IMG/VR virus record: IMGVR_UViG_3300032333_000111
Coordinates: 1 to 32,597 of that record
Direction: 5' to 3' (one strand)
DNA length: 32,597 bases
Source: a virus
Shown here: one piece after another, positions 1 to 32,597 of the stretch
How positions within the stretch are numbered: position 1 is the first letter of the stretch
Layout: the number at the start of each line of letters is the position of its first letter
Translations under genes and position numbers: made by a program
The notes under the pieces: generated by a model
The model's input: only the letters and a program-made list of their open reading frames with translations
Told to the model about the DNA's origin: nothing
The model's database searches: none

Positions 1-273
1 AGGCTCTGGCACACCCTTCGGAGCTGGCTTGTTATTGCGTGAATAGTATCCTGCCTGACTGTCACCCTCTCTTGCAGACTTGATATTTGTCATATTGAAG
101 TCCAGAGCAAGCTGGTTTAACGTCTTGTCGTTGTGTTTTGTGGTGTCAGACTTCATTCCTACTGGCTGCAAGAACACCATTTGGACGTTTTCAGTGCATC
201 CATCAGGGCAAACTGGCTCCCAAGCCTCGAAAAACCCGTGTAAATCGCATTTATAATCGTGCATAACGCTCAT
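1..273 (-). CDS. Zinc-ribbon-like phage protein, C-terminus cut by window edge
   Basis: The reading frame starts at an ATG at 273 and stays open to the window edge, so at least 91 residues are present and the C-terminus is missing. The N-terminal part has the look of a short zinc ribbon: YKCDLHG near residues 7-13, then CPDGC near residues 22-26. This recalls FmdB-type small regulatory proteins, but the likeness is only local. A GGGGAG ribosome site lies inside the end of the preceding gene, whose TAG ends 2 bases upstream of this ATG, so the two are probably translated together. The gene follows the large terminase, where many phages place small connector genes before the portal. Function is unknown. 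Confidence 0.75.
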   Translation of the reverse strand, partial: MSVMHDYKCDLHGFFEAWEPVCPDGCTENVQMVFLQPVGMKSDTTKHNDKTLNQLALDFNMTNIKSAREGDSQAGYYSRNNKPAPKGVPEP

Positions 274-275
274 AT

Positions 276-680
276 CTATCTCCCCTTAATTTGCTCATCT
301 AAACTATAATCTGAGTAATCTAACCTGTTTTTAAGCCCTAATTTGAGCTTAATTCCACCATTTTCGACCTGCAAACCATATCCACGGACAATAACGGGCT
401 TGGGTTTCTTCCTCCACTCAATCCATTTCTGTCCAAACCTAATCATTACGGCTACTTCGCCATTTTTCCACGCTAAATACGCCTTGGAAACCCGTCTTTG
501 CACCAATTCCGTCATGTTTGCCCGGTCGTAGAAGAAAATATCGTCCATTCTGGACTTATCTACACCTGAAAGTTCATAAAACAGGCGCATTGGTATCCCG
601 CGCTTCTTGTCTGCGCGAAATCTACGCATTATTTGCTTTAATTCCTCTTTCGGAATGATGTAATCATCATTACTGTCCAT
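276..680 (-). CDS. Hypothetical phage protein, 134 aa
   Basis: I do not recognise a family. The protein is soluble and rich in charged residues, with an N-terminal basic helical stretch (EELKQIMRRFRADKKRG, about residues 12-28) and a KW-E-WRKK segment near residues 85-93, which could suit a nucleic-acid or head-assembly role. It lies 26 bases downstream of the large terminase and 2 bases before the zinc-ribbon gene. No clear Shine-Dalgarno sequence precedes the ATG at 680, so translation may depend on coupling to the terminase gene, or the true start may be internal. The coordinates follow the longest ATG frame. Confidence 0.7.
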   Translation of the reverse strand: MDSNDDYIIPKEELKQIMRRFRADKKRGIPMRLFYELSGVDKSRMDDIFFYDRANMTELVQRRVSKAYLAWKNGEVAVMIRFGQKWIEWRKKPKPVIVRGYGLQVENGGIKLKLGLKNRLDYSDYSLDEQIKGR

Positions 681-706
681 AATTTTTGTTTAGAAAATTA
701 AATGAA

Positions 707-2470
707 TTAATTAGAGCCGTACACGCCTATCCTTTTAAGGTAGTCAGATACGGTTCTGCCCACAACAATCTGCTCTGGTGTGCTGTCTTCCTGTGTTCTG
801 CTGACATTTCTTGTAATTTTCTGTGCAATCAGGCGCGGCTGAAGCTGTTCAGCAAAGGCAGCGCAAGCCAAAGCACTTGCCATCACGCGATCATCCTTGT
901 TTCTGCCTGACGCAAGGATAGAGCCGCCATCACGCACGATGGTTTTCATCTCGTCGATCAAATCAGTAGAGACAATCGTTATCATCCCGCGCTCAAAGTA
1001 GTCTTTCATGTAAGAAAGCATACGTTCTTTGCTGGACGCTGTAGTCAGCCAGCCAATAGAGTTAGACAAACCGCCCATCGTGTCGTTACGCCGCCAGATG
1101 TAGTTGCTCATTGAACCCAATACGTCCATCAGTTGATGTCCGGTTTTGCCGCCCAACGCTGCTGCTTGGCGTTTCAGATTACGTAGTTCGTTAATGACTG
1201 CCTGACCGGGGCCATTTACTTCCAAGTTTAGCGTTGAGTTTTTGTACGCGCCAGCTAGGTGAGCAATCACCCACGCAAACTGGTAGGTGTTCATCTCTGG
1301 TGTAGCAAACTCTGCAACCTGCTCCATACCGTCAGCATAGCAACGGTACACTTGTATGCAAAAGCGATCAGCCCAATCAGAGCTGCCATAGGCAGGATCA
1401 GCACCAATGACATAAAAAGCTGTATCAATGGGTTCCTCCCATATCTTCAAGGTTGACATTCTGTCTGTAGATTTCAGCACCTCTGTATCTACAAAGTTTG
1501 CACCCATGCTGTAGCGGTAGTGGTCACACTTAATCTGCTTAGCTATCTTCATAGCGTCCGTACAACGGGCGTTAGAGAAGAAGCTTGTACCCGTCATGAT
1601 GAAGGCATAGTCTTCAGTCGGCGGGAACTCCTGATACATCAACGCATCGTCTTTGATACCTTCGTAAAGCTTCCAACGCCACCAAGCAATCTGCCGCGAG
1701 TTAATCTCTACGTTGTAGAGCTTCTTAATATCTCGCGTCCATTCCTTTTCTTCAGGCGTTAGCTTTCCATCCCAATACACTTTGTAAAGATTAGAGTCAC
1801 CCGGAACTGAGTAGAGTTGATTGCGCCACCAGCCGCAAAATATTGCGTGTTGAGAACGAGCGCGTTTAGCAGTCGTGTACATATCGTGGAACATATTAAA
1901 TCCACGCGCTGTTGACTCAAAGATATACAGGCGCTTCTCGTTGGTTTCAGCAAGAGAGGCCAGCAAAGATGCTAAGCCTTCTTCATCGCCCCACGAAGAC
2001 GTTTCTGTTCCGTGAAGGAATGTGATGCCCTTGCCACGACCAAGACTTCCTTTCGCTCTAAGCCCTGCGACTTGATAAAAGATTCGACTTCTGTTTTTGA
2101 GCGCAAGCGAGTTTCTATTGTGTGAGAGTATGGGTATCTTGTACTCTTTTGGTAAACCATCCATATAGGCCGAGAGTGTTCCTTTGAACATGTCGCGGTT
2201 TTCTTCAGTATCTGTGACCAGTGTTCCATTAAGTCCATTGTTTATGTAGTGCCAGTAAAGGTCTAGGGCCAAAGAAATAGTAGTGATGCCGAGTTGTCGG
2301 CCTTTCAAGATAACGAAGAAGTGGATGTTATCTTTCAAGCCATTCGCTATTTCTTCCATCACGTAGGTTTGCGTACCTAATAAATTATCTAGGTTTCGCA
2401 AGCCTTGCTCTTTTGTCTCAATCTTTAGTTGAGCGCAAAACTTGTAGAACTGATTTAAATTAAATTTCAT
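707..2470 (-). CDS. terL: Terminase large subunit (ATPase plus nuclease)
   Basis: This is the motor that pumps DNA into the prohead and cuts the concatemer. The 587 residues are normal for the family. The N-terminal ATPase has a Walker A-like segment, KGRQLGITT at about 56-64, an acidic stretch GTETSSWGDEE at about 154-164 in the Walker B region, and the coupling motif ESTARG at about 185-190. The C-terminal RNase H-like nuclease shows ADPAYGSSDW with D358, LEVNGPG with E417, and NKDDRVMA with D527, which match the usual acidic metal-binding triad. The start overlaps nothing and has only a weak ribosome site, 1 base after the upstream gene's TGA. No small terminase was recognised beside it. 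Confidence 0.96.
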   Translation of the reverse strand: MKFNLNQFYKFCAQLKIETKEQGLRNLDNLLGTQTYVMEEIANGLKDNIHFFVILKGRQLGITTISLALDLYWHYINNGLNGTLVTDTEENRDMFKGTLSAYMDGLPKEYKIPILSHNRNSLALKNRSRIFYQVAGLRAKGSLGRGKGITFLHGTETSSWGDEEGLASLLASLAETNEKRLYIFESTARGFNMFHDMYTTAKRARSQHAIFCGWWRNQLYSVPGDSNLYKVYWDGKLTPEEKEWTRDIKKLYNVEINSRQIAWWRWKLYEGIKDDALMYQEFPPTEDYAFIMTGTSFFSNARCTDAMKIAKQIKCDHYRYSMGANFVDTEVLKSTDRMSTLKIWEEPIDTAFYVIGADPAYGSSDWADRFCIQVYRCYADGMEQVAEFATPEMNTYQFAWVIAHLAGAYKNSTLNLEVNGPGQAVINELRNLKRQAAALGGKTGHQLMDVLGSMSNYIWRRNDTMGGLSNSIGWLTTASSKERMLSYMKDYFERGMITIVSTDLIDEMKTIVRDGGSILASGRNKDDRVMASALACAAFAEQLQPRLIAQKITRNVSRTQEDSTPEQIVVGRTVSDYLKRIGVYGSN

Positions 2471-2471
2471 A

Positions 2472-3266
2472 TCAGTTAATCATTTGGTAGTCGTAGTATT
2501 TGAACAAATCGTAAGCTAATCTTTCCATCGGGATAGTGTCTGTCTGCTCACTGGTTAAATGCCATATCATTTTGTTCCCACCAAGCAGCGTTCTAAATCT
2601 ACTGTGATGACCAAAAATCTTATGCAGCTTGCCATCATGGATTCCTTGGCATAGATGCTCAAAAGAAAATAGCTGTGCTTCTTCATCCGGCGCAAACTTG
2701 ATACCCGTTTTTTCTAGCGTTCTTCTCAAAAATGCAGTGAGCTGAATATCCTCATTGTTTAGCATGGGATTCTCATGGTCTGTAGGCATGATTCCCAAGT
2801 CTGTCAGGGCATTCATAAAGCGTTTGCTTCTCAGACTAAAGCCACCGTTTTGTACAACGATAGCGTTATCTAATCCTAGCCACTGGTAGTTAGTAATCAA
2901 CACGTTGTTTACCAATGCGGCATGGGTTAGACCACCAATATAGTCATACTCCAACCACTCATCTCGCCAGTTGTCAGCGTTTAGCGCCCAACCATCATGC
3001 TGAACGATTAAGGCATAGTCTGTATCTATGAACTTACCTAGTGAGTACATACAGAACTTGCTGTAGCCAGCATGGTCAAAAGGTGCGCCAGTTAGTTTTT
3101 GAGGAATGTCTGTAGGTAATGTTCTATCAGTAATTAAAAGCTTCCTTGCCCCCGGCAAGCACTCTGCTGTTTTGTTGATAGCGGGTACGGCTTTTAATCC
3201 CTCACCGTTTCCGTAGATAGCTACTACTGTGATGTTGTCGTAGTTTTTAATGTTTTTATAATTCAC
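2472..3266 (-). CDS. DUF5672 family glycosyltransferase-like protein
   Basis: The 264-residue protein has the signature of DUF5672 proteins, which are related to GT-A fold glycosyltransferases: IVQHDGWALNADNW followed by LEYDYIGG, then NGGFSLRSKRF and a downstream HENPMLNNEDI segment. The HDG and NNED acidic groups probably sit at a sugar-nucleotide/metal site (inference). I chose the GTG at 3266 because it gives a 4-base GTGA overlap with the methyltransferase stop and has GGGGA about 6 bases upstream. The same frame can be extended to a TTG at 3278. With the methyltransferase it forms a small modification pair just before the terminase. The target (virion protein, DNA or host surface) is not visible. 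Confidence 0.85.
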   Translation of the reverse strand: MNYKNIKNYDNITVVAIYGNGEGLKAVPAINKTAECLPGARKLLITDRTLPTDIPQKLTGAPFDHAGYSKFCMYSLGKFIDTDYALIVQHDGWALNADNWRDEWLEYDYIGGLTHAALVNNVLITNYQWLGLDNAIVVQNGGFSLRSKRFMNALTDLGIMPTDHENPMLNNEDIQLTAFLRRTLEKTGIKFAPDEEAQLFSFEHLCQGIHDGKLHKIFGHHSRFRTLLGGNKMIWHLTSEQTDTIPMERLAYDLFKYYDYQMIN

Positions 3267-3775
3267 TTGATTCCCCAAAAGTAAAGATCATGAGCTTCGT
3301 TATCCACGCTGAACTCATACTCTTTAAAAGCACTTAAATCGATATGGGCGCGTATATCTTCTTCTGTTAGGTTTTGGTAGTAGTCACCACAGAAGGGCGC
3401 GTCATGATGGTTTGTACGTGGTGTGCCGTGTTCTGCCCTGCCCGTAGTAGCACAGGTAAAGAACACCAGCTTAGACGACATACGGATCATGTTTTGCAGT
3501 GTTCTCACCCATTCAGGGTTGTGTTCAAAACACTCACAGCTTGCTACTACATCAAAGCTGGCGTCCTCATACTTCAAGTCTTCACCACGGGCAACAATGT
3601 CAACATCACGGCCTTGCCCAATATCTACACCGATATAGGAGCATTGCTGAAAGAACTGACGTATAGAGCCATTAAGGTTCAGACTGCCAACTTCCAGAAC
3701 AGTCTTGCGTACAAAACATTCTGGAAACTTAGCCCTCACTTTTTCTACAAATACCATCTGTGCTGGATGACTCAT
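3263..3775 (-). CDS. SAM-dependent methyltransferase (class I, type 11-like)
   Basis: The 170 residues follow the class I Rossmann methyltransferase pattern: motif I VLEVGSLNLNGSIR near 27-40, an acidic strand end YIGVDIGQGRDVD near 47-59, a VARGEDL segment where the adenine pocket usually lies, and FDVVASCECFEH near 74-85 (motif IV). The protein is short, so it probably lacks a separate target-recognition domain. Its ATG shares an ATGA overlap with the preceding gene, and its end overlaps the DUF5672 gene by 4 bases, so the cluster is tightly coupled. Small methyltransferases of this kind often act on sugars or small molecules. Since a glycosyltransferase-like gene follows, glycan decoration is my preferred but unproven role. 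Confidence 0.85.
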   Translation of the reverse strand: MSHPAQMVFVEKVRAKFPECFVRKTVLEVGSLNLNGSIRQFFQQCSYIGVDIGQGRDVDIVARGEDLKYEDASFDVVASCECFEHNPEWVRTLQNMIRMSSKLVFFTCATTGRAEHGTPRTNHHDAPFCGDYYQNLTEEDIRAHIDLSAFKEYEFSVDNEAHDLYFWGIK

Positions 3776-4041
3776 TTTGTTTGTCTTCTCGTCGTTTCAA
3801 AGTTATCAAGATTCCAGTTAGCAATACGTAGCCTTGCCTCTTTGTCTTTCGCAACACGCAGAAGCTCGTCCACTATCTCTGGCCTGTATATTTCTCTCCA
3901 CCCACGTACTAACTCTATCTTCTCAGCAGGTTTGATAGCCTTTATTGCTCTGTTCATCTCATTTTTCAAGATACGTCTGGAGAGTAATAGCTCCTCCTTG
4001 TACTTATCCTGCGTAACGTTCTCCTGCGTAGAGTTCTCCAT
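3772..4041 (-). CDS. Hypothetical protein, 89 aa, helical
   Basis: No family is recognised. The sequence is strongly charged and predicted helical throughout (EELLLSRRILKNEMNRAIKAIKPAEKIELV, then DELLRVAKDKEARL), without cysteine pairs or membrane segments. The ATG at 4041 is preceded by GAAGG, a good ribosome site lying inside the upstream gene, which it overlaps by 38 bases. The 3' end overlaps the methyltransferase start as ATGA. It is one of three small genes that open the leftward late block. Confidence 0.7.
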   Translation of the reverse strand: MENSTQENVTQDKYKEELLLSRRILKNEMNRAIKAIKPAEKIELVRGWREIYRPEIVDELLRVAKDKEARLRIANWNLDNFETTRRQTK

Positions 4042-4222
4042 TTAGCACCTTCTTCATTCTCGACAACTCAGATAGGCATTCTGCCAACAGGCTTGCAGAA
4101 CGGGCTTGCTGACGCCGCAACTCCATGACTAGCTCAGCATGGTTCATACGACGAACCTCTTGCCAGTAATCCTCTGCTTCTATATCCACATAGTCTTCAT
4201 GCAACTCTATGACGTTACTCAT
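4004..4222 (-). CDS. Hypothetical protein, 72 aa, acidic N-terminus and helical C-terminus
   Basis: No family is recognised. The start is placed at the ATG at 4222 (MSNVIELHEDY) because it forms an ATGA overlap with the upstream stop; a longer frame reaches 4234. The N-terminus is acidic (HEDYVDIEAEDYW) and the rest is a long helix, MNHAELVMELRRQQARSASL and onward, likely a short coiled coil. Proteins of this shape are common dimeric assembly or regulatory factors in phages, but nothing specific supports either role here. Confidence 0.65.
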   Translation of the reverse strand: MSNVIELHEDYVDIEAEDYWQEVRRMNHAELVMELRRQQARSASLLAECLSELSRMKKVLNGELYAGERYAG

Positions 4223-4452
4223 TCTGACCTCCAAACACGTATGCCATCCCCTTCACGGCGAGCAATAAACTTCATACCCAACTTCTTACCCGCCCTCCAA
4301 TTACCATTCAACACCACTTGCATCTGCACACCATCCACATAAAAGCTCTGCCCAACCCCCATCTCCGCATACGGATACCGTCTTACCACCCTAGCCCCCG
4401 GCATAGGGACAGCATCATCAATAATAACTCCCATATCCTCACCTCTATCCAT
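4219..4452 (-). CDS. Small DUF7303-like phage protein, 77 aa
   Basis: This is the first gene after the intergenic control region in the leftward direction. The segment PYAEMGVGQSFYVDGV, followed by a basic stretch WRAGKKLGMKFIARREGDGIRVWR, resembles a small phage family (DUF7303-like: an F-x-x-M-x-V-G-x-S-F strand, then K-F-x-x-R and R-V-W-R). The function of that family is not established. A GGAGG-like ribosome site (rich in G and A near 4459-4464) precedes the ATG at 4452. I am fairly sure it is a real gene and less sure of the family assignment. Confidence 0.7.
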   Translation of the reverse strand: MDRGEDMGVIIDDAVPMPGARVVRRYPYAEMGVGQSFYVDGVQMQVVLNGNWRAGKKLGMKFIARREGDGIRVWRSE

Positions 4453-4493
4453 ATCAATACCTCCTAGCCATAATCATATATTACTTATGGACG

Positions 4494-4521
4494 AAAAAAA
4501 ACCCCAGTACAAGACCGGGGT
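4494..4521 (-). terminator. Rho-independent terminator in the leader of the late block
   Basis: Read on the minus strand, ACCCC pairs with GGGGT across an 11-base loop and is followed immediately by a run of eight U. The complementary face has no T run, so only leftward transcripts would stop here. It lies about 40 bases before the first late gene, so late transcription starting further right must read through it, or it ends a separate leader or small RNA. Confidence 0.65.
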
Positions 4522-4639
4522 CAAAATGACTAAGCCAAGCGAGGGGAGGCATAGTCAACACAGAAGGAAAATCAAGAACACTATAACTGTAAAGTTAAAC
4601 AGCTACCACTATAAACTTAAAGCTGGTACTCGCTGCGTC

Positions 4640-4957
4640 TGGCTATGCTCCCGGCCGGTCTAGGTAGTCCCAGCATCCGCTTTCCCAACACGACTGAGGA
4701 CTGAGAAGATCGTTCTGACCCACTAGTAAGGCACACAATCCTCATGCGTATTGGTTGTTGGTACTTACCCGTCCTTAGCAAAACTCCCGCGAATTCCCTA
4801 CATCTAGGCTTTCCCAACACAACTGAAGACTGCGCCCTTACGAGGCCGCTTAGTCACTAGGACACTCCGCTGATCTCACTACCTTTAGTCCGGACTTTCC
4901 AGTAGCAAGCCAATCTTCATGTGTGTTGGGGCTAGTAGCGCCAACTACTAACCCCGG
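4640..4957 (-). ncRNA. Candidate structured RNA: duplicated long-hairpin module
   Basis: Two homologous stems can form in a minus-strand transcript. Hairpin A pairs 4911-4930 with 4813-4832 (18 of 20 positions). Hairpin B pairs 4736-4755 with 4684-4703 (17 of 20 positions). Both keep the same two-base internal mismatch. Between the copies, two base pairs switch together (A-U in A, G-C in B) and a third changes C-G to G-U. All G-U pairs are valid only in minus-strand RNA. A further hairpin at 4928-4955 (GGGG, U-G, UAGUAG stem, six-base loop) precedes them and would compete for three bases of hairpin A. Homology extends past the arms (a GGGAAAGC block follows each). No known RNA family is recognised; transcription has not been shown. 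Confidence 0.6.
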
Positions 4958-5363
4958 ATACTACGTGCCAATTAAGGAGGTTAGGCAGAGAAAGAATACC
5001 AGAACCACGGAAAACATGAAATTTCCTTGGGGCGGGAGCGGGATAGGGCACGCAACAATCAAGGTCAAGACCCATCGACATAGCCAGAAAGACAAGAACA
5101 GAGTCAAACGCTAGCAGCGACAACCCCTTTCCCATTTGAATAGCGTTTAAAACGATTCTAAGGGCTATACACAAGGCTAATCGGGGGAAGGGTATCCAAA
5201 CCCTTACCCATTATGGCAATCGGATAGGGGCGATGGGAGAGCGCCTCACTTGCACTTTCCCCCATTGCACAATTACCAACTGCTATATATTTATAGTAAA
5301 TAACTATAATAACAATTATATAAAAGACTTATTATATTATATATCAGTTTATATAGCCTATGA

Positions 5364-5383
5364 CTATTGTTTATAGACAATAG
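5364..5383. promoter_or_regulatory. Dyad, candidate operator upstream of the early promoter
   Basis: A perfect 7-base inverted repeat, CTATTGT and ACAATAG, flanks a 6-base centre TTATAG. Its right half contains TTATAGACAATA, which recurs with one change at 8316-8327 in the other regulatory gap and in weaker form at 5291-5301 and 5458-5468. This suggests a repeated protein-binding site. The binder is unknown; the AlpA-like and Cro-like proteins of this phage are candidates. Confidence 0.45.
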
Positions 5384-5410
5384 ATTACAAAATACAATGA
5401 ACATAATCTA

Positions 5411-5438
5411 TTGCATAATCCTATAACGTATATATAAT
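5411..5438 (+). promoter_or_regulatory. Candidate sigma-70 promoter for the early genes
   Basis: A perfect -10 hexamer TATAAT (5433-5438) stands 16 bases after a partial -35 TTGCAT (5411-5416, three of six consensus bases). The region is AT-rich, which raises the chance of a false match. Its position 49 bases upstream of the first early gene, and a dyad starting two bases after the -10, support it. Confidence 0.5.
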
Positions 5439-5439
5439 G

Positions 5440-5455
5440 GTTTACAGCAGTAAAC
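5440..5455. promoter_or_regulatory. Dyad at the predicted transcription start, candidate operator
   Basis: The inverted repeat GTTTAC, four bases AGCA, GTAAAC begins two bases after the predicted -10 box and would cover the transcription start. This is the classical place for a repressor to block RNA polymerase. The binding protein is not identified. Confidence 0.45.
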
Positions 5456-5486
5456 ATTTATAGTCAATTAAATAGGGGATTAGACA

Positions 5487-6365
5487 ATGACGACTATTTA
5501 TCAGGAAATAACAGATTCAATCATTAGCGAACTAGAAAAAGGTGCAACTCCGTGGGTTAAGCCTTGGAACGCACCACAATCCGCTGACAAGAATGTAGTT
5601 AGCGGTAAAGCTTACAGAGGTATCAATCGTTTCATTACTGCAATGGTTAGCGGTATTAAGGGTTATAACAATCCGGCATGGGCTAGTCTAAAACAATGGA
5701 ATGACTTAGGCGGTAGGGTTCGCAAGGGTGAAAAATCTACAAAAATTGTTTATTGGTCACAAGCTAAAGATAAGAAAGCAGAGCAATCAGGCGAAGATAA
5801 GTTCTACCAATTCGCTAAGGTTTCCTATGTTTTCAATGTAGAGCAAATTGACGGTATTGACATAATCGCAAGTGAGGATACACCGGTATCCGACAATCAA
5901 AAGATTGAAGCTTGCGAGAATCGCATTATCGCTACTCAAGCGAAATACTCTATCGGGGGCGATACCGCTTGCTACATTCCATCAATAGATTCAATCCGCA
6001 TGCCGGCACTTAACACTTTTCAAAGTGCTGAACACTACTACGCTACGTTTTTCCACGAATTAACCCATTGGACAAGCGAAAAGACTAGGTGCGACCGTGA
6101 TCTATCAAAAGGTAGATTCGGCAATGCTGACTATGCGTTTGAGGAACTGGTCGCTGAACTAGGTGCAGCTTTCTTATGTCAGCAGCATGGCATCAAGGGT
6201 GATTTACGTCACGCCGGATATATAGATCACTGGCTTAAATGCCTGAAAGCAGATAGCAGAGCGATATTTAAAGCCAGTGCGTTAGCGCAACAAGCTAGTG
6301 ATTTTCTGCTTATGTGCGGTAGTGATAAGCAGGAACTAGTCAACGACGAATTGTTAGCAGCATAA
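5487..6365 (+). CDS. ardC: ArdC-like antirestriction protein / zincin metallopeptidase
   Basis: The 292 residues have the two-domain layout of ArdC/TraC-like proteins. The N-terminal ssDNA-binding domain (DUF1738-type, about 1-120) shows ATPWVKPWNAP, YRGINRF, and a WASLKQWNDLGGRVRKGEK block with a later KVSYVFNVEQ strand. The C-terminal zincin domain has the HELTH motif at about 190-194 and a downstream FEELVAELGAAFL acid segment for the third zinc ligand. Family members bind single-stranded DNA and protect incoming DNA from host restriction. As the first early gene, downstream of the promoter and with an AGGGGATTA ribosome site, it is well placed for immediate expression after injection. A replication-linked role cannot be excluded. 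Confidence 0.92.
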   Translation: MTTIYQEITDSIISELEKGATPWVKPWNAPQSADKNVVSGKAYRGINRFITAMVSGIKGYNNPAWASLKQWNDLGGRVRKGEKSTKIVYWSQAKDKKAEQSGEDKFYQFAKVSYVFNVEQIDGIDIIASEDTPVSDNQKIEACENRIIATQAKYSIGGDTACYIPSIDSIRMPALNTFQSAEHYYATFFHELTHWTSEKTRCDRDLSKGRFGNADYAFEELVAELGAAFLCQQHGIKGDLRHAGYIDHWLKCLKADSRAIFKASALAQQASDFLLMCGSDKQELVNDELLAA

Positions 6366-6371
6366 ACAAAG

Positions 6372-6393
6372 TAGGGGGATTTTCCCCCTATTT
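6372..6393 (+). terminator. Terminator-like hairpin (attenuator) after ardC
   Basis: TAGGGGGA and TCCCCCTA form a perfect 8-base stem around a 3-base loop, followed by only three T before C. The short T run suggests partial rather than full termination, which would lower expression of the genes downstream of ardC. Confidence 0.5.
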
Positions 6394-6416
6394 CCTACAC
6401 TTTAGGGGATTAGATA

Positions 6417-6629
6417 ATGACATTAGCAGAATTTCAATCACTTGATTACACAGCAAAACTTATCTTTTTTAAAGATTTTCTAATAGCTTATATGTCAGAA
6501 AATAAAGATATGTCATTCAAAGAATGTTTAAAAACGCTTGATTGGCGATTAATGGATTTAATGACAATCAAAGATTTACAGTTATTTAAAAGTGATTTAA
6601 CGACGTTTTTTATCGAAGGTTATTACTAA
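6417..6629 (+). CDS. Hypothetical protein, 70 aa
   Basis: No family is recognised. The product is small, soluble and probably helical (LAEFQSLDYTAKLIFFKDFL, then FKECLKTLDWRLMDLMTIKDL). The ATG has AGGGGATTA about 7 bases upstream, the same ribosome-site block as used by ardC and by the gene that follows. It lies just after the attenuator hairpin. Confidence 0.7.
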   Translation: MTLAEFQSLDYTAKLIFFKDFLIAYMSENKDMSFKECLKTLDWRLMDLMTIKDLQLFKSDLTTFFIEGYY

Positions 6630-6643
6630 AAAGGGGATTAAAA

Positions 6644-7066
6644 ATGGGTGATCGAGCTGTAATTACTACATCAAAAGACAAAAACGCCGGAATAGGCATC
6701 TATTTGCACTGGAATGGCGATATTCAATCAGTTGTCGCATTTTTAGATTCTGCAAAAGAACGGGGTTATCGCAATCCCGAAAGCGATAGTACGTACGCAA
6801 TGGCGAGATTATGCGGCCTATTGCATGAGTTTTTTGGGGTTCAATCGTCAACGTCACTCGGAATCGGCGAATTAAAACGATTAGATTGCGACAATTTCGA
6901 TAATGGCGTTTACGTCATTGGCAATGATTGGCAAATAACCGATAGATACGGTGAAGGTTCTAAACCACTAAACCTAGACGCAATAAACGCAATCAGGAAA
7001 ACAGAACGATATAAACAAATATGCCAAAAACTAACTATTTGCGAGGATAACCATGCAAACATTTAA
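6644..7066 (+). CDS. Conserved hypothetical protein, 140 aa (MGDRAVI type)
   Basis: The N-terminus (MGDRAVITTSKDK, then GIGIYLHWNGD and SVVAFLDSAKERGYR) matches a widespread uncharacterised family found in phages, plasmids and bacterial genomes; I know no function for it. The middle has an ARLCGLLHEFFG helix and the C-terminus GVYVIGNDWQITDRYG. The protein is soluble and has no obvious catalytic motif. AGGGGATTA precedes the ATG. Its end overlaps the next gene by 14 bases. Confidence 0.8.
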   Translation: MGDRAVITTSKDKNAGIGIYLHWNGDIQSVVAFLDSAKERGYRNPESDSTYAMARLCGLLHEFFGVQSSTSLGIGELKRLDCDNFDNGVYVIGNDWQITDRYGEGSKPLNLDAINAIRKTERYKQICQKLTICEDNHANI

Positions 7067-7262
7067 TAAAACATATGGCGAATTTAACCAAGAGAACGAC
7101 GGTAGATTATCCGGTCACGTTTTAACCATTAACGGAGTTAGGCGTGATGGAAAATACTCTGTTACTCATTCTTTTGGCAGTGGAAAGCGGATTAATAAAA
7201 TCTATACTCAAGAGCAATTAATAGAGCAAATTAACAAATTAACGGGGGAAATTCATGCTTAA
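7053..7262 (+). CDS. Hypothetical protein, 69 aa
   Basis: No family is recognised. The sequence reads as mostly beta strand (GRLSGHVLTINGVRRDGKYSVTHSF) followed by a C-terminal helix (TQEQLIEQINKLTG). The ATG at 7053 lies inside the end of the previous gene, with GAGGA upstream. Its end overlaps a 28-residue membrane peptide by 8 bases, so these genes are translationally linked. Confidence 0.65.
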   Translation: MQTFNKTYGEFNQENDGRLSGHVLTINGVRRDGKYSVTHSFGSGKRINKIYTQEQLIEQINKLTGEIHA

Positions 7263-7341
7263 AACATTGCTTGAATTAATTGCAGGTGCGTTTTGTTTCC
7301 TGATTATGTATTGCTTTTTTATACTTTTATTATCTGTTTAA
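7255..7341 (+). CDS. Tiny single-pass membrane peptide, 28 aa
   Basis: An ATG at 7255 with GGGGGAA 6 bases upstream opens a 28-codon frame ending at TAA 7339-7341. After a short MLKTLLEL start, the rest is almost wholly hydrophobic (IAGAFCFLIMYCFFILLLSV), enough for one membrane helix. Overlap with the previous gene and the close next gene argue for a real frame. Membrane peptides of this size are frequent among phage early genes; the function is unknown. Confidence 0.55.
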   Translation: MLKTLLELIAGAFCFLIMYCFFILLLSV

Positions 7342-7352
7342 GGGAAATAACC

Positions 7353-7493
7353 ATGAAAAAACGTGAATGTTTTAACGCCTTGATGAATCAATCAACCGAC
7401 TGGATTCTAAAGTCGGCAGAAAACCCGAATCAATTTATGAGTAAGACAATTATTCTTTTGCATTATCTGGCTTTACGTAAAAAGGGTTTTTAA
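7353..7493 (+). CDS. Hypothetical protein, 46 aa
   Basis: The start is set at ATG 7353 because AGGGAAA lies 6 bases upstream; the longer open frame from 7293 would run through the membrane peptide. The product begins MKKRECFNALMNQSTDWIL and ends in a basic tail LRKKGF. No family is recognised. It is the last gene before a strong terminator. Confidence 0.6.
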   Translation: MKKRECFNALMNQSTDWILKSAENPNQFMSKTIILLHYLALRKKGF

Positions 7494-7509
7494 GGCGTTT
7501 TAACTACTT

Positions 7510-7540
7510 AGGGTTGTCTATGTACTGGCAACCCTTTTTT
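7510..7540 (+). terminator. Strong rho-independent terminator
   Basis: AGGGTTGTC pairs with GGCAACCCT (nine pairs, one G-U) around an 8-base loop and runs into six T. It ends the first early cluster (ardC to the 46-residue protein). Later early genes then need read-through, antitermination or their own promoter. Confidence 0.8.
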
Positions 7541-7581
7541 ATCGCCCTAAAAGGCGTTTAAATCAATTTATAGGGGATATT

Positions 7582-7800
7582 ATGGGCAAACTTAAAGAAA
7601 GCCTGATCGTTGCAAGTGAACATACTGATTTAATTATCGATGAAACAATAGATTATCAGAGGATTATTGATGCCCTGATTGAAGGCGCAACCGCTTTCAG
7701 AATGTTGTCTAACCATTGTCCGGTTGACGAAAAGCATTATTTTGTAGATAAGCAGGATGAATTGATGAATTGTGCGGCAGTTATGCGATCTTTCATATAA
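7582..7800 (+). CDS. Hypothetical protein, 72 aa
   Basis: No family is recognised. The protein is acidic and helical (LKESLIVASEHTDLIIDETI, then QRIIDALIEGATAFRML). TAGGGGATATT gives a good ribosome site. It sits alone between two terminator-like structures, so it probably has its own transcript level; no clear promoter was found just upstream. Confidence 0.65.
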   Translation: MGKLKESLIVASEHTDLIIDETIDYQRIIDALIEGATAFRMLSNHCPVDEKHYFVDKQDELMNCAAVMRSFI

Positions 7801-7817
7801 GCCCTTTTAAGGCGTTT

Positions 7818-7858
7818 TCAGGATGGGATGGTATCTTTCCACTCCCATGCCTGAATTT
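7818..7858 (+). terminator. Long bulged hairpin, terminator-like
   Basis: TCAGG/CCTGA, TGGGA/TCCCA and TGG/CCA stack into a 13-pair stem with small bulges around a TATCTTT loop, followed by ATTTT. This could be a weak intrinsic terminator or a leader structure for the next gene. Confidence 0.45.
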
Positions 7859-7866
7859 TCAGCCCC

Positions 7867-7884
7867 ACGCGCCCGTATGCGCGT
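7867..7884 (+). other. Small GC-rich hairpin before a ribosome site
   Basis: ACGCGC, six-base loop CCGTAT, GCGCGT forms a perfect 6-pair stem with TTT after it. It lies just before the GGAGGAAAT ribosome site of the next gene, so it may protect the mRNA 5' end or add to termination. Confidence 0.4.
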
Positions 7885-7907
7885 TTAAACCCTACTCCGG
7901 AGGAAAT

Positions 7908-8123
7908 ATGTCCACTCCTAAGAAACTCTACGCTGTCACTCCGCTGGCACAACCGGACGCGCAGCCAAGTGCGAGACCCAAAAGGTTTAGCAAAACCCAA
8001 ACCCCGAAAGCAACATCAATCCTAGATCAAAACTTTGCTTACACATCAGCAGCAGGTACAGACCTGAGAGCTAAGTTCAAAGCAATGGGATTCAAAACAC
8101 CAAAGGTAAAAAAAGTTAAGTAA
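7908..8123 (+). CDS. Hypothetical basic protein, 71 aa
   Basis: The start is ATG 7908 (MSTPKKLYAVTPLAQ), chosen because CCGGAGGAAAT is an excellent ribosome site; the open frame itself extends upstream to 7770 through the hairpins. The protein is basic and low in hydrophobic residues, with proline-rich parts (SARPKRFSKTQTPK) and a lysine tail (TPKVKKVK), which fits a disordered nucleic-acid or ribosome binder. No family is recognised. It is followed by an AT-rich gap with DnaA boxes. Confidence 0.65.
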   Translation: MSTPKKLYAVTPLAQPDAQPSARPKRFSKTQTPKATSILDQNFAYTSAAGTDLRAKFKAMGFKTPKVKKVK

Positions 8124-8187
8124 ATGTTACTGCTTAATTTTTAAGCACCTATTATATGTTTTTCTATAGAGATAAAGAAAATAGTCG

Positions 8188-8211
8188 ATAGTTCTTTGTA
8201 TAAAGAACTAT
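8188..8211. repeat. Perfect 10-base inverted repeat
   Basis: ATAGTTCTTT (8188-8197), four bases GTAT, then AAAGAACTAT (8202-8211). Partial AGTC/GACT symmetry continues outside. It could be an operator for a dimeric regulator or a structural element of the neighbouring origin-like region; lack of a T run argues against a terminator. Confidence 0.6.
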
Positions 8212-8252
8212 TCATAGACTTTATATATATCAAGAACCATGCCAGATCAAAG

Positions 8253-8272
8253 TTATCCACAGGTTATCCACA
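8253..8272 (+). promoter_or_regulatory. Two tandem DnaA boxes
   Basis: TTATCCACA occurs exactly at 8253-8261 and 8264-8272, in the same direction and one helical turn (11 bases) apart. This is the strict bacterial DnaA consensus, and two perfect copies so close are unlikely by chance. They may recruit host DnaA for replication or regulation. Confidence 0.7.
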
Positions 8273-8387
8273 GATAGATAGTCCCTATTGCTATCTGAAA
8301 ACCAATAATTATTATTCATAGACAATAATCTGATAATCAATTACATTGCGTTTGCAGTATCTTTTTTAATGACAACTAGGAGGGGAT

Positions 8388-8594
8388 ATGAGAAGTAGTA
8401 CGCCTAGATTTATAAGCTTGCCAGAGGTGAGTGAAATTACTCAGCTAGGTAAGTCAACGATCCTTGCATGGGAAGCAGAGGGAAGATTCCCAAAAGCTGT
8501 GAGGCTTTCTAAAACACGTCGCGTTTGGCTTGAACAAGACGTTCATCAATGGATGCTTAATCAACACGCCGAAAGAATAACGGAGGAATTATGA
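8388..8594 (+). CDS. AlpA/excisionase-type helix-turn-helix protein
   Basis: The 68 residues match the AlpA/phage excisionase winged-helix type: FISLPEVSEITQLGKSTILAWEAEGRFPKAVRLSKTRRVWLEQDVHQWM, with the recognition helix near residues 18-31 and the wing turn FPKAVRLS. Such proteins bind DNA as activators or directionality factors. No integrase is present in the window, so transcriptional control is more likely than excision. It opens the second early cluster, with AGGAGGGGAT as ribosome site, just downstream of the DnaA-box region. Its stop overlaps the next ATG (ATGA). Confidence 0.85.
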   Translation: MRSSTPRFISLPEVSEITQLGKSTILAWEAEGRFPKAVRLSKTRRVWLEQDVHQWMLNQHAERITEEL

Positions 8595-8737
8595 AATACC
8601 TATTTGCATTGTGGCTGGCTATTACTGCCCCACTTGTGTACGCATCATGCACATACAACACCTATTGCGACCAAGGACGTTGCGTTACTTGCACTACTTG
8701 CTGCTACGGAAATAGTTGCACAACCAACTGCTACTAA
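8591..8737 (+). CDS. Secreted cysteine-rich microprotein, 48 aa
   Basis: An ATGA overlap with the alpA-like gene and a CGGAGGAATT ribosome site start a 48-codon frame ending at TAA 8735-8737. The first 18 residues (MKYLFALWLAITAPLVYA) are a textbook Sec signal peptide with a basic start, hydrophobic core and a VYA cleavage site. The remaining 30 residues contain eight cysteines, including CVTCTTCCYGNSC. Such density suggests up to four disulphides in the periplasm, or a metal-binding cluster. I know no homologue. Possible roles are superinfection exclusion, inhibition of an envelope enzyme or lysis control; all are guesses. The next gene follows after 28 bases. Confidence 0.65.
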   Translation: MKYLFALWLAITAPLVYASCTYNTYCDQGRCVTCTTCCYGNSCTTNCY

Positions 8738-8765
8738 ATTAGACAACCCTTTCGGGAGATTAGGA

Positions 8766-9044
8766 ATGACATATTTAAAAGACATCAAACTGTGCGTAGA
8801 TTGTTTTTTCTACGGAACACCACACAATCAGCGTGATCGCTGCTTACACCCCAAGCTAACAACCGTTAATTTAGTCACTGGCAACGCTGAGTTCCCCTAC
8901 TGCTACGCAGAAAGAAGCACACAACTGCCAAACCGTTGCGGAGATAAAGCCACTCTGTTTGTTTTAAACAATGAAGCAGAGATGGAACGACTAGAGCGTT
9001 TAAAAGAGCTTGAGGAGGCTATGCGTGAAGCCCCTACCCTATAG
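8766..9044 (+). CDS. Cysteine-containing hypothetical protein, 92 aa
   Basis: The start at ATG 8766 is chosen because GGGAGATTAGGA precedes it; the open frame extends upstream through the cysteine-rich gene in another phase. Six cysteines (KLCVDCFFYG, DRCLHP, PYCYAERS, NRCGD) could make one or two zinc sites, so a zinc-binding fold is likely. The C-terminus is a charged helix (EMERLERLKELEEAM). Proteins of this pattern are frequent in phages of aquatic bacteria but uncharacterised. The end overlaps the next gene by 20 bases. Confidence 0.7.
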   Translation: MTYLKDIKLCVDCFFYGTPHNQRDRCLHPKLTTVNLVTGNAEFPYCYAERSTQLPNRCGDKATLFVLNNEAEMERLERLKELEEAMREAPTL

Positions 9045-9231
9045 CCCCCAAGATTTAGATCGCACGATAGGAAGGCTTACAGCAGTCCTAGAGGACGAGT
9101 TCGGTGATGACCTAGCAGGATGGGGAGCAGCCACTCTAATCCTGCTATCAACGATATTAGATATGACAGGTGTGGATAGACAAGAGATTGCCGACCACAT
9201 ACTGCAACCAACTAGAGGGGATTTGCAATGA
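9025..9231 (+). CDS. Hypothetical protein, 68 aa, GTG start
   Basis: GTG at 9025 is preferred over the upstream in-frame TTG at 9010 because GAGGAGG lies 6 bases before it. The product is acidic, with a DLDRTIGRLTAVLEDEFGDDL helix and a hydrophobic ATLILLSTILDMTG helix that could be buried or membrane-associated. No family is recognised. It overlaps both neighbours in a compact run of tiny genes. Confidence 0.6.
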   Translation: MKPLPYSPQDLDRTIGRLTAVLEDEFGDDLAGWGAATLILLSTILDMTGVDRQEIADHILQPTRGDLQ

Positions 9232-9413
9232 CTGACAGGGAATACATAGATGACTTTGTAAAAACCTACAAAGAACAAACAGGGGAAAGCATAGGGTTTG
9301 TTGACACTTCTGCTGGCAGACGAATCTATCTTAATGACATGACAGACGCAGACGCTCAGTTTGTAGCTATGTCATTTTCATTGATGGTTGAAACAGCAAG
9401 GGGGCAAGAATGA
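9228..9413 (+). CDS. Hypothetical acidic protein, 61 aa
   Basis: ATGA overlap with the preceding gene and AGAGGGGA upstream support the ATG at 9228. The protein is small, acidic and soluble (DDFVKTYKEQTGESIGFVD, then DADAQFVAMSFSLMVETA). No family is recognised. It overlaps the following membrane protein gene by 4 bases. Confidence 0.65.
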   Translation: MTDREYIDDFVKTYKEQTGESIGFVDTSAGRRIYLNDMTDADAQFVAMSFSLMVETARGQE

Positions 9414-9592
9414 AACAAATAATTGCCAGTGCAGTAGGTGTGCTGTGTGTATATCTACTTGGAGCATTCTATTCAGTTAGCTTTGACATATATCAATGGC
9501 ATGAAGGGGTGCGCTTGGGTGTAACACTAGCCATGCCAGCAGGCGCTTTCACAGGTTTGACTGCGTATCAAGTGAATAAGGGGCAGCGATGA
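9410..9592 (+). CDS. Small membrane protein, 60 aa
   Basis: Two hydrophobic stretches, IIASAVGVLCVYLLGAFYSV (about 4-23) and GVRLGVTLAMPAGAFTGLTAY (about 33-53), predict a two-pass inner membrane protein with a short exposed DIYQWHE loop. AGGGGGC precedes the ATG. It is followed by another two-segment membrane protein with a 4-base overlap, so the pair may act together. Function unknown. Confidence 0.65.
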   Translation: MKQIIASAVGVLCVYLLGAFYSVSFDIYQWHEGVRLGVTLAMPAGAFTGLTAYQVNKGQR

Positions 9593-9711
9593 AATACATT
9601 GGCAAAGCGATTGCTTCTGTAGGTTTTTGCGCTATAGGAATGTGGGGTTATACGGTTGATATAGAACATTCTGGCTGGCTAATTGTAATTGCCATATTAC
9701 TCATTCTTTAA
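9589..9711 (+). CDS. Small membrane protein, 40 aa
   Basis: ATGA overlap at 9589 and GGGGCAG as ribosome site start a 40-codon frame ending at TAA 9709-9711. KAIASVGFCAIGMWGY and SGWLIVIAILLIL are two hydrophobic segments separated by TVDIEH. The layout copies the gene before it, suggesting a functional pair. No family is recognised. Confidence 0.55.
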   Translation: MKYIGKAIASVGFCAIGMWGYTVDIEHSGWLIVIAILLIL

Positions 9712-9720
9712 GGAAACCAA

Positions 9721-9870
9721 ATGACCATCAAACTAACACGCGAAGAAGCTGATGGATATTACTGTGTAGTTTGCGGCAAGTTTTTACCTTTAGAAAACGG
9801 AGTAATTGTGCATGATGATGTACCGCACCCCGCTGACATGAAATTTAATGATGAGGAAACCACACAATGA
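9721..9870 (+). CDS. Small CxxC zinc-binding-like protein, 49 aa
   Basis: AAGGAAACC stands before the ATG at 9721. YYCVVCGKFLPLENGVIVHDDVPHP contains a CVVC pair followed by HDD and HP, which may form a mononuclear zinc site with two cysteines and two histidines. This short pattern is common in small phage proteins. The stop overlaps the next ATG (ATGA). Function unknown. Confidence 0.6.
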   Translation: MTIKLTREEADGYYCVVCGKFLPLENGVIVHDDVPHPADMKFNDEETTQ

Positions 9871-10067
9871 CGCCAAAAGAAATCAACGAGTTAAAGAAAG
9901 AGCACAACCGCTTAATGGAAGACGGTCAAGAGTTATATGCCAAGGTAATGTTCCTTCACTCTCAGTGCCTCACGCTGCAAAGTCAGTTAATGGAAGCCGA
10001 GGGCGATGACTATGATCCGATCCCGCTAATCTTTGGCTCAGGATTTTGGATTGACCCTGATCTGTGA
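9867..10067 (+). CDS. Hypothetical coiled-coil protein, 66 aa
   Basis: The N-terminal 45 residues form one amphipathic helix (EINELKKEHNRLMEDGQELY and onward to LQSQLMEAEG), a probable coiled-coil dimer. The tail DDYDPIPLIFGSGFWIDPDL is acidic and hydrophobic and may be a peptide for partner binding. No family is recognised. It starts by ATGA overlap with the previous gene. Confidence 0.6.
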   Translation: MTPKEINELKKEHNRLMEDGQELYAKVMFLHSQCLTLQSQLMEAEGDDYDPIPLIFGSGFWIDPDL

Positions 10068-10074
10068 GGCAACC

Positions 10075-10512
10075 ATGACCATAACACTTACACACGAAGA
10101 AGCGCAGCAGGTGCTGGATGCGTTGGAAGGAGTAAAAGACATGGCATGGGATTCGGATACGGTCACAGGACGCAAGCTAATCGAAACACTCCGCGCCAAA
10201 CTAAGCGAACCTGAACCGCAGCCTGTTGCATGGCGTAAGTTATGGGAAGGTGAAACTGAATATACGTATTACTGGTCGTGTAGGTATAAAGGTTCAGAGC
10301 CTCTCTATACCACCCCACCACCACAGCGCAAAGAATGTCAACGATGCGGAGAAGTTAACCCAGCAGAAATACATACTTGTACACCACAGCGCGAATGGCA
10401 GGGGCTGACGGATGAGGAAAGAAATTATCTGGCATGGGAGTCAAGTAATGGTGAGCATTGTGTTGCCATGACAGAAGCTAAACTAAAGGGAAAAAATTAT
10501 GACAAGCGTTAA
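10075..10512 (+). CDS. Hypothetical phage protein, 145 aa, mosaic
   Basis: The start is set at ATG 10075 (MTITLTHEEAQQVLDAL), with GTGAGG upstream; the open frame extends back to 10033 inside the previous gene. The N-terminal half is a helical THEEAQQVLDALEGVK segment. The middle carries PVAWRKLWEGE then SEPLYTTPPP, a layout seen in many uncharacterised phage proteins. A CQRCGEVNPAEIHTC block offers four cysteines plus a histidine for zinc, and the end has EWQGLTDEERNYLAWE. It looks like small modules joined by proline-rich linkers. Function unknown. It overlaps the exonuclease start by 14 bases. Confidence 0.7.
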   Translation: MTITLTHEEAQQVLDALEGVKDMAWDSDTVTGRKLIETLRAKLSEPEPQPVAWRKLWEGETEYTYYWSCRYKGSEPLYTTPPPQRKECQRCGEVNPAEIHTCTPQREWQGLTDEERNYLAWESSNGEHCVAMTEAKLKGKNYDKR

Positions 10513-11404
10513 TACAGATGATTTTGCACCAGAGGTACGTAATGCAGCATGGTGGTCGGGTGACTCCAGACTAGCAGCTAACGGTCGCGCTGCTGACGCA
10601 ATCCTAGTTAAGCAGGGAAAGAAGGAACCGCCTGATCTATCTGAGGTGGAAGAAGTACAAATGGGTAAGGTGATGGAACCAACCATTGCCAGACTCTTTC
10701 AAGAGAAGCACCGCATAGAACTCAAGGACGCTGACTATGTTCTTTCGCATAAGACTGAGCCGTGGCTTAAATCTCATTTTGACTACATCAGTGCAGATGG
10801 ACGAATACTCGTTGAATGCAAGAACTACAACGCTGGCGTTATGTCTAAGTTCGAAGAAGAAACAAACATGGTTCCTGCTGCTGATATGGCGCAACTCATA
10901 CACGAAGCTGCCTGTCATAACGTGGATGATATTTATCTTGCGGTCTTGTTTGGTGGACAGAAGTTCAGAACCTTCCACTTCAACATTACTCAGGAAATGA
11001 AAGATGAGCTTGTCAAAGAGATGGCAAAGTTTTGGGGCATTGTTGTATCGAATGCCGAGCCACAGGCTAGTGATGTTGAATCAACCAAGCTTATCTGGCC
11101 TACTTCAAGTGAGGAAGTCGCAACTGCAACAGGTGCGGTTGAACAGGCTTGTGTTGTTCTTCAAGAGTACAAGGCACGTATCAAACAGCTTGAGACAGAA
11201 GCAGAGAAAGTCGAGGTTAAGATTAGGGAATATATGGGTGCGAAAGGTTCGCTCGTTAGCGTGGATGGAAAGACGCTTGTAACGTGGCGTAACTCTAAGG
11301 CATCTATGAAGTTCTCAAGCGAGTTGTTTAAACAAGCTATGCCAGACGTTTATCAAAAGTTTGTAGTTGAAGTAAATGGTTCACGTAGGTTCTTACTTAA
11401 ATGA
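10499..11404 (+). CDS. YqaJ-family exonuclease (lambda Exo-like recombination nuclease)
   Basis: The 301 residues carry the YqaJ PD-(D/E)XK core: GKVMEPTIARLF with E60, SHFDYISADG with D95, ILVECKNYN with E106 and K108, and ADMAQLIHEAACH with Q132, then IYLAVLFGGQKFRTFHF. These residues chelate the metals that cut one strand 5' to 3', giving 3' overhangs for annealing. The C-terminal third is a charged coiled coil (about 215-245), followed by a basic domain that may bind DNA or the partner recombinase. The RecT gene comes two genes later, the usual Exo/Beta-like pairing. Likely roles are concatemer formation, repair and replication restart. Confidence 0.88.
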   Translation: MTSVNTDDFAPEVRNAAWWSGDSRLAANGRAADAILVKQGKKEPPDLSEVEEVQMGKVMEPTIARLFQEKHRIELKDADYVLSHKTEPWLKSHFDYISADGRILVECKNYNAGVMSKFEEETNMVPAADMAQLIHEAACHNVDDIYLAVLFGGQKFRTFHFNITQEMKDELVKEMAKFWGIVVSNAEPQASDVESTKLIWPTSSEEVATATGAVEQACVVLQEYKARIKQLETEAEKVEVKIREYMGAKGSLVSVDGKTLVTWRNSKASMKFSSELFKQAMPDVYQKFVVEVNGSRRFLLK

Positions 11405-11415
11405 TAGGGGATGAG

Positions 11416-11595
11416 ATGAATGTATTTCCAACGTCAGTGCATCAGAAGGAAGGGATGACACTGAGAGATTACTTTGCTGCTAAAGCTATGCAATCGTTAC
11501 TGTGGAGTCCTGATGCTAATTTAGATTCTAAAGATGATGTTTGTACAGCAGCTTATGAATATGCAGATGAGATGATGAAAGCGAGGACACAATGA
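11416..11595 (+). CDS. Hypothetical phage protein, 59 aa (MTLRDYFAAKAMQ type)
   Basis: The block GMTLRDYFAAKAMQSLL is shared by many short phage proteins near recombination genes; no function is known to me. The tail AAYEYADEMMKAR is helical. I place the start at ATG 11416 because AGGGG is 5 bases upstream; an ATG at 11401 in the same frame overlaps the exonuclease stop and is the alternative. It lies between the exonuclease and the annealing protein, with a 4-base overlap to the latter, so it is co-expressed with them. Confidence 0.75.
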   Translation: MNVFPTSVHQKEGMTLRDYFAAKAMQSLLWSPDANLDSKDDVCTAAYEYADEMMKARTQ

Positions 11596-12401
11596 GTAAC
11601 TTAGTTCCGTACCAAGATATAGAAAAGATGGCAGTAGCAGTTGCCAAGTCTGGACTATTCAACGTCAAGACAGCAGAGGAAGCTATGGCGTTGATGCTAG
11701 TAGCACAGGCAGAAGGTTCTCACCCTGCTATAGCTGCGCGTGACTATCACGTTATCCAAGGGCGACCAGCCTTGAAAGCAGACGCAATGATGGCTAGGTT
11801 CCAGCAAGCGGGTGGGAAAGTGGAATGGAAGGAGTACACAGATGAGCGAGTTACTGGTGTTTTTAGTCATCCCGCTGGTGGGTCTTTGTCTGTCACTTGG
11901 ACTATCGAGATGGGCAAGAATATCGGCTTGGTTAAACCGGGTTCTGGATGGCATAAGTATCCTAGAGCTATGCTCAGAGCGCGTTGCATTTCAGAGGGCA
12001 TACGATCCGTATATCCCGGCTGTGTCGCAGGTGTTTACACGCCAGAGGAAGTACAGGACATGGAGCCGCCAAAGCAAACTCAGGAAGTCAACATGGGCAA
12101 AGCGGAAGTCGTTGTTGAGGAAATAAATAAAGCGAAAGAGAGAAAAGAAGGTGAGACTTTTTTGCCTCTCTACGTGCCGGGGATGGACGAGCCGTTCAGC
12201 GAATCCACGGATTTAGCAGAATGGGAGATTTCCTTTCACGACATGGTTCACAAAATAAAGGCAAGCCAAAAGCTTAGCAGTGATACCAAACGCGAAAAGC
12301 TAAAGATGCTTAAAGATGCAAACGGTGAAGTGATAGACAAACTAGATGCGCCTACCAAAATGAAAGTAATGGCGGCTGCTAATTCGTTGGAGGAAGTATG
12401 A
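11592..12401 (+). CDS. recT: RecT-family single-strand annealing protein
   Basis: The 269 residues match the phage RecT-like group: AKSGLFNVKTAEEAMALMLVAQAEGSHPAIAARDYHVIQGRPALKADAMMARF near 14-66, then GGKVEWKEYTDERVTGVFSHPAGGS and KYPRAMLRARCISEGIRSVYPGCVAGVYTPEEV near 120-154. Such proteins coat single-stranded DNA and anneal it to complementary strands. The C-terminal third is charged and helical and is less conserved; it may contact host proteins. With the YqaJ nuclease it forms a two-part recombinase. Overlaps on both sides place it firmly in the operon. Confidence 0.88.
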   Translation: MSNLVPYQDIEKMAVAVAKSGLFNVKTAEEAMALMLVAQAEGSHPAIAARDYHVIQGRPALKADAMMARFQQAGGKVEWKEYTDERVTGVFSHPAGGSLSVTWTIEMGKNIGLVKPGSGWHKYPRAMLRARCISEGIRSVYPGCVAGVYTPEEVQDMEPPKQTQEVNMGKAEVVVEEINKAKERKEGETFLPLYVPGMDEPFSESTDLAEWEISFHDMVHKIKASQKLSSDTKREKLKMLKDANGEVIDKLDAPTKMKVMAAANSLEEV

Positions 12402-12679
12402 AGAACCATAATGAAAGACCGGGTAAGGGCGTTCTGTTCACGAACGACAAGCGCAAGACAGATACACAACCTCACTTAAAAGGCGGCTTTACTGCTGACA
12501 GAGATATTAAACAAGGTGAGTGGGTCAAGCTTGCAGGGTGGCGTAAACCTACTCCAGTAGGTGAGCTTATATCACTGGCACAGGATAACTTTATGCCTGA
12601 TCCGAACTACAAGAAACCTACTGAGGGCAGCACAGTAAGAGAGTACAGCCCACACAGAGATGATGAGATTCCTTTCTGA
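12398..12679 (+). CDS. Small SSB-like protein with acidic C-terminal tip, 93 aa
   Basis: The N-terminus GKGVLFTNDKRKTDTQPHLKGGFT, then QGEWVKLAGWRKPTP, looks like the five-strand core of short OB-fold or DUF736-like proteins. The last residues, HRDDEIPF, reproduce the acidic tip of bacterial SSB (DDDIPF), which recruits repair and replication proteins. Together with the RecT neighbour this suggests a single-stranded DNA partner or a decoy for SSB-binding proteins (inference). GGAGGAAG and an ATGA overlap support the start. The protein is shorter than a full SSB, so an OB fold is not certain. Confidence 0.6.
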   Translation: MKNHNERPGKGVLFTNDKRKTDTQPHLKGGFTADRDIKQGEWVKLAGWRKPTPVGELISLAQDNFMPDPNYKKPTEGSTVREYSPHRDDEIPF

Positions 12680-12999
12680 TGGCTGCTAGTCGCTCACCCA
12701 CACAACGAAGTCTTGAGTATTTAAGAGAGCAAGGCTACCACTGCGAGATTGTAGAGAAGTGGAATTCTTTTACCAAACAAAGGAAGGACTTGTGGGGGTG
12801 GTGCGACATTCTCGCTATACGTAAGGATGAAGTTCTAGCGGTACAGGTAACGGCTTCTGCTGTTGCTGACCGTATAAAGAAAATTCAAGATTCAACCACG
12901 GTTGCGCTAGTCAGAGATGCCGGAATAAGAATTGAAGTACATGGCTGGCGCAAGAATAGTAAAGGCAGATACGTCATTAGAGTGGAGGATATATCGTGA
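12679..12999 (+). CDS. PD-(D/E)XK nuclease-like phage protein, 106 aa
   Basis: RSPTQRSLEYLREQGYHCEIVEKW, then DLWGWCDILAIRKDEVLAVQVTA, has the spacing of VRR-NUC or Holliday-resolvase-like folds: an early helix, an aspartate after a beta strand, and a later Q-V-T where E-x-K is usual. The missing E-x-K lysine means catalysis is doubtful, or the metal site is altered. The C-terminal IRIEVHGWRKNSKGRYVIR is conserved in phage relatives that I recall as uncharacterised. TGATG joins it to the previous gene. A structural nuclease relative is the best call. Confidence 0.6.
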   Translation: MAASRSPTQRSLEYLREQGYHCEIVEKWNSFTKQRKDLWGWCDILAIRKDEVLAVQVTASAVADRIKKIQDSTTVALVRDAGIRIEVHGWRKNSKGRYVIRVEDIS

Positions 13000-13202
13000 A
13001 TGCTGCAAAGTTTGATAAGTCTGAACGATTACAGAAAGTCGCAAATCTTTTGGGGCGGGGAGGGGAATACACAACGCTAGATATTATCCAGAAGGCAGGA
13101 GTGTGTGCAGTTAATAGCATTATTTCAGAACTCAGAGCTGACGGTTACAGCATTAACTGTGAGCGCAGAGCAGACAAATGGTTTTACAGGATGAACAAAT
13201 GA
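12996..13202 (+). CDS. Winged-helix-like small DNA-binding protein, 68 aa
   Basis: TTLDIIQKAGVCAVNSIISELRADGYSINCERRADKWFYRM has the pattern of a winged helix: two helices with a turn and a recognition helix AVNSIISELR, then a beta wing. This fold is common in short phage regulators. The GTG start at 12996 overlaps the previous stop (GTGA) and has GGAGG upstream. The end overlaps the HNH gene by 4 bases if that gene starts at 13199. Confidence 0.7.
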   Translation: MNAAKFDKSERLQKVANLLGRGGEYTTLDIIQKAGVCAVNSIISELRADGYSINCERRADKWFYRMNK

Positions 13203-13657
13203 AGCCAATTACTAAAGAACGAATAGAGGAAAAGGTTGAGCGCATACCAGAAGGAGGTTGTTGGGTATGGATGGGGACAACAACTGTTAGAGGTTATGGG
13301 CAAATCATTAGTAATAACCGTAAACATTATGCTCATCGAGCGTCATACGAAACTTTTATAGGTGAGATACCAAAAGGTATGCACGTTTGCCATGCTTGCG
13401 ACAATGTGTATTGCGTTAATCCAGCTCACTTGTTTTTAGGAACTCAAAAGCAAAACCTTGAGGACATGGCAAGAAAAGGACGCAGCACGATTGGAGAACG
13501 GAATCCAAGAGCCAAACTTAATGAGATGCAAGTTAAAGATATTAAATACTCTTTATCTCTTGGAACAAGCATTTCTCTTATAGCAAAACAACATAACGTA
13601 ACAAGCGGCGCAATCAATTTAATCAAACAAGGAAAGCGGTGGAGTCATGTCAACTAA
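13199..13657 (+). CDS. HNH homing-type endonuclease with C-terminal helix-turn-helix
   Basis: I place the start at ATG 13199 (ATGA overlap); an in-frame ATG lies at 13178. The HNH_3 core reads GGCWVWMGTTTVRGYG, HRASYETFIGEIPKGMHVCH, CDNVYCVNPAHLFLGTQKQN, with the metal and catalytic histidines in HVCHAC and PAHL and zinc-like cysteines between. The C-terminal half (LNEMQVKDIKYSLSLGTSIS and onward to INLIKQGKRWSHV) is a DNA-recognition helix-turn-helix. This two-part layout is typical of free-standing homing endonucleases, which spread between phages. Here it fits between genes without breaking one. Confidence 0.88.
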   Translation: MKPITKERIEEKVERIPEGGCWVWMGTTTVRGYGQIISNNRKHYAHRASYETFIGEIPKGMHVCHACDNVYCVNPAHLFLGTQKQNLEDMARKGRSTIGERNPRAKLNEMQVKDIKYSLSLGTSISLIAKQHNVTSGAINLIKQGKRWSHVN

Positions 13658-14387
13658 AATATTTATAGCCAGCCCAATGTACGGAGGCCAATGCTACGGT
13701 TTTTACGCACAAAGCTTGCTGCAACTGAATAACCTGCTAAGAGACAACAACTTACAAAGCATGATGTCATTCATGTTCAATGAAAGTTTGATTACTCGCG
13801 GCAGGAATGCTCTAGCGCATGGCTTTATGAAGTCAGACGCAACGCATTTGATGTTTATAGATGCAGACATTCAGTTCAACCCTGCTGACTTCTTGAAGAT
13901 GATGGAGTCAGACAAGGATGTTATCTGCGGTATCTATCCTAAGAAAGAAATCAATTGGGCAGGAGTACGCAAGGCAATAGAGTCTGGTGTGCCTGACAAT
14001 CAGTTGAAGTATCACACAGGTTCTTTCGTGGTGAATCTTAAGAACTACGAGGGTGAAGTAACGGTTCCAGTAAATGAGCCAGTGGAAATTTGGAATGGTG
14101 GCACAGGATTCATGCTGATTAAGCGCGAAGTGTTTGAAAAGCTAAAGCCTATCGTTCCTTGGTACGTTAATGACGTTACTGATCTGTCTGGAAATATGGG
14201 GGCAGAACAGATTAGCCAATACTTTACAGAGAGTATTGAGCCAGAGACTAAACGCTTGCTGTCAGAGGATTACCACTTCTGTAAGACATGGAGAGATAAC
14301 GGTGGCGAGATATATGCAGCACCGTGGGTAGGTTTGACGCATATAGGAACCTACGCATTTGATGGAAAACTTATTCCAGCACCATAA
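13647..14387 (+). CDS. Glycosyltransferase, GT-A fold
   Basis: The N-terminus KIFIASPMYGGQCYGFYAQSL, then NESLITRGRNALAHGFM and THLMFIDADIQFNPADFLKM, shows the nucleotide-sugar core with the D-x-D motif D72-A-D74. WNGGTGFMLIKREVFEKL and SEDYHFCKTWRDNGGEIYAAPW are acceptor-side blocks seen in Anp1-like and phage transferases. GGTGGAG precedes the ATG at 13647, which overlaps the HNH gene. It could glucosylate DNA, a phage protein or a host surface sugar; the position among early DNA genes leaves modified phage DNA as a possibility without proof. Confidence 0.82.
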   Translation: MSTKIFIASPMYGGQCYGFYAQSLLQLNNLLRDNNLQSMMSFMFNESLITRGRNALAHGFMKSDATHLMFIDADIQFNPADFLKMMESDKDVICGIYPKKEINWAGVRKAIESGVPDNQLKYHTGSFVVNLKNYEGEVTVPVNEPVEIWNGGTGFMLIKREVFEKLKPIVPWYVNDVTDLSGNMGAEQISQYFTESIEPETKRLLSEDYHFCKTWRDNGGEIYAAPWVGLTHIGTYAFDGKLIPAP

Positions 14388-14396
14388 GGAGACAGC

Positions 14397-14636
14397 ATGA
14401 CTGAAGAAAAATACATACAAAGACCAGACTTTGCTTTGTTCGATCACATCATGGAAACAAACAACCTAAAGAATGATGCAAGGCTGTATGAATTCTTTGA
14501 TAAAAAGATAAGTAAGCCAGACATTAGCAGGTATCGTCATGGTAAAAAGAAAGTTAGTGCTGGTCACATTCTCGTTATTCATGAGAAGTTAGGTATGCCA
14601 GTTGCAGAGATACGTAACTTGTTGGCGCAACCATAA
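14397..14636 (+). CDS. Cro/CI-like helix-turn-helix protein, 79 aa
   Basis: The block ARLYEFFDKKISKPDISRYRHGKKKVSAGHILVIHEKLGMPVAEIRNLL fits a lambda-repressor-like helix-turn-helix: SKPDISRYRHGKKKV aligns with turn and recognition helix, and LGMPVAEIRNLL with the last helix. AAGGAGACAGC gives a strong ribosome site. It is small, like Cro, without a cleavable domain, so it might repress early promoters late in infection, perhaps through the dyads near 5364 and 5440 (inference). Confidence 0.72.
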   Translation: MTEEKYIQRPDFALFDHIMETNNLKNDARLYEFFDKKISKPDISRYRHGKKKVSAGHILVIHEKLGMPVAEIRNLLAQP

Positions 14637-14638
14637 CT

Positions 14639-14749
14639 ATGGAAGCGTTCACCATTATTACGTTTATTGGTGGCTTATTGGTAGGCGCTGGTATTGCTAC
14701 AGCGCTTATCTTTTGCTTTTTCTACTGGCTGTTTTCGCGGAGCGAATAA
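14639..14749 (+). CDS. Single-pass membrane peptide, 36 aa
   Basis: An ATG two bases after the previous stop starts 36 codons ending at TAA 14747-14749. IITFIGGLLVGAGIATALIFCFFYWLF is a long hydrophobic helix and RSE is the cytoplasmic-type tail. The last 44 bases are read on the other strand as the end of the 53-residue gene 14706-14867. No clear ribosome site is seen, so it is less certain than its neighbours. Confidence 0.5.
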   Translation: MEAFTIITFIGGLLVGAGIATALIFCFFYWLFSRSE

Positions 14750-14867
14750 ATGATTGAGCCGTGGGAGCGCCTTTGCTTCCCGGCTTTCTCATTCTCTCAC
14801 CGCTACCTGCTTTTATACGCTCACGTTTGGCATTGATGTTGGCATACAGTCCGGGTTTCATCGGCAT
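14706..14867 (-). CDS. Small basic phage protein, 53 aa (MKPGLYANINAKR type)
   Basis: The frame starts at ATG 14867 with GAGGAG about 6 bases upstream (an earlier in-frame ATG lies at 14873) and stops at TAA 14706-14708. The sequence MPMKPGLYANINAKRERIKAG, then MRKPGSKGAPTAQSF and a lysine-rich tail, matches a short, very basic protein common in phages of aquatic bacteria, usually in the late block. Its role is unknown; a DNA- or capsid-associated peptide fits the charge. It is the final gene of the leftward late block and overlaps the convergent early gene. Confidence 0.75.
   Translation of the reverse strand: MPMKPGLYANINAKRERIKAGSGERMRKPGSKGAPTAQSFIRSAKTASRKSKR
14757..14785 (+). terminator. 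Weak terminator-like hairpin at the convergent junction
   Basis: AGCC, two-base bulge, GGGA pairs with TCCC and GGCT, followed by TTCTCATTCT. The T run is interrupted, so termination would be weak. It lies just after the last rightward gene, where an end signal is expected. Confidence 0.3.
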
Positions 14868-15118
14868 TTCCATCTCCTCATAGATGCTCTAGCACGTTCA
14901 GAATTTTTTGCTGTCTTAACAATCCCACCCATACGCGCACAGAAAGATGCCCGTCTGCCAGCCTCAGACTTGCTAGGCTTGCTAGTGGTGACAGGAGCCT
15001 TCAGATCGCTGCCTGTCTCACGATTGTATTTAGCTCTACCCTTAGCAGTCAGGCCAGCGCCTTTGCTTGCTGGAAGCTTCTCACCGCGACCTACAGCTAA
15101 ACTAGGATTCTTAGGCAT
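14858..15118 (-). CDS. DUF6321-like basic phage protein, 86 aa
   Basis: PKNPSLAVGRGEKLPASKGAGLTAKGRAKYNRETGSDLKAPVT is the signature of a small phage family (DUF6321). SEAGRRASFCARMGGIVK and a basic tail follow. The function is not established; the very high content of Lys, Arg and Gly suggests contact with nucleic acid. I start it at ATG 15118, which shares one base with the endolysin stop (TAATG) and has GGAG upstream; the frame can be extended to 15130. Confidence 0.75.
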   Translation of the reverse strand: MPKNPSLAVGRGEKLPASKGAGLTAKGRAKYNRETGSDLKAPVTTSKPSKSEAGRRASFCARMGGIVKTAKNSERARASMRRWKCR

Positions 15119-15498
15119 TAGTAACTCCACACAGTAGGTCGATTCTGACCAACGGTTAGATCAACATGGATGAATCTTCCTGTTCCCTTTTGCTGTACAC
15201 CGATACCTGTAAAGCCTAACTCCATAGCGAGTGATAAGACTTGATGCGCTTCTGATCCACTAACGCCTATGTCGCAAGCTAAACCTGTAGAGTGCGCCCC
15301 CGGAGCTGTTTTCTTCGCTTCTATGGGATGTTTCGGGCAGCGATAACCTGACGTTATCTTCATCGGTTTTCCGTACTTGTTCCGCAGTAGTTGAAGCTTG
15401 TCTAGCAAGCTTTCGTTTATTTCGTTTGCGCCACAATGACTGCACGAAAACTCCGCAGCGGTAAAGTTAGGGTACTTTGACCAATCTATCTTAGTCAC
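15118..15498 (-). CDS. Endolysin, peptidase M15 family (VanY/PDCD-like)
   Basis: The 126 residues are a complete single-domain M15 peptidase: FTAAEFSCSHCG, ITSGYRCPKHP (S50-G-Y-R), PGAHSTGLACDIGVSG with zinc ligands H69 and D76, and GRFIHVDL with H111 and D113. Such enzymes cut the peptide stems of the cell wall, either D-Ala-D-Ala or L-Ala-D-Glu bonds, and release progeny. No signal peptide is present, so it depends on the holin encoded just upstream. The start is a GTG that overlaps the holin end by 8 bases, so the two are translated together. Confidence 0.93.
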   Translation of the reverse strand: MTKIDWSKYPNFTAAEFSCSHCGANEINESLLDKLQLLRNKYGKPMKITSGYRCPKHPIEAKKTAPGAHSTGLACDIGVSGSEAHQVLSLAMELGFTGIGVQQKGTGRFIHVDLTVGQNRPTVWSY

Positions 15499-15664
15499 GA
15501 TGGTCAGCGGTCAGCATACCAATTAAGCCAGCAAGACCAAGGCCAGCAGTAACAATAGCCTCGCTCAAAGCCGGAGCAATAGGAACACCGATTGCAGTCA
15601 GGAATAGGATAGCTCCACGCCACGTTGATGGTTCTCTTGCTCTGTCAAGAATGTAGTCTTTCAT
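15491..15664 (-). CDS. Holin, 57 aa
   Basis: The frame from ATG 15664 to TAA 15491 was recognised by reading the gap. REPSTWRGAILFLTAIGVPIAPALSEAIVTAGLGLAGLIGMLTADHRD has two short hydrophobic segments, WRGAILFLTAIGVPIA (about 16-30) and AIVTAGLGLAGLIGML (about 36-51), with a charged end, the style of many small phage holins that carry this E-P-S-T-W-R-G start. It would permeabilise the inner membrane at lysis time. It overlaps the endolysin gene by 8 bases and the structural gene before it by 4, a clear lysis cassette. Confidence 0.8.
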   Translation of the reverse strand: MKDYILDRAREPSTWRGAILFLTAIGVPIAPALSEAIVTAGLGLAGLIGMLTADHRD

Positions 15665-16008
15665 AGACCTTCTCCCGGAGTAATGTAAATCTCAGCGTTG
15701 TTGTGAGGCCCAATAATTCGAGCGTAAACAGTTTTAGTTGAGCTTACTTGTGGGCCAGTAAATACTTTTTCCGAGTAGGGAGGAATTGCCACTACCGGAG
15801 CGCCAGCAGACGTTGGGATAGTTGCTGTAATGTTTGCAGTTTCACCATAGGCAACAAACACAGGGTAATCTTTACTCGTATTAAAGACTAAGTATTGGTT
15901 TACCGGACTAACAGCCGTTATAGAAACAACATTACCTTGGGTATTAGCAGACGAAGCAGTAGCAACAACGCAGTTGCCCATTGCTTGAAACGCAATATTA
16001 TTAGCCAT
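15661..16008 (-). CDS. Small probable structural protein, paralogue of the 25721-26041 product
   Basis: The 115 residues are rich in Ala, Thr, Val and beta-strand patterns. Core and end match a second protein in this window: NQYLVFNTSKDYPVFVAYGE against NQYRIINAGTNIVFLGYGTD, and IYITPGEGL against IYVTPGDGL at the extreme C-terminus. So the phage carries two diverged copies of a small beta-rich virion-type domain. The likely role is decoration or fibre-related, but no family name is certain. It overlaps its neighbours by 1 and 4 bases. Confidence 0.7.
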   Translation of the reverse strand: MANNIAFQAMGNCVVATASSANTQGNVVSITAVSPVNQYLVFNTSKDYPVFVAYGETANITATIPTSAGAPVVAIPPYSEKVFTGPQVSSTKTVYARIIGPHNNAEIYITPGEGL

Positions 16009-16214
16009 CAGTAAACCTTTTTCTGGCCTTTCACCATATCAGTTGGGCTGTTCTTGCGATCACCAGAACCGCTAAAGCACCACATAGATTGAAAGCCACC
16101 CTTAGGCAGAGTTCCAGATTTGTAATACTGATCGCCGCCAGCAGTAATATCGGAAGGCAACTGAGGACGCATAGCTGTACCTGCTTGCTGGTTATTCGTT
16201 TGATACTTTTTCAT
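16008..16214 (-). CDS. Hypothetical protein, 68 aa
   Basis: The sequence is polar and glycine/serine rich with no hydrophobic core (MKKYQTNNQQAGTAMRPQLP, then GGDQYYKSGTLPKGGFQSMW), suggesting a disordered or extended peptide. AGGAG lies 9 bases before the ATG at 16214, within the previous gene. Similar short QAGTAMRPQLP proteins occur in phages, always uncharacterised as far as I know. It overlaps the small structural gene by 1 base (TGATG). Confidence 0.65.
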   Translation of the reverse strand: MKKYQTNNQQAGTAMRPQLPSDITAGGDQYYKSGTLPKGGFQSMWCFSGSGDRKNSPTDMVKGQKKVY

Positions 16215-16407
16215 CGTTTAAACTCCTGTCTTTACGCAAAACCAAAAAGGTAAATATGGAAAAGATACATAACGCAACCAATCTTTCCCATTGCGGCCCC
16301 CACATCGCCCACGAAGTCATACCGCAAACCATGCCTAAAGCCAAAAATACTATTAACCTGCCAGCCAATACAGTAAGTGCGATTCTGATAATAGAAGTAG
16401 CATCCAT
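16192..16407 (-). CDS. Small two-pass membrane protein, 71 aa
   Basis: Two hydrophobic helices are visible, IIRIALTVLAGRLIVFLALGM (about 6-26) and RLVALCIFSIFTFLVL (about 42-57), and a charged cytoplasmic-type tail RKDRSLNDEKVSNE. AAGGGGATATTC is a good ribosome site. Its position a few genes before the holin and endolysin suggests a second lysis-type or envelope protein, such as an antiholin or spanin component, but nothing specific proves it. Confidence 0.65.
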   Translation of the reverse strand: MDATSIIRIALTVLAGRLIVFLALGMVCGMTSWAMWGPQWERLVALCIFSIFTFLVLRKDRSLNDEKVSNE

Positions 16408-16442
16408 GAATATCCCCTTATAACAATGGTATTCGGATAATA

Positions 16443-16646
16443 CTACTCATCTTCATCAGTTGCAAACCCACTTCCCCACTCGTCGTCTGTTAGCTTAAGT
16501 TTAATAGCTTCCAGCTTCAAAGCGCGGTCTATAACTTTCATCTTTTCCGTAATGCTGGCGGTAGTGTCTGCCATCACTTCCTTCAAAGACTTACTGATTG
16601 CTTCTTCAAGTTCAGGATTTATCCCCTTATCCTTTTTCCTGCTCAT
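16443..16646 (-). CDS. Hypothetical acidic protein, 67 aa
   Basis: The sequence is helical (GINPELEEAISKSLKEVMAD, then TEKMKVIDRALKLEAIKLKL) and ends in the acidic tail DDEWGSGFATDEDE. It resembles small proteins of other phages that I cannot name. The helix content would fit a small terminase-like oligomer, but there is no recognisable helix-turn-helix, so I do not assign that. The ATG overlaps the stop of the gene upstream. Confidence 0.65.
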   Translation of the reverse strand: MSRKKDKGINPELEEAISKSLKEVMADTTASITEKMKVIDRALKLEAIKLKLTDDEWGSGFATDEDE

Positions 16647-16792
16647 CGTATGCGACTTCTAGTTTGTGTCTTTGCCTTACGTGCAACACTATAAGCAATA
16701 GCAACGGCTTGCTTTTGAGGCTTGCCGCGCTTCATCTCTTTTGAAATGTTTTTGCTCATAGACTTCTGACTGAAGCCTTTAACTAATGGCAT
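16643..16792 (-). CDS. Small basic phage protein, 49 aa (KPQKQAVAIAYS type)
   Basis: A frame below the usual size cut runs from ATG 16792, with AGGAGG about 6 bases upstream, to TGA 16643-16645. NISKEMKRGKPQKQAVAIAYSVARKAK is a motif I recognise from many short basic phage proteins, always without known function. The tail TQTRSRIR is strongly basic. An ATGA-type overlap joins it to the acidic 67-residue gene that follows. Confidence 0.7.
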   Translation of the reverse strand: MPLVKGFSQKSMSKNISKEMKRGKPQKQAVAIAYSVARKAKTQTRSRIR

Positions 16793-16801
16793 AGCAGCCT
16801 C

Positions 16802-16972
16802 CTAGCGTTTCATCTTACGGTTGCCCATACGCTGCGGCATAGATGGCTTGAGAGTGCGGCCTAGATTCTTCTGAGCTTCAGCAGAACCACGAACCTCATT
16901 CTCTCCAGCACGACGAGTGTCTTCTTCCATCTTACGCATTTCATCTTTTGAGTAATCTTTACCGTACATCAT
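16802..16972 (-). CDS. Small basic hypothetical protein, 56 aa
   Basis: From ATG 16972 (a second ATG follows at once) the frame runs to TAG 16802-16804. MMYGKDYSKDEMRKMEEDTR, then SAEAQKNLGRTLKPSMPQRMGNRKMKR, is charged and helical with a basic end. The start shares a base with the stop of the 755-residue virion gene (TAATG). GGAG upstream supports it. No family is recognised. Confidence 0.65.
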   Translation of the reverse strand: MMYGKDYSKDEMRKMEEDTRRAGENEVRGSAEAQKNLGRTLKPSMPQRMGNRKMKR

Positions 16973-19239
16973 TATCTTGCTCCTAAGTTGGGCGCAGCAG
17001 AGTTAATTTGACCACGCTGGTTTATTGCATCCCCGATACTGTTGACTGTTCCAGTTCCAGCCCTAGGAACAGCATAACCAACAATTGCATTTTTAATTAG
17101 TCTACCCATAAACGTCAACTTCTCAGCCTCAGAAATTGAAACACTAGCAATTTCATCTAGCTGGCGGCTAATCTGATCCGCTTCTCTCCTACCTATCAAA
17201 CCAGTTCTCAGCAAAGAATCTTTTAGGCTTGTTTCATAAAAACGCATAGCACCAAATACACCCTGAGTAGCCCGGTCAGCTAGTACCTGACGCACAGACT
17301 CACCTAGTATCTCTCTGCCCTTGGGGGCAGCAGCAATAGCAGGAGCTATACGATCCCACAGAGTTCGATCACCTGACAAGATAATCTCGCTTACACGGGC
17401 AGCAGGTTCAGCAGTGCCTAGAATCCTGTCAGCTTCTTTCTGCGCTTGCTCAGTTACATTCCTAGCTTCTTTAACGCCAAGTTCAGGGGCTTTCCCCGCC
17501 TCTTTGGTAGCTATTGTTTGTTCTGCTTTTAATCTTTCCCCTACCTTAGAAGCACCAGCAGCCCTAGCTTCAGCACGTTCTAAGTTAGTTATGTAAGCTT
17601 CTGCTGATCTACGCACGTTAGGCAATGCGCTTAGAAAGTCAGAGTTCTGCTTGCTGGTAAGCCATGTTCTAGCAGCAGAAGCATCCTTGCCATTCAAGTT
17701 CTTAGCCACAAAGTCGGCTGCCGCACGTTCAACTAACGCCGCATCACCCACCAACTCTATAGCGTCAGCAACAGACTGTCTGCTGTTAAAGAATGTACCC
17801 GGCAAAGCCTTATCATCAGTAGCAAACTTAGTTGCATCTATACGATCCATTGCTGTAGCTTTAGCACCAGCCTTGGTTTTGAACTTGTCTATCAAGCGAG
17901 AAGCAATCTCATAATCTCTTTGCAGAACATCTTGAGCTTCACCAGCATACTTAGACTGAATGTTGCTAAGCTTTATGTAATAGTCTTCAGCAACCTTGCG
18001 AGTTAAACCCTCGTATCCAGCAACTTCTTTACCAAACGCAACATCACCAAGCTTGCGGCGTACAGCATCCAAAGCTTCAAACGAACTTGGGTAAGTCTTA
18101 TAAACAGGATTGCCTTGTTCATTTACTCCAGCCATTACTCTGCGACCACTTACGGCCTCATAGATATTGTTGTAAGCATTTAGCAATCCCTTCTCCGTAA
18201 CAGGAGCAGTAGTTTGCTTTCTTGCTTCCTGACCTATCAGCAACTTGCTGCGTAGATCACTAATCATTGTTTTGAATTCAGGCAATGAATTAACAAGAAT
18301 GCCGTTGTCTTCTTTTGCACGTACTGCATCATCACGTATTGCTTTTTGCTTTAAGTAATCATTAGACCTAGCCAATGATTGCTCATCAAACCTAGCAACA
18401 ATCCTATCTCTTAGGGTTCTTCCAACGTCTGATAGTTCGCGTGTAGCGTCACCAAGATTACGTAACGAATCTTTAGCGCGTTGCAGGATAGTTGCTTTTG
18501 TTTCTGTTACTTCACCACTTAATCCAGCAAAACCTTTTGCTCTACGTTGAGCTTCTAAACCTTCACGGGTTCCTGCGCGTTCCAAAGCCTGTGCTTCTTG
18601 TGCTGCCGCACCCGTCATTGTCTGCACATCTTTAGCTAGAACGTCATAGACCTTTTTCTGTGCATCGGTAGTGAAAGGAGCCTGACGCAATTCGCCAATA
18701 CGTCGCATTACTTCTTCACGCTTAGCGCCAGCAAGGTTAGCAGCACCAACATCATCCATCACACTACGCAATACCATACGAGCATTAGCGGCAGTAGGAG
18801 ATAGTGACCTTAGTAAGCCAGAGAATCCTTTAGCACCAGTAGTAAGTATTTCTACGGGAGCAAGACTACCTAATACCCTTGCAGACTCAGAAATATAGGG
18901 AGGAGCGCCAGCTACCTCAGCTACCTGACCAGCAGTCTCACCAGTAGCACCACTAAATCCACCAGCAAGAGAGCCTAAAGCACGTTGTTTTGTGCCCGTC
19001 ATTCCAAGTGCGGCAGACTTCATGCCACGACCTGCCATTTGTACTGGCTTATAAGGAACCTTTTCTAGTACCTGACCAGTGCCATACGCTATTTCTGGAG
19101 TGAAAGCACCAGCAGCCGCACCAAATCCAGTGGACGTAACAACATCCCCAACACGATCCATAATTCCTTTTTCGCGTTTAGGGGCAGCGGGTTCATCCCA
19201 CTTTACATTCTCATCCCATTGGATTTGTTCATCAGCCAT
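16972..19239 (-). CDS. Large internal-virion / DNA-ejection-type protein, 755 aa
   Basis: The N-terminus (ADEQIQWDENVKWDEPAAPK, then VGDVVTSTGFGAAAGAFTPE) and the Ala/Gly-rich segment of about residues 30-130 (GMTGTKQRALGSLAGGFSGATG) are typical of podovirus proteins injected ahead of the genome. The rest is long, helical and charged, with many Ala-rich repeats (AQALERAGTREGLEAQRRAKG). No peptidase or lytic transglycosylase motif is seen. It is the last of four large genes encoding this kind of protein, consistent with an internal core or ejection complex. The family assignment rests on composition and position, so it is moderate. Confidence 0.65.
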   Translation of the reverse strand: MADEQIQWDENVKWDEPAAPKREKGIMDRVGDVVTSTGFGAAAGAFTPEIAYGTGQVLEKVPYKPVQMAGRGMKSAALGMTGTKQRALGSLAGGFSGATGETAGQVAEVAGAPPYISESARVLGSLAPVEILTTGAKGFSGLLRSLSPTAANARMVLRSVMDDVGAANLAGAKREEVMRRIGELRQAPFTTDAQKKVYDVLAKDVQTMTGAAAQEAQALERAGTREGLEAQRRAKGFAGLSGEVTETKATILQRAKDSLRNLGDATRELSDVGRTLRDRIVARFDEQSLARSNDYLKQKAIRDDAVRAKEDNGILVNSLPEFKTMISDLRSKLLIGQEARKQTTAPVTEKGLLNAYNNIYEAVSGRRVMAGVNEQGNPVYKTYPSSFEALDAVRRKLGDVAFGKEVAGYEGLTRKVAEDYYIKLSNIQSKYAGEAQDVLQRDYEIASRLIDKFKTKAGAKATAMDRIDATKFATDDKALPGTFFNSRQSVADAIELVGDAALVERAAADFVAKNLNGKDASAARTWLTSKQNSDFLSALPNVRRSAEAYITNLERAEARAAGASKVGERLKAEQTIATKEAGKAPELGVKEARNVTEQAQKEADRILGTAEPAARVSEIILSGDRTLWDRIAPAIAAAPKGREILGESVRQVLADRATQGVFGAMRFYETSLKDSLLRTGLIGRREADQISRQLDEIASVSISEAEKLTFMGRLIKNAIVGYAVPRAGTGTVNSIGDAINQRGQINSAAPNLGAR

Positions 19240-20717
19240 TATTGGTACTCCTTAGTTCCGTCAGAGTATTCGATTACACGTTTGCCAGCATTAGGGCCAG
19301 AACTAACTGTTCCTTGTCTAACAATAGTTCTACCACCACCAGCGGCAGGTTGTTCGCTAGTTCTAACTGAATAGTTTTCGTTAGGATTAACCATTGTTGG
19401 CGTACCGGGAGTCAGTGAGCCTGAAATATCTGGAGCGTTGTACAGACCGCGAATAGCGTTAATCTTTTGACCTACTCGGCGTTCCATACCGTCTAACTTG
19501 TTAAGCATCTGTTGCTGTGAATCACCGGGCTGTGGAACAACTCCGTAGTTACGCAATGCTTCACCACCAGTAACGGCTTTACCAGAAATAGTTAGGTAGT
19601 AGTTGTTACGCATATCCCTAACTTCCGTTAAGAACTTGGCTAACTTGTCAGGCATTTGACGCTGCATCACTTGAGAAATGGCTTTGCCACCTTCTTCTGA
19701 CAAGAAAGACTCTACTCCGTATTGTTTAATTTGCTGAACAAGCTGCGGGTCTTGCAGTTGATTCTTCAAAGAACTAATGTCAACACGAAGCTGATTGTCA
19801 GCAATGTAAGCCTCTTGCAACTTGGCTGGCATCTTTAGACCACCAGCAGTATTTTTCAGTTCAGCAAGCGCCTTTGTCTGCGCCATCTGAGCCATGCGTA
19901 AACGCTCCTGTTGCTGCAATTCTCTTTCTTTAAACTTACGATCTTGTTCTTGCTTAAACTGGTCGTTAGACATTTTGATAAGAGAATCCATATCCTTGTT
20001 TGAATCAGCAAGAGTCTCTAACATAGCCATATCGCCATTCTTCTTGCGTTTGAGATCAAGAAGGTCAGAACCAGACTTGGCTAATGCTATTTCAATAGCA
20101 GTCTCACCAGCCTTGAAGTCTTGCTGTTTAAGTTGAATAGCTTCTGTTAGTTCTTGCTGTAGCGTTTGAACCTTTAGTTGCAAAGCTTTGAGATTCTTGT
20201 CAAACATATCGCGCTCACGCTTGTAAATGTCAGCACGACCTTTTTTATAACCTTCTAGCATTCCGTTCATGCCAGCCATAGCAGCATAAGCATTGTCTTT
20301 AGCGCCACCGCCTATAGCCATACCAACGATTCCAACAAGACTAAAGATAGTAGCTATATCTTGTGCGTTTTCTTTTGTTGGAACAAAGGCAGCATTATTT
20401 AATTCTTCTCTAGCAAGATTCAAGTTAGTACGTTCAGGCAAATTACGTAACTCTGTAGCCTGAGTTTCCTGCAAAGTCTTTTTTTGCTCTAAGCCAGAAA
20501 TCTTTTGCTCTTGTTCTTTGCCAGCAAGCTGAGATTCTGTGTCTGCAATGCTTTGGCGCAGTCTTAGTTCTTCACCTCGACGCTCTTGCATAGCTGGATA
20601 CAACTCACCAGCAGTAATCTGTGCGGGGGTTTCACCTGTAACTTTATTGATCAAACTAGAATTTATGGGCAATGATGGCATCTTTGTAGAAAGCGCAGAA
20701 TCTAGTGCAGTAGCCAT
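19239..20717 (-). CDS. Coiled-coil internal-virion-type protein, 492 aa
   Basis: Residues about 40-100 and 160-300 are long charged helices rich in Gln, Glu and Lys (RLRQSIADTESQLAGKEQEQ, KFKERELQQQERLRMAQMAQ), predicted coiled coil. Between them lies a short hydrophobic, glycine-rich stretch IATIFSLVGIVGMAIGGGAK (about 121-140) that could insert in a membrane. The end has a compact strand-rich motif, TVSSGPNAGKRVIEYSDGTKEY. The pattern fits proteins released into the cell envelope during DNA entry. It overlaps the next gene by one base (ATG shared with a stop), as in a fixed virion operon. Function is inferred. Confidence 0.6.
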   Translation of the reverse strand: MATALDSALSTKMPSLPINSSLINKVTGETPAQITAGELYPAMQERRGEELRLRQSIADTESQLAGKEQEQKISGLEQKKTLQETQATELRNLPERTNLNLAREELNNAAFVPTKENAQDIATIFSLVGIVGMAIGGGAKDNAYAAMAGMNGMLEGYKKGRADIYKRERDMFDKNLKALQLKVQTLQQELTEAIQLKQQDFKAGETAIEIALAKSGSDLLDLKRKKNGDMAMLETLADSNKDMDSLIKMSNDQFKQEQDRKFKERELQQQERLRMAQMAQTKALAELKNTAGGLKMPAKLQEAYIADNQLRVDISSLKNQLQDPQLVQQIKQYGVESFLSEEGGKAISQVMQRQMPDKLAKFLTEVRDMRNNYYLTISGKAVTGGEALRNYGVVPQPGDSQQQMLNKLDGMERRVGQKINAIRGLYNAPDISGSLTPGTPTMVNPNENYSVRTSEQPAAGGGRTIVRQGTVSSGPNAGKRVIEYSDGTKEYQ

Positions 20718-21940
20718 TATTGCTCCCTTCCAGATTGAACAGACATACTAGGCGGCAAGCCAGCAGCAATACTAGCCATGTTAGTAAAGTACGTATTAGA
20801 AAGACCAGCCGCATAGCGGTCAGCTTCTAAACCTGTACGTATAGCACCTAACATTAACTGATCGCCAATATTGCTAACCTTCTGTCCGTAATCATACTGA
20901 TTTTGCAGCAGGTTTTGACGGAAAGCCTCTACTTGGGCAGCAGCCTGTGCAGCACCCACACCACCTCTAGCTTCAGCACCTTGTGCCAATCTAGCGCGTA
21001 AAGCTTGCAACTGTTGCTGTCCTGCTGCGGTCAACTCACCGCTTTCTGCTTGCTGAATTAACTGCTGACCACGCTGTTGATACGGACGAGCTAATGCCTC
21101 TGTCTCACGACGAGCTTGACGGCCTTGATCTGAAGCTTCTCTAGATGCCATGATTCCCTGAATGGTTCCTAAACCAGCCAAACCTAAACGAGCAAGAGCT
21201 TCTTTAGATAAGCCTGTAGCAGCAGAGGCACGATCCATCATGCCGGGGCGAACGCCATCTTCTATGCCAGCTTCTCTTGCTATTTTTGCCGCTATTTCTC
21301 TATTTTCTTGTCTTGATATTCTATCTTTACCAAGAGCTATATCTTCAGGTCTTAATGTAGTTGCTCTACCAATTTCATTTGCTGTTTGCTGTGCTGCTTG
21401 TATTGGAAAACTTGGGCCTACAAATTTTTGTGGACTTATTGCGTAGCCGCTACCAACTCTTGATTCATCAATTTCATAAGGCGTTGATGGAGAGGCTGCG
21501 CTTTGCAGAGCATAGTATTCTGTTGGGTCTATTCCTGATGGAGATAATGCTGCTGGTACGTTCGGCGTTAAAGTACCGCCATACTCTCCGTAGAACGGGC
21601 TTTGTCTAGCTTGCAAATCAAAAGTTGCCCCTTCATATGAATCTCCTCCCTGTCGAGGCGCTTGATATTGATAAAACTCATCAGAGTTAGACCTATTTGT
21701 ATATGGATCAGCTCCAGAAACATAATTACCATCAATAGTGAAATATTCAGGCAGCCCAGTAACAGGGTTTCGTTCTTCTGCGCCACCCATCTTTTTCAGC
21801 ATCTCAGCTTCTTTAGCATTGATGTGCGCTAGGATGGTGTCTCCACGCCTTCCTTGTAATTGTAAAAATTGTGCAATAGCTGGTATATCTATATCAGCCA
21901 TAACATCGGTTTTTAACAGTCTAGCAATTTGTTTTGACAT
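20717..21940 (-). CDS. Internal-virion-type protein, T7 gp14-like in layout, 407 aa
   Basis: Residues about 230-360 carry ALARLGLAGLGTIQGIMASR, a hydrophobic start, then REASDQGRQARRETEALARPYQQRG and QALRARLAQGAEARGGVGAAQAAAQVEAF, an Ala/Gln/Arg helical array seen in small podovirus core proteins such as T7 gp14. The N-terminal 200 residues are polar and partly disordered. I chose ATG 21940 because AGGTGG is 5 bases upstream; a GTG at 21949 is in frame but overlaps that ribosome site. It is part of the four-gene ejection-type set. Confidence 0.6.
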   Translation of the reverse strand: MSKQIARLLKTDVMADIDIPAIAQFLQLQGRRGDTILAHINAKEAEMLKKMGGAEERNPVTGLPEYFTIDGNYVSGADPYTNRSNSDEFYQYQAPRQGGDSYEGATFDLQARQSPFYGEYGGTLTPNVPAALSPSGIDPTEYYALQSAASPSTPYEIDESRVGSGYAISPQKFVGPSFPIQAAQQTANEIGRATTLRPEDIALGKDRISRQENREIAAKIAREAGIEDGVRPGMMDRASAATGLSKEALARLGLAGLGTIQGIMASREASDQGRQARRETEALARPYQQRGQQLIQQAESGELTAAGQQQLQALRARLAQGAEARGGVGAAQAAAQVEAFRQNLLQNQYDYGQKVSNIGDQLMLGAIRTGLEADRYAAGLSNTYFTNMASIAAGLPPSMSVQSGREQ

Positions 21941-21941
21941 T

Positions 21942-23600
21942 TTAGCCACCTAATTCGTCTTTAAGTCTCAAGGATTCTACGTTCCAAACATTCCTACGTC
22001 TGCCTAATCCACTACCAAACAAAGCATCACCCGGATCACCAACACTTAATGCTTGCGATAAAGCTTGCATACTTGCTGCTTCTCTTTCGTTTGGCACACG
22101 TTGCTGTCTAGTTGCCTGTCTTGCATTACCAGAAATCAAATCAAGAATTATTGATCCTGATGGTTCTCTTTGTGCTGCTGGTTCTTCTTCCTCATTAACC
22201 CTTCTTGCACTTTCTGTCTCAGAAGGTTGAATAAGTCTTTGTGTTTCCGGCATATCTCGTTGAGCAACTGTTTCAGTTGGAGACAATGATCTTTCTCGTT
22301 GAGGAACATCTGCTTCTGTTCCACCATAAACATCAACCTGTAACGGAGCTTCATTTTGCCTTGTTTCCTGACCAGTTCTTACTCTACGAAGTAATGAAAG
22401 TGTAGGAATTTCTTCTACCGAAGTAGCAGCTTGCTCCCTAACAGTTGGCACACCAAAATCTTCACCTTGTATTCGTTGACCAGTTTGTGTTCCAGCAAGC
22501 CTAGGAGGCAAAATTACTTGCGGAGCATCAGGCGTTGTTAATGATGGTTTTGCTGCACTAGATATTGTTTCTGTTCCACTACGATATTCATAATTAAAAT
22601 TATTTAACTCAGGATCGTAAACAATTGTGTAACCAATTTTGTTACCTATAGGTGTTTGAGCCGTAACTCTTTTTTGATAAGTAACAATTCCATCTTTATC
22701 TGTATATTTAATAATGTTTTCGCCAACTTCACCCGGCATTGTTTTAAATTGTTCCTTTGTTGCAATTTCAGGAGGAACAGTTAAATCAATATCGCCTGTG
22801 GAAGCCAGCAACGAACCTATTCTTGACCCTGCTTTCGCAGAAGTTGGAAGCATACCTCCCGTAGATTTCTTGCTTTCGGCAACAGCTAGATCAATAGCGT
22901 AATCAGAGGCAGCAAAAGCAGCAGCGTCTTGAGGAAGCACACCCAAAGAAATATATTTTGCGTATTCGCCAATTGCTTTTTGTGCTATTGGATCATCAAA
23001 TCCATACTTAGAAACATCAGCTACAGTTCCACCAACAGCACCAGCAATTGCATTTGCAGCCACATCTTGCTTTGTTATGAGGGCAAATACGGCTTGGTTT
23101 TCAGCATTAACCATTGCCGTTTTAACGGTATCTTGTATTGTATTTGGAGCAAATTTTGCAATGTCTTGGTTAATGTTTTTTAATACTTCAGGAACTTGAT
23201 AAGCCGCAACAGTACCAACAGCATTTCTAATAACATCTTCTGGTTTTGCTCCATTTGCTAACTGAACAGCAGAAGATGCAGCAATTTTTTGAGGCAAGCT
23301 TAATGATGGAGTAACTGCTACATAAGCTAATGTGGCATTAGTAGCTATTTGCTTTACATCACCACCATTAGCCGCTGTTACAGCCGCCGACGATGTGGCC
23401 GCAGCCAAAGGAGCGCCAAGAGCAGGAGTAAGAATTATGGATGCTCCAATAGTAAAAACTGCCGATACAATTGGATTTGGTTGCGGTTTTGGAGGAGGAG
23501 GAATAGTTTTAACAATAGCAGCCGTTTTTGCATCCATACCGCCTGTATTGGCAGACTTTTGCAAAGCGTCATATATTAGTTTTGCTCCAGCGTAACCCAT
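21942..23600 (-). CDS. Hydrophobic internal-virion-type protein, 552 aa
   Basis: After a short N-terminus the protein has a proline run (TIPPPPKPQPNP, about 32-43), then Ala/Val-rich hydrophobic stretches (VSAVFTIGASIILTPALGAP, and AAYQVPEVL later) that could form amphipathic membrane helices. The last 200 residues are polar and look disordered, ending in LSQALSVGDPGDALFGSGLG. Such Ala-rich, weakly hydrophobic sequences are common in proteins that travel with phage DNA. No catalytic motif is seen. It lies between the interrupted gene at 23602-24087 and the gp14-like gene. Function is inferred from context only. Confidence 0.55.
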   Translation of the reverse strand: MGYAGAKLIYDALQKSANTGGMDAKTAAIVKTIPPPPKPQPNPIVSAVFTIGASIILTPALGAPLAAATSSAAVTAANGGDVKQIATNATLAYVAVTPSLSLPQKIAASSAVQLANGAKPEDVIRNAVGTVAAYQVPEVLKNINQDIAKFAPNTIQDTVKTAMVNAENQAVFALITKQDVAANAIAGAVGGTVADVSKYGFDDPIAQKAIGEYAKYISLGVLPQDAAAFAASDYAIDLAVAESKKSTGGMLPTSAKAGSRIGSLLASTGDIDLTVPPEIATKEQFKTMPGEVGENIIKYTDKDGIVTYQKRVTAQTPIGNKIGYTIVYDPELNNFNYEYRSGTETISSAAKPSLTTPDAPQVILPPRLAGTQTGQRIQGEDFGVPTVREQAATSVEEIPTLSLLRRVRTGQETRQNEAPLQVDVYGGTEADVPQRERSLSPTETVAQRDMPETQRLIQPSETESARRVNEEEEPAAQREPSGSIILDLISGNARQATRQQRVPNEREAASMQALSQALSVGDPGDALFGSGLGRRRNVWNVESLRLKDELGG

Positions 23601-23601
23601 C

Positions 23602-24087
23602 TTAAAACTCCATTACCGCTGACATGGCGGGTGTTTTACCATCAGGAGAAATCATATTTGTTGACTGAACGGAAACTGGTATTCCTGCCATTCTTACAGC
23701 TTTTAAAATCAATGGATTTTGCACATCAAACTGACCTGTTTTAAATCCTGATTTTTTCATAGCCATTCCAAATTGCTTAATGCTATCAATCAATTCTCTA
23801 GGTCTATCAGCAGTCTCTAAATAAACTTTTACATTCCCGTTTCGGTGATTAAAATAAATAAACAAGGAATTATTAGCTCTGATAACTCGAACATCAGGGC
23901 TAGAATCAACCATATAAGCTAATTCATTATTAAATTGAACAGGATCAGCACCTCTGGAACCAGCAGACTTTTATAAAATATCAATAACATCCATCTTTTC
24001 AGACGGTTGGTATTCTCTTTTAACAAGCGCCATTACATCTTTATTTTCTTGCGAGTTAAAATTTGATATTTTTTGAGGATCAGCCAT
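23602..24087 (-). pseudogene. Virion-region gene interrupted by an in-frame ochre codon
   Basis: From ATG 24087, with AGGA about 7 bases upstream, the frame reads 38 codons (MADPQKISNFNSQENKDVMA through KMDVIDIL) and meets TAA at 23971-23973. The same frame continues without any shift (KSAGSRGADPVQFNNELAYM) into the 103-residue open frame that ends at 23602. The whole would be 160 residues, sized and placed as a normal gene between its neighbours, 3 bases after one and 1 before the other. A single C-to-T change (CAA to TAA, Gln to stop) would explain it. Read-through, internal restart at the ATG at 23913, or a sequencing error are alternatives. No family is recognised. Confidence 0.7.
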
Positions 24088-24090
24088 AAT

Positions 24091-24441
24091 TTATCCTGTA
24101 CTCGACAGATTTAGTGCAGCAGCTATCTGAACATGAATGTAATAGTGATTAGCTATCCAATCATAAAAAGCTTCTTCTTTGTTCCAATCAACATCAAGCA
24201 AGTTAAAAGGATTGTTCAAGTCTAAATAACCAGCAAACGATTGATGCTCTACCTGATGCGCTAATAACCAATCATCCAGATTGTCAGTGTTCGCCTCCAT
24301 TAACGGAAACGCTGGAACTGTCTTTCCTTGATCCATCAAAACTTCACGGAACAACTTATGCTGCATTCCGTTCTCAAACAAGAACTCTTGTAGGGAATCA
24401 ACATCGCCATATTTGACGATGCTTAATCCATCCATATTCAC
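24091..24441 (-). CDS. Conserved hypothetical phage protein, 116 aa
   Basis: The sequence SLQEFLFENGMQHKLFREVL, then LDDWLLAHQVEHQSFAGYLDL and EAFYDWIANHYYIHVQIAAAL, shows three related helix units with an acidic-aromatic pattern, as in a short helical-repeat protein. I recall like proteins near tail and lysis genes of phages but no function. The frame starts at a GTG (24441, GTGA overlap with the preceding stop); the in-frame ATG at 24435 is the alternative start. It is followed by the interrupted gene 3 bases later. Confidence 0.7.
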   Translation of the reverse strand: MNMDGLSIVKYGDVDSLQEFLFENGMQHKLFREVLMDQGKTVPAFPLMEANTDNLDDWLLAHQVEHQSFAGYLDLNNPFNLLDVDWNKEEAFYDWIANHYYIHVQIAAALNLSSTG

Positions 24442-24659
24442 TTGTCAGCCTTGTTCTCAAGACGATCAAATATCTTGCCTAGCATTCCTTTTATCTCAGC
24501 AATGTCTGTTTTGTAATCATCTTTGCTCAAATATACGTGCGGCATCTCACGAATATCGTCATCAATACGATTAAGCATTCTAGTAATGTTGTTCAACGTC
24601 CAGCCACCAAAGAACGCAGCTATACCCACAACAAAATTAAATAAAGATTGTCCGTCCAT
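24438..24659 (-). CDS. Small membrane-anchored protein with cytoplasmic-type helix, 73 aa
   Basis: One N-terminal membrane segment, LFNFVVGIAAFFGGWTLNNI (about 6-25), is followed by a charged helix, RMLNRIDDDIREMPHVYLSKDDYKTDIAEIKGMLGKIFDRLENK. The MPHVYLSKDDY plus IAEIKGMLGKIFD pattern is frequent in phage proteins near tails or lysis genes; it can suggest a holin-like or spanin-like piece, but none is proven. It starts one base after the fibre gene ends and overlaps the next gene by 4 bases. Confidence 0.7.
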   Translation of the reverse strand: MDGQSLFNFVVGIAAFFGGWTLNNITRMLNRIDDDIREMPHVYLSKDDYKTDIAEIKGMLGKIFDRLENKADK

Positions 24660-24661
24660 GT

Positions 24662-25711
24662 TTAAACAGCCGCAAAAATATAGTAGTTAGAACCGTCTGA
24701 TTGCAACGTAACGCTCTTGTATATCGTAGCAAGCGTATATGTTAAGTTGCCATCAATGGTTTGTGAGGACGTAGTGCTAACAGTTACCGCATTAGCAGAA
24801 CTATCAATCTTCTTAATCTGATATTGCTGACCAACTACCGTTGAAGCTGACGGTAAAAGAACGCCAAACGGTGCTGAAGGATGATTAACTAGAATAGTTG
24901 CATTATTGTTAGTAACTGAATACACGGTATTCGTCCACGTAACAATACTACTTGAGCTGTTAATCCACGACAAAACTACGCTAGTTGCGTTAGTCCAAGA
25001 AATATTATCGCCAACAGTAATTGTCACAACATTGGAAACTACATTGCCTGTTCCACCGCCACCGCCACCACTAACAGCCACATTAGCTGCCGCTGTAATG
25101 CGACCTTGTGCGTCAATAGTGATTTGGGCTACTTGAGTAGAACTACCGTAGTTTCCTGCCGTAACAGCCGTATTAGCAAGACTGACTGTGATGTTAGATG
25201 CTAAGTTACCACCACCAGATAAGCCTGTGCCAGCAATAACATTGACTGTGTTTGGTACAGCGCCAGATACGTTGGCGACAGAAATGTTAATAGCTACGTT
25301 AGAAGCCGCAGTTAGTCTGCCTTGAGCATCAACCGTGAAGCTTCCAACTTGAGATGCAGAGCCATAATCAGCAGCAACAACCGCTGTATTGGCAAGTGAG
25401 ATAGTGCCGTTAGAAGTAATCGGGCCACCAGTAAGACCTGTACCAGTAGCCACATTTGTGACTGTGCCAACGCCACCAGAGGAAATGCTTACGTTTGCTA
25501 CGCTAGTAATACGGCCTTGTGCATCTACAGTGATCTGCGGAACAACAGTTGATGTTCCGTACACCCCTGCGGTAACGGCTGTGTTAGCAAGGCTAATAGT
25601 ACCGCTGGTCGTAATTGGGCCACCAGTTAAGCCAGTACCCGTACTAACTTGAGTTACTGTACCTGAACCGTTACCACCACCGCCCCCTAAAGTTACAACC
25701 GTTTTTAACAT
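24662..25711 (-). CDS. Tail fibre-like protein with three internal repeats, 349 aa
   Basis: Three copies of a unit of about 60 residues occupy about 17-76, 82-141 and 154-213. Each has GTGLTGGPIT or GTGLSGGGNL, SLANTAV, YG(T/S)(S/A), and a VDAQGR or IDAQGR turn followed by (L/I)T. This GTGL/DAQGR repeat is typical of phage tail fibres and side spikes that form trimeric beta shafts. A glycine linker (about 214-220) leads to a C-terminal head with TWTNTVYSVTNNNATILV and SSQTIDGNLTYTLATIYKSV, probably the receptor-facing or trimerisation part. AAGGAACAATC precedes the ATG. Confidence 0.82.
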   Translation of the reverse strand: MLKTVVTLGGGGGNGSGTVTQVSTGTGLTGGPITTSGTISLANTAVTAGVYGTSTVVPQITVDAQGRITSVANVSISSGGVGTVTNVATGTGLTGGPITSNGTISLANTAVVAADYGSASQVGSFTVDAQGRLTAASNVAINISVANVSGAVPNTVNVIAGTGLSGGGNLASNITVSLANTAVTAGNYGSSTQVAQITIDAQGRITAAANVAVSGGGGGGTGNVVSNVVTITVGDNISWTNATSVVLSWINSSSSIVTWTNTVYSVTNNNATILVNHPSAPFGVLLPSASTVVGQQYQIKKIDSSANAVTVSTTSSQTIDGNLTYTLATIYKSVTLQSDGSNYYIFAAV

Positions 25712-25720
25712 GATTGTTCC

Positions 25721-26041
25721 TTATAGTCCGTCACCCGGTGTCACATAAATCAAAGATGATCCACCAGCGGTTAAACCAGTAAAGTAAGCGTTAGGCACAA
25801 AGCTCAGAATCTCGTCTGTACCTGCTAACAAAGGCAGAGATGTAGCAACATTGCCAGCATTAGCAGCCGCAGTGGCAGCATCCGTACCATAACCAAGAAA
25901 TACGATGTTCGTTCCAGCATTGATAATACGGTATTGATTACCGCCCAATGTTGTAGATGCAGCTTGTACAGCAGCAGGAGCAACTGTGTCTGCCGTAAAT
26001 GTTACAGTATTACCAAGTTTTGTAAATGCTTGGATGCCCAT
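25721..26041 (-). CDS. Small probable structural protein, paralogue of the 15661-16008 product
   Basis: The 106 residues are rich in Ala, Thr and Gly with beta patterns. NQYRIINAGTNIVFLGYGTD and the C-terminal IYVTPGDGL match the other small protein of this window. It lies between the fibre gene and the MAHYAFLDENN gene, a tail-fibre neighbourhood, which supports a virion or fibre-assembly role. AGGGGG stands before the ATG. The family has no function that I know. Confidence 0.7.
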   Translation of the reverse strand: MGIQAFTKLGNTVTFTADTVAPAAVQAASTTLGGNQYRIINAGTNIVFLGYGTDAATAAANAGNVATSLPLLAGTDEILSFVPNAYFTGLTAGGSSLIYVTPGDGL

Positions 26042-26412
26042 TATGCCCCCTGAATTTCAATCCATGAAGTAGTGGCTTCATCCCATGAGTACATTTTGCC
26101 ATCAGTAGGCATGGCTACTGGAGGTTGCCAAGTAACATTGGCATTTAATGTCCAGCTTGGATAAGGCTGCGGAGGAACAAACGCATCTATGTCAGAACGA
26201 TAAGTGTAGCCAATGCCAGCATAATTTCCACGATAAGGAATTCCACCATTATTGTGGACATTTCCTATTGTGTTATAGCTAGTACGTTTACATACCTGAC
26301 CACGAAAGTCGCCATACCAGACTTCCCAATCAATGCCATCTTCGCCTTCATCTTTACCGACAATGACTTCAGTAACAATATTGTTTTCATCAAGAAATGC
26401 GTAATGAGCCAT
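26041..26412 (-). CDS. Conserved phage protein, MAHYAFLDENN type, 123 aa
   Basis: MAHYAFLDENNIVTEVIVGKDE, then CKRTSYNTIGNVHNNGGIPYRGNYAGIGYTYRSDIDAFVPPQPYPSW, is the pattern of a short protein very common in cyanophages, pelagiphages and freshwater phages, usually beside tail-fibre genes and often among virion proteins. The function is not established. It overlaps the oxygenase gene start by one base and the paralogue gene by one. Confidence 0.8.
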   Translation of the reverse strand: MAHYAFLDENNIVTEVIVGKDEGEDGIDWEVWYGDFRGQVCKRTSYNTIGNVHNNGGIPYRGNYAGIGYTYRSDIDAFVPPQPYPSWTLNANVTWQPPVAMPTDGKMYSWDEATTSWIEIQGA

Positions 26413-27020
26413 TATTCTTCCCTCAAATTCAAACCAGTAAGACTTTCGTCTGAACCTATATAGCCTTTTAAAAACGTATTAAACGCTATGCTAATCCGAG
26501 TATTGTCATCTTCTTTAGTCTGAACCATGTGCGTTAGATGGGATGGGAATAAAATCAAATCACCAGCGCCCACTTCAAACCACCACGATTCAGAATTGTA
26601 AGGATTAAACTCTTTAGCAGGAACTTTAATCCGTTCGTAGCCATCTCTATAAAAGTAAATTTTATCTACTTTACTATCGGCTTGCGGATAAAACACACCA
26701 GAAACTATGCTATTTGGATGTGCGTGTTTATGGTGATGTTGCCCTTGCTCAGTATAGTTAATCCAACTTTGTGTTAAATATAAATTTACATCAAATTTAG
26801 GAGCATGTATTGCTTTGAAATACTCAAGCATCGAGTCTTCAATAAAATCACGCAGCTCTGTCAGTTCTTTGTTCTTTAGAATCTTTCGATCCTTGCTAGT
26901 CGTATTACCTTCATTAGCGTAGTGTTCTTGATCTTTAATAAATTCTATTTCTGATTTATTTAAGTCACGACCTAGACTAAAGAACGCCACAGGAGTTGGG
27001 AATAAGTTATTTATATTCAC
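26412..27020 (-). CDS. 2OG-Fe(II) oxygenase (TIGR02466-like), 202 aa
   Basis: The double-strand beta helix is visible: LTQSWINYTEQGQHHHKHAH and PNSIVSGVFYPQADSK with candidate iron ligands near H99-H101, then GDLILFPSHLTHMV with H164 and TRISIAFN with R175 for the 2-oxoglutarate carboxylate. This order fits the TIGR02466 group of phage oxygenases, which hydroxylate unknown substrates. The GTG start at 27020 is required by the frame. Its place inside the tail-fibre cluster suggests hydroxylation of a fibre or virion protein, or of a host surface molecule, rather than DNA; this is inference. Confidence 0.88.
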   Translation of the reverse strand: MNINNLFPTPVAFFSLGRDLNKSEIEFIKDQEHYANEGNTTSKDRKILKNKELTELRDFIEDSMLEYFKAIHAPKFDVNLYLTQSWINYTEQGQHHHKHAHPNSIVSGVFYPQADSKVDKIYFYRDGYERIKVPAKEFNPYNSESWWFEVGAGDLILFPSHLTHMVQTKEDDNTRISIAFNTFLKGYIGSDESLTGLNLREE

Positions 27021-27023
27021 AAA

Positions 27024-27929
27024 TCACCATGAAATATTGCCAGTTCCAGCAGTAAATTTGTAAATTGTATTGCCACCTGATGTAGTTTTTGTATAAGTTA
27101 AACCACCACCAATAGAAGATAAATCAGCATAAGTTGATGGATAAGAAATAATTACAACGCCGGAGCCACCCGCAGCACCAGCATTTGCACCACTATTGTT
27201 TCCAGATGCCCCGCCACCACCACCGCCAAGATTAACCCCACCAGCAGTTTGACCAGTATTAAAAGTTGCGCTATTTCCTCCATTACCGCCCCCGCCAACG
27301 CCGCCCGAACCACCAGTACCGCTATATGAACCGCCTCCACCGCCGCCGCTGTAGGTGACGCTGCTACCGCTTAAGCTGGAAGCCGATCCAGCTCCTCCAG
27401 CAGACCCGGGATTAGTTGTTACATTAGAGCCTACGGCACTTGCTCCACCGCCGCCCGAACCAGAATCAGCTGATACACCAGCATCACCACCTTTATTTCC
27501 TTGTGATGGTGAAGTGCTTGGAGTATTACCAGCACCGCCAGAAGCATTTCTTACAGAGCCACCGCCAGAACCTCCAGCTAATCCAGCCCACGGAGCAGTT
27601 GTACCTGATCCACTAGCTCCTGCACCACCACCTCCACCACCAGCAGATGTAATGCTAGAAAATATTGAATTTGAACCATTTGTTCCGACATTGCCACCAG
27701 CAGTACCACCAGCACCACCAGCACCAACCGTAATCGTGTAATTAGTATTAACTGCAACACTTGATCCAGTTGCAGTACGAAACCCACCAGCACCGCCACC
27801 ACCAGAGCCTTTATCCGAAGCTGCACTTCCTCCTGCACCACCACCTCCAGCGACAACAAGGTAATCAACAGTAGGCGGCGCATTAACCCCACCAGCCATT
27901 GCTTGCATTAATTTAGTAAAAGCAAACAT
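27024..27929 (-). CDS. Glycine-rich tail-fibre tip-like protein, 301 aa
   Basis: After a short start (MFAFTKLMQAMAGGVNAPPT) comes VDYLVVAGGGGAGGSAASDK, the hallmark of the glycine-rich domain seen in phage tail adhesins. Almost half of the next 200 residues are Gly and many are Ser or Ala (GGGGGGAGASG, SGGGGGGSYSG). The end returns to VVIISYPSTYADLSSIGG, a beta segment. Such domains form polyglycine sandwiches at fibre tips with variable loops, which makes this the likeliest receptor-binding protein. AAGAGG precedes the ATG. Confidence 0.82.
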   Translation of the reverse strand: MFAFTKLMQAMAGGVNAPPTVDYLVVAGGGGAGGSAASDKGSGGGGAGGFRTATGSSVAVNTNYTITVGAGGAGGTAGGNVGTNGSNSIFSSITSAGGGGGGAGASGSGTTAPWAGLAGGSGGGSVRNASGGAGNTPSTSPSQGNKGGDAGVSADSGSGGGGASAVGSNVTTNPGSAGGAGSASSLSGSSVTYSGGGGGGSYSGTGGSGGVGGGGNGGNSATFNTGQTAGGVNLGGGGGGASGNNSGANAGAAGGSGVVIISYPSTYADLSSIGGGLTYTKTTSGGNTIYKFTAGTGNISW

Positions 27930-27938
27930 ATTTACCTC

Positions 27939-28556
27939 TTATGGTGTGTAACCTGCTGCTACAGAGCCGTACCAATTAGTACCGTCAGCCACAAACGTCA
28001 GAATATCCATCTTGCCAGCCGTAGCAGTAATCGTAGGCGCACCAGCAGTACCCCACTTCACACCCGTAAATGTAGCGCTACCATTACCAGTAGATGCTGC
28101 TTGCTTTAACAATAAAATGAATGACTTACCAGCCGTAGCGGTAGGCATAGTAAACGTACAAGCAGTAGAAGCCGTTAGAGTAGCTGTCTGGACTGTACCG
28201 TTAGTTAATGCAAGAGTGTTTGAGCTAGTAACTGTACCAATAGCAACAACACTTTCCGTATAGTCAGTGTATGTACCGTTAGTCAGCGTTAAGTTACCTA
28301 CGCTAGTAGTTGTACTACCAAGGGTAACTGTTGTATTACCTAATGTAGCTGTACTGTTAGCTAAGAAGTTATTAGGCAACGCTGTAGCTACGCTGCTAAT
28401 AGTGACATTGGCAAATGTCATGTTGTTTAGCGTGGTAACGGTATTACCAAGCTGAACAGCCGTATTGCCAATCGTAATTGGAGTAGCAAAGTTGTTATCT
28501 AACTGCGATAACGGGATTGATGTAGTTGCATTCGCAAAAGTATTTGGCACTGGCAT
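27939..28556 (-). CDS. Tail fibre-like protein, 205 aa
   Basis: The sequence is dominated by short beta-turn units with Asn/Thr/Gly (TIGNTAVQLGNTVTTLNN, then TLGNTTVTLGSTTTSVGNLT), as in beta-solenoid fibre shafts, with a conserved C-terminal head SFILLLKQAASTGNGSATFTGVKW and ILTFVADGTNWYGSVAAGYTP. The head has the form of many phage fibre ends (L-x-F-V-x-D-G-T-N-W). GAGG stands before the ATG. It lies between the gp10-like gene and the glycine-rich gene. Confidence 0.8.
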   Translation of the reverse strand: MPVPNTFANATTSIPLSQLDNNFATPITIGNTAVQLGNTVTTLNNMTFANVTISSVATALPNNFLANSTATLGNTTVTLGSTTTSVGNLTLTNGTYTDYTESVVAIGTVTSSNTLALTNGTVQTATLTASTACTFTMPTATAGKSFILLLKQAASTGNGSATFTGVKWGTAGAPTITATAGKMDILTFVADGTNWYGSVAAGYTP

Positions 28557-28557
28557 T

Positions 28558-30534
28558 TTAGAACCTCGTTCTTAGTTCATGTTCAAATTGGAAACCGTTA
28601 ATAACAAAAGGTGTTGATGTGCTATTAATGGTTATACCTAAATATTTACCCCACATTTCAGCGTCAGATTTATACAAATAATAACCAGCGCCAGCAGAAG
28701 TAGCGCCTAGCCAGCCAATAATTGCACTTAAATTATTTGTCCAATCTATTTCATTACCTAAATAATTCGTCCAAGCAACACTATTCTCAAACGTAATAAC
28801 TGGAGACTGCGCCGACTCTGAATCTACATAAGCATTCATTGTTGTAGGAGTTGAGCCTAGTGTGGCCTCAATACCTATCTTTAATGCTTGCTTATCCCGA
28901 ATAGGATCGCCCATAGCGTCCAATGCGGTTTCTAAAATAATATCTACTGGCACAGTAGCATCGCCATACAGCTCAACAAGATTGCTGCCGTTTGTGCCAA
29001 ACAACTTAATCCTACCGCCTGTAGCAATAGGAGAGACTAAAACAACCGTATTTTGATTAGAAAAAAACCACTTCTTCTCAAAGAATATTGCCTGTACATA
29101 ACGATACGTTCCAGAATCGTTATATCTTATATTAAATGCGGCACATAATATGTTATTTAACAATACCTGACCAGCCGTAACTCTTGCTGTAGTGAAGTCT
29201 ATGTCAGGAAATACCCCGTCAAGCGGGTCAGAAATCTTGGATGTTGTAGAGCCAACCAGCGCATAAACACCATATTCGTTCATAAACAGCACAGAACGGA
29301 AATACGGGAATATGGCGTACTGCAAACGTGATCCTACAGAAGCACTAATGTTGGTATTTGTAAACAATGTAATACCAGCGTCCGTTACTCGAACGTCAGA
29401 GAACACGTTAATGCTGTCTTCGCCAAAAATATACAGAAAGTTGTTAGCTGAAAGCAACTGAGTGATGTTGCTTCGCAGGGTTGCGTCTGTAATCGTAAAT
29501 ATGCCAGAAGACAAGCTGACAAAATCAGAATATGAGCCAGCCGCAGAATAGCTTACAGAGCGCCCTTGAGCCACCCAAGCGCGTCCTGAGAACGTCTGGA
29601 TACCAGTAACAGGGTTGCTGTTAATAATGGCTTTAGCGGCTGCATTTGAGCCTCCACCGCCGCTGATGGTTACAGTGATATTGGATGCGTTAGTGTATCC
29701 AGTACCATTGTTGGTCATAATTACTTGGCTTATCTGACCGCCAGATAAAATAGCTGTGCCAGCAGCATTTGTTCCACCACCGCCGCTAATAGTAACTACA
29801 GTATTAGACGCATTTATGTAGCCAGTACCACCGTTTGTAACAAAAACAGTAACGGTTCCAGTTTTGAACGTAGTAACACCAGCAATTGCAGTCGCATTCG
29901 CTCCACCGCCACCAGATATGGTGACTGTCGGAGAGGTTGTGTAGCCTGTTCCAGCCTCAGTAATGGCAATGCCAGTAACCGCATTGGCAGTTATGATTGC
30001 TTCTGCTTGGGCTTGTATGCCACCTGTCTCATTAGGCGCAGAAATAACTACAGAAGGCGTGGTCGTGTAAGCAGAACCGCGATTGGTAATTCCTATGAAT
30101 CCAACAGAACCGATAGATACAAGGTTAGTGCCATCCCAACTGTAAACGCCATTATTAGGGTCGCCAATTAGAACGCGCTCGTCCTTGTACTGCGTTATGT
30201 TGATGCGCGAGTTAGAGAATGTTCCAGCAACAGCAACATTACCCTTCGTATTTGTCTCAACGTCAACATACTCGCAACGACCATCTTCTTGGAATGCAAG
30301 CTGATAGTCTTTGTTGTTAATGTTTGCAGAAAGTAATGCTGTAGCTACATTCCCAAACGTAACCGCCGTATTTCTCTCTCCTGATACGGTCTTAATATTG
30401 GCATAACCAATAGGCATGGCATTTTCTAGCCATGAAAACTCACCATCTTCTAGGGCAGTACGGTTTGCTTTCGTGTTTACGCCACGAAATTGCTTAATAA
30501 CTTTGTATGATTTTTTTTGTTCAGCCGCAGCCAT
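28558..30534 (-). CDS. P22 gp10-like packaged-DNA stabilisation / tail hub protein with inserted beta repeats, 658 aa
   Basis: The N-terminus VIKQFRGVNTKANRTALEDGEFSWLENAMPIGYANIKTV (about 12-50) and the later WGKYLGITINSTSTPF, with RYVQAIFFEKKWFFSN in the middle, fit the gp10-type beta-propeller family that plugs the head after packaging. Residues about 145-305 are different: four copies of a unit of about 40 residues with G-x-x-Y, SPTVTISGGGG or SVVISAPNE, and Gly/Ala loops. These look like a fibre-type beta domain inserted in the propeller. The adaptor gene precedes it, as in P22 (gp4 then gp10). Confidence 0.75.
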   Translation of the reverse strand: MAAAEQKKSYKVIKQFRGVNTKANRTALEDGEFSWLENAMPIGYANIKTVSGERNTAVTFGNVATALLSANINNKDYQLAFQEDGRCEYVDVETNTKGNVAVAGTFSNSRINITQYKDERVLIGDPNNGVYSWDGTNLVSIGSVGFIGITNRGSAYTTTPSVVISAPNETGGIQAQAEAIITANAVTGIAITEAGTGYTTSPTVTISGGGGANATAIAGVTTFKTGTVTVFVTNGGTGYINASNTVVTISGGGGTNAAGTAILSGGQISQVIMTNNGTGYTNASNITVTISGGGGSNAAAKAIINSNPVTGIQTFSGRAWVAQGRSVSYSAAGSYSDFVSLSSGIFTITDATLRSNITQLLSANNFLYIFGEDSINVFSDVRVTDAGITLFTNTNISASVGSRLQYAIFPYFRSVLFMNEYGVYALVGSTTSKISDPLDGVFPDIDFTTARVTAGQVLLNNILCAAFNIRYNDSGTYRYVQAIFFEKKWFFSNQNTVVLVSPIATGGRIKLFGTNGSNLVELYGDATVPVDIILETALDAMGDPIRDKQALKIGIEATLGSTPTTMNAYVDSESAQSPVITFENSVAWTNYLGNEIDWTNNLSAIIGWLGATSAGAGYYLYKSDAEMWGKYLGITINSTSTPFVINGFQFEHELRTRF

Positions 30535-30536
30535 AA

Positions 30537-31382
30537 TTAAAATGGACTGCCGTAAGGGTTAGGAATACGCCGTGTCATGGTTGTTGCCAGAACACTGCGA
30601 ACTTCTTGTGCGTATTGCTGTTTGTAGATTTCAGCTTCGCCATAGCTCTGTTCTTTAAACTTCGCTTTATGTGCGGCGTAGAAAGCTACTGGAGTGGTGT
30701 AAGGTTCATCAATAACATCAACCTCAGAACCAGAAACAAGGTCTTCTGGCAGCACCACCGTATCCATTTCAATCGTATACACCTGATCTGGAACAGGAGA
30801 GATAAATGCTGTTTTTTGTCCGTAAACACTGAACGCTACTGGCCTACCTATGTAGTTTTGCCAATAACGTAACTGAGCGTTGAACTGAGTCCAAGGCAAA
30901 TACTGCAAAGGAATACGACTATTTCCCCAATAAAGGTTGATATTTAGAATATCAATCGTATTTATACTGTCAGGGAACGCTGCATAATTTAGTTTTTCGC
31001 AATTACCAGCATATTGCAATGTGGCAGTTCCGCTAGTGAACGGTGTTGTTGGGGGATACACGTTATTCGATGCCGGGTAAGGTGGCGCTGTATCTCCCAA
31101 AATACCAGCTACAGTTACTTTGTAGATGAAAATATTTGAAAATACGTAATCATCTACGGCAACAATAGCGCCAGCACTCCAAGCAACTGGATTTGCTCCA
31201 CCTGCTACGGGTGTCATTGGCGTTTGTGATACTTGGATTTTTCTTAGGCAACCAGTATCCCTGACTGTCTGCTTACGGGCTTCATTGATGTAGTCCGTTA
31301 GTTCAGAGTCAGAGTAAAAGTTTCCGTTGGCATCGTGCAGCAGCCTACGAACTTCCGTGATGTAACCGGATAAAGTTGCCAT
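30537..31382 (-). CDS. Head-tail adaptor (P22 gp4-like), 281 aa
   Basis: YITEVRRLLHDANGNFYSDSELTDYINEARKQTVRDTGC at about 7-45 is the N-terminal helix pair of phage adaptor proteins, and EPYTTPVAFYAAHKAKFKEQSYGEAEIYKQQY at about 226-257 the C-terminal helix pair; between them is a beta domain that varies by phage. Twelve copies bind under the portal and start the tail. It is followed by the gp10-like gene, the expected order. The ribosome site is weak. Confidence 0.82.
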   Translation of the reverse strand: MATLSGYITEVRRLLHDANGNFYSDSELTDYINEARKQTVRDTGCLRKIQVSQTPMTPVAGGANPVAWSAGAIVAVDDYVFSNIFIYKVTVAGILGDTAPPYPASNNVYPPTTPFTSGTATLQYAGNCEKLNYAAFPDSINTIDILNINLYWGNSRIPLQYLPWTQFNAQLRYWQNYIGRPVAFSVYGQKTAFISPVPDQVYTIEMDTVVLPEDLVSGSEVDVIDEPYTTPVAFYAAHKAKFKEQSYGEAEIYKQQYAQEVRSVLATTMTRRIPNPYGSPF

Positions 31383-31395
31383 TTAATTGCCATAA

Positions 31396-31734
31396 TTAAG
31401 CGGCTTTTTCGACTTTTCTCCCCACCCCCCGTAATGGGATAGGTGGGGGTACTTGGTCAATCGCCGGGGATAAGGAGCGATCCTGTACTGGCTTGGATTC
31501 GGTAATGCTAAATTTTTCAAGAATTTCCAACCCGCTAGGAATGTCATTCTTTGTTTTAGCAAAACCGAGTCTAGCCAAAAAAGGTTCTTTATTCTCAGAA
31601 CCATAACCAAATATGTGACGGGCAATTTCTACAGGCACTTCAACAGATTCGTTCACAGGGAACGTATATGTCTTGTACGCATATTCATCGACAAGGGGCT
31701 TATCCCACTTGTTAGTCACATATACAGTCGTCAT
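31396..31734 (-). CDS. Hypothetical structural-region protein, 112 aa
   Basis: TVYVTNKWDKPLVDEYAYKTYTFPVNESVEVPVEIARHIFGYG, then PFLARLGFAKTKND, is a beta-rich domain common in small proteins located between capsid and adaptor genes. The C-terminus (PVQDRSLSPAIDQVPPPIPL) is proline-rich and disordered. I know no function; a capsid-completion or decoration role is likely from position. It overlaps the preceding gene by 4 bases (ATGA). Confidence 0.7.
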   Translation of the reverse strand: MTTVYVTNKWDKPLVDEYAYKTYTFPVNESVEVPVEIARHIFGYGSENKEPFLARLGFAKTKNDIPSGLEILEKFSITESKPVQDRSLSPAIDQVPPPIPLRGVGRKVEKAA

Positions 31735-32141
31735 AGAGTTACCACATCACCATAAACAACAATGTCGCAAGTTCCACCGGATACTGCGGCAGGTACGTTG
31801 ACATACAACGAACCCGACGAGTAAACAGTAGTAGCAGCGCCAGCAGCAAGAGTTAAGTCTTGGTACGTAGAAGTGCTAGTTACGTTGCTAAGCGTTGTAA
31901 GCGATGCAACTGCATTCGAAACATTACCATCGTTAGACGTAGTAACAGTTACGTTTGCAGCCGCAATCGACTTGCTTGCATTAGCTACCGTAATCCTGCG
32001 AACAATGTATGAACTTGCACCAACAATAGGAATTTGGACAACAGCATTAGCGACTGTACCAACACTAACGGTTACAGCACGACCAAGGCCAAAGCTACCA
32101 AAGCTATTGGGATACAACGAACCTACATGGTTAGCATTCAT
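31731..32141 (-). CDS. Small structural-region protein, 136 aa
   Basis: The protein is Ser/Thr/Val/Ala-rich with alternating beta strands (GRAVTVSVGTVANAVVQIPI, then YIVRRITVANASKSIAAANV), as in head decoration or fibre-related domains. AAGGAG lies 6 bases before the ATG at 32141. It shares its style with the next gene upstream; both may decorate the head. No family is named. Confidence 0.65.
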   Translation of the reverse strand: MNANHVGSLYPNSFGSFGLGRAVTVSVGTVANAVVQIPIVGASSYIVRRITVANASKSIAAANVTVTTSNDGNVSNAVASLTTLSNVTSTSTYQDLTLAAGAATTVYSSGSLYVNVPAAVSGGTCDIVVYGDVVTL

Positions 32142-32150
32142 GTTGGCTCC

Positions 32151-32474
32151 TTATGCGTAAGTCTCGCTGACAGCCTGACCCTGATTCACTTGGAACAGAG
32201 TAATGGTAGGTGTGCCAGAAAGAACATTAGCGCGAATGTTTACGCCATCAGAAATGAAGTAGCCACCAGTATTATTGGCAACCACAACCGCATACGAAGC
32301 ATTACTGATATTGCCAGTAGTGTTTGTATTCAGTTCAATAGTGACGTTAGCAGTTGGAGCAATGTAGTAATCGCCAGCAGGAACAGTTGCTGTTGCAGTA
32401 CCCAAGGCATAAGCCTGAAGAAATGCACCAGCAGCGTTAGTTGCCGAACCAGCTACGAGGATTTTATTAGACAT
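32151..32474 (-). CDS. Small structural-region protein, 107 aa
   Basis: KILVAGSATNAAGAFLQAYALGTATATVPAGDYYIAPTANVTIELN is a small beta domain, and ISDGVNIRANVLSGTPTITLFQV a second half. AAGGAG stands before the ATG at 32474. It directly follows the probable capsid gene, where many phages encode decoration proteins. No family is named. Confidence 0.65.
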   Translation of the reverse strand: MSNKILVAGSATNAAGAFLQAYALGTATATVPAGDYYIAPTANVTIELNTNTTGNISNASYAVVVANNTGGYFISDGVNIRANVLSGTPTITLFQVNQGQAVSETYA

Positions 32475-32486
32475 GACTATTTCTCC

Positions 32487-32597
32487 TTACAATGTTAGCG
32501 AGTTATAGCCTGTCACCTTGGTCATGGACTTGGGCTTTGTGTTGACCAGTTCAGCGATCATCAGCACAGCACCAACATAACCAATCTGCCAGTTAGG
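32487..32597 (-). CDS. C-terminal end of a probable major capsid protein (partial)
   Basis: The frame is open from the window edge to TAA 32487-32489, giving 36 residues: PNWQIGYVGAVLMIAELVNT, then KPKSMTKVTGYNSLTL. Its style, the position before small head-type genes and the adaptor, and the distance from the terminase around a circular map fit the end of a major capsid protein. A short C-terminus alone cannot prove it. Confidence 0.5.
   Translation of the reverse strand, partial: PNWQIGYVGAVLMIAELVNTKPKSMTKVTGYNSLTL

Follow-up and report, generated by a model that had tools for sequence, protein, structure and literature searches.

A predicted leader RNA with exchangeable domains at the head of terminase operons in uncultured phages

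Two modules in one leader

Ahead of the late genes of an uncultured phage lie two long and similar hairpins, which raise the question of whether they belong to a selected RNA and, if so, what such an RNA does at the head of an operon. The DNA analysed (positions 1–32,597 of virus record IMGVR_UViG_3300032333_000111; 'the window' here means this whole stretch of 32,597 nucleotides) carries the leader region on its minus strand, to which all features described below belong unless another strand is given. Re-pairing of the minus strand reproduced exactly the two stems of the original prediction, the first joining 4930–4911 to 4832–4813 with 18 of 20 positions paired, and the second joining 4755–4736 to 4703–4684 with 17 of 20. 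Both have a mismatch at positions 10–11, and the differences between them preserve pairing: positions 9 and 15 are A-U in one and G-C in the other, and position 6 is C-G in one and U.G in the other. A strict module finder matches the window exactly twice, at these two stems, and made two matches in 7.3 Mb of control sequence; a relaxed finder gave chance matches and was discarded in its favour.

Against dinucleotide shuffles of the minus strand, each stem folded alone scores z −3.9, and a third hairpin proposed at 4955–4928 is also real (z −4.8 for 4957–4926). The region 4620–4960 as a whole scores −2.8 on the minus strand versus −1.1 on the plus strand. In its minimum-energy fold the two modules, being mutually complementary, pair with one another, and the local hairpins appear only when each module is folded alone; such pairing between copies is expected of tandem repeats and is uninformative on the native order of folding. 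When the A and B helices of each window module are folded jointly, the scores (−1.7 and −0.9) do not stand clearly apart from shuffles. The B helix of the window is supported by comparison rather than by energy, and it is covariation in relatives, rather than folding energy, that decisively supports a structured RNA.

Read 5′ to 3′, the leader begins with a predicted promoter, without experimental mapping, marked by an extended −10-like hexamer, TATTCT (4993–4998; TGGTATTCT), in a block that is conserved 5′ of the insertion point in all aligned relatives; the predicted start is ~30 nt 5′ of the first hairpin. This accessory hairpin, GGGGTTAGTAG-TTGGCG-CTACTAGCCCC (4928–4955), stands immediately 5′ of module 1 and recurs in two relatives (L002 and L005), while other phages have different small hairpins there. 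In module 1, the arms of helix A (4911–4930 and 4813–4832) enclose insert A (4833–4910). The end of the 3′ arm is overlapped by the 5′ strand of helix B, GTTGGGA (4812–4818), which pairs with TACCAAC (4757–4763) to close insert B (4764–4811). Module 2 repeats the plan, with helix A at 4736–4755 and 4684–4703 around insert A (4704–4735), and helix B at 4683–4689 (again GTTGGGA) and 4622–4628 (TACCAGC, one change from the usual TACCAAC) around insert B (4629–4682), which is of the GCGGATGCTG...CAGACGCAGCGAG type. The helix A arms are assigned from their pairing together with family-wide covariation; helix B of module 1 from family comparison, window pairing and the covariation of its inner closing pairs in the family; insert B of module 1 from family comparison of the anatomy; and helix B of module 2 from window pairing. 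An intrinsic terminator (4494–4522) separates the modules from the first late gene (4219–4452; 77 aa, function unknown), which heads the operon leading to the large terminase (707–2470).

Between module 2 and the terminator (4621–4586) there are two copies of TTTAA(G/C)TTTA(T/C)AGT, with −10-like TATAGT and TACAGT. The same motif lies directly 5′ of modules in L006, L198 and L200, and it may be a promoter type of these phages. Across the same intergenic region, a gene for an anti-restriction protein (phrog_7245; 5487–6365, plus strand) heads a divergent operon.

Relatives were gathered with the terminase and methyltransferase of the window phage as bait. Four close relatives (L083, L003, L007 and L009) are without the stretch corresponding to ~4991–4578, with the promoter and flanks kept; L008 has a single module at the window position, and other versions are present in L002, L005 and L006. 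Whether a leader has none, one or two modules, a T-run terminator is kept near the first late gene. By this comparison the module is an optional insert of the leader and, as promoter and terminator are kept without it in close relatives, it is not what permits passing that terminator. The duplication that was first proposed holds for the window, which has two tandem copies, while relatives have none, one or two. The proposed flank GGGAAAGC is found after the stems as one version of the helix B 5′ strand plus the start of insert B, and is not a constant feature. Overlooked at first were helix B, the exchange of inserts, a tRNA-like B domain and the wide distribution.

Scaffold and inserts of the module family

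Each module has the same order: helix A with a conserved 2 × 2 internal loop, insert A, and then a flush helix B closing insert B. Helix A is ~17 bp long and conserves both a C.Y/A.G tandem mismatch and a U.G pair, and helix B is 7 bp long (GTTGGNN/NNCCAAC), its strands separated by some tens to ~200 nt, so that a module is ~120–250 nt in length. A first scan of IMG/VR with the 3′ arm as a DNA pattern matched at least 119 contigs; among the matches listed, the 5′ arm lies mostly 36–114 nt 5′ of the matched 3′ arm. Further scans with open helix positions brought the total to at least 306 distinct modules, and this prevalence is a lower bound. A shortened module (GACGCATGGGGATTGAGGTCCCTATCCGTGTTGG), its insert A nearly gone, lies on the reverse strand of L317 at ~486.

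Arms varying without compensation in related phages would have refuted the prediction of a selected RNA; this check was run, and the prediction stood. The search for such cases used the 5′ arm only, with three helix positions left open and the partner chosen by conserved flanks and not by the triplet. A partner was found for 181 of 197 5′-arm matches, and all but three of these (178/181) are complementary at all three open positions, with more than 15 different complementary triplets (AGG/CCT, GGG/CCC, GAG/CTC, ACC/GGT, GCG/CGC, GGT/ACC, AGA/TCT and CTG/CAG among them). This open-triplet search is the unbiased test, whereas the outer positions were set by the search patterns and the finder with which the 306 modules were collected demands 9 of 10 pairs. 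The tandem mismatch is kept at its two positions in 279 and 276 of 288 non-redundant modules, and the U.G wobble in 258 of 288. Wobbles in the open triplet comprise 73 G.U against 3 A.C, from which it follows that the selected strand is the one read into the downstream genes. The covariation and these sense-strand G.U pairs support a selected structured RNA of the minus strand in the window, and not a gene. In helix B, the inner two positions are paired in 258 and 250 of 287 modules versus 213 and 176 in shuffles.

The inserts behave differently from the scaffold, their turnover being far faster. Among the modules listed, there are 171 clusters of insert A and 197 of insert B; these counts are approximate, being based on a simple sequence ratio. 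Most multi-member A clusters (56/61) occur with at least two B clusters, and the reverse is true of 41 of the 46 multi-member B clusters. Independently of clustering, 41 module pairs combine near-identical A inserts (≥95%) with unrelated B inserts, and 23 combine near-identical B with unrelated A. The window modules are examples. Insert A of module 1 belongs to an exchangeable cluster, 'GGCTTGCTACTGGAAAGTCCGG...', found beside eight different B clusters, and its 79 nt are common to L158 (≥95%), in which B is unrelated; insert A of module 2 recurs in L114, L116 and L139 beside other B inserts, and insert B of module 2 is partly common to L008. To judge from these comparisons, inserts A and B shuffle independently between phages, and what is displayed can be any folded RNA, on a scaffold kept by compensatory mutations.

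A common type of B insert has, after 2–3 nt, the hairpin GCGYA-GGCUGA-URCGC, then a variable part, and then the hairpin GCCGG-AGAUCAGYA-CCGGC flush with the 3′ strand. Position 2 of the first loop covaries with position 8 of the second (G-C 20, A-U 10, G-U 7, A-C 1), which is evidence for GCUGA/UCAGC kissing loops. T-loop motifs are present in 13 of 197 B clusters, where shuffles would give 0.6, and in nine of 171 A clusters, and stretches of the B domain score as tRNA in Rfam in L191 and in L174. ARAGORN found no tRNA in the window, nor in L199 and L134 despite their tRNA-like B domains. Small hairpins with a constant GAAAGA hexaloop on at least 12 different complementary stems often stand directly 5′ of a module (e.g. 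L394, L178 and L133), and other pre-module hairpins have ATAANCGTAA or TTGGCG loops. Seven module contigs carry phage tRNA genes (L138, L127, L147, L158, L213, L216 and L225); in L147 and L225 the module begins within a few nucleotides of the tRNA 3′ end.

Place in genomes and possible modes of action

All 30 of 30 records have one module locus each, nine of them with a second, tandem match nearby (the completeness of the records is unknown), and the many copies per genome of a dispersed mobile repeat of the REP or MITE type are thus not seen. Rough ORF calling places the gene that follows on the strand of the module in most loci. Among 102 loci fetched by the RNA pattern alone, the largest ORF within 3 kb downstream has a Terminase_6N domain in 34, a Terminase_3 domain in 24 and a TerL_ATPase domain in four; as the overlap among these counts is unknown, this ORF is a terminase large subunit in 34 to 62 of 102. 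The largest nearby ORF upstream is a terminase in only ~3 of 104. The term 'late leader' is apt for the window phage and for most others. In one Polynucleobacter genome and one Nitrosomonadales genome the operon headed by the module has RecT and RecE-like genes instead. The copies in bacterial genomes are L232, L393 (Polynucleobacter sp. UK-Kesae-W10) and L394 (Nitrosomonadales); L393 has a repressor-like gene upstream and RecT and exonuclease genes downstream, and so is probably a prophage. Hosts among Burkholderiales, Polynucleobacter and Nitrosomonadales are inferred from these three genome matches and have not been assigned for the contigs. The exact 3′ arm is present in one of 186 Polynucleobacter genomes. 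Most of 16 pattern matches in genome contigs are due to chance, lacking a 5′ arm, and a single weak match of 34 bases among plasmids was also taken as chance. With two different modules as query there was no match to the cultured phages of INPHARED, and the records with the nearest TerL, from Manatee Spring, have no module in the stretches examined.

Taken together, covariation and gene order establish the module, at the level of sequence, as a widespread structured RNA of uncultured phages that serves as the 5′ leader of a single operon, most commonly the late one led by terminase. It is probable, though inferred without transcript data, that it acts in cis on the transcript that it heads, since there is a single copy, it lies on the sense strand, and it often runs from the predicted start of transcription to just short of the first start codon. 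How it would act is the weakest step. The first guess, a doubtful one drawn by analogy with HK022 put, is contact with RNA polymerase: the conserved bases of the abutting helices would touch the elongating host enzyme, as the putL stems of HK022 do, and transcription of the operon might then pause less and end less often at Rho-dependent or intrinsic terminators. The distal inserts would point away from the polymerase and could vary freely. One TTGG is contested by the 5′ CCAA that precedes helix A and by the 3′ CCAAC, both kept in 218 of 288 modules, so it may be inferred from the sequence that helix A forms first and that completed B displaces the end of A, which could time a switch. The position of the window terminator between the modules and the late genes was counted for such contact. 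Intrinsic terminators inside downstream operons number 0.33 per 10 kb versus 0.27 on the opposite strand, which is no enrichment; Rho sites are invisible to this survey. A general antitermination at nearby intrinsic terminators was rejected for want of a downstream excess and because the terminator of the window persists where the module is missing, and neither the survey nor the relatives without modules demand antitermination. A cis-acting operon leader with put-like polymerase contact remains the best explanation as a whole, if only a tentative one.

Two other explanations are close rivals of put-like contact. The first, unlikely although far from negligible, is that the module protects the 5′ end of the late mRNA and serves as a translation leader, sealing the end against decay by RppH and RNase E and presenting the first ribosome site after helix B. 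In modules with a strong −10-like hexamer, the predicted starts lie ~3–12 nt 5′ of ACGCATG, inside or adjoining a helix, as this explanation would have it; such hexamers peak 10–19 nt 5′ of ACGCATG in only part of the modules. The module is also nearly the whole leader, a start codon with a ribosome site following helix B mostly by 12–33 nt; two relatives without a module (L003 and L007) carry a small GAATC...GATTC hairpin at the same place; and the inserts can be anything folded. Any hairpin would do for such a purpose, however, and it would be left unexplained why the helix sequences and the tandem mismatch are conserved, why helix B is flush and why there is a tRNA-like B domain.

The second of the close rivals, which can be entertained only with reserve, is an RNA acting in trans. 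The leader would be released by a terminator or by cleavage, and its exchangeable domains would target host factors, for instance by serving as decoys for defences that sense tRNA or other RNA, with the shuffling a sign of an arms race. A terminator directly follows the module in L015, L032, L122 and L191, and the promoter–terminator unit of the window would give a stand-alone RNA of ~0.5 kb. The tRNA-like B domains, the T-loop motifs and the turnover of the inserts, far above that of the scaffold, are also in keeping with this, and CBASS senses structured RNAs from the terminase region (PMC10686824). Most modules nevertheless run into a gene, with a terminator within 400 nt in ~9%, no target or partner is known, and a displayed RNA need not head one particular operon. 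A related speculation is that of an RNA class evolving by domain exchange, in which a fixed two-helix scaffold displays interchangeable domains, tRNA-like ones included, at operon 5′ ends, and phages trade these in the manner of tail fibres, since the RNAs on display would encounter host-specific factors such as defences that sense RNA or target tRNA.

It is very improbable that the module is merely a recombination joint or a mobile RNA-coding element, a core that spreads and offers short homology for DNA exchange while the RNA itself does little. The patchy presence, clean empty sites, tandem copies and swapping of inserts at the core would suit it, as would the HNH endonuclease gene that adjoins the modules of L005 (330–775, inserted just 5′ of the leader promoter and beside its two modules). 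Selection on the RNA is needed, however, to account for the compensatory changes and for the G.U pairs of the sense strand, and one locus per genome means no multiplication, with position and orientation fixed at operon heads. A packaging RNA, or a cos- or pac-linked structure working with terminase, is scarcely credible despite the single locus beside terminase genes in many phages: an RNA of the phi29 pRNA type would be required by the packaging motor, whereas the module is absent from phages with TerL 96–99% identical to that of the window, and one scaffold accompanies TerL genes of several families as well as RecT operons.

Comparison with known RNAs and systems

The view that this RNA belongs to no known family is borne out by Rfam 15. 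At gathering thresholds (the window and 20 module loci) and at permissive E-values (the window leader and eight loci), the scans returned no family other than tRNAs, two of them inside B domains; there are weak terminator-like sRNA scores at 4494–4598. Group I introns, hammerheads, RNase P and HEARO were considered and have no Rfam support; a 'GGAAAGTCCGG' in insert A of module 1 resembles the CR-I motif of RNase P. The RYYYAAC/GTTRRRY boxes of integron attC sites misfit most modules on a reading of the sequence. No description of this RNA was found in the literature searched.

The family has at least 300 distinct copies and very strong covariation, and stands at the head of terminase and recombination operons of many uncultured phages; none of the RNA libraries searched contains it. 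The literature searched gives no account of entire RNA domains being swapped independently on an unchanging scaffold. What a phage gains from exchangeable RNA ahead of its late genes has become a testable question, and the copy in Polynucleobacter sp. UK-Kesae-W10 is a possible bench system.

GOLLD and ROOL are large structured RNAs associated with phages, sometimes together with tRNA genes. The modules differ from them in having no Rfam match, in their length of ~120–250 nt and in being part of an mRNA leader. The common B domain is like a tRNA in its 7-bp acceptor-like helix, a hairpin after 2–3 nt, a variable part, a flush second hairpin and the kissing loops. It differs in lacking a CCA end, the acceptor-like helix being followed mostly by AAC and not N-CCA; the arms are not tRNA arms in most modules, and helix A stacks at the position that the aminoacyl end would occupy. 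The staphylococcal-phage cabRNA sensed by CBASS originates within the coding sequence of terS–terL and shows no sequence conservation from one phage to another, whereas the modules lie upstream of genes and have a conserved scaffold (PMC10686824).

The analogy with HK022 put that was originally suggested remains a conceptual one: the module finder detects no copy of the core in HK022 (NC_002166), put itself being unaligned. PutL lies just downstream of its promoter, and its two stems are wedged apart at their junction by the zinc-binding domain of RNA polymerase (PMC9378689). Like put, the module is a phage RNA heading an operon near a promoter, without coding potential and with two helices meeting at one point; two abutting stem-loops near the 5′ end of an operon transcript are what put requires, and A and B are flush, with GTTGG common to both. 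Put works without a phage protein. It is ~70 nt long and has no large exchangeable inserts, whereas in the module family the helix bases are conserved, the inserts are exchanged and the usual site is a terminase operon, and antitermination has not been shown. The novelty of the family rests on its absence from Rfam 15 and on its domain-swapping architecture; if put-like antitermination should prove true, the function itself would be of a known kind.
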